A stretch of 64,000 bases of DNA from Quadrisphaera setariae (GTDB taxonomy: Bacteria > Actinomycetota > Actinomycetes > Actinomycetales > Quadrisphaeraceae): the NCBI RefSeq assembly GCF_008041935.1, contig NZ_VKAC01000007.1:186001-250000 (forward strand), read 5' to 3'. The notes under the pieces were generated by a model that was not told where the DNA came from, searched no databases, and saw nothing but the letters and a program-made list of their open reading frames with translations. A program made the translations under genes and the position numbers. Below, one piece after another: positions 1-64,000 of the stretch. How positions within the stretch are numbered: position 1 is the first letter of the stretch; each line of letters starts with the position of its first letter.

Positions 1-527
1 TGCTCGGGCCCGCCGATCCAGACCAGCACCATGCGCTCGGCGATGGCCGGTTCCAGCAGGTAGGCCGAGGCGACGTCGGTGAGGCCTCCGCCCGCGCAGT
101 AGTACAGCGGACGGTCGTCGTCGCGCATCGCCTCGGCGATGATCGCTCGCGCAGCCTGGGAGTCGCGCGGGGTGGTCGTGTCGAGCAGAGCCTCGTCGGC
201 GCCGAGGACCACGCGGCTCCCGCCCTCGACGTCCGCATCGGAAGCATCCAGGCCCATGACGTCGAGCAGCTCGTGCACCCGCGCCAGCGCGTTGGCGGCG
301 CTGCCCGGGCCGGGGTCGAAGGGGTCGCCCGGGGCGAGGTGGGAGGCGACCACGAGCCGCACGTCCACCGCCGGCGACAGGAGGTGGTGCACCAGCTGGT
401 AGAGGTCGTCGGGGTCACCGGAGAAGTCGTTGTCGGCGATGACCCGCACACGCGGCGGGGCCAGCGGCGGCTCACCGGGCAGCCAGCGGTGGTCGCCGAT
501 CGACCAGGTGGCTGGAGTGGACGTCAT
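1..527 (-). CDS. Nucleoside hydrolase-like protein (3' part outside window)
   Basis: The first 175 residues are visible; the gene runs off the left edge. Near residue 30 it has an acidic cluster, DNDFSGDPDD, followed by alternating hydrophobic strands and a GGGLTDVA segment. This resembles the Asp-rich calcium and ribose site of inosine-uridine nucleoside hydrolases (DTDxGxDD), but with a longer loop, as in Sde182-type nucleoside-hydrolase-like domains. The ATG at 527 is preceded by AGGAG. It starts 33 bases after the permease gene stops and lies on the same strand, so it is probably the fourth gene of the sugar ABC operon. It should hydrolyse an N- or O-furanosyl bond in the cytosol. Substrate specificity is inference; the family call is fairly firm. 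Confidence 0.75.
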   Translation of the reverse strand, partial: MTSTPATWSIGDHRWLPGEPPLAPPRVRVIADNDFSGDPDDLYQLVHHLLSPAVDVRLVVASHLAPGDPFDPGPGSAANALARVHELLDVMGLDASDADVEGGSRVVLGADEALLDTTTPRDSQAARAIIAEAMRDDDRPLYYCAGGGLTDVASAYLLEPAIAERMVLVWIGGPE

Positions 528-560
528 GGGGTGGGAGCTCCTGTCCGGGGTCGTGCGGCG

Positions 561-1469
561 TCAGCCCTTGACGGCGCCGGAGAAGGCCCCGGCGACGAAG
601 TAGCGCTGGAACATCAGGTAGACGATCAGCACCGGAACGGCCGACATGATGATGAAGGCGTTCAGCGGCCCGTAGTCGGTGGCGTGCTGGCCGCTGAAGC
701 CCAGCACCGCCAGCGGCACCGTCCAGTTGTCCTGGCTCTGCAGCAGCGTCGCGGCGATGGCGTACTCGTTCCAGGTCGCGACGAAGTCGAGGATGAACAG
801 GGCTGCCAGAGCGGGCTTGGCCAGCGGCAGGCAGATCTGCCAGAAGATGCGGAAGGTCGAGGCGCCGTCGATGCGCGCCGACTCCTCCAGCTCGTCGGGG
901 ATGGCCCGGAAGAAGCCGTAGAGCATGAAGATCTGGTACGGGATGCCGAACGCCAGGTACGGGAGGATCAGCCCGAGCTTCGTGTCGAGCAGGTCGAGGC
1001 TCAGCATCGTGGTGAAGAGCGGACCGAGGCCGACCTGGATGGGGACCATCGACCCCGCGGCCAGGAGCCCGAGGACGAGCTTGGAGAAGCGGAAGCGCAG
1101 GCGTGCCAGCGCGTAGGCCGCCGCCGCGGCCAGGAGCAGCCCGAGCGGCACCTTGATGACCGCCACCAGCAGGCTGTTGGCGCCCGTCACCCAGAGGTTC
1201 CCGGTGTCGACCGCGTCGGCGTAGTTGCTGAAGAGCCACTCGGTGGGCAGGTACCACGGCGGCGCGGTGTTGACGTCAGCCCTGCTCTTCACCGAGGTGA
1301 GGAACATGAAGACGAACGGCAAGGCCCAGACCAGCGCTGAGATGGCCAGCGAGATCCACAGGCCGATGCTGACGTAGTCGCGCCGGGGCCGGTTGGCCGG
1401 CGGCGCCGGCACAGCGGCGACCTGGCCGCCGCTGGCAGCGGGGTTCGCGAGGATGGTGGCGCCGCTCAT
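561..1469 (-). CDS. Carbohydrate ABC transporter permease (MalG/CUT1 type)
   Basis: A 302-residue inner-membrane permease with about six hydrophobic segments. Near residues 190-210 it carries the EAA loop (EESARIDGASTFRIFW...LPLAKPAL), which docks the ATPase in binding-protein-dependent sugar importers. The protein ends in the family-typical GAFSGAVKG. The ATG at 1469 overlaps the preceding permease stop as TGATG, so the two permeases are translationally coupled. No ATP-binding subunit is encoded in the visible operon. CUT1 systems in actinobacteria often share a distant MsiK-type ATPase, which is the likely explanation. Regulation should come from the promoter/operator upstream of the binding protein at 3868-3896. 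Confidence 0.93.
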   Translation of the reverse strand: MSGATILANPAASGGQVAAVPAPPANRPRRDYVSIGLWISLAISALVWALPFVFMFLTSVKSRADVNTAPPWYLPTEWLFSNYADAVDTGNLWVTGANSLLVAVIKVPLGLLLAAAAAYALARLRFRFSKLVLGLLAAGSMVPIQVGLGPLFTTMLSLDLLDTKLGLILPYLAFGIPYQIFMLYGFFRAIPDELEESARIDGASTFRIFWQICLPLAKPALAALFILDFVATWNEYAIAATLLQSQDNWTVPLAVLGFSGQHATDYGPLNAFIIMSAVPVLIVYLMFQRYFVAGAFSGAVKG

Positions 1470-2398
1470 CAGTGCTCCTCGGCCTTCAGGGTTCGGACCA
1501 GGTAGGGGACGACCAGGCAGAGCGAGAGCACCAGCAGCACGGTGGCGATCGCGCCGCCCTGGCCGAAGTCGTGGTTGGAGAACGACTGCTGGTAGGACCA
1601 CAGCGCCAGCACCTGGGTCGACTGCGCGGGGCCGCCGCCGGTCATGCCGACGATGAGGTCGAAGACCTTCAGGGAGTTGATGATCGTCAGGATGATGACC
1701 ACTGCGGTGGTCGGGCGCAGGGCCGGGATCGTCACGGCCTTGAACACCTGCCAGCGGTTGGCGCCGTCCACCCTCGCCGCGTCGACCAGCTCGGCGGGCA
1801 CCTGCTGCAGACCGGCGAGGAAGAGCACGAGGCTGAAGCCCACCCCCTGCCAGACGCTGGCGACGAAGACGGAGTAGAGGGCGATCTTCGGGTCGCCCAG
1901 CCACTGCTGCTGCCAGGAGGCCAGGCCCACCGCTTCGAGGAACTGGTTCAGCGAACCGACCGTGGGGTTGTAGATCCAGCGCCACATCGCCGCGACGGTG
2001 ATGGAGGCGAAGACGGCGGGGATGTAGAAGACCGAGCGGAAGAGGTTCCGGCCGATCATGCGCCGGTTCAGCGCGAGGGCCAGCAGCAGCCCGAGCAGCA
2101 TCGGCACGAGCAGCGACAGCACCACCCAGATCACCGAGTTGCTGAGGGCCGTGTAGAAGACCGGGTCGTTGGTGAGCATGCGCACGTAGTTGCGAAGGCC
2201 CACGAACTCCGGCTCGCTGGTGCGGAAGCCGTTCCAGGAGAAGAACGACAGCCGGACGGCGTCGAGCATCGGGTAGACGAGGAAGGCCACGTAGAGGCCT
2301 GCGGCCGGGACCAGGTAGGGCAGGGCTCGCAGGAAGCGCCTGTCACCCCGGCGCCGGGGTGCCGCTGGGGGCGCTGGCGGGCGTTCGAGGACCGACAT
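1469..2398 (-). CDS. Carbohydrate ABC transporter permease (MalF/CUT1 type)
   Basis: A 309-residue membrane protein with six predicted helices, the first at about residues 27-47 (LVPAAGLYVAFLVYPMLDAV, the usual start of the MalF/UgpA family). The EAA motif near residues 210-230 reads LVDAARVDGANRWQVF. It should pair with the MalG-type permease encoded by the next gene, with which it shares one base (TGATG). The ATG at 2398 is preceded by GGAG. A 12-bp stem-loop separates it from the binding-protein gene upstream. Together they form a sugar importer; the neighbouring catabolic genes suggest a branched pentose, its acid or a glycoside as ligand, which is inference. Confidence 0.93.
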   Translation of the reverse strand: MSVLERPPAPPAAPRRRGDRRFLRALPYLVPAAGLYVAFLVYPMLDAVRLSFFSWNGFRTSEPEFVGLRNYVRMLTNDPVFYTALSNSVIWVVLSLLVPMLLGLLLALALNRRMIGRNLFRSVFYIPAVFASITVAAMWRWIYNPTVGSLNQFLEAVGLASWQQQWLGDPKIALYSVFVASVWQGVGFSLVLFLAGLQQVPAELVDAARVDGANRWQVFKAVTIPALRPTTAVVIILTIINSLKVFDLIVGMTGGGPAQSTQVLALWSYQQSFSNHDFGQGGAIATVLLVLSLCLVVPYLVRTLKAEEH

Positions 2399-2460
2399 GT
2401 CACGTCTCCGGGTCGGGTGGGCGGGCGAGCCGAGGGGTGGTTGCGGGGAGGGCGGGCGCC

Positions 2461-2493
2461 GGCCGGCCCGGGGGTCTCCCTCCCGGGCCGGCC
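2461..2493 (-). terminator. Intra-operon stem-loop after the binding-protein gene
   Basis: A perfect 12-bp inverted repeat, GGCCGGCCCGGG / CCCGGGCCGGCC with a 9-base loop, lies in the 101-base gap between the binding-protein stop (2500) and the permease start (2398). There is no T-run. In sugar ABC operons such a stem usually acts as a partial terminator or 3' stabiliser, so that binding protein outnumbers permease. The structure is read directly; the role is inferred. Confidence 0.7.
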
Positions 2494-2499
2494 GACCTG

Positions 2500-3756
2500 T
2501 CAGGACTCGCTCTCGATGAACTTCTGCATCTGCGCGCCGGCGTCGGCCGGGGCCGTCTCACCGGTGAGGACCGAGTTCATGATCCGCCAGTACTCGGTGG
2601 TCTGGGCCAGGGTGAGGTTCTGGTCGTTGTTCAGGTAGAAGCCCTTGGCCGCGTCGTACAGCGGCGGCCAGAGCTCGTGCAGGGGGTTGTCGGTGGCCGG
2701 GGTCACCGCGGTGTTCACCGAGATCGGCGACCAGACGCCGACGACCTTCTTCTGCTCCTCGGTGGAGGTGATGAAGTCGAGGAACTCAGCGGCCTGGTCG
2801 GCCTTCTTCGTGGCGGCGTTGATGTAGAAGCCCTCGCCGAAGCCGTAGAGGCGGTCGGTGCCGGTGGGGAACTTGAAGATCCCGACGTTGGCCGGGTCCA
2901 TGCCGTTGTCGACGACCTGGGAGTCGAACCACGTGCCCTCGTACGCCATGGCGGCCTCGCCCGTGTAGAAGAGCTGGCTCGACTCGTCGTTGGACACGCC
3001 CTGGAAGCCCTCGTTGAGGTACTCGCCACCCCACGTCTTCAGCTGGTCGAAGGAGCGACCCACGCAGTCCGTGTCCCAGCTGGTCTTGGCCGTGACGAGC
3101 TGGTCGAAGGTCTCCGAGCCGCAGTTGGTCTCCAGCAGGGAGTCGAGCAGGCGCATGACGTGCCAGTTGACGGTGCCGCCGAACTCGATCGGCGTGATGC
3201 CCGCCGCCTTGATCTTGGCCGCGGCCGCTTCGAGCTCGGCGTACGTCGTCGGCTCGGCGGTGACGCCGGCCTTCGCGAAGAGCTCCTTGTTGTAGTAGAT
3301 CGCCTCGGCCTGCTGGGTGAAGGGCACGCCGTGGTACCCGCCGTAGCGCGTGATGTTGCTGAGGGTCGCCTCGCCGAAGCGGTCGCCCCATCCGTACTTC
3401 TCGTACTCAGCGGTCAGGTCCTTGCTGAGGCCGGCCTCGACCAGCTCACCACCCAGCCCCGGGCCCTCCCAGTACCAGTAGACGTCGGGCCCCGAGTCGG
3501 TGCCGGCGACCTGGCGCAGGGCGTCCTTGTGGGCGTCGGTGGAGCGGGTCTCGACCTTGACGGTGACGCCCTCGTGGGCGGCCTCGAAGTCGCTGACGAG
3601 GGTGTCCATCGCCGTCTTCTGCGAGCCCTCGAGCGTCAGCATCCAGACGGTGAGCTCGTCGTCTCCGCCGGCTCCGCCGGAGCTTCCTCCGCAGGCCGCC
3701 AGGGTGGCGACCACGCCTGCCGCGGCCACCGCGGCGAGCATCTTCTTGACGCGCAA
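2500..3756 (-). CDS. Sugar ABC transporter substrate-binding lipoprotein
   Basis: 418 residues. The N-terminus has basic residues, a hydrophobic stretch and a lipobox ending LAAC with Cys near position 22, followed by a Gly/Ser linker, so it is a lipid-anchored extracytoplasmic protein. The body resembles family 1 extracellular solute-binding proteins: a DELTVWML start, then GGYHGVPFTQQAEAIYYNK, the typical hinge strand, and a FYINAATKKADQAAEFLDF segment. The start is TTG at 3756, preceded by GGAGG five bases upstream; an internal ATG at residue 6 would leave a poorer signal peptide. It is the first gene of the transport operon, downstream of a promoter with an embedded operator. The ligand is unknown; the context suggests D-apiose, apionate or an apioside. 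Confidence 0.93.
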   Translation of the reverse strand: MRVKKMLAAVAAAGVVATLAACGGSSGGAGGDDELTVWMLTLEGSQKTAMDTLVSDFEAAHEGVTVKVETRSTDAHKDALRQVAGTDSGPDVYWYWEGPGLGGELVEAGLSKDLTAEYEKYGWGDRFGEATLSNITRYGGYHGVPFTQQAEAIYYNKELFAKAGVTAEPTTYAELEAAAAKIKAAGITPIEFGGTVNWHVMRLLDSLLETNCGSETFDQLVTAKTSWDTDCVGRSFDQLKTWGGEYLNEGFQGVSNDESSQLFYTGEAAMAYEGTWFDSQVVDNGMDPANVGIFKFPTGTDRLYGFGEGFYINAATKKADQAAEFLDFITSTEEQKKVVGVWSPISVNTAVTPATDNPLHELWPPLYDAAKGFYLNNDQNLTLAQTTEYWRIMNSVLTGETAPADAGAQMQKFIESES

Positions 3757-4148
3757 CTCTGCCTCCGTCGAGATGTGGGGGCGCTGACCGCCGTGGTCCG
3801 CCCTGGGTGCTTGCCCGCCTCGGCGTCAGCGCCGTCAGCGTCGTGGTCGTGGTGACCCGCGACGGCAACTATGCACAACCGGTTGACCAGTTGCAAGCCA
3901 CTCGGCGAACCCGATCAGACTCGTTTCGGTCACGGCGGCCCAGCCGCTCGAAGGACGGGAGGAGGGGCGAGGGCGCACAGCGGAGCCCGACCGGGACCGG
4001 CGCGCGGGCCGGTCGGGGTCCGGTCGGGGTCGGGGGCGCAGGTGCCCGCGGCGGGCGAGACGGCCGCTGCAGCAGCGTCGCCGCCAGGGCGCGGCTCCGC
4101 CGGCCCCTCGGGTGCGGCGCCGCGCCGCCCGACGAGGCCGCGGGCGGG
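3757..4148. other. Intergenic region between binding-protein gene and GntR gene
   Basis: 392 bases without a convincing gene. The first 140 bases are the leader and promoter of the transport operon. The rest (about 3900-4148) lies beyond the 3' end of the GntR gene. It is G+C-rich with irregular repeats of GGGG and CCGG, and I see no clear terminator hairpin or small gene in it. Confidence 0.6.
3868..3896 (-). promoter_or_regulatory. Promoter with embedded GntR operator, transport operon
   Basis: Read on the minus strand: TTGCAA (3891-3896), a 17-base spacer, and CATAGT (3868-3873). This is a good vegetative -35/-10 pair pointing at the binding-protein gene. The spacer is covered by the imperfect palindrome AACTGGTCAACCGGTT (3877-3892), which has the AACnGGT/ACCnGTT symmetry typical of FadR/FCD-type GntR operators. 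A nearly identical element drives the catabolic operon at 4943-4971. Predicted transcription starts near 3861, leaving a leader of about 105 bases. Binding at this place would block RNA polymerase, so repression is expected. Confidence 0.8.
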
Positions 4149-4883
4149 TCAGTCGCTGCTGCTGCTCAGTCGGCGCGTGGCGGTCGCCATGTGGGTCGCC
4201 ATCGCGGCGGCCGCGGCGTTCTCGTCGCCGTCCCGGACGGCCTCGTGGATCGCCTCGTGCTCGTCGCAGGCGGTCTGCGCCTCACCCTGGCTGCTCACGG
4301 CCCTGTCCGCGTAGACGCGCAGCAGGGAGCGCACCACGGAGAGCAGGTCGGTGACCAGGTCGTTGCCCGCGGTGGCGGCCAGGGCGTCGTGGAAGTCCTG
4401 GTCGGCCTTCGCGAAGGCGCGGAGGTCCTCGCCGGCGCGCCGCATGCGGCCCAGGGAGGACTCCTGGCGGGCGAGACCGGCGAGGCCCCGCCGACTGGCC
4501 GCCAGCCGAGCGATGTAGATCTCCAGCCCGGCGCGCAGCTCGAGCAGCTCGGACGTGGACTGCCGCCCGATGAGCAGTCCCCAGCGCAGGGTCTGGGGCA
4601 GCATCTCGCTCGCCGTGCCGCGCAGGTACGTGCCCGACCCGGGCCGCACGTCGACGATGCCCAGGATCTCCAGGGCGGCCAGCGCCTCGCGCACCGCGGA
4701 GCGCCCCACGCCCAGCGTGGAGGCCAGCTGCCGCTCGGGGGGCAGCCGGGTCCCCGGCTGCACGGTGCCTCCCAGGAAGAGGTCGAGCAGCCGCCGGGCG
4801 ACCTCCGACGCAGGCGTGCCGCTCGGGACGGCACCCAGGGATGCGGAGATGACGGCCGCCTGGTCGTCGGGGAATGCGGGCAC
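4149..4883 (-). CDS. GntR-family regulator with FCD ligand domain
   Basis: 244 residues. An N-terminal winged helix-turn-helix at about residues 25-90 shows the GntR signature PGTRLPPERQLASTLGVGRS and then a GSGTYLRG wing. An all-helical FCD domain follows, with Asp/His residues in FHDAL, DEHEAIHEAV and ATHMA that normally hold a metal ion and bind carboxylate effectors. It lies between two operons sharing one operator sequence and is the obvious regulator of both. The effector may be a sugar acid such as apionate or an erythrulose derivative (inference). The GTG at 4883 sits 6 bases after a TACGCT hexamer, so the mRNA may be leaderless. No copy of the shared operator lies over its own start; autoregulation is uncertain. 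Confidence 0.93.
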   Translation of the reverse strand: MPAFPDDQAAVISASLGAVPSGTPASEVARRLLDLFLGGTVQPGTRLPPERQLASTLGVGRSAVREALAALEILGIVDVRPGSGTYLRGTASEMLPQTLRWGLLIGRQSTSELLELRAGLEIYIARLAASRRGLAGLARQESSLGRMRRAGEDLRAFAKADQDFHDALAATAGNDLVTDLLSVVRSLLRVYADRAVSSQGEAQTACDEHEAIHEAVRDGDENAAAAAMATHMATATRRLSSSSD

Positions 4884-4889
4884 GTGCGG

Positions 4890-4895
4890 AGCGTA
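4890..4895 (-). promoter_or_regulatory. Putative leaderless -10 of the GntR gene
   Basis: The minus strand reads TACGCT, then CCGCAC, then the GTG start at 4883. A TANNNT hexamer 6 bases before the start codon is the arrangement of leaderless transcripts in actinobacteria. There is no Shine-Dalgarno sequence nearby. Confidence 0.5.
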
Positions 4896-4942
4896 GGGCC
4901 CAGGAGGCCCTCCGCGCTGCCTTCCGGCTGACCGGTTCCTCC

Positions 4943-4971
4943 TTGCAATTGGTCAACCGGTTTGCCATAGT
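4943..4971 (+). promoter_or_regulatory. Promoter with embedded GntR operator, catabolic operon
   Basis: TTGCAA (4943-4948), a 17-base spacer and CATAGT (4966-4971) point at the seven-gene catabolic operon. The spacer and -35 overlap the palindrome AATTGGTCAACCGGTT (4947-4962), one base different from the operator at 3877-3892. Both hexamers and the spacing are identical to the transport-operon promoter. Predicted start is near 4978, giving a leader of about 75 bases ending in GAGGAGG before the ATG at 5053. Confidence 0.82.
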
Positions 4972-5052
4972 GCTCGCCGGAGCTTCGCGTTCGACGACGA
5001 CGCCGGGCCCGCGGCGGAGCGGGCGTCCGCGAGCAGACCCGAGGAGGGACCC

Positions 5053-5526
5053 ATGGCTGATGCACTGCGCCTGGTCATCGGCAGTGATGACGCAGGACAC
5101 CGGTACAAGGAGGCCCTCAAGGCCGACCTGTCGGCCAACCCCCTGGTCGCCTCCCTGGTCGACGTCGGCGTGGAGGCCGACGGCCACACGCCGTACCCCG
5201 CTGTGGCCGTCGAAGCCGCCCAGCGCGTCGCCGACGGTCTGGCCGACCGCGCCCTCCTGTTCTGCGGCACCGGCCTGGGGGTGGCGATCGCCGCCAACAA
5301 GGTCCCGGGCGTCCGCGCGGTCACCGCACACGACTCCTACTCGGTCGAGCGCAGCGTGCTGTCCAACGACGCCCAGGTCCTGACGATGGGCCAGCGCGTC
5401 ATCGGCCTGGAGCTCGCTCGCCGCCTCGTGCGGGAGTGGCTGACCCACCGCTTCGACACCACGTCGGCCTCAGCCGCGAAGGTCGACGAAATCAGCCGCT
5501 ACGAAGCACGCGTCGCCGGCAGATGA
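5053..5526 (+). CDS. derI: RpiB/LacAB-type isomerase, probable D-erythrulose-4-phosphate isomerase
   Basis: 157 residues, the usual size of the RpiB/LacA/LacB family. Recognisable are the N-terminal [12 protein letters not shown] strand-loop, and Cys71 in [19 protein letters not shown], the active-site cysteine of RpiB enzymes that opens the ring or shuttles the proton. In the tetritol and apiose pathways described for mycobacteria and other bacteria, this family converts D-erythrulose 4-phosphate to D-erythrose 4-phosphate, which enters the pentose phosphate pathway. A ribose-5-phosphate isomerase role is the alternative, but the neighbours favour the tetrose. ATG with GAGGAGG 7 bases upstream. 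Its stop overlaps the next start as ATGA. Confidence 0.8.
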
Positions 5527-6335
5527 GCCACCGGACAGACGCGGCCGCCCCCGCGCCTCCACGAGTCTCCGTGGGGATGAGCCTGAAGATGTACTTCGGT
5601 CACCACCAGGCCCAGCAGTGGTTCCGCCAGGTGGCCGACGGCCTGCGCTCCCGCCCGGCGGTCGCGGCCGGCGCCGTCGACGTCTTCGTCGTCCCCACCT
5701 ACCTGCAGATCCCTGCAGCGCTGCGCACCTTCGCCGGCAGCGGTGTGCGCATCGGCGCGCAAGACGTCGCGGCCGAGGACTCCGGCGCGTACACCGGGGA
5801 GGTCAGCGCCGCCGAGCTCGCCGAGGTCGGTGTCACCCTGGCCGAGGTCGGCCACGCGGAGCGCCGCCGCCTCTTCGGCGAGGACGACGCAGCCGTGGCG
5901 GCCAAGACAGCCGCAGCACTGCGCCACGGCATCCGCCCGCTGCTGTGCCTCGGCGAGCCGGACCGCTCCCCCGCCCCCCAGGCCGCCGCGACCGTCCAGG
6001 ACCAGCTGCTCTCAGCGCTGCACGACGCCCCCCGCGGCGCCCTGACCATCGCCTACGAGCCGGTCTGGGCGATCGGCGCACCCGCGCCGGCACCCCTGGA
6101 GCACGTGCGCGCGGTCGCCCGCCACCTGTCCTCGGTGCTCGCAGGCCTGCCCGAGCGCGCGGGCTCCACCGTCATCTACGGCGGCTCCGCCGGTCCCGGG
6201 CTGCTGACCGAGCTGGGAGACGACGTCGACGGCGTCTTCCTGGGCCGCTTCGCCCACGACCCGGCCGCCTTCCTCGCCGTCGTCGACGAGGCCGTCGCCC
6301 TGACCGGGTGGGCAGCGGACGAGGTGACGGCGTGA
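5523..6335 (+). CDS. lerI: Triosephosphate isomerase-like protein, probable L-erythrulose-1-phosphate isomerase
   Basis: 270 residues with a complete TIM active site: Lys in MSLKMYF near the N-terminus, His111 in EVGHAERR, Glu179 in AYEPVWAIG, and a phosphate-binding [11 protein letters not shown] near the end. The N-terminal motif departs from the NxK of housekeeping TIM (SLK), and the gene is far from any glycolytic cluster. This fits the EryH/LerI subgroup that converts L-erythrulose 1-phosphate to D-erythrulose 4-phosphate. It follows the RpiB-like gene with a 4-base overlap and precedes the decarboxylase-like gene with another, so translation is coupled. Cytosolic. Confidence 0.82.
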
Positions 6336-7150
6336 TCGGCCTGAGCACGTACAGCTTCTTCTGGGAGCACTCCGACCGCGCGGTCGAGCCGCTCTCGCTG
6401 CGCGGCGCCTTCGAGGCCACCTCGGCCCTCGGCGTGGGGCTGTTCCAGATCTGCGACTTCGCCCCGCTGGAGGCCATGAGCGACAGGGAGCTCGCCGAGG
6501 CCGCTGCCACCGCTCGCGACCTCGACCTGGACGTGCAGCTCGGGACCAAGGGCCTGGAGCCCGTGCACCTGGCCCGCTACCTGCGGCTCGCGGAGGCGTT
6601 CGACGCGCGCCTGGTGCGCAGCATGGTGACGAGCCCGACGTCGTCGCCGTCCCCCGAGCAGACCGGCGCGTGGCTCGACGAGGTCCTTCCGGAGTACCAG
6701 GCAGCGGGGGTGGTGCTGGCGCTGGAGACCTACGAGCAGGTCGCCACCGCTGACCTCGTGGCGCTGGTCACCGCCCGCGGTGGCGACCACCTCGGCATCT
6801 GCCTGGACCCCGCCAACGTCGTCGCCCGCCTGGAGCACCCCCGCGACTGCGTCACCACCGCGGCCCCCCACGTGGTCAACGTGCACGTCAAGGACTTCGC
6901 CTTCGCACGCCAGCCCGGCTGGGTGGGCTTCACGTACTCCGGTGCCCCGATGGGCACCGGCATGCACGACTACGAGCACCTGCTGGCCACCGTCCGTCCG
7001 CGCGAGCGCGGGATCGACGAGGTGGTCGAGCACTGGCTGCCCTGGCAGGGCGACCCGGAGACCACCGTGCGCACCGAGCGCGCCTGGACCAGGGCCACCG
7101 TCGAGCACCTCCGAGCCGCCCGCGAGCCCGCGGCAGCTCCAGCCGCCTGA
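6332..7150 (+). CDS. oiaC: Xylose isomerase-like TIM barrel, probable 3-oxo-isoapionate decarboxylase
   Basis: 272 residues, starting with GTG at 6332 inside the preceding stop (GTGA). The fold signature is that of sugar phosphate isomerase/epimerases (AP endonuclease family 2). Metal ligands are expected in LALETYEQV, CLDPANVV, VHVKDFAF and VEHWLP, and all four segments are present. In the published apiose pathways, the OiaC enzyme of this fold decarboxylates 3-oxo-isoapionate to L-erythrulose; its placement beside an apionate-oxidoisomerase-like gene and an erythrulose-kinase-like gene supports that assignment. A generic hydroxypyruvate isomerase or sugar epimerase is the alternative. A 75-base gap with a 9-bp tandem repeat follows. 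Confidence 0.72.
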   Translation: MIGLSTYSFFWEHSDRAVEPLSLRGAFEATSALGVGLFQICDFAPLEAMSDRELAEAAATARDLDLDVQLGTKGLEPVHLARYLRLAEAFDARLVRSMVTSPTSSPSPEQTGAWLDEVLPEYQAAGVVLALETYEQVATADLVALVTARGGDHLGICLDPANVVARLEHPRDCVTTAAPHVVNVHVKDFAFARQPGWVGFTYSGAPMGTGMHDYEHLLATVRPRERGIDEVVEHWLPWQGDPETTVRTERAWTRATVEHLRAAREPAAAPAA

Positions 7151-7175
7151 CCTCCTCAGCCCGACCCGCCCCATC

Positions 7176-7211
7176 CGCCTGACCCGCCTGATCCGCCTGA
7201 TCCGTCTGACA
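7176..7211 (+). repeat. Four tandem 9-bp units
   Basis: Four consecutive copies of a 9-base unit (CGCCTGACC, CGCCTGATC, CGCCTGATC, CGTCTGACA) fill most of the gap between the decarboxylase-like and oxidoisomerase-like genes. They end just before the GAGAGG ribosome site at about 7215. No function is evident; replication slippage could make copy number variable. Confidence 0.85.
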
Positions 7212-7225
7212 CCCGAGAGGTTCCG

Positions 7226-8125
7226 ATGACCACCACCGCCAACGCCCCCACGACGCCGCAGGCCTCCACGTCGGCGACCATCGCCGTCGTCGGCGCCGGG
7301 GGGAAGATGGGGATGCGCGTCTCGAACAACCTGGTCAAGACCGACCACCGCGTCTTCTACGTGGAGAACAGCCCCGCCGGCCAGCAGCGCACCCGCGAGG
7401 CGGGCCGCGACCTCACTGACGCCGCCACCGCCGTCGCCCAGGCCGACATCGTCGTCCTCGCCGTCCCCGACCTCGCCCTGGGCGCGGTCACCGCTGACCT
7501 GGTGCCCCAGATGAAGTCCGGCGGCATCGTGCTCACCCTGGACCCGGCCGCCGCCTACGCCGGGCTGCTCACCACCCGCGACGACGTCGTGCAGGCCGTG
7601 GCCCACCCCTGCCACCCCTCGGTCTTCCTGCAGCGCACCACCCCCGAGGAGTACGCCGACACCTTCGGCGGCATCGCCGCCCCTCAGGACGCCATCGCCG
7701 CGGTGGAGTCCGACGACCCCGCCGTCGCCGCGATCGTCGAGGCCACCGTGCGCGCCATCTACGCGCCCGTCGTCGACGTGCACTTCGTGACCATCAAGCA
7801 GCTCGCCCAGCTCGAGCCGACGCTGGTCGAGACCGTCGCGTGCATGATCGGTGCGCTGCTCAAGGAGGCCCTCGACGAGGCCGTGGACACGATGGGCGTG
7901 CCCGCGGCCGCGGCCCGCAGCATGCTGCTCGGACACACGCAGGTGGCGCTCGCCAACGGCCTGCGCGGGGACAACCCGTTCTCCGACGCCTGCCTGATCG
8001 CCATGGACTACGGCCGGGAGAGCATCATCAAGGACGACTGGAAGAAGATCTTCCGCGACGACGAGCTCGACAAGAACCTCGCCCGCATGCTGCACCTCGA
8101 CTCGATCGACCGCGGCGAGCGCTGA
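7226..8125 (+). CDS. apnO: Phosphogluconate dehydrogenase-like oxidoreductase, probable D-apionate oxidoisomerase
   Basis: 299 residues. An NAD(P)-binding Rossmann domain opens with IAVVGAGGKMGMRVSNN near residue 20. The C-terminal helical domain matches the phosphogluconate-dehydrogenase-like C-terminal family (PF16896 type), with HPCHPSVF near residue 130 and DNPFSDACLIAMDYGRE near residue 255. In the apiose route ApnO oxidises D-apionate and shifts its carbon skeleton, giving 3-oxo-isoapionate, the substrate of the TIM-barrel decarboxylase encoded just upstream. ATG at 7226 with GAGAGG 6 bases before it. The SDR gene starts 3 bases after its stop, so it is in the same operon. Other members of this fold act on other sugar acids, so the substrate rests on context. 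Confidence 0.75.
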   Translation: MTTTANAPTTPQASTSATIAVVGAGGKMGMRVSNNLVKTDHRVFYVENSPAGQQRTREAGRDLTDAATAVAQADIVVLAVPDLALGAVTADLVPQMKSGGIVLTLDPAAAYAGLLTTRDDVVQAVAHPCHPSVFLQRTTPEEYADTFGGIAAPQDAIAAVESDDPAVAAIVEATVRAIYAPVVDVHFVTIKQLAQLEPTLVETVACMIGALLKEALDEAVDTMGVPAAAARSMLLGHTQVALANGLRGDNPFSDACLIAMDYGRESIIKDDWKKIFRDDELDKNLARMLHLDSIDRGER

Positions 8126-8128
8126 GCG

Positions 8129-8911
8129 GTGAGCACCACCCCCATCCCGTCCGGGCGCCTGGCCGGCAAGACGGCGCTGGTCACCGGAGCCGCCACCGGC
8201 ATCGGGCGCGCCGTGGCCGGGCGGTTCTCCGTCGAGGGCGCCCGGGTCGTCATCGCCGACCGCGACGCTGCCGCCGCTGAGCGCGCGGCCGCCGAGATCG
8301 GCACCTCAGCCCGCACCGCGGTCATGGACATCTCCGACGAGGCGTCCGTCCAGACGGCCTTCGCCGAGCTGGCCGAGGCGGGGTGGGCACCGGACGTCGT
8401 GGTCGCCAACGCGGGCGTGCAGCTGTTCGGGAAGGACGCCAAGGCCGGCGACCTGGACCTGGAGGTCTGGCGCCGCACGATCGACGTCAACCTCACCGGC
8501 ACCTTCCTCACGGTGAAGCACGCGGTGCGCTCGATGCTGGCCGGCTCCCCCGCGGGCGGGTCGATCATCCTCACCGGCAGTCCCACCGGGCTGAACGGCG
8601 AGGGCGCCGACTTCACCGCCTACAGCGCCTCCAAGGCCGGCATCCACGGCCTGACCCGCACGGTGGCCGCCGCCTACGCGGGCACGGGGATCCGCGTGAA
8701 CACCGTGGTGCCCGCCTACACCGAGACCTCGCTGGTCACCACCATCAGCGACGACCCGGAGGCTCGCCGCGCGATCGTCGGGCGCATCCCGCTCGGACGC
8801 GCGGGAGCCCCCCGCGACGTCGAGGGGATCATGGTCTTCCTCGCCAGCGACGACGCCGAGTTCGCCACCGGCGCGCTGTTCGCCGTCGACGGCGGCATGA
8901 CCACCCTCTGA
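8129..8911 (+). CDS. Short-chain dehydrogenase/reductase
   Basis: 260 residues of classical SDR type: TGAATGIG at residues 19-26 binds NAD(P), NAG follows near residue 90, and the catalytic YSASK is at 165-169 with a Ser in the ILTGSP strand before it. The C-terminus GALFAVDGGMTTL is standard. GTG at 8129, three bases after the upstream stop. The known apiose pathway begins with ApsD, a Gfo/Idh/MocA-family dehydrogenase that is not seen here. This SDR therefore is a candidate for oxidising D-apiose to apionolactone, or a related polyol or tetrose such as erythrulose/tetritol. The choice cannot be made from sequence. Confidence 0.9.
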   Translation: MSTTPIPSGRLAGKTALVTGAATGIGRAVAGRFSVEGARVVIADRDAAAAERAAAEIGTSARTAVMDISDEASVQTAFAELAEAGWAPDVVVANAGVQLFGKDAKAGDLDLEVWRRTIDVNLTGTFLTVKHAVRSMLAGSPAGGSIILTGSPTGLNGEGADFTAYSASKAGIHGLTRTVAAAYAGTGIRVNTVVPAYTETSLVTTISDDPEARRAIVGRIPLGRAGAPRDVEGIMVFLASDDAEFATGALFAVDGGMTTL

Positions 8912-8940
8912 CCGGCCGGCAGATCGAACGGGAGCAGGGA

Positions 8941-10770
8941 GTGAGCACGAGGACGGACGCGGCAGCGGCGTGGCTGGAGCCCGGCACCGACCACCGGCGG
9001 GGCGACTGGTCCTGGCAGCTCCGGGGCGACGAGGTCGCCGACATCGGCTACCGGGGCCGGCACCTCCTGCGCAGCGTGCGGGCCGTCAGCCGCGACGCCG
9101 ACTGGGGCACGCGCGCGCTGCGCGCCAGTGCGGTGCGCGAGACCACCACCGGCGTGCAGGTGGACGTCACCGTCGACGACGAGGACGGGTCGGCCCTGCT
9201 GGTCGGCACCGTCACCGTGGAGGCCGTCCACGCCCGGCTGACGGTCACCGCGCGCCTGGAGGCGCAGGCCGAGGTGCGGACCAACCGCACCGGCCTGGTG
9301 GTGCTCCACCCGACCCACCTCGCAGGCACCGCGCTGGCGGTGACCCACCCCGGCGGGGACGTGGAGGCCACGCAGTTCCCGCGGTCCGTCAGCCCCCACC
9401 AGCCGGCGGTCGAGATCGCTGGGCTCTCCTGGACCGACGGCGGCCTCGACGTCGCCGTCGGCCTCGAGGGCGACGTCTTCGAGATGGAGGACCAGCGCAA
9501 CTGGACCGACGCCTCGTTCAAGACGTACAGCCGGCCGCTGGCCCTGCCGTTCCCCTACCGGGTGGCTGCCGGGGAGGTCGTGCACCAGCAGGTGCAGCTC
9601 TCAGTGAGGACGACCGGCACCACCACGACGGGGGCCACGACGGGGGCGACGGGCAGCGGAGCCGGACGCCACCGCAGCGGCCACCAGAGCGAAACCGTCC
9701 GCCTGACCGCCGCGGAGACCTTCCCCGAGATCGCCGTGGGAGCCGCCACCGCGCCGGACCCGGCCCCCGCCCCGGCCGCCGTCGGGTCGGCGGTGCTGGT
9801 GGAGCTGGAGCTGGGAGACCCCCGGTGGCGGGCCGCCCTGGCCCGCGCCCGGGATGCCGGGCTGCCGCTGGACGTCCGCGTGGTGCTCGACGCTCGTGAC
9901 GCCCGGCACCTGGCCGCCCTCGACGCCCTCGTCGTCGCGCTGGTCGGCACCGACGTGGTGCGGATCGCCGCCTTCGACGTCGGCCGCCACGTGACCGACG
10001 TGGTGACCGGCGCCGTCCTGCGGGCGTCGCTGGAGGCCGCGGGCCTGGAAGCACCCGTGGTGGGAGGGGCCCGCTCGCACTTCACCCAGCTCAACCGGGA
10101 GCAGGAGGACCTGGCCTCTGGGCTGCTCGGCACCACCTTCAGCACCACCCCGCTGTTCCACGCCGTCGGCACCGAGCAGCTGGTCGAGTCCGTCGCGGTG
10201 CAGCGAACCGTGGCCGAGCAGGCGGTGGCCATCGCCGGTGGCGGTCCGGTGCACGTCGGTCCGGTGACGCTGCGCCCGCGGTTCAACGACGTGGCGACGA
10301 CGCCGCCCAGCCCGCCCGATGCGCCCACCGACGACGGAACGGCCGCCCCACCGGAGGGCCTGCCCGAGGGGTACGGCGCCCAGCAGCAGGGGCACGACGA
10401 CCCGCGCCAGAGCGCGCCGCAGCTGGCCGCCTGGACCATCGCCTCCGCAGCTGCGCTCGCCGTGCCCGGCGTGGCGAGCCTGACCTACTTCGAGGAGTGG
10501 GGCCCCCGCGGCATCCGCACCGCGGACGGCGACGACCTCCCGGTGGCCGCGGCCCTGCGCGCCCTGGCCGACCTCGCCGGTGGTGAGCGGCTGGTCGGTC
10601 CGAGCCCTGACGGGCTCGTCTGGGCCGTCGGCGCCACCAGAGGACGGACCACCACCGTGCTGGCCGCCAACCTCGACACCAGACCCCGGCGCCTGGTGGT
10701 GGAGACACCGTGGGGCTCGCTCATCACCGGCCTGGGCGCTGGCGCCTGGTCGGCGAGCACCCTCGGATGA
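8941..10770 (+). CDS. apnL: Probable D-apionate lactonase
   Basis: 609 residues from GTG 8941, preceded by GGGAGCAGGGA. The N-terminal ~215 residues are a beta-rich domain ending in FEMEDQRNWTDASFKTYSRP. After a low-complexity Thr/Gly linker (about 220-245) comes a TIM-barrel-like part with ASLTYFEEWGPRGIR near residue 520, then a small C-terminal beta domain. Size and domain order match the ApnL lactonases that open D-apionolactone to D-apionate. It sits next to apnO- and oiaC-like genes, as expected for that pathway. The linker is longer and more Thr-rich than I would expect and may vary between strains. No signal peptide, so cytosolic. Family recognition is from memory of these motifs, not from a search. 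Confidence 0.7.
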   Translation: MSTRTDAAAAWLEPGTDHRRGDWSWQLRGDEVADIGYRGRHLLRSVRAVSRDADWGTRALRASAVRETTTGVQVDVTVDDEDGSALLVGTVTVEAVHARLTVTARLEAQAEVRTNRTGLVVLHPTHLAGTALAVTHPGGDVEATQFPRSVSPHQPAVEIAGLSWTDGGLDVAVGLEGDVFEMEDQRNWTDASFKTYSRPLALPFPYRVAAGEVVHQQVQLSVRTTGTTTTGATTGATGSGAGRHRSGHQSETVRLTAAETFPEIAVGAATAPDPAPAPAAVGSAVLVELELGDPRWRAALARARDAGLPLDVRVVLDARDARHLAALDALVVALVGTDVVRIAAFDVGRHVTDVVTGAVLRASLEAAGLEAPVVGGARSHFTQLNREQEDLASGLLGTTFSTTPLFHAVGTEQLVESVAVQRTVAEQAVAIAGGGPVHVGPVTLRPRFNDVATTPPSPPDAPTDDGTAAPPEGLPEGYGAQQQGHDDPRQSAPQLAAWTIASAAALAVPGVASLTYFEEWGPRGIRTADGDDLPVAAALRALADLAGGERLVGPSPDGLVWAVGATRGRTTTVLAANLDTRPRRLVVETPWGSLITGLGAGAWSASTLG

Positions 10771-10867
10771 CCTGCTCCTCACGCCACCCCCGCCCCGTTC
10801 AGCAGCGCGACACCGCTGCGACCCCCTCCAGGCGCCTGCGGGCGCACGCCACCCTCGGGAGACGCCC

Positions 10868-12649
10868 ATGGCCCGCCTGACCAACGACCCCGCCCTCTTC
10901 GCCGACGAGGTGGCCGAGGGCTTCGTGGCCGCCCACGGCGACAGGGTCCGCCGCGTGCCCGGCGGCGTGGTGCGCAGGCGGCCGCTCGCCAGCGGCAAGG
11001 TGGCGGTGGTGGTCGGCGGCGGCTCGGGGCACTACCCCGCCTTCGCCGGCCTCGTCGGCACCGGCCTGGCGGCCGGCGCGGTGATGGGCAACGTCTTCGC
11101 CTCCCCCTCGGCCCAGCAGGTGCGCTCGGTGGCGCGCGCCGCCGACCGCGGCGCCGGGGTGCTGCTGGGCTACGGCAACTACGCCGGTGACGTCCTGCAC
11201 TTCACCGAGGGCGCCGAGCTCCTCGCCGCCGACGGCGTCCAGGTGGTGTCGCTGGCCGTCACCGACGACATCTCCAGCGCCCCGGCCGAGCGGGCGTCCG
11301 AGCGCCGGGGCGTGGCCGGCGACGTGGCCGTCTTCAAGATCGCCGGAGCGGCCGCCGAGGCCGGACTGGACCTCGCGACCGTGCTCCGCCTCGCGACCCG
11401 CGCCAACGAGCGCACCCGCACCTTCGGAGTCGCCCTGTCGGGGTGCACCCTGCCGGGATCCAGCCGGCCCCTCTTCGTGGTCCCCGCGGGCCGCATGGGG
11501 TTGGGCATGGGCATCCACGGGGAGCCCGGGACCGGTGAGAGCGACGTGCCCACGGCCGACGGCCTGGCGGACCTCCTCGTCGAGTCGGTGGTGTCCGAGC
11601 TCCCTCCCGGCGTCGCCGCAGCGGACGGCCAGCGCGCCGCCGTCCTGCTGAACGGTCTGGGCGGCATCGGCCACGAGGAGCTGTTCCTGCTCTACCGCCG
11701 GGTGGCGCAGCGGCTGGAGGGGCTGGGCGTCACGGTGGTCGACCCTGAGGTCGGCGCCCTGGTGACGAGCTTCGACATGCAGGGCGTCTCCCTGACCCTG
11801 ACCTGGCTGGACGAGGAGCTGGAGGCGTGCTGGCGCGCACCGGCGGACTCCCCCGCCTTCCGCCGCGGCGCCCCGGCACCCGACCAGGCCTCCGGCGACG
11901 CGGAGCTCCTGCAGGACGTCGACGACGACGAGGGGGACGGCGCGCTGGGCGGCGTCCGAGAGCTGCCGCGGGCCAGCAGCGACTCCCGGGCCTTCGCCGC
12001 GGAGGTCGCGGAGGTGCTGCAGCGGGTCACCCACCTCATCGACGCCCACGCCGAGGAGCTGGGCCGCATCGACGCCGTGGCCGGCGACGGTGACCACGGC
12101 ATCGGCATGCAGCGGGGCACCCGCGCGGCGGCGCAGGCGGCGGCCGAGGCCGTCGCGCGCGGCGCCGGGGCCGGCTCGGCGCTGGCGCTGGCCGGGGAGG
12201 CGTGGGCCGACCGCGCCGGTGGCACCTCCGGGGCGCTGTGGGGGGCGGTGCTGCGCGAGGTCGGCGCCGTCGTCGGAGACGAACGAGTTCCCGGCGTGAC
12301 CACGGCCGCCGAGGCCGCGGCCGCGGCGGGAGCGGCGGTCCACCGCCGCGGCGGTGCGGTGGTGGGCGACAAGACGATGGTCGATGCGCTGACCCCCTAC
12401 GTGCGGGTGCTCCAGCACGCGGCTGACCTCGGATCACCGGTGGCGACGGCGCTGCGGGAGGCGGCTCGAGCTGCGCAGGCCGGGGCCGACGGGACTGCGC
12501 AGCTGCTGCCGGTGAAGGGACGCGCCAAGACCCACGGGGAGCGGGCTGTCGGTACCCCCGACGCGGGCGCCGTCTCGCTCGCGCTCATCGCGGGCCTCGT
12601 GGCCGAAGCGGTGCGGCCGGCACCTCCGGCTGTTCCAGCCCAGCTGTAG
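10868..12649 (+). CDS. lerK: DhaK-DhaL fusion kinase, probable L-erythrulose kinase
   Basis: 593 residues: an N-terminal DhaK domain (about 1-330) with GGGSGHYPAFAGLVG and the substrate-linking His in GMGIHGEPG near residue 220, then a C-terminal DhaL ATP domain (about 375-590) with the Asp-rich AVAGDGDHGIGM loop near residue 405. Such ATP-dependent fusions phosphorylate dihydroxyacetone or L-erythrulose. As the last gene of this operon it should give L-erythrulose 1-phosphate for the TIM-like isomerase. ATG with GGGAG 8 bases upstream. It ends 14 bases before the convergent dehydrogenase gene, with no obvious terminator hairpin between. Plain glycerone kinase is the alternative. Confidence 0.85.
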   Translation: MARLTNDPALFADEVAEGFVAAHGDRVRRVPGGVVRRRPLASGKVAVVVGGGSGHYPAFAGLVGTGLAAGAVMGNVFASPSAQQVRSVARAADRGAGVLLGYGNYAGDVLHFTEGAELLAADGVQVVSLAVTDDISSAPAERASERRGVAGDVAVFKIAGAAAEAGLDLATVLRLATRANERTRTFGVALSGCTLPGSSRPLFVVPAGRMGLGMGIHGEPGTGESDVPTADGLADLLVESVVSELPPGVAAADGQRAAVLLNGLGGIGHEELFLLYRRVAQRLEGLGVTVVDPEVGALVTSFDMQGVSLTLTWLDEELEACWRAPADSPAFRRGAPAPDQASGDAELLQDVDDDEGDGALGGVRELPRASSDSRAFAAEVAEVLQRVTHLIDAHAEELGRIDAVAGDGDHGIGMQRGTRAAAQAAAEAVARGAGAGSALALAGEAWADRAGGTSGALWGAVLREVGAVVGDERVPGVTTAAEAAAAAGAAVHRRGGAVVGDKTMVDALTPYVRVLQHAADLGSPVATALREAARAAQAGADGTAQLLPVKGRAKTHGERAVGTPDAGAVSLALIAGLVAEAVRPAPPAVPAQL

Positions 12650-12663
12650 CACGCTGGTGGAGG

Positions 12664-13827
12664 TCAGCTGCGCGTCTCCCGATGGGCGTCGTCCTCGTCC
12701 TCCAGGCTGACGACGACCTTCCGCGCCGAGACGCCGGCCCGCTGGCGGTCGATGCCCGCCTGGACCGCGTCGAGCCCGTGCCCGACGAGCAGCGGCTCGG
12801 GCACGGGCCGCAGCGTGCCGTCGGCCAGACCCCGGGGCAGCACCTCGCCCCACAGGCGCGGGCCGACCTCGTCGTCGCGCAGGCTGCTGCCCCACACGAA
12901 CGCGGCGCGGACACCGGCGCGCCGGGCTCTCAGGGCGAGGGCCGCGGTGGTGAGGCCGATGCGGCCGAACACCGGGAGCGCCCCGGGGAGGAGGTGGCGT
13001 CGTCCCGCGACCCGGTCCAGGGAGACCGGGGTGCTGGCCATCGCCAGCACCGTGCCGCCCGTCCGCCGCAGCACCTGGAGGCAGGCCGCCGCGGACGTGG
13101 GACCGAGGGCGACGGCGCCGACCACGCGGCGGCCGCCGATGCCGGCCACGAGCTCGTCGGCGGCGCTGGGCGCGTGGTGGTCCACCACGACGTCCGCGCC
13201 GAGGGACCTGACCAGCTCGGCGTTGTGCGCGGAGGCGGTGCTGACGACGTCGTACCCGGCGGCCCGAGCGAGCTGCACGGCGTTCAGCCCCACGCTGGTC
13301 GAGCCGCCCCACACCACGACCACCTCGCCGGTGGCGGACGGACGGTCACCGGCACCGGGCATGGCCAGCCCCAGGTGCTTCGGCTGGAAGAGGGCGCAGG
13401 CCGCAGTGGACACCGCCAGCGGGAGCGCGGCGGCCTCCAGGTCGCTGACGCCCGCCGGGACCGGGGCCGTCAGCCGCTCGAGCAGCACCGTCCGCTCTTG
13501 GAACGCGCCCTCGCGCAACGCGTCGCGGCCGCGGTCCGTGCCGGTGGCCAGACCCAGCACCCGGTCTCCCACGCGGAAGCGCGTCACGGACTCCCCGACC
13601 GCCACCACCTCCCCGGCGACGTCCGAGCCGAGCACCGCGGGCGTCCGCAGCCATCGGTAGGTCAGGGCGCTGGTGCCCTGGACCACCCAGTCCACGGGGT
13701 TCACCGCGACGGCTCGCACGCGCACGACCACCTCGTCAACCGCGGGAGCCGGGGTGGGGACGTCGTCGACGACGAGCCTCGCCCGTGGTTCGCGCAGGAC
13801 GGCGGCGAGGTGGTGCGACTGCGACAC
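12664..13827 (-). CDS. Zinc-less alcohol dehydrogenase / quinone oxidoreductase (MDR family)
   Basis: 387 residues. It has a GroES-like N-terminal domain (VNPVDWVVQG, LGSDVAGEVVAVGESVTRFRVGDRV) and a Rossmann domain with VVVWGGSTSVGLNAVQLARAAGY near residue 175. The zinc-binding Cys/His set of true alcohol dehydrogenases is absent, so it belongs to the quinone/enone reductase branch using NADPH. GTG at 13827 with AGGAG 9 bases upstream. It diverges from a TetR gene across an 84-base spacer carrying two palindromes, so it is probably the regulated target. The natural substrate is likely a reactive enone or quinone (inference). Confidence 0.9.
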   Translation of the reverse strand: MSQSHHLAAVLREPRARLVVDDVPTPAPAVDEVVVRVRAVAVNPVDWVVQGTSALTYRWLRTPAVLGSDVAGEVVAVGESVTRFRVGDRVLGLATGTDRGRDALREGAFQERTVLLERLTAPVPAGVSDLEAAALPLAVSTAACALFQPKHLGLAMPGAGDRPSATGEVVVVWGGSTSVGLNAVQLARAAGYDVVSTASAHNAELVRSLGADVVVDHHAPSAADELVAGIGGRRVVGAVALGPTSAAACLQVLRRTGGTVLAMASTPVSLDRVAGRRHLLPGALPVFGRIGLTTAALALRARRAGVRAAFVWGSSLRDDEVGPRLWGEVLPRGLADGTLRPVPEPLLVGHGLDAVQAGIDRQRAGVSARKVVVSLEDEDDAHRETRS

Positions 13828-13850
13828 GGGAGCAGCTCCTGGAGGGTGAT

Positions 13851-13893
13851 GACACGTGGTGTCCTCACAGTAGGGCTGATGGCACCACGTGTC
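13851..13893. promoter_or_regulatory. Two TetR-type palindromic operators in divergent promoter region
   Basis: Two 13-bp palindromes, GACACGTGGTGTC (13851-13863) and GGCACCACGTGTC (13881-13893), share the form GACAC-N3-GTGTC and are inverted copies of one another within longer TGATGACACGTGGTG arms. Site 2 abuts the TACGGT (13900-13905) hexamer of the TetR gene. On the minus strand, TACTGT at 13867-13872, with TGACAC 16 bases upstream, could serve the dehydrogenase gene, placing site 2 over its -35 and site 1 just past its -10. Repression of both directions is expected. Confidence 0.8.
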
Positions 13894-13911
13894 ATCACCT
13901 ACGGTGGCGCC

Positions 13912-14475
13912 ATGGCCAGATGGGCACCCGGCACCCGGGAGCGGCTCCGCGCGGCGGCGCTCGACCTCTTCGAGGAGCAGGGCTTCGCCGCCACGACCGT
14001 CCCGCAGATCGCGGACCGGGCCGGCCTCACGCGGCGGACGTTCTTCCGCCACTTCAGCGACAAGCGCGAGGTCTTCTTCGGCGACGACGAGATCCCGGCC
14101 ACCGCCTCGCGGATCCTCGCCGACGCGCCCGCGGACACCGCCCCGGTGGCCCTGGTGCTGGCAGGTCTGCGCGGACTCGCCCGCCACCGGTTCGAGCCCC
14201 AGCGGGAGGCGGTGCGGAAGGCGCGGCGCATCATCGACGCCGAGCCCGTCCTGCGTGAGCGCGATCTGCGGAAGCAGGCCGAGCTGCGCGAGGCGATCCG
14301 CGAGGGCTTCGAGCGCCGTGGCCAGGAGCCGCTCGTCGCCCGGGTCGTGGCCGGGCTGGCCGTCGAGCTGTTCCAGACCGCGCTCGAGCGCTGGGTCGCG
14401 GACGAGTCCGGCGCCCTGCTGACCGACCACCTCGACGCGACCTGGGAGACGATGCGCTCCGTGCTCAACGACTGA
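13912..14475 (+). CDS. TetR-family transcriptional repressor
   Basis: 187 residues. The helix-turn-helix occupies about residues 10-55 (AALDLFEEQGFAATTVPQIADRAGLTRRTFFRHFSDKREVFF), the TetR signature. The C-terminal ligand domain is helical and short. The ATG at 13912 is chosen because TACGGT ends 6 bases before it, a leaderless arrangement, and because upstream in-frame starts would lie within the operators. It faces the dehydrogenase gene and most likely represses that gene and itself until an electrophile or alcohol-like inducer is present. Confidence 0.93.
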   Translation: MARWAPGTRERLRAAALDLFEEQGFAATTVPQIADRAGLTRRTFFRHFSDKREVFFGDDEIPATASRILADAPADTAPVALVLAGLRGLARHRFEPQREAVRKARRIIDAEPVLRERDLRKQAELREAIREGFERRGQEPLVARVVAGLAVELFQTALERWVADESGALLTDHLDATWETMRSVLND

Positions 14476-14488
14476 GGCGTAAGGAGCG

Positions 14489-15670
14489 TCAGAGGCGCTC
14501 GACCACGAGGGCGTTGGCCATCCCCTGGCCCTCGCAGACCGCCTCCAGTCCGTACCGCCCGCCGGTCGCCTCGAGCTGGCCGAGCAGCGTCCCCAGCAGC
14601 CGGGTGCCGGTCGAGCCGAGCGCGTGCCCGAGCGCGATCGCCCCGCCGCGGGGGTTCAGCCGCTCCGGGTCGGCGCCCAGCTCGCGCTGCCACACCATGG
14701 GCACGGGCGCGAAGGCCTCGTTGACCTCGTAGGCGTCGACGTCGCCGATGGACAGCCCCGCCCGGTCGAGCACCTTGCGGGTGGCGGGGACCACGCCGGT
14801 GAGCATCTCGATGGGGTCGGATCCCACCACCGCTCCCGCCACGACCCGCGCCCGCGGGACCAGGCCCAGCTGCTCCGCGCGCTCCTCGGCCATGATGAGC
14901 ACCGCGCTGGCCCCGTCGGTCAGCGGCGAGGAGTTGCCGGCGGTGATCTTCCAGTCGATCTCCGGGAAGCGCCGCGCGACGTCGTCGTCGACGAAGGCCG
15001 GGGACAGGGCCGCGAGCGACGCGGCGGTCGTGGAGGGACGGACCGTCTCGTCCCTGTCGAGCACGCGGCCGTCCGCCAGGGGCACGGGCAGCAGCTCCCG
15101 CTCGAAGGCCCCGGCCTCCGTGGCCGCGGCTGCCAGGCGGTGGGACCGCTCGGCGAAGGCGTCGACCTCCTCCCGGCTCAGGCCCCACCGCGCGCAGATG
15201 AGCTCCGCGGAGATGCCCTGGTGCACGAGGCCGCCGTCGAACCGCTCCCGGATGCTCGGCCCGAACGGGTCCGCGCCGCGCGCGGCCGACCCGATGGGGT
15301 GGGTGCTCATCAGCTCCACCCCGCCGGCGACCACCACGTCGTACGCGCCCGCCACCACGCCCTGCGCGGCGAACGCCACCGCCTGCAGGCTCGACCCGCA
15401 CTGCCTGTCGATGGTCACCCCGGGCACGGTCACCGGGAACCCCGCCGCGAGCGCGGCGTTGCGGGCGGGGTTGACGGCCTGCTGGTCCACCTGGGCGAGG
15501 CACCCGAGGATCACGTCGTCGACGAGGGCGGGGTCGAGGTCGTTGCGATCGACCAGCGCGCGCAGCACGCGGGCCATGAGCTCCACGGGGTGCTGCGACG
15601 ACAGCGCTCCCCCGGGCTTGCCGCGCCCCGACGGGGTGCGCAGGGCGTCGACGATCACGGCGGTCCTCAT
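14489..15670 (-). CDS. Acetyl-CoA acetyltransferase (thiolase)
   Basis: 393 residues, normal for thiolase II. Catalytic residues are all visible: nucleophile Cys91 (DRQCGSSLQA), His349 (NPRGGAIALGHALG) and Cys379 (AVCEGQGMANA). It makes or cleaves a 3-ketoacyl-CoA, for example acetoacetyl-CoA. The ATG at 15670 overlaps the histidine kinase stop as ATGA, so it is the third gene of an operon whose first two encode a two-component system. A thiolase translationally coupled to a sensor kinase is unusual. Acetoacetyl-CoA synthetase lies upstream on the same strand, suggesting ketone-body or branched acyl-CoA use. Confidence 0.93.
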   Translation of the reverse strand: MRTAVIVDALRTPSGRGKPGGALSSQHPVELMARVLRALVDRNDLDPALVDDVILGCLAQVDQQAVNPARNAALAAGFPVTVPGVTIDRQCGSSLQAVAFAAQGVVAGAYDVVVAGGVELMSTHPIGSAARGADPFGPSIRERFDGGLVHQGISAELICARWGLSREEVDAFAERSHRLAAAATEAGAFERELLPVPLADGRVLDRDETVRPSTTAASLAALSPAFVDDDVARRFPEIDWKITAGNSSPLTDGASAVLIMAEERAEQLGLVPRARVVAGAVVGSDPIEMLTGVVPATRKVLDRAGLSIGDVDAYEVNEAFAPVPMVWQRELGADPERLNPRGGAIALGHALGSTGTRLLGTLLGQLEATGGRYGLEAVCEGQGMANALVVERL

Positions 15671-16956
15671 GGAGTCCTCCCACGGGGCAGGGTGGTGGTG
15701 ACGGTGGTCCCCTCGCCGACCCGGCTGCTCACCTCGAGCCGGCCGGCCATGGCCTCGGTGAGGCCGCGCGCCAGCGGCAGGCCCAGCCCGACGCCGCCGT
15801 CGGAGCCGCGCCCGAGCCTGTCGAAGGGGGTGAACAGGCGGGCGAGGTGGCGCTCCTCGATGCCGGGGCCGGTGTCGCGGACGCGGAGGCGCACCCGCTG
15901 GTCGTCCACGGTCCAGTCCACGTGCACGGCCCCTCCGGCGCGGGTGTAGCGGATGCCGTTGGTGACGAGGTTGAGCAGCACCTGGGTGAGCCGGCGCTCG
16001 TCGGCCCGGACCAGCACCTCCCCCGCCGGTGGTGAGGACGACGACGGCGGCGGGGCGTGCAGGGCCACCCCCTCGGCGTCGGCGAGCGGCCCCACCATGG
16101 CGAGCACCCCCTCCACCACGGGCTCCAGCGGGAGGTCCACCAGCACCAGCGGCAGCGCGCGGGCCTCGATGCGGGACACGTCGAGCACGTCGTCGGCCAT
16201 GCTGAGGATGTGACCGGCGGCGGCCGCGATGTGGCCGAGGGCCGCGGCGCGGCGCTCGGCGTCGAGGTCGAGGGTGGTCATGAGCTCGGTGAAGCCGGTG
16301 ATGGCCTGCAGCGGGGTGCGCAGCTCGTGCGCGAACGCGGACACGAAGTCGCTGGTGGCGCGCCCGGCCGCCTCCGCCTGGCTGCGGGCCAGGGCCGCCA
16401 GCAGCCCGGCGTGGTCGATGGCCACCGAGGCCAGGTGGCTGAGCCGCTCCACGAGGTGCTCCTCGCGGGGCGTCGGGCGGTGCGGCTCGCGGTGGTAGAC
16501 GGCGAAGGTGCCGCTGACGCCGTCGCGACCGCGGATCGGGGTGGACCAGCACGCCCGCAGGCCGGCGTCGGCGGCGAGGTCGCGGTAGCGCTGCCACCGG
16601 GCGTCGGTGAGCACGTCGACGGCCACCACCGGCAGCTCGGTGAACGCCGCGGTGCCGCAGGAGCCGGCCAGCTCTCCGATGGGCAGCCCGTCCACCCGGG
16701 TCGTGTACGAGGCCGGCAGCGTCGGCGCGGCGCCGTGGCGCAGCACCCCGGCGGCGCGGTCGAGCAGCAGCACCGAGCAGCTGCTCCCCGGCAGGAGGCG
16801 CTCCAGCGCGCTGGCGACGCCGGCGAGCACGTCGGCCAGCGGTGCTCCCGTGGCGATCTGCTCCAGCACCCGCGTCTGCTCGGCGAGCAGCGCCACGGCG
16901 TCGCTCTGCTCGACGACGTCAGAGGCGTCGTCGGCGACGGCGACGGGGGCGGTCAC
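15667..16956 (-). CDS. Soluble GAF-domain histidine kinase
   Basis: 429 residues with no transmembrane segment. A GAF domain spans about residues 25-185 (SSCSVLLLDRAAG, LRACWSTPIRGRDG). The HisKA dimerisation helix carries the phospho-accepting His210 in FAHELRTPLQAITGF. The HATPase domain shows N-box (LLNLVTNGIRY), DTGPGI and GLGLPLARGL boxes. It should sense a cytosolic small molecule or redox state and phosphorylate the regulator encoded just upstream. GTG at 16956 overlaps the regulator stop by 4 bases (GTGA), and its own stop overlaps the thiolase start. Confidence 0.92.
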   Translation of the reverse strand: MTAPVAVADDASDVVEQSDAVALLAEQTRVLEQIATGAPLADVLAGVASALERLLPGSSCSVLLLDRAAGVLRHGAAPTLPASYTTRVDGLPIGELAGSCGTAAFTELPVVAVDVLTDARWQRYRDLAADAGLRACWSTPIRGRDGVSGTFAVYHREPHRPTPREEHLVERLSHLASVAIDHAGLLAALARSQAEAAGRATSDFVSAFAHELRTPLQAITGFTELMTTLDLDAERRAAALGHIAAAAGHILSMADDVLDVSRIEARALPLVLVDLPLEPVVEGVLAMVGPLADAEGVALHAPPPSSSSPPAGEVLVRADERRLTQVLLNLVTNGIRYTRAGGAVHVDWTVDDQRVRLRVRDTGPGIEERHLARLFTPFDRLGRGSDGGVGLGLPLARGLTEAMAGRLEVSSRVGEGTTVTTTLPRGRTP

Positions 16957-17708
16957 GGCTCGAGGCGGTAGCCGACGCCGCGCACGGTGACGAGGTAGCG
17001 GGCCCCGAGCTTGTGGCGCAGCCGGTGCACGTGCTCGGTCACGGTGGCCTCGCTCTGCCAGGAGCGCATGCTCGACCACACCTGCTCCAGCAGCTGGGCG
17101 CGCGTGAACACCTGGCGGGGGTTGGCGGCCAGGAAGGCCAGCAGGTCGAACTCGCGGGCGGTGAGGGGCACCGGCTCGCCGTCCAGCTCCACCTCCCGGG
17201 TCCACGGGTCGATGCGCAGCTTGGACGCCGGGTCGGGCGTCGCGGGCGGGCGCGAGGGCCCCCGCGTCCCCGAGCGCCGCAGCACCGACCTGACCCGGGC
17301 CGCCAGCTCCCCCGGGGAGAACGGCTTGACGAGGTAGTCGTCGGCGCCGAGGTCCAGCCCCAGGATCCGGTCGCCCTCCCCGCACCTGCCCGAGAGCACC
17401 ACCACCGGGGTGAGGTCCCCCTCGGCGCGCAGCCGACGCAGCAGGTCCAGCCCCGAGGTGCCCGGCAGCGAGACGTCCAGCACCACGAGCGCCGGCCGGT
17501 CGGTCACCACCGAGCGCAGCGCGGCCCCGCCGTCGCCGGCCTCGACCACCCGGTAGCCCTCGGCCTCCAGCTGCCAGGCCACCACGGTGCGCACGCGGCT
17601 GTCGTCGTCCACGACGAGCACCACCGGACGGGCGCCCTCCACGGGCACCGGGGCTGCAGTGCCCGCTGCTGACGTCGCCGCCGCCGTAGCAGCTGCGCTC
17701 GCGGTCAT
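16953..17708 (-). CDS. OmpR/PhoB-family response regulator
   Basis: 251 residues: an Ala-rich N-terminal tail of about 25 residues, a receiver domain with the acidic pocket VVDDD (33-36), phospho-acceptor Asp78 (VVLDVSLPG) and Lys128 (DYLVKPFS), and then a winged-helix DNA-binding domain ending YLVTVRGVGYRLEP. It is the first gene of a three-gene operon with the histidine kinase and the thiolase. ATG at 17708 with a G-rich stretch before it. Its targets are unknown; control of its own operon, and of the acetoacetate genes nearby, is a reasonable guess. Confidence 0.93.
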   Translation of the reverse strand: MTASAAATAAATSAAGTAAPVPVEGARPVVLVVDDDSRVRTVVAWQLEAEGYRVVEAGDGGAALRSVVTDRPALVVLDVSLPGTSGLDLLRRLRAEGDLTPVVVLSGRCGEGDRILGLDLGADDYLVKPFSPGELAARVRSVLRRSGTRGPSRPPATPDPASKLRIDPWTREVELDGEPVPLTAREFDLLAFLAANPRQVFTRAQLLEQVWSSMRSWQSEATVTEHVHRLRHKLGARYLVTVRGVGYRLEP

Positions 17709-17801
17709 CCGCCCCCCTGCCCACCGTCGGACCCTGGTGCAGGGACGGTACCCCGCAGCGCGCCGGTGGCGTCAGCGGCCGATCGCCGGACAGCACCGAC
17801 G

Positions 17802-18518
17802 TCACGGGTGCAGCGCCCGCACGCGCTCGGGGTCCGGGCCGTGCGGGCCGATGAGCACCACGGCGTCGTCGAACCCGGCGTCGGCGCAGCGGCGCAGCAC
17901 GTCGCGGGCGGGGGCGAGGTCGTCGTCGTCCTCGACCCTGACCCCCATGACCACCGCGCGGCCGCCGCCCGCGGCGCGGAACCCCACCAGGGCCTCGAGC
18001 AGCTGCTCGGGGGTGCGGCGGACGGCCGAGGCCACCCAGCCGTCGTAGTCGCGGGCGGCGCGCTCGACGTTCGCGCCCCACGAGCCCAGCAGCACCTCCG
18101 GGCCGCCGTCCCGCGGCGGAGGGAGCAGGGAGCGCAGCCGGGCGACGTGGGCGTGGAGGGTGGTGAAGCGGGAGCGGAAGTCGCGGTCGAGCAGCGTGAA
18201 GTCGGCCTGCGTCGAGCCGGGGCTCACCCCGAGGGTGAGCCGGTCGCCGCTGACGGACAGCAGGGAGCGCACCCGGTGGACCAGCTCGGCGGGGTGGTGC
18301 AGCGGCACCTGCACGGTCGCGGTGCCCAGCTCCACCCGCTCGGTCACCGCGGCGGCCGCCGCGAGCAGCACGAACGGGTCGGGGACGAGCGCGCCGCGGC
18401 CGATGACCTCCGGCGCCCACAGCCCCTCGAACCCGGCCTGCTCCAACCGCGCCGCCCACCGCGCCGCGGGGAAGGGCGGGGCGTCGGACAGGTGAGCGAG
18501 GCTCGCCCCCAGCCGCAC
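17802..18518 (-). CDS. Short LLM-class flavin-dependent oxidoreductase
   Basis: 238 residues, shorter than the ~300-340 of most luciferase-like monooxygenases. It keeps the family landmarks RLGASLAHL at the start, AARLEQAGFEGLWAPEV, VELGTATVQVPLHHPAEL and GDRLTLGVSPGSTQ. The C-terminal third is abbreviated, so cofactor (F420 or FMN) binding should be checked. GTG at 18518, 13 bases after the acetoacetyl-CoA synthetase stop, so the two are likely cotranscribed. The substrate is unknown. Confidence 0.8.
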   Translation of the reverse strand: MRLGASLAHLSDAPPFPAARWAARLEQAGFEGLWAPEVIGRGALVPDPFVLLAAAAAVTERVELGTATVQVPLHHPAELVHRVRSLLSVSGDRLTLGVSPGSTQADFTLLDRDFRSRFTTLHAHVARLRSLLPPPRDGGPEVLLGSWGANVERAARDYDGWVASAVRRTPEQLLEALVGFRAAGGGRAVVMGVRVEDDDDLAPARDVLRRCADAGFDDAVVLIGPHGPDPERVRALHP

Positions 18519-18531
18519 GCTCGTCGTCCTG

Positions 18532-20535
18532 TCAGGAGCCCTGGGCGGCGGCCGGCCTCAGCGGGCCCCGCTCGGCGGCGAAGCGCTCGTACCAGCGCAG
18601 CACCTCGGGGTCGTCGACGGTGGCGGGGTTGGCCGCCCTCGCCAGCGGCGTGCCGCGCAGCAGCTTCTTCACCGGCACCTCGAGCTTCTTGCCGGTGAGG
18701 GTGTGCGGCACCGCGGGGGCCGCCACCAGCTCGTCGGGGCGGTGCCGCGGGGTCAGCCGGGTGCGCAGCGCGTCGAGCACCGTCGCGCGCAGCGCGTCGT
18801 CGAGCTCGTGGCCGGGGGCGGGCACCACGAACAGGCCGAGCCAGTAGCCGTCGTCGGGGAGCTCCACGCCCACCACGAGCGTCTCGGCGATCTCGGGCAT
18901 CGGGTCGAGCACGTCGTAGAAGTCGCTGGAGCCCAGGCGCACGCCCTGCCGGTTGAGGGTGGAGTCGGAGCGGCCGTGCACGGTGACGGACCCGTCGGAG
19001 TGGAAGGTGACCCAGTCGCCGTGGCGCCACACCCCCAGCCAGGTGTCGAAGTAGCTCTCGGCGTACCGGACGCCGCCGGGGTCGTTCCACATCCGCACCG
19101 GCATCGACGGCATCGGCTGGGTCACCACGAGGTCGCCGACGTCGTCGACCACGGGGTGGCCGTCCTCGTCCCACGCCGCGCAGTCGACGCCCGCCAGGCG
19201 GCCGCTGATGCGCCCGGCCCGCACGGGGGCGTACTCGTTGGCGCCGATGAAGGAGCCGGAGATGTCGGTGCCGCCGCTGGTGGAGTCGACCCGCAGGTCC
19301 GGGCTGACCTGCTCCAGCAGCCAGCGGTACCCGGCGGGCGGCAGGGCCGAGCCGGAGACGAGCACGTGCCGCAGGCGGCTCAGGTCGTGCAGCTCCCGCG
19401 GGGGCCGCGGGGCGCTGGCCGAGGCCGTGACGACGGCGGCGCCCAGCAGCACGAGGTCGGCGCGGGTGCGCGCGGCCACCTCCCACACCGCTCCCGGCGG
19501 GAAGGCGTGGCTGCCCTCGTAGAGCACCACCGCCGCGCCCTGCAGCAGCGCGCCCAGCTCGATGTTCCACAGCGCCCAGCCGGTGGAGGTGTAGCTGAAC
19601 AGCCGCTCGCCCTCCCGCATCCCCGCGTACAGGCCCGACCACTTGGTGCCCTCCAGCAGGATGCCGCCGTGGCTGTGCACCAGCCCCTTGGGCAGGCCCG
19701 TGGTGCCCGAGGTGAAGAGCACCCACAGGGGGTGGTCGAAGGGCACCTGGTCGAAGACCAGCGGCTCCTCGCCGCTGACGACGTCGTCCCACGGCGTGCT
19801 GCCCGCGGGTCCCGCCTCGGAGGGGAAGGCCACCGGGACGTGGACGACGTGGCGCAGCGTCGGCAGCCCCTCCCGCAGCCGGGCGACCACCTCCCGCCGG
19901 TCGACGGTCTTCCCGTTCCAGTGGTGCCCGTCCGCGGCGATGAGCGCCACCGGCTCGAGCTGGGCGAGCCGGCCGGTGGTCCCCTCGGCGCCGAAGTCCG
20001 GTGAGCAGCAGGCCCACACGGCGCCGACGGCCGCGGCGGCCAGGCAGGCGATGACGGCGTGCTCGGTGTTGGGCAGGTAGGCCACCACCCGGTCCCCCGG
20101 GCGCACCCCGTTGCGGCGCAGCCACGCGGCGGCCTGAGCGACCGCGTGGCGCAGCTGCGCGCGGCTGACCTCGCGGGCCCCACCGCCTCCCTCGCGCACG
20201 CAGACGAGGGCGGCGACGTCGTCGCCGCCGAGGCGCAGGGCGTGCTCGGCCCAGCTGGTGCGCGCCCCGGGGAACCAGCGCACGTGCGGCATCGGGTCGT
20301 CGGTGCGGACCCGGCCGTCACCGCCGGTGACGCGCAGGCCGAAGAACTCGACGACGGAGCGCCAGAAGCCGTCGAGGTCGGCCACCGACCACTCCCACAG
20401 CGCGTCGTGGTCGGGGAAGGGGCGGCCCTGGCGCTGCTCCAGCCAGTCGAGGTACTCGCGCAGCCGCGAGCCGTCGACCCGCTCCCGGGGCGGGCTCCAC
20501 AGGACGTCAGGACTGTCGCTCGGCTCCGTCGCCAC
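18532..20535 (-). CDS. Acetoacetate-CoA ligase
   Basis: 667 residues from GTG 20535. It activates acetoacetate to acetoacetyl-CoA with ATP. Motifs include LFTSGTTGLPKGLVHSHGG (A3, near residue 265), STSGGTDISGSF (A5), GDWVTFHSDGSVTVHGRSD (A7/A8) and HTLTGKKLEVPVKKLL with the adenylation Lys near the C-terminus. The N-terminal WEWSVADLDGFWRSV segment and overall length separate it from acetyl-CoA synthetase. The start is supported by a TACCGT hexamer 7 bases upstream (leaderless arrangement). Product would feed the thiolase encoded 3 kb further along the same strand. Confidence 0.92.
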   Translation of the reverse strand: MATEPSDSPDVLWSPPRERVDGSRLREYLDWLEQRQGRPFPDHDALWEWSVADLDGFWRSVVEFFGLRVTGGDGRVRTDDPMPHVRWFPGARTSWAEHALRLGGDDVAALVCVREGGGGAREVSRAQLRHAVAQAAAWLRRNGVRPGDRVVAYLPNTEHAVIACLAAAAVGAVWACCSPDFGAEGTTGRLAQLEPVALIAADGHHWNGKTVDRREVVARLREGLPTLRHVVHVPVAFPSEAGPAGSTPWDDVVSGEEPLVFDQVPFDHPLWVLFTSGTTGLPKGLVHSHGGILLEGTKWSGLYAGMREGERLFSYTSTGWALWNIELGALLQGAAVVLYEGSHAFPPGAVWEVAARTRADLVLLGAAVVTASASAPRPPRELHDLSRLRHVLVSGSALPPAGYRWLLEQVSPDLRVDSTSGGTDISGSFIGANEYAPVRAGRISGRLAGVDCAAWDEDGHPVVDDVGDLVVTQPMPSMPVRMWNDPGGVRYAESYFDTWLGVWRHGDWVTFHSDGSVTVHGRSDSTLNRQGVRLGSSDFYDVLDPMPEIAETLVVGVELPDDGYWLGLFVVPAPGHELDDALRATVLDALRTRLTPRHRPDELVAAPAVPHTLTGKKLEVPVKKLLRGTPLARAANPATVDDPEVLRWYERFAAERGPLRPAAAQGS

Positions 20536-20542
20536 AGCGCCG

Positions 20543-20548
20543 ACGGTA
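20543..20548 (-). promoter_or_regulatory. Putative leaderless -10 of acetoacetate-CoA ligase gene
   Basis: TACCGT on the minus strand, then 7 bases, then GTG at 20535. There is no ribosome-binding site between, so this pair decides the start in favour of 20535 over the longer frame opening at 20655. Confidence 0.5.
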
Positions 20549-20686
20549 GGGCGCACCGTCGTCGCCACGCACCGTCTGGACGTGCGCGTTGAGGGAGCGT
20601 TGATCTGGCGGCGTGACGGCGTTGAGGTGCGACGGCGAGGGTGGGGGCGGCTCATCGGACCGACGACGCGACGAGGAGACCCGCCC

Positions 20687-21682
20687 GTGAAGCTCGCCCT
20701 CTACCTGCCGAACTTCCGCGACCACGTGACGCTGGAGGAGCTCTCAGACCTGACCGCCCTCGCCGAGGACCTCGACTTCGACTCGGTGTGGACGCTCGAC
20801 CGCGTCGTCGTCCCCAAGACCTCCGACACCGCCGAGATGCAGTTCCCGTTCGGGATGATGACCGACTTCCCCCCCGGCATGCCGGTGGTCTCGAACGGCA
20901 GGTGGTTCCAGGGCATGACGCTCATCCCCTGGCTCGCCGCGAAGACCACGAAGGTCCGCATCGGCATGAGCATCATCGACACGCCCTACCGCGCGCCCGG
21001 CGTGCTCGCCGCGGAGCTGGCCACCCAGGACCACCTCTCCGGGGGCCGCCTCAACGTGGGCGTCGGCTCGGGGTGGATGCCCGAGGAGTTCGCCGCCGCC
21101 AGCGCGACCCACCTCTTCCCCCGCCGGCACGCGCACGTGCGGGAGACGATCGAGGTCCTCCAGGGGATCTGGGACGAGAAGAACGAGCACTTCGAGTACC
21201 ACGGCGAGTTCGCCGACTTCGAGCCCTGCGGCTTCGGCCACAAGCCGCTGCAGCAGCCCGGCCCACCGATCTACTTCTCCGGCCTCAAGGACGCCGCCCG
21301 CTCGGCCAAGCGCATCGCCAAGTACGGGCTGTCGGGCTGGATCGGCATCCAGGACTCCCCCGAGGACATCGCCCGCTGGCGCGCCGCCATGGAGCACGAG
21401 CTGGCCGAGCTGGGCCGCGGGTTCCCCGAGGGCTTCGACATGTGCTCGATGATCTGGTTCGTCATCACCGACGCCGACGTCGACCAGACCCCCGCCGGCA
21501 AGGCCAGCAACCTGCTCGTCGGCAGCGCGCAGCAGATCGAGGACAGGCTCAAGCGGTACCAGGAGGCGGGGATGACGATGCCGCTGCTGTGGCCGCCGTT
21601 CCGCGACGTGCCGACGGCCAAGACCCTGGACGACCTCAAGCGGCTGACCGAGGAGATCATGCCGCTCGTCAACGCCGTCTGA
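20687..21682 (+). CDS. LLM-class flavin-dependent oxidoreductase
   Basis: 331 residues of luciferase-like TIM-barrel type: MKLALYLPNFRDHVTLEELS start, FDSVWTLDRVV, KTTKVRIGMSIIDTPYRAPGVLAAELATQDHLSGGR segments, and GVGSGWMPEEF near residue 125, which forms part of the flavin phosphate site. In actinobacteria such enzymes use F420 or FMN. The next gene is an Rv0121-like PPOX protein, another F420-linked family, which makes F420 the more likely cofactor here. GTG at 20687 with GAGGAG 8 bases upstream. The substrate is unknown. Confidence 0.88.
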   Translation: MKLALYLPNFRDHVTLEELSDLTALAEDLDFDSVWTLDRVVVPKTSDTAEMQFPFGMMTDFPPGMPVVSNGRWFQGMTLIPWLAAKTTKVRIGMSIIDTPYRAPGVLAAELATQDHLSGGRLNVGVGSGWMPEEFAAASATHLFPRRHAHVRETIEVLQGIWDEKNEHFEYHGEFADFEPCGFGHKPLQQPGPPIYFSGLKDAARSAKRIAKYGLSGWIGIQDSPEDIARWRAAMEHELAELGRGFPEGFDMCSMIWFVITDADVDQTPAGKASNLLVGSAQQIEDRLKRYQEAGMTMPLLWPPFRDVPTAKTLDDLKRLTEEIMPLVNAV

Positions 21683-21733
21683 GCGGCGGCTGGGAGTGCG
21701 GCTCGGGGTGCGGCGCAGGTCGCGGTCACGGCG

Positions 21734-22204
21734 GTGAGGATCGAGGAGGGCGAGGCGCTGCGCCGCCTGTCGGCGCAGGTGCACGGCGTGCTGGTGACTC
21801 TCCACCCCGAGCGCGGGCCCGACCCACAGCCCGTGGTGTTCGCGGTCAGCGGTGCTGAGGACGACGACAGCGGCTCCCGCCCCGGCAGTGGCGGTGCGCG
21901 CCACGTGGGGGTGCCGATCGACTCGGTCAAGCCCAAGCGGTCGACCCGGCTGCGCCGGGAGGACAACCTCGAGGCCGACCCGCGCGGCTCGCTGCTGGTC
22001 GAGCACTGGGAGGTGGAGGACTGGTCGCGGCTGTGGTGGGTGCGCGCCCAGCTCCACCACGTGCCCGACCCGCCGGCGGCGCTGGTCGACGAGCTGGCCG
22101 ACCGGTTGGCGCTGGCCGTGCCGCAGTACGCCGACAAGCCCTTCCACCGCGTGCTCGTGTGCCGCATCGCCGCCGTGACCGGGTGGGCGGCGAGCGAGGG
22201 CTGA
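21734..22204 (+). CDS. PPOX-class probable F420-dependent enzyme (Rv0121 family)
   Basis: 156 residues with a split-barrel flavin/deazaflavin fold. Recognisable parts are GVLVTLHPERGPDPQPVVFAV, VGVPIDSVKPKRSTRLRREDNLEADPRGSLLVEHWEVEDWSRLWWVR and FHRVLVCRIAAVTGWAA, which together are typical of the TIGR03668/Rv0121 group. GTG at 21734. It lies 51 bases after the LLM enzyme gene on the same strand and may be cotranscribed. Its reaction is unknown. Confidence 0.85.
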   Translation: MRIEEGEALRRLSAQVHGVLVTLHPERGPDPQPVVFAVSGAEDDDSGSRPGSGGARHVGVPIDSVKPKRSTRLRREDNLEADPRGSLLVEHWEVEDWSRLWWVRAQLHHVPDPPAALVDELADRLALAVPQYADKPFHRVLVCRIAAVTGWAASEG

Positions 22205-22232
22205 CGCCGCGCCGGGAGGCGAGACTGGTGGC

Positions 22233-23000
22233 GTGCAGACCGAGTCCGAGCCCGGGTCCGGGCCGGAGCGCGACCCGCAGGAGGCCCGCGAGGGGCAGCC
22301 GCGGCTGCCGCGGCGCGGTGTGCTGGCCCTGACCGTGCTGGGTGCCGTCACGCTGGTCACCGCGCTGGTGGGCAGCGCCTCCTCCTGGGGGCAGGCCGAG
22401 GTGCCTCGTCCCGGCGTCAGCGGCGGTCTCGGCATCGGCGTCGGCGGTCCACCCGGCGCACCCGCGCCCTACGGCGTGACCGGCTGCGAGCGCCCCGCGG
22501 ACGCCTCGAGCGTGGACGTCGCCGTGACGGCGCGGGCCCTGGGACCGAGCGGTGGGACCGCGGCGACCCTGGGCGGCGCCGACGGCGGGCTGCAGGTCGG
22601 CGCGAGCGTGCGCGACCTCGCCGGGTACGCCGCCCAGGGGGTGCCGCCGTGCGGGGTGGTGCAGGTGACGGTCTACCTGCACGACTCGGCGAGCGGGTCG
22701 GTGCCGGGCTCGCTGCAGCAGGCGTCCCGGCCGCTGGAGGTGGCCGGCGCCGGCGGCCGCGGCGGCGTGGTGGCCGTCGACTGGCGCACGTGGGAGGCGT
22801 CGCTGCCCGAGGGGGCCCGCAGTGGGGACCTGCAGGAGCAGGCGAGCTGGCTGGTGACCCTGGTGGACCCCGTGCCGGGCGCGTACCGGCTCACCGGGCG
22901 CGTCAGCGCGGCGGGTGGCCCCGGGGAGGCCGGTGGGTCCGGGCAGCCGTCGTCGGGAGACGTGGAGGTGCTCCTCGACATCACCCCGCACGCCGGTTAG
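22233..23000 (+). CDS. Hypothetical membrane-anchored protein
   Basis: 255 residues from GTG 22233. A short charged N-terminus is followed by one hydrophobic segment at about residues 29-50 (RGVLALTVLGAVTLVTALVG), then an extracytoplasmic Gly/Pro-rich beta-type domain with two Cys (GCERP, PPCGVV) that could pair. I do not recognise a family. It ends 6 bases before the convergent membrane-protein gene at 23007. Codon use matches its neighbours, so it is likely a real gene. Confidence 0.6.
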   Translation: MQTESEPGSGPERDPQEAREGQPRLPRRGVLALTVLGAVTLVTALVGSASSWGQAEVPRPGVSGGLGIGVGGPPGAPAPYGVTGCERPADASSVDVAVTARALGPSGGTAATLGGADGGLQVGASVRDLAGYAAQGVPPCGVVQVTVYLHDSASGSVPGSLQQASRPLEVAGAGGRGGVVAVDWRTWEASLPEGARSGDLQEQASWLVTLVDPVPGAYRLTGRVSAAGGPGEAGGSGQPSSGDVEVLLDITPHAG

Positions 23001-23006
23001 CGGCGC

Positions 23007-23630
23007 TCAGCGGGGAGGGCGGCGCAGCAGGGGGCGCAGCAGCGCCAGCACCACCGCGAGCAGCGCGGCGCCCCCGACCACGCCCAGCACCGGCAGCGGG
23101 GCGCCCACCAGGCCGCCGCGCGGACCGGGGACGGCTGCGAGCAGCGCCACCGCGACCACCTGGGCCCCGGCCTGCACCACCGCCCACCGGCCCAGCGGCC
23201 GGCCCAGCGCCGCCAGCTGGACCCGCGCCCGCCAGGGCACCGCCCGGACGACGGCGGTGAGCACGTGCAGCAGGTGCACGCCGGCGAGCGCCACGAAGAA
23301 CCCCGCCTGCACGGGCGCGAGCGGACGCAGCACCTGCACGCCCGCCACGACGAGCACGAGCACGACCACCGCCACGGGCGCCGGCCAGAGGGCCACCACC
23401 GCACCGACCGCGGCCGCGAGCGACCACGCGGCGGGGAAGGCCACCAGCACGAGCACGCCGGCCACCACGCCGACGGCCACCCGGAGCACCACCGCTGGCA
23501 CCGCCGGTCCGACGTCGGGCCACACGGGAGCCGCGGTGGCCGGGCCTCGTCGCGGCACTCCCGGCAGCCGCGGCAGCCGCGCCAGCAGGTCGGCCGCCCG
23601 TCCGACCGGCCGCCGCGTCGGCGGCCTCAC
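23007..23630 (-). CDS. Hypothetical multi-pass membrane protein
   Basis: 207 residues. GTG at 23630 overlaps the DUF58 gene stop (GTGA). About five hydrophobic segments run from residue 40 onward, separated by short Arg-containing loops. It has no recognised domain. Position as the distal gene of a MoxR-DUF58-DUF4129 operon suggests a membrane partner of that complex, but this is inference. Confidence 0.7.
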   Translation of the reverse strand: MRPPTRRPVGRAADLLARLPRLPGVPRRGPATAAPVWPDVGPAVPAVVLRVAVGVVAGVLVLVAFPAAWSLAAAVGAVVALWPAPVAVVVLVLVVAGVQVLRPLAPVQAGFFVALAGVHLLHVLTAVVRAVPWRARVQLAALGRPLGRWAVVQAGAQVVAVALLAAVPGPRGGLVGAPLPVLGVVGGAALLAVVLALLRPLLRRPPR

Positions 23631-24943
23631 CGCAGCCGCCGCCGTGACAGCGCGCGCAGCTGGGACCGTCGGCCCGCGGCGCCCGCCGTCCCCGCCCAGG
23701 TGACCACCTCCACGCCGACCGCGCGCAGGTCCTCCAGGCGGTCCTCGCGCTCGAGCGCCACCACCTGGTGGGCCAGCCGCTGCGCCGCGGTGCTGCCGCC
23801 CAGCCGGGGCGCCGGCAGCACGTCGACGGCCACCACGCGGTGCCCGCGGCTGCGCCACGTGCGCGCCGCACCGCCCGCGACGTCGTCGAGGAAGGTCGAC
23901 AGCACGTACACCAGCGCTGACGGCGGCACGGGCGGCAGCCGCCGCACCCCCGCGAGCACCCCGGTGGCGCGGGTGGTGGCGACGGCGGCGAGCACCCGGC
24001 GCAGGTGGCGGTCGCCGGCGCCGACGGGGGTGGAGCGGCCGCCGGCGAGCAGGTCGCAGAACGCCACCCGGTCTCCGCGGCGCACGGTGCCCGCGGCGAT
24101 GGCGCTCGCCGCCTGCCGCGCCAGGTGCAGGGAGCTCACCCCGCGCCGGTCGACGCGGTTGGTGCCCCACTGCGCGACCACCTCCCCCACGTCGTCGCGG
24201 CTGTCGACGACGACGACGGCGACCGCGTCCGAGGTCGCCAGGCTCCGCCGCACGTAGAGGTCGGTGATCTCCCCGGCGGTGCGCGAGCGCCGCGCGGTGG
24301 CCCTCCAGTCGATGCGGCGCAGCCGGTCACCGGGGGCGAAGGGGCCGATGTCGCGGAAGTCGCCGCCCTGGCCGGGGCGGGAGGAGTCGTGCACGCCCGA
24401 CAGGCCCCGCAGCCCCGGGGGCAGCGGCAGGTCGGTGGCGGGCGCGTACGCGGGCGCGAGGACGCGCTCGGCGCTCGACTCCCCCACCGGCCCGGCGACG
24501 AGGCCGGCGTCGGGGGCGAGCAGCCCCACCGAGGCCCGCACCACCTCCTGCGGGCCGGACACCCCGAGCAGCTCCACGCTCCCCCGCAGCTCGCCGGTGC
24601 GAGGACCCACGAGGACCTGCCGCGTGCGCCCGCCCACCAGCGCCAGGCGCACGAGGGCGGACCCGGCGCCCGGGGGCACGTGCAGCGCGACCCGGTAGGC
24701 GACGGTGCGGCTGCCGGTGCCGGCTCCTGCGCTCGAGGGCGGGTCGACGTCCACCTCGACGTCCGTCCCGGCCTCGCCCGGCACCGGGCGCTGCCAGCCG
24801 AGGGCCGCCGTCACGAGCAGCGGCGCTCCGAGCAGGGCGACGTCGGGACGGCCCAGCGCCAGGCCTGCGGCGGCCAGCACCACGCCCAGGCCGACGGCGG
24901 TGGCCGGGGCCGCCGTCCACCGCCAGGCGGGCTGCTCCCTCAC
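23627..24943 (-). CDS. DUF58 domain protein
   Basis: 438 residues. Two N-terminal membrane segments (about 15-55) precede a beta-rich region, then the DUF58 signature FRDIGPFAPGDRLRRIDWRATARR near residue 230 and a von Willebrand A-like tail (AVAVVVVDSRDD). DUF58 proteins accompany MoxR ATPases and are thought to act in envelope-linked protein assembly or chaperoning. GTG at 24943 with AAGGA upstream, 11 bases beyond the MoxR gene stop. It overlaps the following membrane-protein gene by 4 bases. Confidence 0.9.
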   Translation of the reverse strand: MREQPAWRWTAAPATAVGLGVVLAAAGLALGRPDVALLGAPLLVTAALGWQRPVPGEAGTDVEVDVDPPSSAGAGTGSRTVAYRVALHVPPGAGSALVRLALVGGRTRQVLVGPRTGELRGSVELLGVSGPQEVVRASVGLLAPDAGLVAGPVGESSAERVLAPAYAPATDLPLPPGLRGLSGVHDSSRPGQGGDFRDIGPFAPGDRLRRIDWRATARRSRTAGEITDLYVRRSLATSDAVAVVVVDSRDDVGEVVAQWGTNRVDRRGVSSLHLARQAASAIAAGTVRRGDRVAFCDLLAGGRSTPVGAGDRHLRRVLAAVATTRATGVLAGVRRLPPVPPSALVYVLSTFLDDVAGGAARTWRSRGHRVVAVDVLPAPRLGGSTAAQRLAHQVVALEREDRLEDLRAVGVEVVTWAGTAGAAGRRSQLRALSRRRLR

Positions 24944-24953
24944 GCCTGGTCCT

Positions 24954-25939
<986 letters not shown>

Positions 25940-25943
<4 letters not shown>

Positions 25944-26554
25944 GCGCCGCCTCCTCCTGCTCGTCCTGGCCCTGCGTCCGGTGCTGGTGCTGCTGTTCCC
26001 GCTGCTGGTCCCGCTGCTGGTGGTGGCCCTGCTGGTCCGGGTCCCAGCGCCTCCAGCCGCGCCAGGCAGTGCGCCACCGCCCTCACCCCCGGCGTGGGGG
26101 ACGAGCGCGAGAGCAGCACGCGCACCGCGGCGGCGCCCAGCAGCTCCTCCGCGGCGGCCCTGCCGGCGGGGTCGTCCAGGTCGACGCCGCGCCGGCGCAG
26201 CCGCGAGCGGCCCAGCGCCTGCACGCGGACCAGGCCCGCCTGGCCCATGCCGCCCTGGCGCGCGGTGAACGCGACGGCCAGCCCCAGGAGGTCGCTGCGC
26301 GAGCCGGGCTCCGACGCGGGCGGCTCGGCCGGCCAGCGGTGCTCCTCGGCGCGCGGCAGGGCCACGGCCACGAGGCCCGCGCCCAGCAGGGCGGCGCTCA
26401 CCGTGGCGACGAGGGCGGCGTCCCAGCCGGCCACGAGCATCGCGGCCGCCAGCACGACCACCACCGCGAGCGCCACCTGCAGCCGGGTGCGGCGCGGCTC
26501 GTGCAGGAGCGGGGTGAGCGACCGCAGCACCGGCCCCCGGGCCGCGCCTCTCAC
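25940..26554 (-). CDS. Hypothetical two-helix membrane protein of the MoxR operon
   Basis: 204 residues from GTG 26554, which overlaps the upstream stop as GTGA. It has two adjacent hydrophobic segments at about residues 28-75, then a soluble Arg/Ala-rich region with Pro/Ala/Gly-rich C-terminus. I do not recognise a family. Tight overlap on both sides shows that it belongs to the MoxR-DUF58-DUF4129 operon. Confidence 0.7.
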
Positions 26555-27330
26555 CGCGCACCCCCCTGCTCGTCCAGCGGCTCGTCCCGCTGCGCGTCCC
26601 AGGAGCGGGCCAGGGCCCGCAGGGCGGCGCGGGCGCGCTCGGCGTCGTCGTCGTCCTGCTCGACCGACCGGGAGGACGTCGCGCCCGGGCGGGCCCCGAA
26701 GCGGGCGCGGGAGTACAGGGCGCGCAGCACCTCGACGGCCTCGCGGTCTGCGGGGACGCGGCTCAGCAGCCGACCGGTGAACTCCGTGGGGGTCTCCGCC
26801 GGGGCGCGGGCCACGCCGGCGTCGGCGGCGGCCTCCTCCAGGCCCAGCCAGGCGCAGACGACCGCGTCGTCGAGGTCGCGCGGGGCCTGGAGCACCTCCA
26901 GGGACCTCGCGATGCCGCGGCGCACCACCGGTGCGGCGAGCACCGCGCCGGAGGCCGCGGTGGCGTCGTCGAGGGGGTCCAGGACCTCCTCCCGGCTCGC
27001 CCGGCGCTGGAGCAGCCGGCGCACCACCAGGACGACGACGACGGCGACCAGCGCCACCACCACCGCGACCAGCGCAGCCACGAGCCACCCGGGCACGTCC
27101 AGTGCCTGGCCGCCCGCCGACGGCGTGAGGGTGGTGGGCGGCCTGGTCGGGGTGGGGGTGGGCAGCGGCGCCCCCGGCAGGGACGGCGTGCGCCCGGAGG
27201 GGGTGGTCAGGCCCTCAGCGGCCGCGGCGAGCACCACGAGCAGCGCCGCGACGGCCGTGCCTGCCACGAGCCGGCCCCGCCGCGGCGGGGGTGCCGCTGC
27301 AGGTGCGCCGTCGGACAAGCCCTCAGACAA
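26551..27330 (-). CDS. DUF4129-type membrane protein
   Basis: 259 residues if TTG 27330 is used; a second in-frame TTG at 27318 is equally possible and neither has a clear ribosome site. An N-terminal hydrophobic segment (about 22-42), a Thr/Pro-rich stretch, a second membrane segment (about 80-107, ending RRLLQRRAS) and a C-terminal soluble domain with VVCAWLGLEEAAADAGVAR and ETPTEFTGRLL mark it as DUF4129, a family common beside MoxR ATPases and often transglutaminase proteins. First gene of the operon. Confidence 0.75.
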   Translation of the reverse strand: MSEGLSDGAPAAAPPPRRGRLVAGTAVAALLVVLAAAAEGLTTPSGRTPSLPGAPLPTPTPTRPPTTLTPSAGGQALDVPGWLVAALVAVVVALVAVVVVLVVRRLLQRRASREEVLDPLDDATAASGAVLAAPVVRRGIARSLEVLQAPRDLDDAVVCAWLGLEEAAADAGVARAPAETPTEFTGRLLSRVPADREAVEVLRALYSRARFGARPGATSSRSVEQDDDDAERARAALRALARSWDAQRDEPLDEQGGAR

Positions 27331-27373
27331 GCACGTCGACGCGCGCCGGGCCAGACGTCAGACGGGCCGGACG

Positions 27374-28063
27374 TCAGGCGCGCTCGAGGCGCCGGGTCTC
27401 CACCACGAGGAGGGCGAGCACCGCCAGGAGCACCACCGGCGCCACCCAGATGGCCCGCACGCCCCAGGCGTCCGTGGCGAACCCGCCGATCACCGCCCCG
27501 GCGACGAAGGACAGGAGCACAGCGCCGAGGTCGCCCGCCTGGCGCCCCCCTGTCGGCCCTCCCCGCCCGCGGACCCAGCGGTAGGTCGCCTCGATGAAGC
27601 TGCGGAGGTTCCCCGAGGCGAAGGTGCTCGTGTAGGACAGCCCCCTCACGGAGCGGAACACGCTGAACTGCATCGCCGCCGCGAACGCGACAGCGGCCCC
27701 CGTGAGGGAGTTGGTCACCGAGATGTCCGGGGCCCGCGGGATGAAGCCGACCGCCACCAGCACCACCACCTGCAGGAGCAGCACCACGCGCACCGGACGG
27801 CGCAGGAGCCGCCGCACGCGGTCTCCGGCCATCACCTCGGTCAGCAGCACCCCGACCATGAAGGCGAAGATGCTCGGCACGTGGCTGAGCGCCTTGGCGA
27901 CGTCACCGCCTCCGGCTGCGGCGGCCAGCAGGATGATGTTGCCGGTCTGCGCCCCGGCGAGCACCCCGCCGCGGGCGAGGAACGTGTGGGCGTCGACGAA
28001 CCCTCCGGTCGCCGCGAGCAGCGAGGCCACGGCGAGCGACTCCGGCCTGCTGCGCAGACCCAC
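27374..28063 (-). CDS. YoaK/DUF1275 membrane protein
   Basis: 229 residues with five or six membrane segments. Family landmarks are GGFVDAHTFLARGGVLAGAQTGNIILLA near residue 20 and FASGNLRSFIEATYRW near residue 145. Members are presumed transporters of unknown substrate. GTG at 28063, 7 bases past the folA stop, so it may be the last gene of the thyA-folA operon. Confidence 0.85.
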   Translation of the reverse strand: MGLRSRPESLAVASLLAATGGFVDAHTFLARGGVLAGAQTGNIILLAAAAGGGDVAKALSHVPSIFAFMVGVLLTEVMAGDRVRRLLRRPVRVVLLLQVVVLVAVGFIPRAPDISVTNSLTGAAVAFAAAMQFSVFRSVRGLSYTSTFASGNLRSFIEATYRWVRGRGGPTGGRQAGDLGAVLLSFVAGAVIGGFATDAWGVRAIWVAPVVLLAVLALLVVETRRLERA

Positions 28064-28070
28064 CTGCCGG

Positions 28071-28640
28071 TCAGCTCCTCTCGTACCAGGTGATGCGGTA
28101 GCGGGTGCCGTTCTCCGCGGTGGCCCAGCCGCCGCCGTCGGGGTCGCGGCGGACGGCGGTCCAGGCCGCCGGGTCGACCTCGGGGGCGAGCGCCTGCTCG
28201 GCGCGGTCCCCCTCGACGTCGAGGTCCACCTCGGTGATGGCGAGGACGTCGAGGGCGCCCTCGGCCAGGGCGAGGGCGTACACCTGCGCGCCGCCGATGA
28301 CCCAGACCTCGCCGTCGGCGCCCTCACCGGGCTGGGCGGCGGCCTCGAGCGCCTCGGCGAGCGTCGTGGCCGTCACGGCGCCCGGCGCCGACCACGACGG
28401 GTCGCGGGTGAGCACCACGCAGCGGCGACCGGGCAGCGGCCGCCAGCGCTCGGGCAGGGAGTCCCACGTGGCGCGGCCCATGACCACGCCGTGCCCGCGG
28501 GTGGTGCGGCTGAAGTGCTTGAGGTCCTCGGGCACGTCCCAGGGGACGTCGCCGTCGGCGCCGATGACGCCGGAGCGGTCCTGCGCCCAGACGGCCCCGA
28601 CCCTGCCGCCGGGGGTGCTCGCCGTGCTCGAGGTGCTCAC
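28071..28640 (-). CDS. folA: Dihydrofolate reductase
   Basis: 189 residues. It reduces dihydrofolate to tetrahydrofolate with NADPH. Visible: [34 protein letters not shown] with the catalytic acidic residue in that loop, [21 protein letters not shown], and [14 protein letters not shown] at 28640 overlaps the thyA stop by 4 bases, and thyA makes the dihydrofolate it recycles. Slightly longer than most at the N-terminus (about 12 residues). Confidence 0.97.
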
Positions 28641-29476
28641 ACCGCCACCGGCGCCTTGATGGTCGGGTGGTGGCGGTAGCCGACCACCTCGACGTCCTCG
28701 ATGGCGTGCTCGAACAGCGGCGCCGGGCGCAGGTGCAGCTGCGGGAAGGGGTACGGCTCCCGGGACAGCTGCTCGCGGACCTGCTCGACGTGGTTGTCAT
28801 AGACGTGGCAGTCGCCGCCGGTCCAGATGAAGTCGCCGACGGCGAGCCCGACCTCGGCAGCGACCAGGTGCGTGAGCAGCGCGTAGCTGGCGATGTTGAA
28901 CGGCACGCCCAGGAACAGGTCCGCGCTGCGCTGGTAGAGCTGGCACGACAGGCGCCCGTCGGCCACGTAGAACTGGAACAGGGCGTGGCAGGGCGCCAGC
29001 GCCATCTTGTCCAGCTCGGCCACGTTCCAGGCCGAGACGAGCATGCGGCGGGAGTCGGGGTCTCGCCGCAGGGTGTCGAGCACCTGCGCGAGCTGGTCGA
29101 CGGTGCCGCCGTCAGGGGTGGGCCAGGAGCGCCACTGCACGCCGTAGACCGGGCCGAGGTCACCGTCGGGACCGGCCCACTCGTCCCAGATGGTGACGCC
29201 GCGCTCCTGCAGCCAGCGGGCGTTGCCGTCCCCGCGGAGGAACCACAGCAGCTCGGCGACGATCGAGCGCAGGTGCACGCGCTTGGTGGTGACCAGCGGG
29301 AACCCGGCGGACAGGTCGTAGCGCAGCTGGGCGCCGAACACGCTGCGCGTGCCGGTGCCCGTCCGGTCGCTCTTGGTGGCGCCGTGGGCCATCACGTGGG
29401 CGAGGAGGTCCTCGTACTGGCGGTCGACGGGTCCGTCGGCCTGGCGGGCGGCGGGCGCGTGCTGCTCCGAGGTCAC
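28637..29476 (-). CDS. thyA: Thymidylate synthase
   Basis: 279 residues. It methylates dUMP to dTMP using methylene-tetrahydrofolate. Catalytic Cys163 lies in [33 protein letters not shown] and [12 protein letters not shown] are the folate and nucleotide sites. It carries the [12 protein letters not shown] phosphate loop. GTG at 29476, with TAGCCT ending 6 bases before it, so probably a leaderless mRNA. Translationally coupled to folA. Confidence 0.97.
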
Positions 29477-29482
29477 CGCGGC

Positions 29483-29488
29483 AGGCTA
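29483..29488 (-). promoter_or_regulatory. Putative leaderless -10 of thyA
   Basis: Minus strand TAGCCT, six bases (GCCGCG), then GTG at 29476. Matches TANNNT and the spacing seen at several other starts in this window. Confidence 0.5.
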
Positions 29489-29541
29489 GACCGCGCAGGT
29501 GACAGCCCGGCGACGGCGACGAGGCGCTGCACCATGGACGG

Positions 29542-30210
29542 GTGGACGGACCAGCGACCCGCGTGCTGCTCACCGGCTTCGAGCCCTTCGCCGGAGACGA
29601 GGCCAACCCCTCCTGGCCGGCGGTGCAGCGGGCGGCTCAGCTGCTGGCCGACGAACGGCCGCGCCGGATCGAGGTGCAGACCCGGCTGCTGCCGGTGGAG
29701 TTCGGACGCAGCGCGCACCTGCTGCGCGCCGCCGTCGACGAGGTGCGGCCCGCCGTCGTCGTCTGCGCCGGTCTGGCGGGCGGCACCGCCGCGGTGCGCG
29801 TGGAGCGGGTGGCGGTGAACCTCGACGACGCCCGCATCCCCGACGCCGCGGGCGCCCAGCCCGTGGACGTCCCCTCGGTGCCGGGCGGCCCGGCGGCCTG
29901 GTTCGCCACGCTGCCGGTGAAGGCCGCGGTCCGCGCTGTCGCGGAGGCCGGGGTGCCCGTGGCGCTGTCGGCCAGTGCGGGCGGGTTCGTCTGCAACCAC
30001 GTCTTCGCCGCGCTGATGTGCCACCTGGAGGAGGACGACGACCGCGCCCGCGGCGGCTTCGTCCACCTGCCGTGGGCGAGCGACCTGCCGCACCCGCCGG
30101 ACGTACCGGCCCTGCCGCTGGAGCAGCTGGCCCGGGCCCTGGTTGCCGTGGTGCGGGCGGCGCTGGAGCACCGGGCCGACCTGCACGTCCCCGGTGGCGC
30201 CCTGCACTGA
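29542..30210 (+). CDS. pcp: Pyrrolidone-carboxylate peptidase
   Basis: 222 residues, family C15. It removes N-terminal pyroglutamate from peptides. The triad is visible: Glu88 (VRVERVAVNLDDARIPD), Cys151 (SAGGFVCNHVFAALM) and His175 (GGFVHLPW). The start LLTGFEPFAGDEANPSW is typical. GTG at 29542 gives a normal length; the ATG at 29534 is out of frame. Divergent from thyA. Confidence 0.95.
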   Translation: MDGPATRVLLTGFEPFAGDEANPSWPAVQRAAQLLADERPRRIEVQTRLLPVEFGRSAHLLRAAVDEVRPAVVVCAGLAGGTAAVRVERVAVNLDDARIPDAAGAQPVDVPSVPGGPAAWFATLPVKAAVRAVAEAGVPVALSASAGGFVCNHVFAALMCHLEEDDDRARGGFVHLPWASDLPHPPDVPALPLEQLARALVAVVRAALEHRADLHVPGGALH

Positions 30211-30635
30211 GCCGCCCTCTGCCTCTCGGCGCGCTCCGTCTGCGCCGCGCCCCGGGCTCCCGTGCCCGCGCGCCCTTCCCGCACCTTCCCTAGCACGTGC
30301 CCTTCTCGAGGCCGCCCTTGTCGCACTCTCCGCGGCACGTGCGGGTGGAAGACCACGCCGGTGCGGTCCAGGGCCAGGACCGGACCCGCTGTGACCCCGG
30401 ACTGCACCGCGGAGGCGCAGCCGGACAGACGCGGGGCGGTCGTCGTCCTGGAGCGGCTGCTGAGCGGCGACCACCACCACCGGACGCAGGCTGGGTGGAG
30501 CCACGCCAGTCCCTCATCGGCACGGGGGCGCCCTGTGCCAGTAGGACTGGCACAGGGCGCCCCCGTACCGACGAGGAGGGCTGCCGAGGGGCCGGCGCGA
30601 CGCGCCGCGGTCTCCCGGGGCGCGCCGCGCCGACC
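30211..30635. other. Gap between pcp and the CNNM gene
   Basis: 425 bases lacking a convincing gene. On the minus strand an 87-codon frame ends in CRGECDKGGLEKGTC, and another carries an LSGC-like stretch. Neither has a good start, conserved motif or codon pattern, so I leave them uncalled. The region holds one very strong hairpin at 30517-30571. Confidence 0.6.
30517..30571. terminator. Long near-perfect hairpin
   Basis: A 21-bp perfect inverted repeat (30522-30542 with 30546-30566) closes on a 3-base AGG loop. It extends by 4 more pairs after one C/A mismatch, giving about 25 paired positions. It lies 65 bases beyond the stop of the CNNM gene (30636, minus) and 300 bases after pcp, so it is a plausible bidirectional terminator without T-runs. 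The length is unusual for a simple terminator. Confidence 0.75.
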
Positions 30636-31724
30636 TCAGCGGGCGGTGGCGGCGCTGGTGCCGAGCGCCCGGCGCGACGGCGACGGCGCGCCGCCGGCCC
30701 GGGCGGGCTCGGGCGTGCTGACCGTCTCGGGGAAGAGCCGGCCGATGATGTCGCTGACGGTGACCACGCCCTGCGCGGCGGCGCCGTCGGCGCGCACCAG
30801 CACCAGCTGGCTGCTGGTGCGGCGCATCGCGGCGAGCGCCGTCCCCAGCGGCGTGCCGGGGTCCATCGTGAGGACCTCGGAGGAGCGGTCGGCCACGGGG
30901 GCGCCGTCGGCCAGCAGCAGCGTGTCGCGCACGTGGACCACGCGGCGGGGCACGCCGTCGCCGTCCTCCACGAGCACCCGCAGGTGCCCGGTGCTGCGGC
31001 TGACCTCCCGCACCCGCTGCGCCGACGCGTCCGCGGGGACGGACGTGATGACGGGGCGCTGCGGGAGCACCTCGGCGAGGGTCAGCTGCTCCAGGTCGAG
31101 CGCACCCGTGATCCGCGCCCGGTAGCTCGCGTCGAGCGCACCGACGCTGGCGGAGTGCTCCACCAGCTGGCGCAGGTCGTCGGAGTTCGAGCTGTCCTGC
31201 TTCTCGTTGACGGGCTCCACGCCGATGCGGCGCAGCATGGCGTTGGCCATCTCGTTCATGAGCAGCAGCGCCGGCCGCGTGGCCAGCATGAACGCCCGCA
31301 TCGGCAGCGCCAGGAGCGTCGCCGAGGTCTCCGGGTGGGCGATCGCCCACGACTTCGGCGCCATCTCGCCCACCACGAGGTGCAGGAACGTCACCACCAC
31401 CAGGGCGAGGACGAACGCGATGACGTCGGCTACCCAGTAGGGCAGGCCGGCGGTCTCCAGCAGCGGCGTGATGGCGTAGTGCACCGCGGGCTTGGTGATG
31501 GCGCCCAGCGCCAGGGTGCAGGCGGTGATGCCCAGCTGGCAGCCGGCCAGCACCACGGTGAGCTCGTTGGACGACTTCAGCGCCGCCCGCGCCGAGCGCG
31601 AGCGGGAGGCGGCGTCCTCCAGGCGGTAGGGCTTGGCGGCGAGCATCGCGAACTCGACGGCCACGAAGAACGCCGAGAGGGCGATGATGAGCGCGGTCCA
31701 GCCGGTGACCTCGAACCAGCTCAT
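30636..31724 (-). CDS. CNNM/CBS-domain transporter (CorC/HlyC family), no C-terminal CorC domain
   Basis: 362 residues. An N-terminal CNNM (DUF21) membrane domain with four hydrophobic segments (residues 5-165; VFLHLVVGEMAPKSWAI is the family re-entrant motif) is followed by a CBS pair (about 215-335: VLPQRPVITSVPAD..., VLVRADGAAAQGVVTVSDIIGRLF). It lacks the C-terminal transporter-associated domain of its neighbour. Such pairs of paralogs are common in actinobacteria and are linked to magnesium or cobalt homeostasis. ATG at 31724 overlaps the upstream stop (ATGA). Confidence 0.93.
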   Translation of the reverse strand: MSWFEVTGWTALIIALSAFFVAVEFAMLAAKPYRLEDAASRSRSARAALKSSNELTVVLAGCQLGITACTLALGAITKPAVHYAITPLLETAGLPYWVADVIAFVLALVVVTFLHLVVGEMAPKSWAIAHPETSATLLALPMRAFMLATRPALLLMNEMANAMLRRIGVEPVNEKQDSSNSDDLRQLVEHSASVGALDASYRARITGALDLEQLTLAEVLPQRPVITSVPADASAQRVREVSRSTGHLRVLVEDGDGVPRRVVHVRDTLLLADGAPVADRSSEVLTMDPGTPLGTALAAMRRTSSQLVLVRADGAAAQGVVTVSDIIGRLFPETVSTPEPARAGGAPSPSRRALGTSAATAR

Positions 31725-33142
31725 GCGGGCACCTCCTCAGCGCGGTCGGTCTGCTCGTCGGAGCGCTGATCGTCCCGTCCACCGGCGGGGCCGCCGGCCA
31801 GCTCGATCCGCACCCGGCTCGGGACGTGCCGCTCGACGGCGAGCACCTCCATCCGCAGCACCCACGGCGCGTCGGGCTCGTCCTCCAGCACCGAGGCCGG
31901 GTCGGGCGGGAGCTCGACCTCCACCACCTCGCCGACGGCCGGCAGGGTGCCGTGGGCGTGGATGACCAGACCGGCGAGCGTCTCGGCGTCGTGGTGGTCG
32001 GGGAAGTCGTGGCCCACGAGGCGCTCGACCTCGTCGAGGGGCTCCTGGCCGGAGACCTCCCAGACGTCGCCGGCGGACTGCAGCGGGCCGCCGGCCGCGT
32101 CGGCGGGGTCGTCGTGCTCGTCGGTCAGCTCACCGACGACCTCCTCGGCGATGTCCTCCACCGAGAGCACGCCGGCGAGGCCGCCGTGCTCGTCGATGAC
32201 GCACGCCAGCTGCGTACGGGCGGCGGCCATGGACCGCAGCGCCACCGGCAGCGGCGTGCTGGTGGCCACCAGGTGCGGCGGCCGGGCGAGGTCGCCCGCG
32301 CTCCGCACGGAGGGGCCTGCGTCGAGCAGGTCGGTGAGGTGCACGACGCCCACCACGCCCTCGTCGTCGTCCACCACCGGGTAGCGGGAGTGGCCGGTGG
32401 CCATGAGCTCGCGCAGCTCGCTGACGGTGGTGCCCGCACGCACGACGTCGGTGCGGGGCCGCGGGATCATCGCGTGCTCGGCGTCGCGGTCGGGGAAGTC
32501 GAGGATCCTGTCCAGCAGCACCGACAGCTCCGCGGGCAGGTCACCGCTCTCGCGGGAGGCGCTGACGATGTGGTCGAGGTCTCGCGCCGTGGCGGTGGAG
32601 TCGACGTCGTGGACGGGCTCGATGCGCAGCAGCCGCAGCAGGGCGTTGGAGGCGGCGTCGAAGACCGTGATGACCCACCCGAACAGCGCCAGGTAGAGCT
32701 TCGTGGACGCGGCCAGGGCCGTGGAGGTCTGCTCGGGCCGGGCGATGGCGTAGTTCTTGGGGAACAGCTCGCCCAGGAGCATCTGGATGAACGTGGCGAG
32801 CAGCAGGCCCGCGACGGTGCCGATGGCCAGGCCCACGCCGGAGGGCACGCTGGCCACGCCGAGCAGCTGCGACACGGCCTGCCCGATGAGCGGCTCGGCC
32901 GTGTAGCCGACCAGCAGGCCGGTGACGGTGATCCCCAGCTGCGCGCCGGAGAGCATGAACGAGGTGCGGCGGGTGATGTCGAGGGCGCGCGTGGCCGCGG
33001 CGTCGCCCTTCTCGGCCCGGGCGCGCAGGCGCGACCTGTCGACCGACATGTAGCCGAACTCCTGGGCCACGAAGTACGCGGTGCCGGCGGTGATCACCAC
33101 CACCACGACGAGCCCGGCGAGCAGGAGCAGGACCGCGCTCAC
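31721..33142 (-). CDS. CNNM/CBS-domain transporter with CorC/HlyC domain
   Basis: 473 residues: CNNM membrane domain (about 1-185, with LLGELFPKNYAIARPEQ), CBS pair (about 205-330: MIPRPRTDVVRAGTTVSELREL..., QLACVIDEHGGLAGVLSVEDIAEEVVGEL) and a C-terminal CorC_HlyC domain (about 345-435: ETLAGLVIHAHGTLPAVGEVVEVE). GTG at 33142. It is the upstream partner of the CNNM gene that follows; overlapping starts and stops suggest a heteromeric pair. Likely divalent cation transport or regulation. Confidence 0.94.
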   Translation of the reverse strand: MSAVLLLLAGLVVVVVITAGTAYFVAQEFGYMSVDRSRLRARAEKGDAAATRALDITRRTSFMLSGAQLGITVTGLLVGYTAEPLIGQAVSQLLGVASVPSGVGLAIGTVAGLLLATFIQMLLGELFPKNYAIARPEQTSTALAASTKLYLALFGWVITVFDAASNALLRLLRIEPVHDVDSTATARDLDHIVSASRESGDLPAELSVLLDRILDFPDRDAEHAMIPRPRTDVVRAGTTVSELRELMATGHSRYPVVDDDEGVVGVVHLTDLLDAGPSVRSAGDLARPPHLVATSTPLPVALRSMAAARTQLACVIDEHGGLAGVLSVEDIAEEVVGELTDEHDDPADAAGGPLQSAGDVWEVSGQEPLDEVERLVGHDFPDHHDAETLAGLVIHAHGTLPAVGEVVEVELPPDPASVLEDEPDAPWVLRMEVLAVERHVPSRVRIELAGGPAGGRDDQRSDEQTDRAEEVPA

Positions 33143-33237
33143 CGCTCACCACCCGTCACCAGGAGTGCAGAGCGGGGACTTCGAGGCTCCTTGGGAGACC
33201 TCGGGGAGCGATCGCGCGAGGCGGTCATGACCTTCCG

Positions 33238-33282
33238 GGGGTGCTCGGGCGGCGTCCGGTCTGGGCGCCGCGGGAGCACCCC
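33238..33282. terminator. Stem-loop between HAD gene and CNNM operon
   Basis: 17-base arms (33238-33254 and 33266-33282) pair at 15 of 17 positions around an 11-base loop; the two mismatches are G/G. It stands 59 bases beyond the HAD gene stop (33341, minus strand) and about 96 bases before the CNNM start, as expected for a terminator. Confidence 0.65.
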
Positions 33283-33340
33283 ATGGTGCCGCACCGGGGT
33301 GTGATCGCCAGCCGGAGATCACCCGCCGCGGTGAGGCGCC

Positions 33341-34045
33341 TCACGCCGGCAGCAGGCGCACGCCGTCGTCGTCCCCCTCGAGCAGCACACCGGACAGGTC
33401 GACGACGACGGCGTCGGCCCGCGCGGCGACCAGCTCCTCGACGCGGTGCGTGGAGGCCACCGCCAGCGTCGCGCAGCCCGCGGCGCGCCCGGCGGCGATG
33501 CCCGCGGGGGCGTCCTCCACCACGAGGCAGCGAGCCGGGTCGACCCCGAGCCGCTGCGCGGCGAGCAGGTAGGGGGCGGGGTCGGGCTTGCCGCGCTCGA
33601 CGTCGCTGGCGGTGACGACCACGGCGGGCGCCGGCAGGCCCGTCGCCCCGATGCGCGCCACGGCCAGCGGGCGGGTGCAGGAGGTGGCGATGGCCACCCG
33701 GCCGGCGGGCAGCGCGGAGAGGGCCTCGCGGGCGCCGGGCAGGACGACGATGCCGTCGGTGTCGGCCACCTCGATGTCGTCGATGCGCTGGGTGGCGGAG
33801 GCCCACCGCTCGGGCGGCACCAGCTCCGCCACGATCTGCGCCGACGGGATGCCGTGCTTGCCCGCGAGCAGCGCCGGGTCGACGCCCTCCTCCTCGGCCC
33901 AGCGGAACCAGGACCGCACCACCACCGGGCCGGAGTCGATGAGCGTGCCGTCCATGTCGAAGAGCACGGCGTCGAAGGTCCGACCGGTCAGGGAGTCCAG
34001 GCCGAGGGGCAGGCCCTCGGGCGCGGGCAGGGGCTGGGTGTCCAC
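33341..34045 (-). CDS. HAD-superfamily phosphatase (beta-phosphoglucomutase/GPP type)
   Basis: 234 residues from GTG 34045. Motif I is DAVLFDMDGTLIDS near residue 22, motif II IATSCTRPL, motif III Lys in SDVERGKPDPAPY, and motif IV VVEDAPAGIAAG. The cap domain between motifs I and II (WFRWAEEEGVDP...HGIPSAQIV) resembles glycerol-3-phosphatase and 2-deoxyglucose-6-phosphatase. Substrate is uncertain. It diverges from the membrane acyltransferase gene with only 19 bases between start codons, so both transcripts are probably leaderless. Confidence 0.92.
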   Translation of the reverse strand: MDTQPLPAPEGLPLGLDSLTGRTFDAVLFDMDGTLIDSGPVVVRSWFRWAEEEGVDPALLAGKHGIPSAQIVAELVPPERWASATQRIDDIEVADTDGIVVLPGAREALSALPAGRVAIATSCTRPLAVARIGATGLPAPAVVVTASDVERGKPDPAPYLLAAQRLGVDPARCLVVEDAPAGIAAGRAAGCATLAVASTHRVEELVAARADAVVVDLSGVLLEGDDDGVRLLPA

Positions 34046-34051
34046 GGCGGG

Positions 34052-34058
34052 CAGACTA
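34052..34058. promoter_or_regulatory. Overlapping bidirectional -10 element
   Basis: Within the 19-bp gap between two divergent GTG codons, the minus strand reads TAGTCT (34053-34058) followed by 7 bases and GTG (34045). The plus strand reads CAGACT (34052-34057) followed by 7 bases and GTG (34065). The hexamers are antiparallel and share five bases. Both spacings fit leaderless initiation at the start codon. Confidence 0.6.
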
Positions 34059-34064
34059 GAGGGG

Positions 34065-35294
34065 GTGAGCACCCCCGCCGGCGGCCCCGGTCCTGGCGGC
34101 GCAGCCCGCTCGACGGCGCTCGCCGCTCCCCGCCGCGAGCGCCTGGTCGGCGTCGACGCCGCCCGCGGTCTGGCGCTGCTGGGGATGATGGGCACGCACC
34201 TGGTCTCGCGGACCACCGCCGACGGCGGCGTCAGCTGGGTGTACGAGGTGTTCAGCGGCCGCGCGTCCGCGCTGTTCGCGGTGCTCGCCGGCGTCGGCCT
34301 GGCGCTGTCGACGGGCCGCACCGACCCACCGCGGGGGCTGGAGCTGAGAGCCGCCCGCGCCGGGGTGCTGGCCCGCGCTGGAGTGGTGGGCGGCGTGGGC
34401 CTGCTGGTCGGCCTCGCACCCGGCTACATCTACGTGATCCTCGTCTACTACGGGCTGCTCTTCGCCGTGGCGGCGCTGTTCGTGGGGCTGCGCTTCCGCA
34501 CCCTGGCGCTGCTGGGCGGCGCGTGGCTGCTGGTCGGCCCGGTGGTGGCGCGCCTGGTGCGGCCGCTGGTCTCCGGCCCGGGCGGGGCGCCCACCTTCGA
34601 CGTCCCCTCGCCGGCCTCGCTGCTGCACCCGCTGGAGCTGCTGACCGGGCTGTTCGTCACGGGCGTCTACCCGGTGCTCACCTGGACCGGGTACCTGCTG
34701 GTGGGCATGGCCGTGGGGCGCCTGCCGCTGCAGCGGGCGGTGGTGGCGGGGTGGCTGCTGGCCACGGGCGCCGCGGCGGCCGTGGTGGCGCCGCTGGCGT
34801 CGGCGGCAGCGCTGGGCGCCGCCGGTGGCGAGCAGGTCCTCCAGGGCCAGGCGCCGCCGTCGTGGGGCGTCACCGACCTGCCGCTGGCGCTCGACACGTT
34901 CCTGCCCGGGGCCACGCCGACGACGACGTGGGCGTGGCTGCTCATCGACACCCCGCACTCCGCGACGCCTTTCGACCTCGTCGGCACCACCGGCAGCGCC
35001 CTCGCCATGCTGGGCGCTGCCCTGCTGGTGGGCCGGGCCGTGCCGTGGTCGCTCGCGCCGCTGGCGGGAGCCGGCGCCATGACGCTGACGCTGTACTCCC
35101 TGCACGTGGTGACCTCGCGCCCGACGGGCGAGGTGCTCGGCGGTGAGGCCGCGTGGCTGTTCCACGCCGCGGCCGCCGTGGTCGTCGGGCTCGCCGTGCG
35201 CGAGGCGGGCCTGCGCGGGCCGCTGGAGGCGGTGGCCGCGCGCGCCACGCGCGCCGCCCGGTCCGCCGTCCTGCGGCGGACCCCCTCCCTGTGA
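34065..35294 (+). CDS. DUF1624/HGSNAT-like membrane acyltransferase
   Basis: 409 residues with about ten hydrophobic segments. The N-terminal RRERLVGVDAARGLALLGMMGTHLV is the heparan-alpha-glucosaminide N-acetyltransferase (DUF1624/DUF418-like) signature, with the catalytic His expected in MMGTHLV. A late TLYSLHVV segment also fits. The acceptor is unknown; cell-envelope glycan acylation is a reasonable inference. GTG at 34065 without room for a leader. Its stop lies inside the first GTGATCATGG repeat. Confidence 0.82.
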   Translation: MSTPAGGPGPGGAARSTALAAPRRERLVGVDAARGLALLGMMGTHLVSRTTADGGVSWVYEVFSGRASALFAVLAGVGLALSTGRTDPPRGLELRAARAGVLARAGVVGGVGLLVGLAPGYIYVILVYYGLLFAVAALFVGLRFRTLALLGGAWLLVGPVVARLVRPLVSGPGGAPTFDVPSPASLLHPLELLTGLFVTGVYPVLTWTGYLLVGMAVGRLPLQRAVVAGWLLATGAAAAVVAPLASAAALGAAGGEQVLQGQAPPSWGVTDLPLALDTFLPGATPTTTWAWLLIDTPHSATPFDLVGTTGSALAMLGAALLVGRAVPWSLAPLAGAGAMTLTLYSLHVVTSRPTGEVLGGEAAWLFHAAAAVVVGLAVREAGLRGPLEAVAARATRAARSAVLRRTPSL

Positions 35295-35333
35295 TCATGG
35301 ACTTCCCAGGCACCTTCCCACCGTGATCATGGA
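35291..35333. repeat. Two direct copies of GTGATCATGGA
   Basis: GTGATCATGGA occurs at 35291-35301 and 35323-35333, 32 bases apart, between the acyltransferase and anti-sigma genes (convergent). The same ten bases appear inverted at 54802-54811 in another intergenic gap. May be a dispersed intergenic element. Confidence 0.75.
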
Positions 35334-35342
35334 GGGGAGGGG

Positions 35343-36086
35343 TCAGGCGGTGACGGGCGGCAGGTCGGCGCTCACCACGGCCGCGCCGTCTGGGGCGAGC
35401 ACCTGCACGCGGGAGGCGTCGGCGCGCAGCACCGCGGCGTTCATCGTGCAGTCGACCTCGCCGCCGGTGCCGATCAGCGTCCCCGCGACCACCGCCGTCC
35501 CGGCGTCGTCGACCACCACCACCTGGTAGGTCCGGCCGGCCTCCAGGCCGGTGAGCTCGAGGAGGGTCTCCGTGCCCCACGTGTGCGCCACCACCGACGC
35601 CGTGGCGCCCACGCCGGCGCTCGTCTGCGCGCTCACCCGCTCGACCGCCCCGAGCGTGCCGGGGGGACCGGCGACCACCGCGGCCCGAGCGCGCTCGTCC
35701 ACGGCGCCGCGAACGAGCGCCCCGCCCACCCCGCCGACGGCGAGGAGCAGGCAGGCGGCCAGCGCCAGGGCTGCGGTCCGCCGCACCGGGCGGTGCTGGC
35801 GGGGCAGCTGGCGGGGCAGCCGGTGGGGCAGCTGGTCCACGACCGGCGCTGCGCGCGGCGCCGGAGCCGGCTCCGGGACCGCCGCCAGCGGAGGCGCCGG
35901 CCGCTCCTCCCAGGCCGCGGCGGGGTCCCGCAGCGGCTCCAGCTCTGCCAGCACCGCCCGCAGCTCCGCCAGCTCGGCCGCCGCGGACGCGTCCCGGGAG
36001 AGGAGCGCGTCGAGCTGGGCGCGCTCGTCGTCGTGGAGGTGACCGGTCGCCGCGGCGGCGAGCAGGGCGCGGTCAGCGTCGTCCAC
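35343..36086 (-). CDS. Anti-sigma factor, RskA type
   Basis: 247 residues. A cytosolic anti-sigma domain (about 1-50: LLAAAATGHLHDDERAQLDALLSRD), a Pro/Arg-rich linker, one membrane helix at about 105-128 (ALALAACLLLAVGGVGGALV) and an extracytoplasmic beta domain (LLELTGLEAGRTYQVVVVDDAG). This is the RskA layout, released by regulated proteolysis. GTG at 36086 overlaps the sigma gene by 14 bases, as partner pairs do. Confidence 0.9.
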   Translation of the reverse strand: MDDADRALLAAAATGHLHDDERAQLDALLSRDASAAAELAELRAVLAELEPLRDPAAAWEERPAPPLAAVPEPAPAPRAAPVVDQLPHRLPRQLPRQHRPVRRTAALALAACLLLAVGGVGGALVRGAVDERARAAVVAGPPGTLGAVERVSAQTSAGVGATASVVAHTWGTETLLELTGLEAGRTYQVVVVDDAGTAVVAGTLIGTGGEVDCTMNAAVLRADASRVQVLAPDGAAVVSADLPPVTA

Positions 36087-36720
36087 CGTCGTCCACTCCT
36101 CCCCGGTCGTCGGTCAGGTCGGCCCCCAGCGCGGTGCGGAGCGCCTTGAGCGCGTAGAACATCCTCGTGCGGAGCGTGGCCACCGCCACACCCGTCTCCT
36201 GTGATACGTCCGCGTAGTCGCGTCCGTTCAGATGGACTTCGACCACCACCTGGCGGTGCTCGAGGCTCAACCCCGCGAGCGCCTGCGCCAGCCGCATGCG
36301 CTCCACCACGGCGGCCGGTGCGTCACGGGGGTCCGCGACCTCCGGCACGGATCCGTCCGCGACCACGGGCGCCCGCCGCGCCCGGGCGCGGGCGGCGTCG
36401 ACCACCACGTTGCGCGCGATGGCGAACAGCCACGTGCGCACCGAACCCCGGTCGGGGTCGTGGCGGTCCGCGGAGCGCCACGCGCGCAGGAACACCTCCT
36501 GCACGCAGTCCTCCGCCAGGGCCCGGTCCCGCAGGGCGCTCGCGGCGAAGGCCACGAGGGTGGCGCCGTGCTCGGCGTGCGCGGCGCGCACGTCGAAGGC
36601 GCTGCGCCCCACTCCGCTCCCCCGCCCGCTCGACCCGCCAGCTCGACCCGCCAGCCCGACCCCGGCCAGCGACCGGCCGGTGACCGGTCCGAGGCCGGTC
36701 TGCGAAAAAGTACAGATCAC
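36073..36720 (-). CDS. ECF RNA polymerase sigma factor (SigK/RpoE-like)
   Basis: 215 residues if GTG 36720 is used; GTG 36612 (VGRSAFDVRAAHAEHG) would remove a Gly-rich extension of 36 residues and is equally likely. Region 2 shows LAEDCVQEVFLRAWRSADRHDPDRGSVRTWLFAIARNVVVDAARAR; region 4 shows LSLEHRQVVVEVHLNGRDYADVSQETGVAVATLRTRMFYALKALR. It is encoded with its RskA-type anti-sigma factor and faces a secreted DUF4394 protein gene, the probable target, much as SigK faces secreted antigens in mycobacteria. Confidence 0.93.
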   Translation of the reverse strand: MICTFSQTGLGPVTGRSLAGVGLAGRAGGSSGRGSGVGRSAFDVRAAHAEHGATLVAFAASALRDRALAEDCVQEVFLRAWRSADRHDPDRGSVRTWLFAIARNVVVDAARARARRAPVVADGSVPEVADPRDAPAAVVERMRLAQALAGLSLEHRQVVVEVHLNGRDYADVSQETGVAVATLRTRMFYALKALRTALGADLTDDRGGVDDGGRR

Positions 36721-36761
36721 GGTGAACGCGGGCGATCCGGGCGTCGTAGGACCGGGTGAAC
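36721..36761 (+). promoter_or_regulatory. Possible ECF-type promoter elements upstream of the DUF4394 gene
   Basis: GGTGAAC occurs twice (36721-36727 and, as GGGTGAAC, 36754-36761). The first is followed 14 bases later by CGTC (36742-36745), a GAAC/CGTC-like combination that resembles ECF promoters though with short spacing. Speculative. Confidence 0.35.
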
Positions 36762-36782
36762 CCCCTCCGGAAGACGGAGGGG
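36762..36782 (+). other. Small leader hairpin
   Basis: CCCCTCCG and CGGAGGGG form an 8-bp stem with a 5-base loop, 22 bases before the ATG at 36805 and just upstream of its AGGAG site. May modulate stability of the leader. Confidence 0.5.
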
Positions 36783-36804
36783 CCGCTCACACGAGGAGAC
36801 CCTG

Positions 36805-37671
36805 ATGCGACTCACCCGCACCGCCACCGCCGCCGCTGCCGGAGCGCTGGTCCTGTCCGCCGTCGGCATGGGCGCCGCCCAGGCCCACGAGAGCAAGGGC
36901 AAGGGGCACGGGGGCGGCCAGAGCGTGGTCGGGCTGGCCTCCGAGGGCACGTCGCTGGTGCAGCTGAAGGTCCGCAAGGGCGTCCAGGCCGGCGCGAGCG
37001 CCAAGGTCACGGGGCTGCAGGGCGACGCGAAGCTGGTCGGCATCGACCACCGCGTGCAGGACGGCAAGCTCTACGGCGTCGGCGACAAGGGCGGCGTCTA
37101 CACCCTCGACGCCGGCAACGGCGCCGCCACCAAGGTCGCCCAGCTGACCGTCGGGCTGCAGGGCACGGCCTTCGGGGTGGACTTCAACCCGGCGGCCAAC
37201 GCGCTGCGCATCATCAGCGACACCGGCCAGAACCTCCGCCACCCGTTCGCGACCCCGGGCGCCCAGACGGTGGCCGACAAGACGCTGAACTCCCCCACGG
37301 CCACCCCGCCCGTGGACGGCACCAAGGGCGTCACGGCTGCGGCGTACACGAACAACGACCTCGCGGACGGCACCGGCACGGTCCTCTACGACATCTCCAC
37401 CGCCAGCGACCAGCTGCTCATCCAGTCCCCGGCCAACTCCGGCGCCCTGGTGCCGGTGGGCGGCCTCGGCGTGGACGCGCAGGGCGACGCGGGCTTCGAC
37501 GTCCTCTCGGAGCTGCGCGACGGCAGGTCCGTGGGCTCGAAGGCGTGGGCCTCGCTGACCGTCGGCGGCAAGCAGGGGCTGTACGAGGTCAACCTCACCA
37601 ACGGCTCCGCCTCGAAGGTCGGCGACCTGCCCGCCGGCGTCACCGACATCGCGGTGCCGCTGGCCCGCTGA
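36805..37671 (+). CDS. Secreted DUF4394 domain protein
   Basis: 288 residues. Signal peptide of about 27 residues ending AQAHE, then a His/Lys/Gly-rich stretch and a beta-propeller-like DUF4394 domain: VGIDHRVQDGKLYGVGDKGGVYTLD, GTAFGVDFNPAANALRIISDTGQNLRHPF and AYTNNDLADGTGTVLYDIS. ATG with AGGAG 8 bases upstream. Exported; role unknown. It is divergent from the ECF sigma/anti-sigma operon, and so is likely controlled by it. A strong terminator follows. Confidence 0.9.
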   Translation: MRLTRTATAAAAGALVLSAVGMGAAQAHESKGKGHGGGQSVVGLASEGTSLVQLKVRKGVQAGASAKVTGLQGDAKLVGIDHRVQDGKLYGVGDKGGVYTLDAGNGAATKVAQLTVGLQGTAFGVDFNPAANALRIISDTGQNLRHPFATPGAQTVADKTLNSPTATPPVDGTKGVTAAAYTNNDLADGTGTVLYDISTASDQLLIQSPANSGALVPVGGLGVDAQGDAGFDVLSELRDGRSVGSKAWASLTVGGKQGLYEVNLTNGSASKVGDLPAGVTDIAVPLAR

Positions 37672-37711
37672 GCCGGGCTGTGGGCCAGGGCCTGCCAGGG
37701 CCCAGCTGACC

Positions 37712-37752
37712 GCGGACGTCGGGCCGGAAGAGGGGGCCGGCCCGACGTCCGC
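37712..37752. terminator. Bidirectional terminator hairpin
   Basis: A perfect 16-bp inverted repeat (37712-37727 with 37737-37752) with a 9-base loop. It stands between the convergent DUF4394 gene (ends 37671) and the TPR-like gene (ends 37753), directly abutting the latter's stop codon. Confidence 0.85.
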
Positions 37753-38199
37753 TCAGGTGGTCGAGGCCTTGTGCAGCGCGCCCGCCCGTCGCATGGCGGC
37801 GCGGGCGCGCTTGCGGTCTCCGGCGACGTCGTACGCGCACGCCAGGCGGAACCAGGAGCCGAAGTCCTCGGGGGCGGCCTCCGTCTCAGCGCGGTAGCGC
37901 TCGAAGGCGGCGTCGGCGGCGTCCCTGTCGATGCGGCCGGCCTCGTTGCGGGGCAGGTCGTCGGGGGGGAGGCGCCCCTCCCGCTCCAGCTGGTGCGCCA
38001 TCTTCTCGGTGCGCACCCCGAAGGCCAGCTCGCGGGCGATGGCCCACACGACCACCACCGGCAGGATGAGCACCCCCACCCCGAGCACCGCTCCGGCTGG
38101 CGTGCCGTCGGTGATGAGCACCACGCCGCGCTGCCCCAGCAGCACCAGGTAGAGCAGCAGCAGCGCCAGCAGCAGGCCGACGACGACCTTGGTCTTCAC
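37753..38199 (-). CDS. Small membrane protein with C-terminal helical repeat
   Basis: 148 residues from GTG 38199. Two hydrophobic segments (about 4-24 and 38-58) are followed by a soluble region whose last 45 residues (AFERYRAETEAAPEDFGSWFRLACAYDVAGDRKRARAAMRRA) look like one or two TPR helices. Family not recognised. It starts one base after the dapB stop, so it is in the dapB operon. Confidence 0.75.
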   Translation of the reverse strand: MKTKVVVGLLLALLLLYLVLLGQRGVVLITDGTPAGAVLGVGVLILPVVVVWAIARELAFGVRTEKMAHQLEREGRLPPDDLPRNEAGRIDRDAADAAFERYRAETEAAPEDFGSWFRLACAYDVAGDRKRARAAMRRAGALHKASTT

Positions 38200-38200
38200 C

Positions 38201-38953
38201 TCAGACCCCGAGCAGGTGCTCGAGGCCGACCGTGAGCCCCGGGCGCTGCGCCACCTCTCGCACGGCGAGCAGCAGGCCCGGCGCGTAGGCGGTCCGGTCG
38301 GTGGCCTCGTGGCGCAGCGTGAGGACCTCGCCGTGGTTGCCCAGCCAGACCTCCTGCGCGGCCATGACCCCGGCCATCCGCAGGCTGTGCACGGGGACGC
38401 CACCGACGCTGGCCCCGCGGGCGCCGTCGAGCGCCGAGGCCGTCGCGTCGGGAGCCGGGGCGGTCCCCGCCTCCTGGCGCGCCTGGGCGATCAGCTCCGC
38501 CGTGCGCACCGCGGTGCCGCTGGGGGCGTCGACCTTGGCCGGGTGGTGCGCTTCGAGCACCTCCACGGAGGTGAACCAGCGAGCGGCCTGCTGCGCGAAG
38601 CGCACCATGAGCACCGCGCCGATCGCGAAGTTGGGGACGACGACGACGCCGGTGCCCTGCGGCGCCTCGCCGAGCTGGCCGCGCAGGCGGCCCAGCGCGG
38701 CCTCGTCCCAGCCGCTGGTGCCGACCACCACGTGCACGCCGTCGGCCACGAGGGCCTCGACGACGCCCGGTGAGGCGGACGGCACGGACAGGTCCACGGC
38801 CACCTGGGCACCCGACTCCTGGGCCAGGGCCGCGGGGTCGTCGTCGCGCCCGGCACGGGCCACCAGCTCCAGGTCGGGGGCGGACCCGACGGCGTCGCAC
38901 GCCATCCGGCCCATCTTCCCGCCGGCCCCCACCACCAGGACGCGCACGCTCAC
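38201..38953 (-). CDS. dapB: 4-hydroxy-tetrahydrodipicolinate reductase
   Basis: 250 residues. Lysine/diaminopimelate biosynthesis. NAD(P) site VVGAGGKMGRMACDAV near residue 6; the substrate site VEVLEAHHPAKVDAPSGTAVRTAE carries the catalytic His and Lys. The length is typical. GTG at 38953 overlaps the M16 peptidase stop (GTGA); this peptidase-dapB linkage is conserved in actinobacteria. Confidence 0.96.
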   Translation of the reverse strand: MSVRVLVVGAGGKMGRMACDAVGSAPDLELVARAGRDDDPAALAQESGAQVAVDLSVPSASPGVVEALVADGVHVVVGTSGWDEAALGRLRGQLGEAPQGTGVVVVPNFAIGAVLMVRFAQQAARWFTSVEVLEAHHPAKVDAPSGTAVRTAELIAQARQEAGTAPAPDATASALDGARGASVGGVPVHSLRMAGVMAAQEVWLGNHGEVLTLRHEATDRTAYAPGLLLAVREVAQRPGLTVGLEHLLGV

Positions 38954-40308
38954 GGAGCGACCTCCACCGGGTCGGTCTCGAAGGGACCGACCACGGTGAG
39001 GTGGTGCGGCGCCGCCCACAGCTCGGCAGCCAGCTGCTGCACGTCGTCAGCGGTGACCGAGGCGGCGCGGGCGAGGGCGTCCTCCAGGGACAGGTACTCC
39101 CCGTGCACCAGCTCGGCCTTGCCCAGGCGCGACATCCGGGAGCCGGAGTCCTCCAGGGCGAGCACCGTCCCGCCGCTGACCTGCCCGATGGCGCGCTCCA
39201 GCTCTCCCTCGCGCAGGCCACCGGTGGCCAGCTGCTCCCACTCGCGGGCCAGCAGCTCCACCACCTGCGGCACCCGCGACGGCGTGCACCCGGCGTAGAC
39301 GCCGAAGAGGCCGGCGTCGGCGTAGCCGCTGGAGAAGGAGTAGACGGAGTACGCCAGGCCGCGGCGCTCGCGCACCTCCTGGAACAGGCGGCTGCTCATG
39401 CCGCCGCCCAGGACGGCGTTGAGGACGGCGAGGACGTGCCGGCGCGGGTCGCCCGCGCGCAGCCCGGCGCCGCCGAGCACCACGTTGGCCTGCTCCGTGG
39501 GCCGGTCGACGGTGAGGACGGTGCTGCCCGGCAGGCCGTCCGCGATGCCGCGCGCCTCCCGGCCGCCGGAGGACCGGCGCGGCAGGGGCGAGCGGTCGTC
39601 CTGGGGCCACCCCGCCCCCGTCAGGGCGGCGGAGACCGAGGCGCACAGCGCGTTGTGGTCGAGACCGCCGGCGGCGGTCACCACGAGGCCGGGCGCGGTG
39701 TAGTGCTGCTGGTAGTGCTCCCACACCGCGTCGCGGGGCACGTCGAGGATGGTCTGGGCGGTGCCGCCGATGGGCCGGCCCAGCGGGGTGCCGGCGCCGA
39801 AGACCTGCTCGGTGAAGCGCTCGTGGACGACGTCGACGGGGTCGTCGTCGTTCATCGCCAGCTCCTCCAGGATCACCTGGCGCTCACCCTCGAGGTCCTC
39901 GGGGTCGAGCGCGGCGGAGGTGACCATGTCGGTGATGACGTCGACGGCCATCGGCAGGTCGGAGTCGAGCACCCGCGCGTAGTAGGTGGTGTGCTCCTTG
40001 CCGGTGGCGGCGTTGGACTCACCGCCCACGGCGTCGAACGCCGAGGCGATGTCGAGGGCGGAGCGGTTCCGGGTGCCCTTGAAGAGCAGGTGCTCGAGGA
40101 AGTGCGTGGAGCCGTGGTGGCCGTCCGCCTCGTCGCGCGACCCGACGCCCACCCAGGCGCCCAGGGTCGCCGAGCGCAGGCCGGGGACCGACTCGGTGAG
40201 CACCCGGACGCCTCCGGCCAGGACGCTGCGGCGCACGGTGGCGCCGGCGTCCTGGCCGGAGAGGGTCAGGGTGCCCTCCTGCTCCAGGGGCAGGGGGACA
40301 GCCGTCAT
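38950..40308 (-). CDS. M16-family zinc peptidase
   Basis: 452 residues. The inverted zinc motif HFLEH is at residues 69-73, with the downstream Glu expected in the NAATGKEHTTYYARV segment. The second, non-catalytic half carries the R/Y pair region (RERRGLAYSVYSFSSGYAD). Members process small peptides and lie after pnp in many actinobacteria, as here. ATG at 40308, 17 bases beyond the pnp stop. Cytosolic. Confidence 0.95.
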   Translation of the reverse strand: MTAVPLPLEQEGTLTLSGQDAGATVRRSVLAGGVRVLTESVPGLRSATLGAWVGVGSRDEADGHHGSTHFLEHLLFKGTRNRSALDIASAFDAVGGESNAATGKEHTTYYARVLDSDLPMAVDVITDMVTSAALDPEDLEGERQVILEELAMNDDDPVDVVHERFTEQVFGAGTPLGRPIGGTAQTILDVPRDAVWEHYQQHYTAPGLVVTAAGGLDHNALCASVSAALTGAGWPQDDRSPLPRRSSGGREARGIADGLPGSTVLTVDRPTEQANVVLGGAGLRAGDPRRHVLAVLNAVLGGGMSSRLFQEVRERRGLAYSVYSFSSGYADAGLFGVYAGCTPSRVPQVVELLAREWEQLATGGLREGELERAIGQVSGGTVLALEDSGSRMSRLGKAELVHGEYLSLEDALARAASVTADDVQQLAAELWAAPHHLTVVGPFETDPVEVAP

Positions 40309-40325
40309 GTCAGCGGGTCAGTCCC

Positions 40326-42557
40326 TCAGATCGCCGCAGCCGGCGCGTCAGCCTCGGACGCTGAGGAGGACCCCGCTGCGTCGTCGGTGACGGGAGACAG
40401 GCTGAGCTTGCCGCGCGGGTCGATCTCGGTGATCTCCACCTGGATCTTCTGGCCCACGGAGACCACGTCGTCCACGGACTCCACGCGCTTGCCGCCGGCC
40501 AGCGCGCGCATCTTGGAGATGTGCAGCAGGCCGTCCTTGCCCGGCGTCAGCGAGACGAAGGCGCCGAACGCGGTCGTCTTGACGACGGTGCCGACGTAGC
40601 GCTCCCCCACCTCGGGCATCTGCGGGTTGGCGATGGCGTTGATCGCGCTGCGCGCGGCCTCCGCCGACGGGCCGTCGACGGCGCCGATGTACACGGTGCC
40701 GTCGTCCTCGATGGAGATGTCGGCGCCCGTGTCGTCCTGGATCTGGTTGATCATCTTGCCCTTGGGGCCGATGACCTCACCGATCTTGTCGACCGGGACC
40801 TTCACGGAGATGACGCGCGGGGCGGTGTCGGCCATCTCGTCGGGGCTGTCGATGGCCTCGGCCATCACCGACAGGATGTGCAGGCGGGCCTCGCGGGCCT
40901 GGGTGAGCGCGGACGCCAGCACCGAGGCGGGGATGCCGTCGAGCTTGGTGTCGAGCTGGATGGCGGTGACGAACTCGGAGGTGCCGGCCACCTTGAAGTC
41001 CATGTCACCGAACGCGTCCTCGGCGCCCAGGATGTCGGTGAGCGCCGCGTAGCGGGTCTCACCGTCCACCTCGGCGGAGACGAGGCCCATGGCGATGCCG
41101 GCGACGGGCGCGCGCAGCGGCACACCCGCGTTGAGCAGCGACAGCGTGGACGCGCAGACCGAGCCCATCGAGGTGGAGCCGTTGGAGCTCAGCGCCTCGG
41201 AGACCTGGCGGATGGCGTACGGGAAGTCCTCGCGGCTGGGGAGCACCGGCATGAGCGCCCGCTCGGCGAGGGCGCCGTGGCCGATCTCGCGGCGCTTCGG
41301 GGAGCCGACCCGCCCGGTCTCGCCGGTGGAGAACGGCGGGAAGTTGTAGTTGTGCATGTAGCGCTTGCGCGTCACCGGCGAGAGGGTGTCGAGCTGCTGC
41401 TCCATGCGGAGCATGTTCAGCGTGGTGACGCCCAGGATCTGGGTCTCGCCGCGCTCGAACAGCGCCGAGCCGTGCACGCGGGGCAGCACGTCGACCTCGG
41501 CCGAGAGCTGGCGGATGTCGCGCAGCCCGCGCCCGTCGATGCGGGTGCCGTCACGGAGGATCGCCTGGCGCACGAGCGACTTGTTCAGCGAGCGGAAGGC
41601 GGCCGAGACCTCCTTCTCACGCCCCTCGAACTGTCCGGCGAGGGTCTCCTGGACCTTCGCCTTGGCGGCGTCGGTGGCGGCCTCGCGCTCCTGCTTGTCG
41701 GCGATGGCCAGCGCAGCGGTCAGGTCGGCGGTGCCGGCGGCCTTGACGGCCTCGAGCACGTCGTCCTGGTAGTCAAGGAAGCGCGGGAACTCCACGGCCG
41801 GCTTCTGGGCGGCGGCGGCCAGCTCGGCCTGGGCGCGGCACAGCTCGGCGATGAAGGGCTTGGCGGCCTCGAGGCCCTGCGCGACGACCTCCTCGGTCGG
41901 CGCCGGGGCGCCGCCCTTGATGGCGTCCCAGGAGGTCTCGGTGGCCTCGGCCTCGACCATCATGATCGCGACGTCGTCACCGACGACGCGGCCGGCCACG
42001 ACCATGTCGAAGACGGCGCGCTCGATCTCGGAGTGGCGCGGGAAGGCGACCCACTGGCCGTCGATGAGGGCGACGCGGACGCCGCCGATCGGGCCCGAGA
42101 AGGGCAGGCCGCTCAGCTGGGTGGACGCGGAGGCGGCGTTGATGGCCAGCACGTCGTACGGGTCGTCCGGGTGCAGCGCGAGCACCGAGATGACGACCTG
42201 GACCTCGTTGCGCAGGCCGCTCACGAAGGAGGGGCGCAGCGGCCGGTCGATGAGGCGGCAGGTGAGGATCGCGTCGGTGCCGGGGCGGCCCTCGCGGCGG
42301 AAGAACGAGCCGGGGATCTTCCCCGCGGCGTACATCCGCTCCTCGACGTCGACGGTGAGCGGGAAGAAGTCGAAGCCGTCGCGCGGGTGCTTGCCGGCCG
42401 TGGTGGCGCTCAGCAGCATCGTCTCGCCGTCGAGGTAGGCGGCGACGGAGCCGGCGGCCTGCTTGGCGAGGCGGCCGGTCTCGAAGCGGACGGTGCGGGA
42501 GCCGAACGTGCCGTTGTCGAGGACGGCGGTGGCGGCTGAGATCTCGGGACCCTCCAC
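40326..42557 (-). CDS. pnp: Polyribonucleotide nucleotidyltransferase
   Basis: 743 residues. Phosphorolytic 3'-5' RNA decay and tail synthesis. Two RNase PH domains (about 15-240 and 340-560), with [29 protein letters not shown] and [41 protein letters not shown] domain with [31 protein letters not shown]1 domain from about 650. GTG at 42557. A structured leader precedes it, and rpsO lies upstream, as in most bacteria. Confidence 0.98.
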
Positions 42558-42630
42558 GGGTTCCCTCTCTTTCTCTCGATGGCGGTCGGTCACACGGGCG
42601 CGAGCGGGCGCTGACCGGCCATCGATCGAA

Positions 42631-42674
42631 GCCGCCGGTCCGCTCCCGCCCCGGAGGGCGGGAGTTCCGGCGGC
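42631..42674 (-). promoter_or_regulatory. Two-part stem-loop in the pnp leader
   Basis: An outer 8-bp stem (42631-42638 with 42667-42674) and an inner 8-bp stem (42643-42650 with 42657-42664) share an axis, separated by a small internal loop. It begins about 74 bases upstream of the pnp GTG. In enterobacteria the pnp leader forms an RNase III target for autoregulation; this structure could serve similarly. Confidence 0.6.
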
Positions 42675-42775
42675 CACTGTCGAGGACCGGGCCTCGCGCG
42701 AACCACCCGGTGCTGTCAGTGGTCGTCACTGACGGGCTGGGAACTCTGGGTGCTGCTGGTGGTGCGGGAAGTGCA

Positions 42776-42803
42776 GCGACCCCCGGCACCGGCCGGGGGT
42801 CGC
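42776..42803 (-). terminator. rpsO terminator-like hairpin
   Basis: A perfect 12-bp stem (42776-42787 with 42792-42803) and 4-base loop, 6 bases beyond the rpsO stop at 42810. No U-run follows, so read-through into pnp is likely. Confidence 0.8.
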
Positions 42804-42809
42804 GGAGGC

Positions 42810-43079
42810 TCAGCGGCGGATGCCGAGGCGCTCGATGATCGAGCGGTAGCGGTTGATGTCCGTCTTGGTCAGGTACTTGAGCAGACGGCGGCGCTGGCCG
42901 ACGAGCAGGAGCAGGCCACGACGGCTGTGGTGGTCGTGCGGGTGCTCCTTGAAGTGCTCGGTGAGGTCCTTGATGCGCTGCGTCAGCATCGCGATCTGGA
43001 CCTCCGGGGAGCCCGTGTCGCCCTCGGCCGTGGCGTACTCGGACATGATGCGCTGCTTGGTGGCGGCGTCGAGCGGCAT
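42810..43079 (-). CDS. rpsO: 30S ribosomal protein S15
   Basis: 89 residues, the exact family length. [36 protein letters not shown] and [16 protein letters not shown] are diagnostic. It binds 16S rRNA early in 30S assembly. ATG at 43079 with GAGGAG 8 bases upstream. A TAACAT hexamer (minus strand, 43169-43174) is a likely -10. Confidence 0.98.
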
Positions 43080-43192
43080 GGTGGTGCTCCTCGCAGAGTC
43101 TCGTTGCGCGGCGCTCCGGGGCTGGTCCACCCGGGCTCTTGGATCCGCGGCCGATCGAACGGCACCCCCATGTTACAGCCGCGAGTCCTGCA

Positions 43193-43215
43193 CCCCCACC
43201 ACGCCCTGGTGGGGG
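43193..43215 (-). terminator. Hairpin after ribF
   Basis: CCCCCACC and GGTGGGGG form an 8-bp stem with a 7-base loop, 11 bases beyond the ribF stop (43226). Likely ribF terminator ahead of the rpsO promoter. Confidence 0.65.
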
Positions 43216-43225
43216 CCTGGACGCC

Positions 43226-44272
43226 TCAGTCCTGAGCGGGGTGGGCGGCGAGCACCTGGCGGCAGCGGACCACGTCGGCGTCCATCTGCTCGACGAGCGC
43301 GTCCACGGAGTCGAAGCGCAGCGTGGGCCGCAGCAGCTCCACCACGTCCACGCCCACGCGCTCGCCGTAGAGGTCGAGCTTCGCGGAGGCCTCGCTGCCG
43401 ACCAGGGCGTGCGCCTCGAGGCGGCGCTCCAGCCCGTCGAAGGTGGGGTTGGTGCCGATGGAGATCGCCGCCGGCAGGACCCTGCCGCCGCGGGTGGCGG
43501 CCTCGGCGTCGGTGGCGCCGGCCAGGTCCAGGCGCACCAGCCACCCGGCGTACACGCCGTCACCCGGGATGAGCACGCCCACCTGGCCGAGGTTCGCGGT
43601 GGGGTAGCCCAGCTCGCGGCCGCGGTGGTCGCCGTGGACGACGACGCCCTCCACGCGGTGGGGCCTGCCCAGCTGCTCGGCCGCCCCCGCCGCGTCGCCG
43701 GCCTCGAGCAGCTCGCGCACCCAGGACGAGCTCCAGCGGCGCCCGCCGTCGTCGTCCTGCTCACCGTGGCCCTCACCGTGGCCCTCACCGTGGCCCTCGC
43801 CGTGGACGTCCTCCAGGGCGACGGTCTCGAAGCCGTGCTCGGCGCCCAGCTGGCGCAGGACGTCGAGCGAGCCCGCCCCGTTCTTCCCGAAGCGCGCGTC
43901 GCGCCCGGCGCAGACCACGTCGGCGCCGAGCGCGCCCACCATGACGTCGGCCACGAAGCGCTCCGGGGACCAGGAGGCCAGCTCCGGGGTGAAGGGGAGC
44001 ACGAGGACGGCGTCGAGGCCCGTCCGCTCCAGCAGCTCCAGCTTGCGCCGCAGCGTGGTCAGCAGGGGCGGGGCCGCCTGGGGGCGCAGCACCGCCAGCG
44101 GGTGCGGCTCGAAGGTCACGGCGACGGCCTGGGCGCCGCGGGCGCGGGCGCGGGCCACCACGGCCCGCAGCACGCTCGCGTGACCGCGGTGCACGCCGTC
44201 GAAGTTGCCGAGCGCCACCACGGAGGGGCCGAAGCCCGCCGGGACCTCCTCGAGGCCTGACCACCGCTGCAC
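43226..44272 (-). CDS. ribF: Bifunctional riboflavin kinase/FAD synthetase
   Basis: 348 residues. The N-terminal FAD synthetase domain (about 15-190) has GNFDGVHRGHASVL and the FEPHPLAVL strand; the C-terminal riboflavin kinase domain (about 205-345) has HRGRELGYPTANL and PAAISIGTNPTF. Makes FMN then FAD. Odd feature: a His/Gly/Glu repeat (HGEG units, residues about 156-169) encoded by 12-bp tandem repeats sits just before the WSSSWVRELL segment, in a loop that is short in most homologues. ATG at 44272. Confidence 0.96.
   Translation of the reverse strand: MQRWSGLEEVPAGFGPSVVALGNFDGVHRGHASVLRAVVARARARGAQAVAVTFEPHPLAVLRPQAAPPLLTTLRRKLELLERTGLDAVLVLPFTPELASWSPERFVADVMVGALGADVVCAGRDARFGKNGAGSLDVLRQLGAEHGFETVALEDVHGEGHGEGHGEGHGEQDDDGGRRWSSSWVRELLEAGDAAGAAEQLGRPHRVEGVVVHGDHRGRELGYPTANLGQVGVLIPGDGVYAGWLVRLDLAGATDAEAATRGGRVLPAAISIGTNPTFDGLERRLEAHALVGSEASAKLDLYGERVGVDVVELLRPTLRFDSVDALVEQMDADVVRCRQVLAAHPAQD
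43762..43805 (-). repeat. 12-bp tandem repeat inside ribF
   Basis: Three exact copies of CACCGTGGCCCT (43762-43797) plus a partial variant copy. In ribF they encode repeated Gly-Glu-Gly-His. In-frame unit length means copy changes would not break the gene. Confidence 0.9.
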
Positions 44273-44394
44273 GACCGACAGTCTGGACGCCGCCCCGGGC
44301 AGAGCGCCGAGGGGGGCCGCACCCGCACCCCACCGGGTGCCCGCGCGGGCGCCGCCGGGGTGCGGGTGCGACCGGTTCGGCCGATCATGGACGG

Positions 44395-44577
44395 ATGGCA
44401 GGCATCCTCGACAAGCTCACCCGCTTCGCCCGCAGCCCGAAGGGGCAGCGCGCGATCAGCACCGCCAGCCGCAAGGCGCAGGAGTTCGCGAAGGACCCCA
44501 AGAACCGGTCGAAGATCGAGGGGCTCCGCTCGCGCCTCGGCGGCCGCGGCGGCTCGGGGGGCACCACCCCCCGCTGA
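44395..44577 (+). CDS. Small basic hypothetical protein
   Basis: 60 residues, Lys/Arg/Ser-rich, starting MAGILDKLTRFARSPKGQRA and ending in a Gly-rich tail. The two predicted helices are amphipathic. It resembles short conserved actinobacterial proteins of unknown role, some annotated as antitoxin-like, but I cannot assign it. ATG at 44395, 122 bases from the divergent ribF start. A terminator-like hairpin follows. Confidence 0.65.
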   Translation: MAGILDKLTRFARSPKGQRAISTASRKAQEFAKDPKNRSKIEGLRSRLGGRGGSGGTTPR

Positions 44578-44622
44578 GCCCCGCTCGCCCATCGCCCCGG
44601 CCCCCAGCCGGCCCTCGCTGCA

Positions 44623-44646
44623 CCCCCGGCGCGAGCCCGCCGGGGG
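44623..44646. terminator. Hairpin between convergent genes
   Basis: CCCCCGGCG and CGCCGGGGG form a 9-bp stem with a 6-base loop between the small gene (ends 44577) and sppA (ends 44659). Probably terminates both. Confidence 0.75.
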
Positions 44647-44658
44647 CGCAGCGCCGTC

Positions 44659-45921
44659 TCAGCGGTGCTCGCAGGCCGCGGCGAGGTCGCCGTGGTACGC
44701 GAGCACCACCGGGCCGCCGGCGCAGACCGCGCTGCGGCCCGGCTCCAGCGCTGACCGGGCCTGGCGCTCGGCGTCCGGCGCGGCCAGACCGAGCAGCGAC
44801 TCCAGCGCGCCCGGCCCGACCAGCCGGTCCACGCGCGTGTCCTCGGGGTCCTGACCAGCCCCCTGGGCCGCGCGGCGGTAGGCCTCGTCGTAGCCGAGCA
44901 CGGCGTCGGCCAGGCCCACGTCCACGGCGGTCTGCGCGTCGTAGAGGTAGGCGCCCAGCTGGTCCTTCACGGTGGCCTCGGGGATGCCCCGGCCCTGGGA
45001 GACCCAGGCGACGAAGGCGTCGTACTCGCGCGCCAGGCCGGCGGTCCAGACGGCGCGCTCCTCCGCGGTCATGTCGCGGTAGGGGTTGCCGAAGTCCTTG
45101 CCCTTGCCCTGCGACAGGTACTCCTGGGTGATGCCGCCCTCGGTGGTCACCCCGGGCGCCAGCAGCGAGCCGGGGATGCCCGTCACGTCGCGGTAGCGCT
45201 CGAAGGGGCCCGAGACCACGCCGATGCTGCCGACCAGGCTGCCGTGGTCGACGAGCACCTCGTCGGCGCCGGCCATGGCGTACATGCCGCCCGAGGCCGA
45301 CAGGCCCTGCACGAAGGCGGTCACGGGGTGGCCGGTGCGCTTCTGGTAGCGCTCCACGGCGTCGGCGATCGCCCGGGAGCCGTGGATCGTCCCGCCGGGG
45401 GTGTTCATCTCGAGCAGGAGGCCGTCGGCGTCGTCGGGACCGAGCAGGTCGATGGTCCGCGCCACGTCGTAGCCGTAGGTCGCAGCCCCGAACGTCGAAC
45501 CGTCACCGGTGCCGCCGAGGATCGTCCCCGTCACGGGCACGGCGAGCAGGCGGCCGGTGGCCGCGGGGTCTCCCCAGACCGTCTCGCTGGCCGGCTCGCC
45601 CGCGACGCCACCCGCGGACCCGGCGACCGAGGCCGCTCCTGCGACGAGGGCGACGACGAGCGCGCCTCCGGCGACCACCGCGATCCCTCCGAGCACCAGA
45701 CCCGCGCCCAGGCTGGCGCCGAGCCCCAGGCCGAACCCGCGCCGGAAGCCGCCGCGGGGACGCGGGGCCCGGACCGGCGGCGGCTGCGGCGGCCCCTGCT
45801 GGAACCCCTGCTGGGGTCCCGGCGTGAAGGGGACGGTGTCGAACCGCTGCGGAGGCAGCGCCTCCGGGACGTCGCCCGACGGTCGCGGTGCGTACGGGTC
45901 GTGCGGGGGCGGGGTGCTCAC
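44659..45921 (-). CDS. sppA: Signal peptide peptidase SppA-like (S49) membrane protease
   Basis: 420 residues from GTG 45921 (GGAG 9 bases upstream); a longer frame opening at 45984 lacks a ribosome site. A Pro/Gln-rich cytosolic N-terminus of about 75 residues, one membrane segment (Gly/Ala/Val-rich, about 85-125), then the S49 domain: LLEMNTPGGTIHGSRAIADAV, the catalytic Ser in VQGLSASGGMYAMAGADEV and the VGSIGVVSG strand. It degrades membrane-embedded peptides. C-terminal tail has two Cys (SAVCAGGP, AACEHR). Confidence 0.88.
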   Translation of the reverse strand: MSTPPPHDPYAPRPSGDVPEALPPQRFDTVPFTPGPQQGFQQGPPQPPPVRAPRPRGGFRRGFGLGLGASLGAGLVLGGIAVVAGGALVVALVAGAASVAGSAGGVAGEPASETVWGDPAATGRLLAVPVTGTILGGTGDGSTFGAATYGYDVARTIDLLGPDDADGLLLEMNTPGGTIHGSRAIADAVERYQKRTGHPVTAFVQGLSASGGMYAMAGADEVLVDHGSLVGSIGVVSGPFERYRDVTGIPGSLLAPGVTTEGGITQEYLSQGKGKDFGNPYRDMTAEERAVWTAGLAREYDAFVAWVSQGRGIPEATVKDQLGAYLYDAQTAVDVGLADAVLGYDEAYRRAAQGAGQDPEDTRVDRLVGPGALESLLGLAAPDAERQARSALEPGRSAVCAGGPVVLAYHGDLAAACEHR

Positions 45922-45997
45922 GGGGGCGCTCCGTCGTGGGTCGGCGTCAGTGCGTCGACCGTATCCGTCGTCGTCGCCGAGCACCCGCTGGCGATCA

Positions 45998-46042
45998 TGC
46001 AGGAGACCCGCGTCCCGGGCTCTCAGGTGCGGGTCTCCTGCA
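45998..46042. terminator. 14-bp inverted repeat after DUF779 gene
   Basis: TGCAGGAGACCCGC (45998-46011) and its exact complement (46029-46042) flank a 17-base loop. It lies 21 bases beyond the DUF779 stop (46063, minus) and is preceded by GATCATG, a word shared with other gaps in this window. Likely terminator of the aldehyde dehydrogenase operon. Confidence 0.7.
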
Positions 46043-46062
46043 CGACCACGACGACGACGGCG

Positions 46063-46460
46063 CTAGTCCCCACCGCCGCGCGACGGCACGGCGAGCGCGA
46101 CCTCCTCGTCGGTGAGCAGCCGGGACCTGATGAGGAACCGCACGCCCTCCGGCGCCTCCAGGCTGAACCCGGCGCCGCGGCCCTTGACCACGTCGACGGT
46201 GAGGTGCGTGTGCTTCCAGTACTCGTACTGCGACGCCGACATCCAGAACGGCGCCCCGGCCACCTCCCCCAGCAGCACGTCGGCCTCGGAGGTGATGAAG
46301 TCGCCGTCGGGGAAGCACATCGGCGACGAGCCGTCGCAGCAGCCGCCGGACTGGTGGAACATCACCGGCCCGTGCTGCTCGGCGAGCTGCGCGACCAGGG
46401 CCGCCGCCTCGGGGGTGATGTCCACCCGCGAGGCGGCGGCCGCTCCTGGAGCAGGCTCCA

Positions 46461-46461
<1 letters not shown>
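46063..46461 (-). CDS. DUF779 protein
   Basis: 132 residues. The signature GPVMFHQSGGCCDGSSPMCFPDGDF contains three Cys that could bind a metal. DUF779 genes usually follow aldehyde dehydrogenase genes of this type in actinobacteria and proteobacteria; the function is not established. ATG at 46461 shares one base with the dehydrogenase stop (TGATG), so they are coupled. Confidence 0.92.
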
Positions 46462-47978
<1,517 letters not shown>

Positions 47979-48111
47979 CGCGAACCTCCTGCTCGACCTC
48001 AGTGTCGTGCTCCCCGGGAGGGGATGCCCCGATGCTGACTCAGACGAGGTTGGCCGTCGGTTGGTGGCTGGTCGGTCTGGTCGATCGGCTGGTCGGCCCG
48101 GCGGGCTCCGC

Positions 48112-49368
48112 TCAGAGGTCGGCGGCGGCCAGGCGCGCCGCGAGCAGCGCCCGGGACGGCTCGCCCGCCGGCACCGCCGCCAGCGCCGCCGACAGCACCT
48201 CGGCGTCCCACGGGCAGGTGCGCGCCCACCGCAGCGCCGCTTCGGCGGCGGGTGCGGCCAGCAGCGCCTCCCGCACCGCGCAGGTGACGTAGCTGGCGTG
48301 CTGGCGCAGCTCGGGAGACTCCGTGCCCGCCAGCAGCTCCCCGCCGTAGCGCTCCGCGGCGGCGGTCGGCTCCCCCTGGGCGACGGCGTCGAGCACCGCG
48401 TCGACGTCGGTGCGCACCGGCAGGGCGAGGCGGTAGGGCCGCGAGGTCAGGGCGCCGCCGAGCGCCGCGCGCACGTGGCTGACCTCGGCCTTGAGGGTCG
48501 ACGTGGTGACCGGCGCGTCGCCGTAGAGGGAGGCGTGCAGCTCCGGCAGGGACATCCCCTCCGGGTGCAGCGCGAGCAGCGCCAGGACCTCCAGCTGGCG
48601 GCGCGTCAGCTGCAGGCGCCGCCCACCGAGGCGGGCCTCCCCCGCTCCGAGCAGCCGCAGCTCGAGCACCTGCACCGCGAGCCCGCCGGTGGCACCGACC
48701 GGTCCCGCAGGGCCGTCCGGGCCGTCGGAGCGGGACCGGGCGGTGGAGGCGGCGTGCTGCACCAGCTGCGCCAGGGCCCCGGCCGTCGCCGGTCCCAGCG
48801 GCTGCGCCCGGTCCCAGGTGGTGGAGAGGTCGACGACGCCGAGGGCGCGGCCGGTGCGCTCGTCGTAGACCGGGGCCGCCCAGCACACCCAGCCCTCGAC
48901 GGCGTGGGCGAAGTGCTCGGCCGACCACACCGTGGACAGCTGCCCGGTGCGCAGCGCGAGGTCGAGGGCGTTGGTGCCCACGCTGGCCTCGTCCCACCGG
49001 CCACCGGGGGCGAACCCCACGGACTCGGCCCGGCGGCGCATCACCCGCCCGGCGGAGGTCCACAGGATGCGCGCCGAGGCGTCGGTCACGGCGACCACGA
49101 GGTCGCCGTCCTCGGCGGCCCGCTCCAGCTGCGGCCCCATGACGCGCACGGCGTGCTGCAGCGGGGAACCGCGCCAGACGCGCTCGACGTCGTCGGGGTC
49201 CGACATCGGGGCGACGTCCAGGTCGGGGGCCACGGTGGCCGCGGACCTCGCCCAGCTGGCGCGGATCTCCTCGCGCACCGCTGCCGGACCGGCGGCGGGA
49301 GCGGGGTGCGCTCCGCGCGCCGAGGCGATCTCGGCGCGGCGCCGCCGCGCCTCCACCGTCACCGTCAC
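48112..49368 (-). CDS. GAF-domain transcriptional regulator
   Basis: 418 residues from GTG 49368 (GGGAGG upstream). An N-terminal part resembles AcoR-type activators: [62 protein letters not shown] and [23 protein letters not shown] (GAF, about 75-200). There is no AAA+ sigma-54 domain; instead a winged-helix domain like the SARP/OmpR type follows (about 245-320: [29 protein letters not shown]). This form commonly regulates the adjacent aldehyde dehydrogenase-DUF779 operon. Confidence 0.85.
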
Positions 49369-49461
49369 TGGGCCTCCCGGTCGCGCCGCCCGGCGTCGTC
49401 GCGCGGGCGTGGCCCCAGGGTAGGTGCCCGGCGCGGGCGCTGCCAGGGCCGACCGGTCCGC

Positions 49462-50280
49462 CTACATCCCCATCCCGCCGTCGACGGGGACCCCCGCGCC
49501 GGTCATGAAGCGGGAGGCGTCGCTGGCGAGGAAGAGCACCACGTCGGCGATGTCGGCGGGCTCGCCGAGGCGTCCCAGCGGGGTGAGCCCGACGACGGCG
49601 GCGACGGCGGCGTCCGGGCTCTCGAACAGGCCGAGCGCGGAGGTCTCCACCGCCAGCTTCACGCCCATCTCCGTGGGGACCAGACCGGGGTAGACGCAGT
49701 TGACGCGCACCCCGTAGCCCAGGCGCCCGGACTCGGCGGCCGCCACCCGGGTGAGCCGGTCCACGGCGGACTTCGAGGCCGAGTACCCGGCGATGCCGGG
49801 GAAGGCGATGGTCGCGGCGACCGAGGAGATGTTGACCACGGCCCCGCCCGACCCCGCCGCCCCGCCCGGGCGCATCGTGCGGAAGGCGTGCTTGGTGCCG
49901 AGCGTGGTGCCGATGACGTTGACCCTGAACATCGTCTCGAGCTCGGCGGGGTCGGCGTCGACGACGAGGCGCGTGATCTCCACGCCGGCGTTGTTCACCA
50001 CGACGTCGAGACCGCCGAGCTGCTGCACGGCCGCGGAGGTCGCGGCCTCCCAGCCGGCGTCATCGGTGACGTCGAGGTGCTGGAACACCGCCCGCGCCCC
50101 CCGCTCGGCCGCCACCGCGCCGACCGACTCGGCCGTCTCACGGCCCAGGTCGTCCAGGACGTCGGTGAGGAGCACGGAGGCGCCCGCCCCGGCGAGGGCC
50201 GTGGCGGTGGTCGCCCCGAAGCCGCGCGCGGCTCCGGTGACGAGGGCGGTCTTGCCGGTCAGGTCGACGGTGCTGCCCAC
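49462..50280 (-). CDS. Short-chain dehydrogenase/reductase
   Basis: 272 residues from GTG 50280 with GGGAG 6 bases upstream. NAD(P) motif TGAARGFG at residues 13-20, NNAGVEITR near residue 90, and the catalytic IAGYSASKSAV. It ends in FMTGAGVPVDGGMGM, typical of 3-oxoacyl-reductase-like SDRs. It is divergent from a TetR gene and likely its target. Substrate unknown. Confidence 0.92.
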   Translation of the reverse strand: MGSTVDLTGKTALVTGAARGFGATTATALAGAGASVLLTDVLDDLGRETAESVGAVAAERGARAVFQHLDVTDDAGWEAATSAAVQQLGGLDVVVNNAGVEITRLVVDADPAELETMFRVNVIGTTLGTKHAFRTMRPGGAAGSGGAVVNISSVAATIAFPGIAGYSASKSAVDRLTRVAAAESGRLGYGVRVNCVYPGLVPTEMGVKLAVETSALGLFESPDAAVAAVVGLTPLGRLGEPADIADVVLFLASDASRFMTGAGVPVDGGMGM

Positions 50281-50427
50281 GGGGGACTCCCTGCTCTCAC
50301 GTCGTCGTGGAGGGCCCGCGGCGGTGCGGGCGCCTCGAACGCTAGAGACGTCCTTGGACACTCGTCAAGAGATCGTCGGACGGGCGTCCAGTGGTCGCCG
50401 ACGAGACCGCTGCCGCACACTGGGGGT
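50281..50427. promoter_or_regulatory. Divergent SDR/TetR promoter region
   Basis: 147 bases with two GGAC/GTCC palindromic groups: GTCCTTGGAC near 50351-50360 and GGACGGGCGTCC near 50379-50390. CACACT (50416-50421) lies 6 bases before the TetR GTG. One of the palindromes may be the TetR operator; which one is unclear. Confidence 0.4.
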
Positions 50428-51114
50428 GTGGACGCTGCGGACGCCGTGGAGGTGGCACCGGCTCCAGCGCCGCGCTCCCCGACGGCCGACAGGAGCTCCC
50501 CGAAGGTCGCCCGCCGGCGCGACGAGCTGGCCGACGCGGCGCTGACCACCCTGGCCGACCTGGGCTACGCCCGGACCAGCCTGCGGGAGATCGCCGCCAA
50601 CACCGACTTCTCCCACGGGGTGCTCCACTACTACTTCGACGACCGCCTCGACCTCATCACGCACGCGGTGCGCCGCTACAACGCCGTCTGCGTGCATCGC
50701 TACGACCACGTCCTGGCGGGAGCCGCGACGGCGGAGCAGCTCCTCGAGGGGTTCTCGGACGCGCTCGCGAGCACGGCTCGCGCCGAGGCCGCCCAGCACC
50801 GCCTCTGGTACGACGTGCGGTCGCAGGCGATGGTCGAGCCGGCGCTGCGCGCCGACGTGCTCGAGATCGACGCGACCCTGTCGGCGATGGTCTGGGCGGT
50901 GGTCGCCCGCTACGCGGAGCTGAGCGGCACGTCCCCGGCGCTGGGGCCCGACGCCGTCTACGCCTGCGTCGACGGCGCGTTCCAGCTCGGGCTGCTGCGC
51001 CACCTGTGCGGAGACGCCGACGCCGTGGACGACCTCGTGACCGCGGTGCGGGCGCTGGTGCCCCGCCTCGTCAGCCCGGCTGGTCCGCACCTCCCGGCGC
51101 AGCCGGGTCGCTGA
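50428..51114 (+). CDS. TetR-family regulator
   Basis: 228 residues from GTG 50428. After a Pro/Ala-rich leader of about 25 residues, the helix-turn-helix reads RRDELADAALTTLADLGYARTSLREIAANTDFSHGVLHYYFDDRLDLI (about 30-77). The C-terminal domain resembles those of BetI-like regulators (AEAAQHRLWYDVRSQAMVEPALR). Divergent from the SDR gene. Its last 44 bases overlap the 3' end of truB on the other strand. Confidence 0.9.
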   Translation: MDAADAVEVAPAPAPRSPTADRSSPKVARRRDELADAALTTLADLGYARTSLREIAANTDFSHGVLHYYFDDRLDLITHAVRRYNAVCVHRYDHVLAGAATAEQLLEGFSDALASTARAEAAQHRLWYDVRSQAMVEPALRADVLEIDATLSAMVWAVVARYAELSGTSPALGPDAVYACVDGAFQLGLLRHLCGDADAVDDLVTAVRALVPRLVSPAGPHLPAQPGR

Positions 51115-52078
51115 GCACGAGCACGGGGCGCACCGCTCCGTCTCGCTCCTCCACCAGCGCCACCAGCTCGCCCGACGGACCGAGCGCCGCCACCGGCCCT
51201 CCCGCGGCGTCGGGCAGGTCGACCTGCGCCACCGCCAGGCGCTGCCCCATCGCCAGGCGGCGCGCCAGGGCGGCGTCGACCTCGGCGACCGGGAAGACGC
51301 GCCGCGCGACCTCGGCGAGGCCCAGCAGGTGGGGCGCCGCGCCGTCCTCCAGCAGGCGGTCGAGGGGCACTGCGCCGTCCACGTCGAACACCCCGACGCG
51401 CGTGCGGCGCAGCGCCGTCAGCGACCCCCCGACCCCCAGCGCCGTGCCGGCGTCGCGGGCGAGCGCCCGCACGTAGGTGCCGGAGCTCACGACCACCCGG
51501 ACGTCGGCGTCCAGCGCCGCGACCTCGGGGGCCCGCTCGTCGCGGGCGGGGCGCACGTCGAGCACCTCGAAGGCGCTCACGACGACGGGACGCGCCTCCA
51601 GCACCACCTCCTGGCCGGCGCGGACGAGGGCGTGGGCGCGCTGCCCGTCGACCCTCTTGGCGCTGACGGTGCTCGGCACCTGGTCGAAGGCGCCCGTGAG
51701 GGCTGCGACGGCGCGCTCGACGTCGGCGCGGCCCAGGTGGGACGCGTCCGTCCGAGCGAGCACGTCCCCCTCGGCGTCGTCGGTGTGCGTGGCCACCCCG
51801 AGCCGGACGGTGGCCAGGTACTCCTTCTCGGCGCCCACGAGGTGGGTCAGCAGGCGGGTGGCCCGCTCGACGCCCACCACCAGCACCCCCGTGGCGCTGG
51901 GGTCCAGGGTGCCGGCGTGCCCGACGCGGCGGGTCCCAGCGGCCCGGCGCACCCGGGAGACGACGTCGTGGCTGGTCATGCCCGCCGGCTTGTCCACCAC
52001 CACCAGGCCGCTGGGAGCAGGCTCGCGCCGGGTCCGAGCGGGCTGGGCGGTCGGGGCGGACTTCTGCTGGGCCGGCAC
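51071..52078 (-). CDS. truB: tRNA pseudouridine(55) synthase
   Basis: 335 residues. Catalytic Asp59 in GHAGTLDPSATGVLVVGVERATRLL; the KEYLATVRLGVATHTDDAEG and GTYVRALARDAG strands are standard. It modifies U55 of tRNA. GTG at 52078 with TAGCGT ending 6 bases before it, so probably leaderless. It has a C-terminal extension after residue 290 that overlaps the convergent TetR gene. Confidence 0.97.
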   Translation of the reverse strand: MPAQQKSAPTAQPARTRREPAPSGLVVVDKPAGMTSHDVVSRVRRAAGTRRVGHAGTLDPSATGVLVVGVERATRLLTHLVGAEKEYLATVRLGVATHTDDAEGDVLARTDASHLGRADVERAVAALTGAFDQVPSTVSAKRVDGQRAHALVRAGQEVVLEARPVVVSAFEVLDVRPARDERAPEVAALDADVRVVVSSGTYVRALARDAGTALGVGGSLTALRRTRVGVFDVDGAVPLDRLLEDGAAPHLLGLAEVARRVFPVAEVDAALARRLAMGQRLAVAQVDLPDAAGGPVAALGPSGELVALVEERDGAVRPVLVLSDPAAPGGADQPG

Positions 52079-52084
52079 CCCGGC

Positions 52085-52090
52085 ACGCTA
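52085..52090 (-). promoter_or_regulatory. Putative leaderless -10 of truB
   Basis: Minus strand TAGCGT, six bases (GCCGGG), then GTG at 52078; no Shine-Dalgarno sequence fits in between. Confidence 0.5.
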
Positions 52091-52159
52091 CCGACCGCCG
52101 TCCGGGTGGTCGCCGGCCGCCGGGCTCCAGCGCCCCGCGCCGCCGTCCGACGGTGGGAC

Positions 52160-54019
52160 GTGGAGAAGACAGGCCCCGCTCGGCGACCCGACGTCGCCAC
52201 CCGCCACGTCCTCGCGACCACCACCGGGACGCTCTACACCGCGGGTGGCCTGGCCGTCTTCCTGGGCGCCCTCGACGACCCCGCCGGGTCGCTGGTGCTC
52301 TTCGCGGCCGCGGCCACCGCACTGGTCACAGGCGCCGCCGTGCTGCGGTGGGGCTCGCTGCTGCCGCTGTCGTGGGTGCACGCCCTCGTGGCGGCGGGCT
52401 CGCTGCTCGTCGCCGTGGCCGTGGTCGCGGCGCCGGACCCGCTCACCGCGTGCGTGGTCGCGGCCGTCTTCACCTTCGTCGCCGTCGACGTGTACTACTA
52501 CTTCGCCGGCGGGCCCGCCCTCGCCCAGCTCGGCCTGCTGCTGACCGCCGGCGCCACGGCGCTGATCGTCCGGGGCGTCCCGCTCGGGACCACCGCCGCG
52601 CTGCTCGTGGTGCTCGTGGCGATCGCCGTGGTGGTCGGGGACCTGGCCGACCGGGCCTCCAAGGCCAGCCGCGACCCGCTGACCGGGCTGCTCAACCGCC
52701 GCGGCGTCGACGACGCCCTCGACGCGGCGCTCACCGAGGCCGAGCGCACCGGCACCCCGCTGGCGGTGGCTCTCGTGGACGTCGACAGGTTCAAGGCCGT
52801 CAACGACTCCCAGGGGCACGCCAGCGGCGACGCCCTGCTGCGGGCCATCGCCCAGGACCTGCGCCGCGCCCTCCCGCCCACCACCGTGGTCGGTCGTCCC
52901 GGCGGGGACGAGTTCGTGCTGCTGCTCCCCCACCTCGACGACGACGTCGCCGCTGCCGCGGTCCGGGCCGCTCACGCCAGGGTTCGCCACCCGCTGTCCA
53001 TCGGCCTCGTCGGGCACCTCGGCGGCGAGAGCACGGGCGACGTCCTCCACCGCGCCGATGCGGCCCTGTACGAGGCGAAGCAGGGCGGTCGCAACCGCGT
53101 CGTGCTCGGCGACGCAGCCAGCCAGCACCTGTCACGCGACCTGGCCACCGCCCTCGAGGCGCCCGCCGGCAGCGGTCTGCACGTGCTGCTCGACCCCGTG
53201 GTCTCGGTCGGTGATGGGTCCCTGGTGGCCGTGGAGGCCGTCGTGCGGTGGGACCACCCCTCGCGCGGCAGCATCGCCCCGGCCGACCTCCTCGCCGTCG
53301 CCGAGAGCACGGGGCTGGTCGCCGAGCTCGGGGCGTTCGCGCTCCGCACGGCGTGTGCGGAGGCCGCCGCGGTGCGGCAGCAGCAGGGTGACGACCTGGC
53401 CCTGGTGGTGGGCGCCTCGGGTCGCGAGCTCGTGACCGCCGGCTACGCCGACGGAGTGCTCGCGGTCCTCGGCGAGGCCGGGTGGTCGCCGCACCACGCG
53501 GTCGTCTCCGTCGCGGAGGACGTGCTGGAGGTGGGATCGGGAGCAGCCGTGGCCGCGCTGCACCGCCTGCGCGAGGCGGGGGTGCGCGTGGCGGTGGACG
53601 GCTTCGGCGCCGTCGGCTCTCCCGTGACCCGCCTCGACGAGGTGCCTGCCGACTTCCTCCGCATGCACCCGTCCCTGCTGGCGACCGCCACCACCTCAGC
53701 GCGCCGCAGGACCCTGCTCCAGTCGCTCCTGGCGGTGTGCTCGTCCCTCGGCCTGGTGGCCGTGGCCCAGGGCGTGGAGAGCGCCGAGCAGGCCGACCTC
53801 CTCACCGCCCTGGGCTGCCCCCTCGCCCAGGGGCCGTTCCACGGCCGCCCGGCGCGGGCCGCCGAGCTGCTCGCCAGCGCTCAGCGCGCCGACGGCTCCA
53901 CGGGCGCGCCGTCGCCGTCGGAGTCCTGCTCGGAGGCGTCGCTCTCGTCGTCCTCGTCCTCGTCGCCGTCCTCGGAGTCCTCGACGGGCTTGCGGTACGG
54001 GTCGGCCTCGCCCGCGTAG
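52160..54019 (+). CDS. Membrane GGDEF protein with degenerate EAL domain
   Basis: 619 residues from GTG 52160. Six or so membrane helices (about 20-165) precede a GGDEF domain whose motif GGDEF is intact at residues 248-252 (diguanylate cyclase competent). The EAL domain (about 340-590) is eroded: EAL reads EAV, the NxxA strand reads [17 protein letters not shown] reads DGFGAVGS, and AEGVE reads AQGVE, so phosphodiesterase activity is doubtful; it may bind c-di-GMP only or be inert. The last 139 bases overlap rbfA in antisense, where the Ser-rich tail mirrors RbfA's acidic tail. Confidence 0.88.
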
Positions 54020-54399
54020 CTGGCACCGGTGGCCAGCGCGGCCACCTCGGCGTCCCGGGCAGCCGTCTTCACGAGCACGTCGTCGAAGTGCGCGGAGGTC
54101 TCCGGCAGCGCGTCGGGGATGAACTCCAGGGTCGGGGTGAGCCGCACCCCGGTGCGCCGCCCCACCTCCGAGCGCAGCACGCCCTTGGCGCTGGCGAGGG
54201 CCGCAGCGGTGCTGGCGCGCGCCTCGTCGTCGCCGTAGACGGTGTAGAAGACCGTCGCGTGCTGCAGGTCACCGGTGACGCGGGCGTCGGTGATGGTGAT
54301 GAAGCCGAGGCGCGGGTCCTTGATGCGGCGCTCGAGGGTCTCGGCGACGACGACCTTGATGCGGTCGGCGAGCTTGCGGGCGCGTGCCGGGTCGGCCAC
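53881..54399 (-). CDS. rbfA: Ribosome-binding factor A
   Basis: 172 residues. [54 protein letters not shown] is diagnostic; it assists 30S maturation. The core ends near residue 125; a C-terminal acidic tail of about 45 residues rich in Asp/Glu/Ser follows. GTG at 54399 with GGAGG 6 bases upstream. The 3' end overlaps the GGDEF gene on the opposite strand. Confidence 0.96.
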
Positions 54400-54440
54400 G
54401 GCTACCTCCAGGTGGTTCGTGCCGCCCCGGGTGGAGCGGA

Positions 54441-54731
54441 TCAGTCGTCGTCGCTGTGGATCATCGTGTGGGCGGAGAGGAGCTGCACCTCCGGGTCGTC
54501 CAGGACGACCCGCTCGGCGGCGTCCAGCACCCGCTGTCGGTGGGCGTCGTCGCCGGCGACGACGCCCACCGACAGCTCGGCCCTGCGGTGCAGGTCCTGG
54601 TGGCCGGTCTCCGCGGCGCTGACCTCCAGCCGCTTGAGCTGGGCGAGCAGCGGGCGCACCACGGCCCGCTTGTGCTTGAGGGAGTGGACGTCGCCCAGGA
54701 GCAGGTCGACCACGAGAGCACCTACGTACAC
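54441..54731 (-). CDS. DUF503 protein (YlxP-like)
   Basis: 96 residues: [61 protein letters not shown] is the DUF503 pattern. Located between infB and rbfA, the standard place of ylxP in Gram-positive bacteria; thought to act in ribosome assembly or translation. GTG at 54731. Confidence 0.93.
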
Positions 54732-54773
54732 GGTGTGCCGCTCCGCGCTGGAGACCCGACCGTGACCGTGGAC

Positions 54774-54799
54774 GGCCGACCACCCTGAGGTGGCCGACC
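54774..54799 (-). terminator. Stem-loop between infB and DUF503 gene
   Basis: Eleven-base arms (54774-54784 and 54789-54799) around a 4-base loop; on the minus-strand RNA all 11 positions pair, two as G-U. Followed on the infB side by CCATGATCAC (54802-54811), the inverse of the repeat at 35291. Confidence 0.6.
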
Positions 54800-54801
54800 G
54801 C

Positions 54802-54811
54802 CCATGATCAC
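54802..54811. repeat. Inverse copy of GTGATCATGG
   Basis: CCATGATCAC is the exact complement of the ten-base word found twice at 35291-35333. It lies just past the infB stop at 54824. Confidence 0.7.
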
Positions 54812-54823
54812 GGTGATGACGGG

Positions 54824-57787
<2,964 letters not shown>

Positions 57788-57875
57788 ATCTCTCCTCGTC
57801 CGGTCCGGGCCGGAGAGGCTCGGACCGTGGTCAGTACTGGGGGGTGCTCATCGCTGGAGGCTCATCGGATGCCCA

Positions 57876-58256
57876 TCAGGGTGATGACCCGCTCTCGGTT
57901 CTCGTCGGTCGGTCGGACTGGGAATGCTCGTGGTGCGGTGGTTCCGCCTGCTGCTGCAGGTGCTCCCGGACGGCACCGGCGTCGATCGGCCCCGGTAGGC
58001 GCAGGGCCCGCGGGAACGCACGCCGGCGCTCCGCGAGGTCCAGGCAGGCCGGCTCGGGGTGCAACCAGGCTCCCCGCCCCGGCAGCCGGGCACCGGGATC
58101 GGGGAGGAGGACCGATGGGCCTCCGCTCCGGTCCGCGACGACGCGCAGCAACCGCGACCGGTCACCCCGCTGGCGGCACCCGACGCACGTCCGCTGCGGC
58201 TCAGGACGAGCTGCGCGCAGGGTGGTCTGGTGCACGGCGGAGAGGCCGGCACCCAC
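57876..58256 (-). CDS. ylxR: YlxR (DUF448) RNA-binding protein
   Basis: 126 residues. QRTCVGCRQRGDRSRLLRVVADRSGG and PGRGAWLHPEPACLDLAERRRAFPRALR are the DUF448 pattern, with Cys pairs. Located between nusA and infB, as usual. GTG at 58256, 3 bases past the nusA stop. N- and C-terminal extensions (about 20 and 30 residues) are not conserved. Confidence 0.93.
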   Translation of the reverse strand: MGAGLSAVHQTTLRAARPEPQRTCVGCRQRGDRSRLLRVVADRSGGPSVLLPDPGARLPGRGAWLHPEPACLDLAERRRAFPRALRLPGPIDAGAVREHLQQQAEPPHHEHSQSDRPTRTESGSSP

Positions 58257-58259
58257 AGT

Positions 58260-59273
58260 CTAACGCTCCCGGCGCCCGGAGGCTTCCGCGCGGTTCCCGC
58301 CGGGGGTGGTCTCGGCGTCGGAGCGGATGTCGATGCGCCACCCGGTCAGCCGAGCGGCGAGGCGGGCGTTCTGCCCCTCCTTGCCGATCGCCAGGGACAG
58401 CTGGAAGTCGGGGACGACGACGCGCGCGGCGCGGGCGGCGGCGTCGACCACCTCCACGGACACCACGCGCGACGGCGACAGCGCGTTGCCGACGAAGCGG
58501 GCCGGGTCGTCGTCCCAGTCCACGATGTCGATCTTCTCGCCGTGCAGCTCGGTCATGACGGCGCGCACGCGGGCGCCCATCGGGCCGATGCACGCACCCT
58601 TGGGGTTGACGCCCGCACGAGTGGCGCGGACGGCCACCTTCGTGCGGTGCCCGGCCTCGCGGGCCAGCGCCATGATCTCCACGGTGCCGTCGGCGACCTC
58701 CGGCACCTCCAGCGCGAACAGCGCGCGGACCAGGTCGGGGTGGGTGCGCGAGACGGTGATCGCGGGGCCCTTGGGCGTGCGGCGCACCGACACGACGAAG
58801 GCGCGCAGGCGCTGCCCGTGCGCGTAGGTCTCCCCCGGCACCTGCTCGCTGGGCGGCATGAAGGCCTCGACGCCACCCACCTCCAGGTGCACCAGCCGGG
58901 GGTCGTGGCCCTGCTGGACCACGCCGCTGATGACGTCGCCCTCGCGGCCGGCGAAGGCCCCGAGCACCTGCTCGTCCTCAGCCGCCCGCAGGCGCTGGAA
59001 GATCACCTGGCGCGCGGTGCCGGCGGCCACGCGGCCGAAGTCCTTGGGGGTGTCGTCGAACTCGCGCAGCACCTTCCCGGACTCGTCGACCTCGGCGGCG
59101 AGCACCACCACGTGGCCGGTCTTGCGGTCGAGCTCCACCCGCGCGCGGGGCTCGGAGCCCTCGGTGCGGTGGTAGGCCACGAGCAGCGCCTGCTCGATGG
59201 CCGTCACCAGCACCTCGAGGGGGATCTCGCGCTCGCGCTCCACGGCGCGCAGCGCCGCCATGTCGATGTCCAC
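58260..59273 (-). CDS. nusA: Transcription termination/antitermination protein NusA
   Basis: 337 residues, actinobacterial short form without C-terminal acidic repeats. N-terminal domain [39 protein letters not shown]1 domain ([37 protein letters not shown]); two KH domains ([67 protein letters not shown]). GTG at 59273, one base after the rimP stop. Confidence 0.97.
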
Positions 59274-59274
59274 G

Positions 59275-59835
59275 TCAGTCCTCGTCCTCGTCCAGCTCGT
59301 CGTCTGCGTCGTCGGCCAGGTCGGCGTCGGCGTCGTCGGCGTCGTCCGAGCCGCTCTGGGCGGAGCGGCCGAACTCCACCTGCACGCGCCCGGTGCCCAG
59401 CTGCTCCCAGGGCGCGCGGCGCTGCTCGCCGTCCACGTCGAGCAGCACGCCCTCGTCGTCGACGTCCAGCACGCGGCCCGTGGTGGCGACGCCCGCCACC
59501 GGCACCGCCACGAGGCGGGTGCGCGCCCGAGACCAGTGGCGCCGCTCGGTGAGCGGACGGGACACCCCGGGCGAACCGACCTCGAGCACGTACGGCCGGT
59601 CTCCGAGGACGCCGTCCACGGAGTCCATCGCGGCGCTGACGGCGCGCGAGACCGCGGCGAGCTGGTCGGAGGAGACCGCGCCCACGGCGTCGTCGGGGAG
59701 GTCGACCACCACGCGGACCACGGTGCGGGCACCGGCGCGGGCGAGCTCGACCTCCTCCAGCACGAGGCCGCTGCTGGTGACGGCGGGCTGGACGGCGGCG
59801 ACGACGCGGTCGTGCACGGCCTGGGGGGCTGGCAC
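59275..59835 (-). CDS. rimP: Ribosome maturation factor RimP
   Basis: 186 residues. [38 protein letters not shown] is the core motif; a C-terminal Asp/Glu tail of about 25 residues follows. Assists 30S assembly. GTG at 59835 with GGAG 8 bases upstream. First gene of the rimP-nusA-ylxR-infB operon. Confidence 0.96.
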
Positions 59836-59986
59836 CGGGACTCCTGGGTTCTCGAGGGCTGAGCAGCGATCGCGCGGTCAGCCTCGGGCTGGGCCCGGGC
59901 ACGACGGCGACCCGAGAACCCTAGTCGCCGCGCGGGGGTGCCCAGAGCGCCTCGGGCCCCGTCCGGCGGTGGCAGGATCACCAGGC

Positions 59987-61066
59987 GTGCCGACCTCCCC
60001 CTCGCGGCGCGCCGTGCTGGCTGCCCTGTCCGCCTCCGCCGCCGCGGCGCTGGCCGGCTGCTCGACACCGTGGGGGCGGCTGCGGGTGCAGCCCCTCGGA
60101 GGCGACCCGCCGCCCACGACCCCGCCCCCCGGCCCCGACGAGCTGGCGGTGCGGGCTGCTGCCGCGGCCGTGAGCGCCGTCCTGGCGCAGGTCGGCGGCC
60201 TCGACGAGGCGCTCGCCGGCCCGCTGCGCTCCGCGCTGGGCGAGCAGCTGACCGCGCTGGGCGAGCCCGCGCCGTCCACCTCCCCCGCCACCGGCGCCCC
60301 CACCTCGACCTCGACCTCGACCTCGACGAGCAGCCCGCCCGGGAGCGCCCCGCCCAGCACCGGCGCCTCCTCCCCGGGAGCCGGGCGAGGGGTCCAGCAG
60401 GTGTCGCAGCTCCTCGCCGCCGCAGCCACCACGGCCTCCTCCGACCTCGCCGACGTGGCCGGAGGGACCGCGCGGCTGCTCGCCTGCGCGGCGGCCGGGC
60501 TCGACGTGGCGGGCAGCTGGGTGCTCTCCGCCACCGGCGCGGATCCGGAGGGCGCGGCGGCGCCTTCGTCGTCGTCCTCACCGGCAGCGGGTCCGATCTC
60601 GCCGTCGGCAGGCACCAGCCCGACGCCGGCCGCAGCGTCCGGTGAGCAGAGCGCGCTCGTGGCCGCCCTCGCCGTCGAGGAGGCGGCGCAGTACGGCTAC
60701 GGCGTGCTCGCGGTCCGGCTGTCCGGGGCGCAGCGCGATGCGGCCGTGAGCGCCCTGGGCGTCCACACCGACCTCGTCGAGCAGCTGCGGGACGACCTGC
60801 TCGCCCTGGGTGCCGCCCCGCCGGCCCCGCAGCCCGCCTGGGCGCTGCCCTCCCCCGTCGCCGACGCGGCCGGCGCGCTCGCCCTGGCGCAGCAGCTGGA
60901 GGGGTCGTCGGCCGCGGCCTGGGCCGACGTGGTGGCCGCCGCGGTCCGGGCGCGGCGCGACGCCGCGGCGGACCAGCTGCGGCTCGCGGCGCAGCGCTGG
61001 CACTCGTGGCGCACGGCCGCGGGGACGCCCGGCCTCGTGGCGCTGCCCGGCCTGTCAGGCCGCTGA
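59987..61066 (+). CDS. DUF4439 ferritin-like lipoprotein
   Basis: 359 residues from GTG 59987. Signal [20 protein letters not shown] carries twin Arg and a lipobox Cys near residue 25, suggesting Tat or Sec export and lipid anchoring. Ser/Thr/Pro-rich spacers break up helices; the C-terminal part (about 225-355: [21 protein letters not shown]) is the DUF4439 ferritin-like helical domain found next to rimP-nusA in actinobacteria. Metal binding is not clear. Confidence 0.85.
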
Positions 61067-61129
61067 CGCGCCCACCGGGGCCAGGCGGGGCACGGCGGAC
61101 GGACCGGCCGCGCGGACCACCCGGACGGG

Positions 61130-61987
61130 TCAGCCGAGCAGGGGCTCGAGCACCTGCCAGCCGAGCCGCAGCACCAGCGCACCCACCACGACGAGGAAGA
61201 CCACCCGCACGAAGCCGCTGCCGCGGGCCACGGCCGTGCGGGCGCCCAGGTACCCGCCGAGCACGTTGGCGGCGGCCATGGACAGGCCCAGCCCCCACAC
61301 CACGGACCCGGCGAGGGTGAACACCGCCAGCGCCCCGAGGTTGGTGGCGGCGTTGACGACCTTCGCCACGGCGCTGGCCGGCAGGAAGGCGTACCCGAGC
61401 CCGACGAGCCCGGCCACGAGGAACGAGCCGGTGCCCGGGCCGAGCGCACCGTCGTAGAGCCCGACGAGCCCTCCCAGCGCCGCGGCGGCCGCGGTGTGGC
61501 GGCGCCCGTCGAAGCGCAGCGCCGCCGCCTCCGCCGGAGGCGGCCGCAGCAGGGTCCACGCCGCCACGCCCACCAGCGCCACGAGCACCACCGGGCGCAG
61601 CGCACCGGCCGGCACCCAGTGCGCCAGGGCCGCTCCCCCGGCCGCGGCCAGGCCCGCGACCAGCGCCATGGGGACGGCGGTGCGCAGGTCCACCCGCACG
61701 CGGCGGGCGTACGTGACGGCGCTCGTCGTCGTCCCCGCGAACCCCGCCAGCTTGTTGGTGGCGAGCGCCTGGACCGGGCTGATGCCGGGCACGAGCAGCA
61801 GGGCTGGCAGCTGGACGAGCCCGCCGCCACCCACCACCGCGTCGACCCAGCCGGCCGCGAGCGCGGCGAGCAGGAGCAGCGCGAAGACCTCGGGGGTCAG
61901 CCCCTCGAGCCCGAGCAGGGCGTCAGCCGCGCACGAGCGCGACGAGGTGCTGGGCGGCGTCCCCGACGGGCACGTCCGTGCGCTCAC
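61130..61987 (-). CDS. TSUP-family transporter (TauE/SafE)
   Basis: 285 residues if GTG 61987 is used, which overlaps the end of proS by 65 bases; no other in-frame ATG, GTG or TTG lies before the first helix, so the true start may be there or use a rare codon. About eight membrane segments; [20 protein letters not shown] and [24 protein letters not shown] are the two family repeats. Probably exports sulfite, sulfoacetate or another organosulfur anion. Confidence 0.88.
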
Positions 61988-63716
61988 CGGTGGCGCGGTC
62001 GCGGACCTCGACCACGCCCTCGGACAGGCGCTTGCCCACCGTGACGATGGTCGGCACGCCCACGAGCTCGGCGTCCTTGAACTTCACGCCCGGGCTGACG
62101 CGGGGGCGGTCGTCCAGGAGCACGTCGAGGCCGGCGGCCACGAGCTCGGCGGCGAGGCGCTCGCCGCCCTCGACCACCGCGGCGTCCTTGCCCGCGACGA
62201 CCACGTGCACGTCGACCGGGGAGACCGAGCGCGGCCACACCAGGCCCAGCTCGTCGTGGCCGGCCTCGGCGATGGCGGCCACGGCGCGGGAGACGCCGAC
62301 GCCGTAGGAGCCCATGGTGACCGTGACGAGCTTGCCGTTCTCGTCGAGCACCTGCAGGCCGAGGGCCTCGGCGTACTTGCGACCCAGCTGGAAGATGTGA
62401 CCCATCTCCATGCCGCGGGCGGTCTCCAGCGGACCGGAGCCGTCCGGCGCGGGGTCGCCGTCACGGACCTCAGCGGCGTCGATGGTGCCGTCGCCGGTGA
62501 AGTCGCGGCCGGCCACGAGGCCGTAGACGTGCTTGCCGGGCTGGTCGGCGCCGGTGATCCACGCGGTGCCGGGGGCGATGCGCGGGTCGAGCAGGTAGCG
62601 GATCCCGGTGGTGGCGGGCCGGCCGTCCTCGCCGGTCTCGCCGGTGGGCCGCAGACCCAGGCCGCCGGGGCCGATGTAGCCCTTCACCAGCTCGGGGTGC
62701 TGGGCGAACTGCGCCTCGTCGAACGGCTCGACGGCGGCCGGCGAGACCGCGGCCTCGAGGCGCTTCGCGTCGACCTCGCGGTCACCGGGCACGCCGACGG
62801 CCAGCGGCTCGGTGGAGCCGTCCGGGTGGCGCAGCAGCACGATGACGTTCTTCAGGGTGTCCGAGGCCTCCCACGGACGGTCCTCGCGCGGGTGCAGCTG
62901 GTTGGAGACCGCCACCAGCGTGTCGATGGTGGGGGTGTCCGGGGTGTCGCGGACGACGGCGGGGGGTGCGTCGTCCCACCTCACCGGCTCGGGCGCGACC
63001 GTGGTGACGGCCTCGACGTTGGCGGCGTACCCGCCGGCGGAGCGGACGTAGGTGTCCTCGCCCTGCGGGCTGGGGTGGAGGAACTCCTCGCTGGCCGAGC
63101 CGCCCATCGCGCCGGAGACCGCGGAGACGATGACGTACTCCAGGCCCAGGCGGTCGAAGATGCGGACGTAGGCCTCGCGGTGGCGCTGGTAGGCCTTCTC
63201 CAGGCCGGCGTCGTCGACGTCGAAGGAGTAGCTGTCCTTCATGACGAACTCGCGGCCGCGCAGCAGGCCCGCGCGGGGCCGCGCCTCGTCGCGGTACTTC
63301 GTCTGGACCTGGTACAGGCTCAGCGGGAGGTCCTTGTAGGACGAGCACTGGTCCTTGACCAGCAGCGTGAACATCTCCTCGTGGGTCGGCGCGAGGAGGA
63401 AGTCGGCGCCGCGGCGGTCCTGGAGCCTGAAGAGGTTGGGGCCGTACTCCTCCCACCGGCCGGTCGCCTCGTAGGGCTCCTTGGGCAGCAGCGCGGGGAA
63501 GTGCACCTCCTGGGCGCCGATGGCGTCCATCTCCTCGCGGACGATGCGCTCGACCTTCCGGAGCACCCGCAGGCCCAGCGGCAGCCAGGAGAAGCCGCCC
63601 GGGGCGGCGCGGCGGATGTAGCCGGCGCGCACGAGCAGCTTGTGGCTGGCCAGCTCGGCGTCGGCCGGGTCCTCGCGCAGGGTGCGCAGGAGCAGCGTGG
63701 AGGTCCTCAACAGCAC
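61923..63716 (-). CDS. proS: Prolyl-tRNA synthetase
   Basis: 597 residues, the bacterial type with an editing (INS/YbaK-like) insertion about 225-400. Class II motifs: [50 protein letters not shown] (motif 1), [26 protein letters not shown] (motif 2) and [17 protein letters not shown] (motif 3). GTG at 63716 with TAAGGT ending 6 bases before it; start [21 protein letters not shown] is family-typical. Confidence 0.97.
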
Positions 63717-63722
63717 CCCCCG

Positions 63723-63728
63723 ACCTTA
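63723..63728 (-). promoter_or_regulatory. Putative leaderless -10 of proS
   Basis: Minus strand TAAGGT followed by six bases and GTG at 63716. The best match to TANNNT among the leaderless candidates here. Confidence 0.5.
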
Positions 63729-63776
63729 GTGCCGCCCCTCACTCCGCCCGCGCGTCCCGAGGAGGCCAGCACCGCC

Positions 63777-63853
63777 GTGACGCCGGACGTGCAGAACTCC
63801 CGTCTGGGCGGTCAGGCAGCCGTGCTGAGCGACTTCTGCACGTCGGCCGTCAC
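63777..63853. repeat. 23-base imperfect inverted repeat at the DUF559-like gene end
   Basis: The arm at 63777-63799 matches the complement of 63831-63853 at 20 of 23 positions, with a 31-base centre. The right arm is the 3' coding end of the partial gene below (codons for VTADVQKS). The left arm, read on the plus strand, would encode VTPDVQNS. Confidence 0.75.
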
Positions 63854-64000
63854 AGCGCACCGGCGTGCGGTCCGCTGCAAGGTGCTCGAGACCCACGCCT
63901 GGTCGAACATCACCTGCTCCCACGCGTACCGCAGGACCGTCCACCCGTCGGCGACCAGCTCGTCGTACCGGTGGCAGTCAGCAGCGAGGGCGGAGCGCCG
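63812..64000 (-). CDS. DUF559-like (Vsr/endonuclease-fold) protein, 3' end only
   Basis: The last 62 residues are visible; the 5' part is beyond the right edge. The segment [29 protein letters not shown] resembles the end of DUF559 domains, where a Trp-Thr-Val-Leu-Arg strand and WEQV helix close a restriction-endonuclease-like fold. The stop is TGA at 63812-63814. The catalytic residues would be outside the window. Function of these proteins is not established. Confidence 0.65.

Follow-up and report, generated by a model that had tools for sequence, protein, structure and literature searches.

Nucleoside hydrolase-fold genes that recur beside D-apiose gene sets are candidate apiofuranosidases

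Why should a sugar-importer operon that stands back to back with a set of D-apiose genes end in genes resembling nucleoside hydrolases? The question is raised by a 64,000-nucleotide stretch of the Quadrisphaera setariae genome (the window; G000:C7:186001-250000, host locus L006). The 5' part of one such gene, NH1, lies at its left edge (window 1..527, minus strand; ORF 3-527; 175 of 346 codons), recognised as an open reading frame, by its match to PF01156 and by the fold of its L124 orthologue. An earlier note, which had only this fragment, proposed that the product releases apiose from an imported apioside. The complete gene has now been recovered: NH1 encodes 346 aa at L006:10488-11528 (-), equivalent to window -513..527 and crossing the window edge. 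A second paralogue, NH2 (300 aa, L006:9560-10462), about 40% identical to NH1, lies 25 bp downstream, outside the window. NH1 starts 33 bp after the second permease gene (PermB), and NH1 and NH2 are the last genes of an ABC-importer operon divergent from an apionate-type D-apiose set (window 5053-12649).

The importer is encoded on the minus strand by SBP, an extracellular sugar-binding protein (2500..3756; SBP_bac_1, hydrophobic N-terminus), and two sugar ABC permeases, PermA (1469..2398; PF00528) and PermB (561..1469), the latter an open reading frame whose orthologues, 70-91% identical, adjoin NH1 at L040, L041 and L043. A GntR/FCD regulator is encoded upstream (4149..4883, minus strand; profile match) and a GntR homologue recurs at apn loci. 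No ATPase gene was seen between this regulator and NH2, a stretch in which the importer occupies window 561-3756; the ATPase is presumed to be encoded elsewhere and shared.

The divergent operon, on the plus strand, looks from its gene content like a complete apionate route to erythrose 4-phosphate. It begins with an RpiB-type isomerase (5053..5526; PF02502), from its context probably a D-erythrulose-4-phosphate isomerase. Its best NCBIfam match is the actinobacterial ribose-5-phosphate isomerase (197.8 bits, over the cut-off), and it scores 146.5 bits with the D-erythrulose-4-phosphate isomerase model, under the cut-off of 240. Context likewise suggests a probable L-erythrulose-1-phosphate isomerase in the TPI-type protein (5523..6335; PF00121), a probable OiaC in the xylose-isomerase-like TIM barrel (6332..7150; PF01261) and, at the far end, a probable L-erythrulose kinase LerK in the Dak1-Dak2 kinase (10868..12649; profile match). 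Between them lie a homologue of 5t57 (7226..8125; PF16896) that is probably the D-apionate oxidoisomerase, for which we assume the name ApnO, and an SDR (8129..8911; PF13561) that we infer to be a probable D-apiose dehydrogenase. The next gene (8941..10770) encodes a probable D-apionate lactonase, ApnL, whose sole NCBIfam match is NF049900, D-apionate lactonase, at 210 bits with an equivalog cut-off of 750; no Pfam family matched it. The steps in this operon are assigned after the route reported by Carter et al. 2018.

By profile score both NH1 and NH2 belong to the nucleoside hydrolase superfamily (IU_nuc_hydro, PF01156, cut-off 34.2: NH1 57.7 bits, E 2e-15; NH2 69.9 bits). They score far better there than with PF07632 (cut-off 26.8), which NH1 fails to reach (20.2) and NH2 just exceeds (29.6). 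These were the only two families matched in the Pfam scan at E 0.001, with no match to PF13204 and no Sde0182_C domain reported for either protein. With the NCBIfam nucleosidase equivalogs they reach 22-43 bits against cut-offs of 382-459, and their own genome holds three canonical PF01156 members besides. AlphaFold models were made for the L124 orthologues with 10 sequences each, the L124 NH1 being 95% identical to NH1, and gave pLDDT values of 79.6 (NH1) and 87.5 (NH2). The L124 NH1 model superposes on the solved nucleoside hydrolase 1mas with Z 28.6 and an rmsd of 2.7 over 273 aligned residues, while Foldseek matched the L124 NH2 model to 6zk5 (E 1.5e-17), and as modelled the two proteins have the nucleoside hydrolase fold. 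Simple hydropathy found no hydrophobic N-terminus in either; since they lack such a segment, unlike SBP, they are probably cytoplasmic.

The earlier note was right to see a nucleoside-hydrolase-like gene after the two permeases. The acidic loop it pointed to, DNDFSGDPDD (window 405..434, minus strand; NH1 residues 32-41, located by sequence and alignment), holds the first Asp cluster of the predicted Ca2+/sugar site. It is not canonical, being longer than the DxDPGxDD spacing of groups I-III: the motifs are DNDFSGDPDD and NTDAKNEADD, compared with DCDPGHDD in a canonical member from the same genome. To define the active site, apiose-linked members were aligned with the three canonical members of the window's genome (NH1 numbering; L066, L040, L199, the broken L062 and the short L071 left out). 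D34, D40, D41, E190, N192, D196 and D269 are kept in 25/25 apiose-linked members, and these include all the Asp ligands of the predicted Ca2+/ribose site (D34, D40, D41 and D269). The residue that precedes the last Ca2+ Asp, classically His, Trp or Cys, is Gly in all 25 and His in the canonical proteins. The His/Trp nucleobase loop is lost as well, the stretch that bears its His being 18 residues long, compared with 40-43 in the three canonical members. Newly invariant in the apiose-linked proteins are H47, H63, W170, Q213, Y219, R323, E327 and D328. In nucleoside hydrolases the kept positions serve as Ca2+ ligands, in water activation and as the pair that binds the 5'-OH; as the Asp/Glu/Asn set is retained and the loop and His are lost, the sugar half of the site has been kept and the base half discarded. 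Apiofuranose carries a cis-2,3-diol like that of ribofuranose, the site of the borate bridge in RG-II, and because of this resemblance the Ca2+ site could hold it. For the C. fasciculata nucleoside hydrolase, the review PMC8910321 describes most of the rate gain as coming from distortion of the ribosyl group, and reports cleavage of an O-glycoside, 4-nitrophenyl riboside (pNP-riboside).

In NH1-like members away from apiose genes, DPDG replaces DPDD in 10/14 (L044, L048, L049, L060, L065, L067, L068, L072, L205 and L207), so function may differ in NH1-like members off the apiose loci. Several of the DPDG type adjoin GH78, GH106, GH43 or GH1 genes. They may form a sister group that acts on a different substrate.

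The neighbourhood of the pair was followed across 25 loci scoring at least 140 bits to NH1, with neighbours sought within about 10 kb; loci were counted by tblastn, a crude gene caller having missed genes at some of them. Apiose genes were present at 14 of the 25. Six loci are of the apn/oia type (L006, L040 from a congener, L045, L052, L054 and L057). Eight are of the aps/apt type (L041, L042, L043, L053, L055, L056, L058 and L061), with an ApsI-like isomerase, an FGGY kinase, a SorC-type regulator and a split transketolase, the AptA/AptB pair alone falling within 10 kb at L053, L055, L056 and L058, where ApsI is either 12-17 kb away or on a different contig. L199 repeats L045 and L124 repeats L040, each from the same genome (G129, the congener, for L040 and L124). 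The importer recurs as well: SBP, PermA and PermB orthologues (54-79%) lie with NH1 at the aps/apt loci L041 and L043 and, in a later second sample, L247, L248 and L249, and at L252 the same four genes stand beside an apn set. The remaining 11 of the 25 lacked apiose genes over this range of about 10 kb, and six of these (L044, L048, L049, L050, L051 and L059) carry GH78, GH43, GH3, GH42 or GH2 genes. In the second sample, 9/15 loci had apiose genes near NH and 6/15 had none, nor did the wider flanks of four of these six (G469, G582, G599 and G600).

The aps/apt genes at L041 are homologous to the D-apiose cluster of E. coli SE15 in kinase, SorC-type regulator and split transketolase (38, 42, 45 and 36% identity to RS02700, RS02705, RS02710 and RS02715), and according to PMC13001218 the tested carriers of this cluster grew on D-apiose. 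As E. coli has no apsI, the assignment of the ApsI-like isomerase rests on PF01261 and context. In a tree of the family (L040, L199, the broken L062 and the short L071 left out; the L042 NH2 cut at its first stop) NH1 and NH2 form two adjacent clades, clearly separated from the three canonical members, which are on long branches. Apiose linkage requires 5 changes on this tree compared with 16.2 when labels are shuffled; it is thus clustered, and is present in both clades. The broken L062 copy of NH1 (G177:C5:568014-568714) has in-frame stops, and the other NH1 copy in that genome has none.

Linkage is also evident at the level of whole genomes. Among 198 genomes of the host's order, an NH1 relative (E 1e-10) was found in 25, ApnO in 27 and ApsI in 14, where the ApsI threshold of at least 300 bits keeps 14 of 17 matched genomes and drops G047, G183 and G154, the last with a 95-residue piece at 63% only. 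At least one marker (ApnO or ApsI) occurs in 19/25 NH genomes compared with 36/198 overall (expected 4.5; Fisher p 6e-12, kinship ignored); counted by genus, the figures are 11/14 NH genera and 13/72 genera overall (Fisher p 9e-9). G061, G073, G117, G145, G154 and G166 carry NH and no marker, and in the core genomes G061 and G117 neither marker was found. Of 15 newly drawn NH genomes in the second sample, 12 have ApnO or ApsI, a 33% match in G563 being excluded. The family is patchy, with NH in only 2/6 genomes drawn from the host genus, and rare outside the host's order, a class-level sample having yielded 7/296 genomes, including four that the order sample already contained.

A third gene set, from another phylum, carries the same association. 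On a Microvirga ossetica plasmid, an operon SBP-PermA-PermB-NH directly follows genes for a RuBisCO-like protein, a four-carbon acid sugar kinase and ApnO. Compared with the proteins of the window organism, its SBP is 31%, its PermA 48% and its PermB 40% identical, and its NH is 50% identical to NH2. Past a regulator come genes for a Gfo/Idh/MocA oxidoreductase and an ApnL-like protein, together with an ATPase and a permease of a second sugar ABC transporter. After the importer-NH operon lie genes for an IS66 transposase and a group II intron (L206:15410-19045), which suggests a mobile edge to the cluster. In M. lotononidis the ApnO and NH genes are about 3 kb apart, and among 60 of 251 listed plasmid records with ApnO, NH was present in these two Microvirga records only. 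The linkage therefore extends over three kinds of apiose gene set and two phyla, Actinomycetota and Pseudomonadota. As described, the three routes have only D-apiose in common, as the starting point. A gene that accompanies all of them would thus most likely work at a step ahead of apiose, or supply it. The co-occurrence with apn/oia genes on which the earlier note had staked its proposal was thus found repeatedly, and extends to two other apiose gene sets.

This association is specific to the divergent members of the family. In 28 marker-bearing genomes (27 with ApnO, and G084), none of 50 canonical PF01156 genes (>100 bits) lies within 12 kb of ApnO or ApsI, compared with 11/23 divergent ones, the 100-bit split having been chosen after the scores were seen. 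Seen from the apiose side the association is partial: NH1/NH2 genes are near 9/80 apnO loci and absent within the flanks covered at 71/80 (15 of the 80 loci being not over 19 kb in length). The gene is thus accessory and does not serve apiose catabolism in general; on this count we rejected a core role in the apionate pathway. One apnO locus, L135, titled Planococcus sp. APC 4015, is Microbacterium-like (86% ApnO), and the assembly is probably mislabelled.

The apnO loci have other glycosidases too. The earlier note's statement that this step is not part of the described pathways is true of the reported pathway steps, but release of apiose by another enzyme, the beta-apiosidase BT1012, is already known (PMC7939467). 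A tblastn search with five PF13204 pieces (E 1e-15), which may miss remote members, found a PF13204-type gene at 25 of the 80 apnO loci, compared with 9 for NH1/NH2 and an overlap of 0 (p 0.03); GH78-type genes lie within the flanks covered at 22/80. These two counts (L124-L203) point to a frequent tie between apionate sets and the breakdown of glycosides. That apnO loci take on apioside hydrolases is a weak hint that NH may fill the same slot as PF13204. PF13204, the 'Apiosidase' family, which we take to be CAZy GH140 with BT1012 as its type member, occurs in 15/42 genomes tested, with no match in the window's genome (E 0.001) or in its congener G129. G013 and G063 are exceptions in having PF13204 and NH near one aps set, and at L242 a weak (26%) PF13204-type match lies beside NH2 and an aps/apt set. 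At the genome level there was no complementarity, NH being present in 10/15 marker genomes with PF13204 and 9/21 without. PF13204 matches with lower scores are not necessarily apiosidases.

Genes of the Sde182_NH-like type (PF07632, DUF1593) occur at 4/80 apnO loci, at two of them beside NH1, and also beside NH2 in L042. Their positions are L126:972-2435, L153:1366, L042:4883-6388, L045 16.5 kb, L143 16.4 kb, L195 1.3 kb and L248 13.6 kb. They are a further family of the nucleoside hydrolase fold and may act on apiosides or other furanosides.

Taking gene context, kept residues and models together, we consider it probable that NH1 and NH2 act in the cytoplasm as O-furanosidases, probably dependent on Ca2+, and free D-apiose from imported apiofuranosides, and the earlier proposal of apiose release is to this extent supported. 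The adjacent ABC importer would bring apiofuranosides into the cytoplasm, where Ca2+, held by D34, D40, D41 and the late D269, may chelate the apiofuranosyl unit through its cis-2,3-diol. A water molecule activated by Asp would attack C1, with the E190/N192 pair binding the hydroxymethyl group. The free D-apiose would then pass to the SDR, ApnL, ApnO, OiaC, LerK and the TPI-type and RpiB-type isomerases. Substrate, metal, stereochemistry and general acid are all predictions here, as is the role of each pathway enzyme. A single reaction leaves two paralogues in one operon unexplained, which counts against the proposal. In a wider form, which we hold likely with somewhat less assurance, clades NH1 and NH2 would constitute a new GH family of Ca2+-dependent beta-D-apiofuranosidases with the nucleoside hydrolase fold, which in Actinomycetota and Pseudomonadota have come to be combined, more than once, with three or more biochemically different apiose pathways and often have their own importer.

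The hydrolase might instead be directed at a different sugar in these plant glycosides (arabinofuranosyl or rhamnosyl, for instance, or the glycone that adjoins apiose), the apiose link then being indirect. The relatives that adjoin GH78, GH43, GH3, GH42 or GH2 genes and have no apiose genes would fit this, as would two more distant plasmid relatives: a Novosphingobium NH gene lies directly before a GH1 gene, and one from Croceibacterium, in a flavonoid/aromatic region, has genes for a GH106 rhamnosidase and for a quercetin dioxygenase nearby. These GH1 and GH106 settings fit plant glycosides, not apiose in particular. At L041, however, searches for the same five GH families around NH1 and its aps/apt neighbours came up empty, which leaves NH1 as the sole glycosidase candidate among the genes scanned there, and apiose is the common element over the three pathway types. 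We regard another sugar as an unlikely substrate. Action on apiose itself or an early derivative, by mutarotation, lactone hydrolysis or a reaction of phosphorylated or nucleotide-linked apiose, would agree with a fold that binds furanose rings and with a linkage to apiose pathways as such. Yet a lactonase candidate, ApnL, is already in the operon, the aps/apt route is not known to have a lactone step, and absence from most apnO loci is what would be expected of a substrate-specific front-end and not of a core step; such a reaction seems to us distinctly unlikely.

That NH1 and NH2 are ordinary salvage nucleoside hydrolases lying by chance in a sugar operon would account for the PF01156 match over cut-off and the shared fold. 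Against this, canonical members are never near the apiose markers in the 28 genomes where divergent ones often are, three canonical members already serve the same genome, and the equivalog scores are far below their cut-offs. The nucleobase loop and catalytic His are also lost, though some natural nucleoside hydrolases lack that His too, according to PMC8910321. On the equivalog scores, the canonical control and the lost base-site residues we rejected nucleoside salvage, which we think very improbable.

Apiose occurs in rhamnogalacturonan II and many plant glycosides and, to our knowledge, few apiosidases are known. If the apiofuranosidase reading of NH1 and NH2 is correct, the fold of nucleoside hydrolases has been redirected from nucleosides to O-linked plant glycosides through loss of the nucleobase loop with the sugar site kept, which would provide a new class of enzyme for deglycosylating apiosides. 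Genes now labelled 'nucleoside hydrolase', for example in Novosphingobium, Microvirga and Croceibacterium, would be reassigned. The fold and superfamily are known; as far as literature searches show, the predicted substrate, the residue signature and the gene context are new. No paper tying nucleoside hydrolases to apiose or apiosides was found among the titles listed, in a search that covered few subscription papers.

Four known systems invite comparison. The inosine-uridine nucleoside hydrolases (1mas, E. coli RihA 3g5i) share with NH1 and NH2 the fold, the Asp cluster, a Thr, the Glu/Asn pair and the last Asp, whereas NH1 and NH2 have a longer Asp loop, a deleted nucleobase loop, Gly in place of His and apiose-linked genes. 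The Sde182_NH-like proteins give a partial profile match over the Asp loop and are occasional neighbours of NH1/NH2 at apiose loci, though NH1 and NH2 score far better with PF01156. The PF13204 apiosidases share the predicted reaction and, in other genomes, adjoin apiose gene sets of the same kinds, but belong to a different Pfam family. Finally, the D-apiose routes of Carter et al. 2018 (apn/oia, aps/apt and the RuBisCO-like type) reportedly begin at free D-apiose. Their operons are the same as those neighbouring NH1 and NH2; here, in contrast, they are preceded by a hydrolase module that has an importer of its own.
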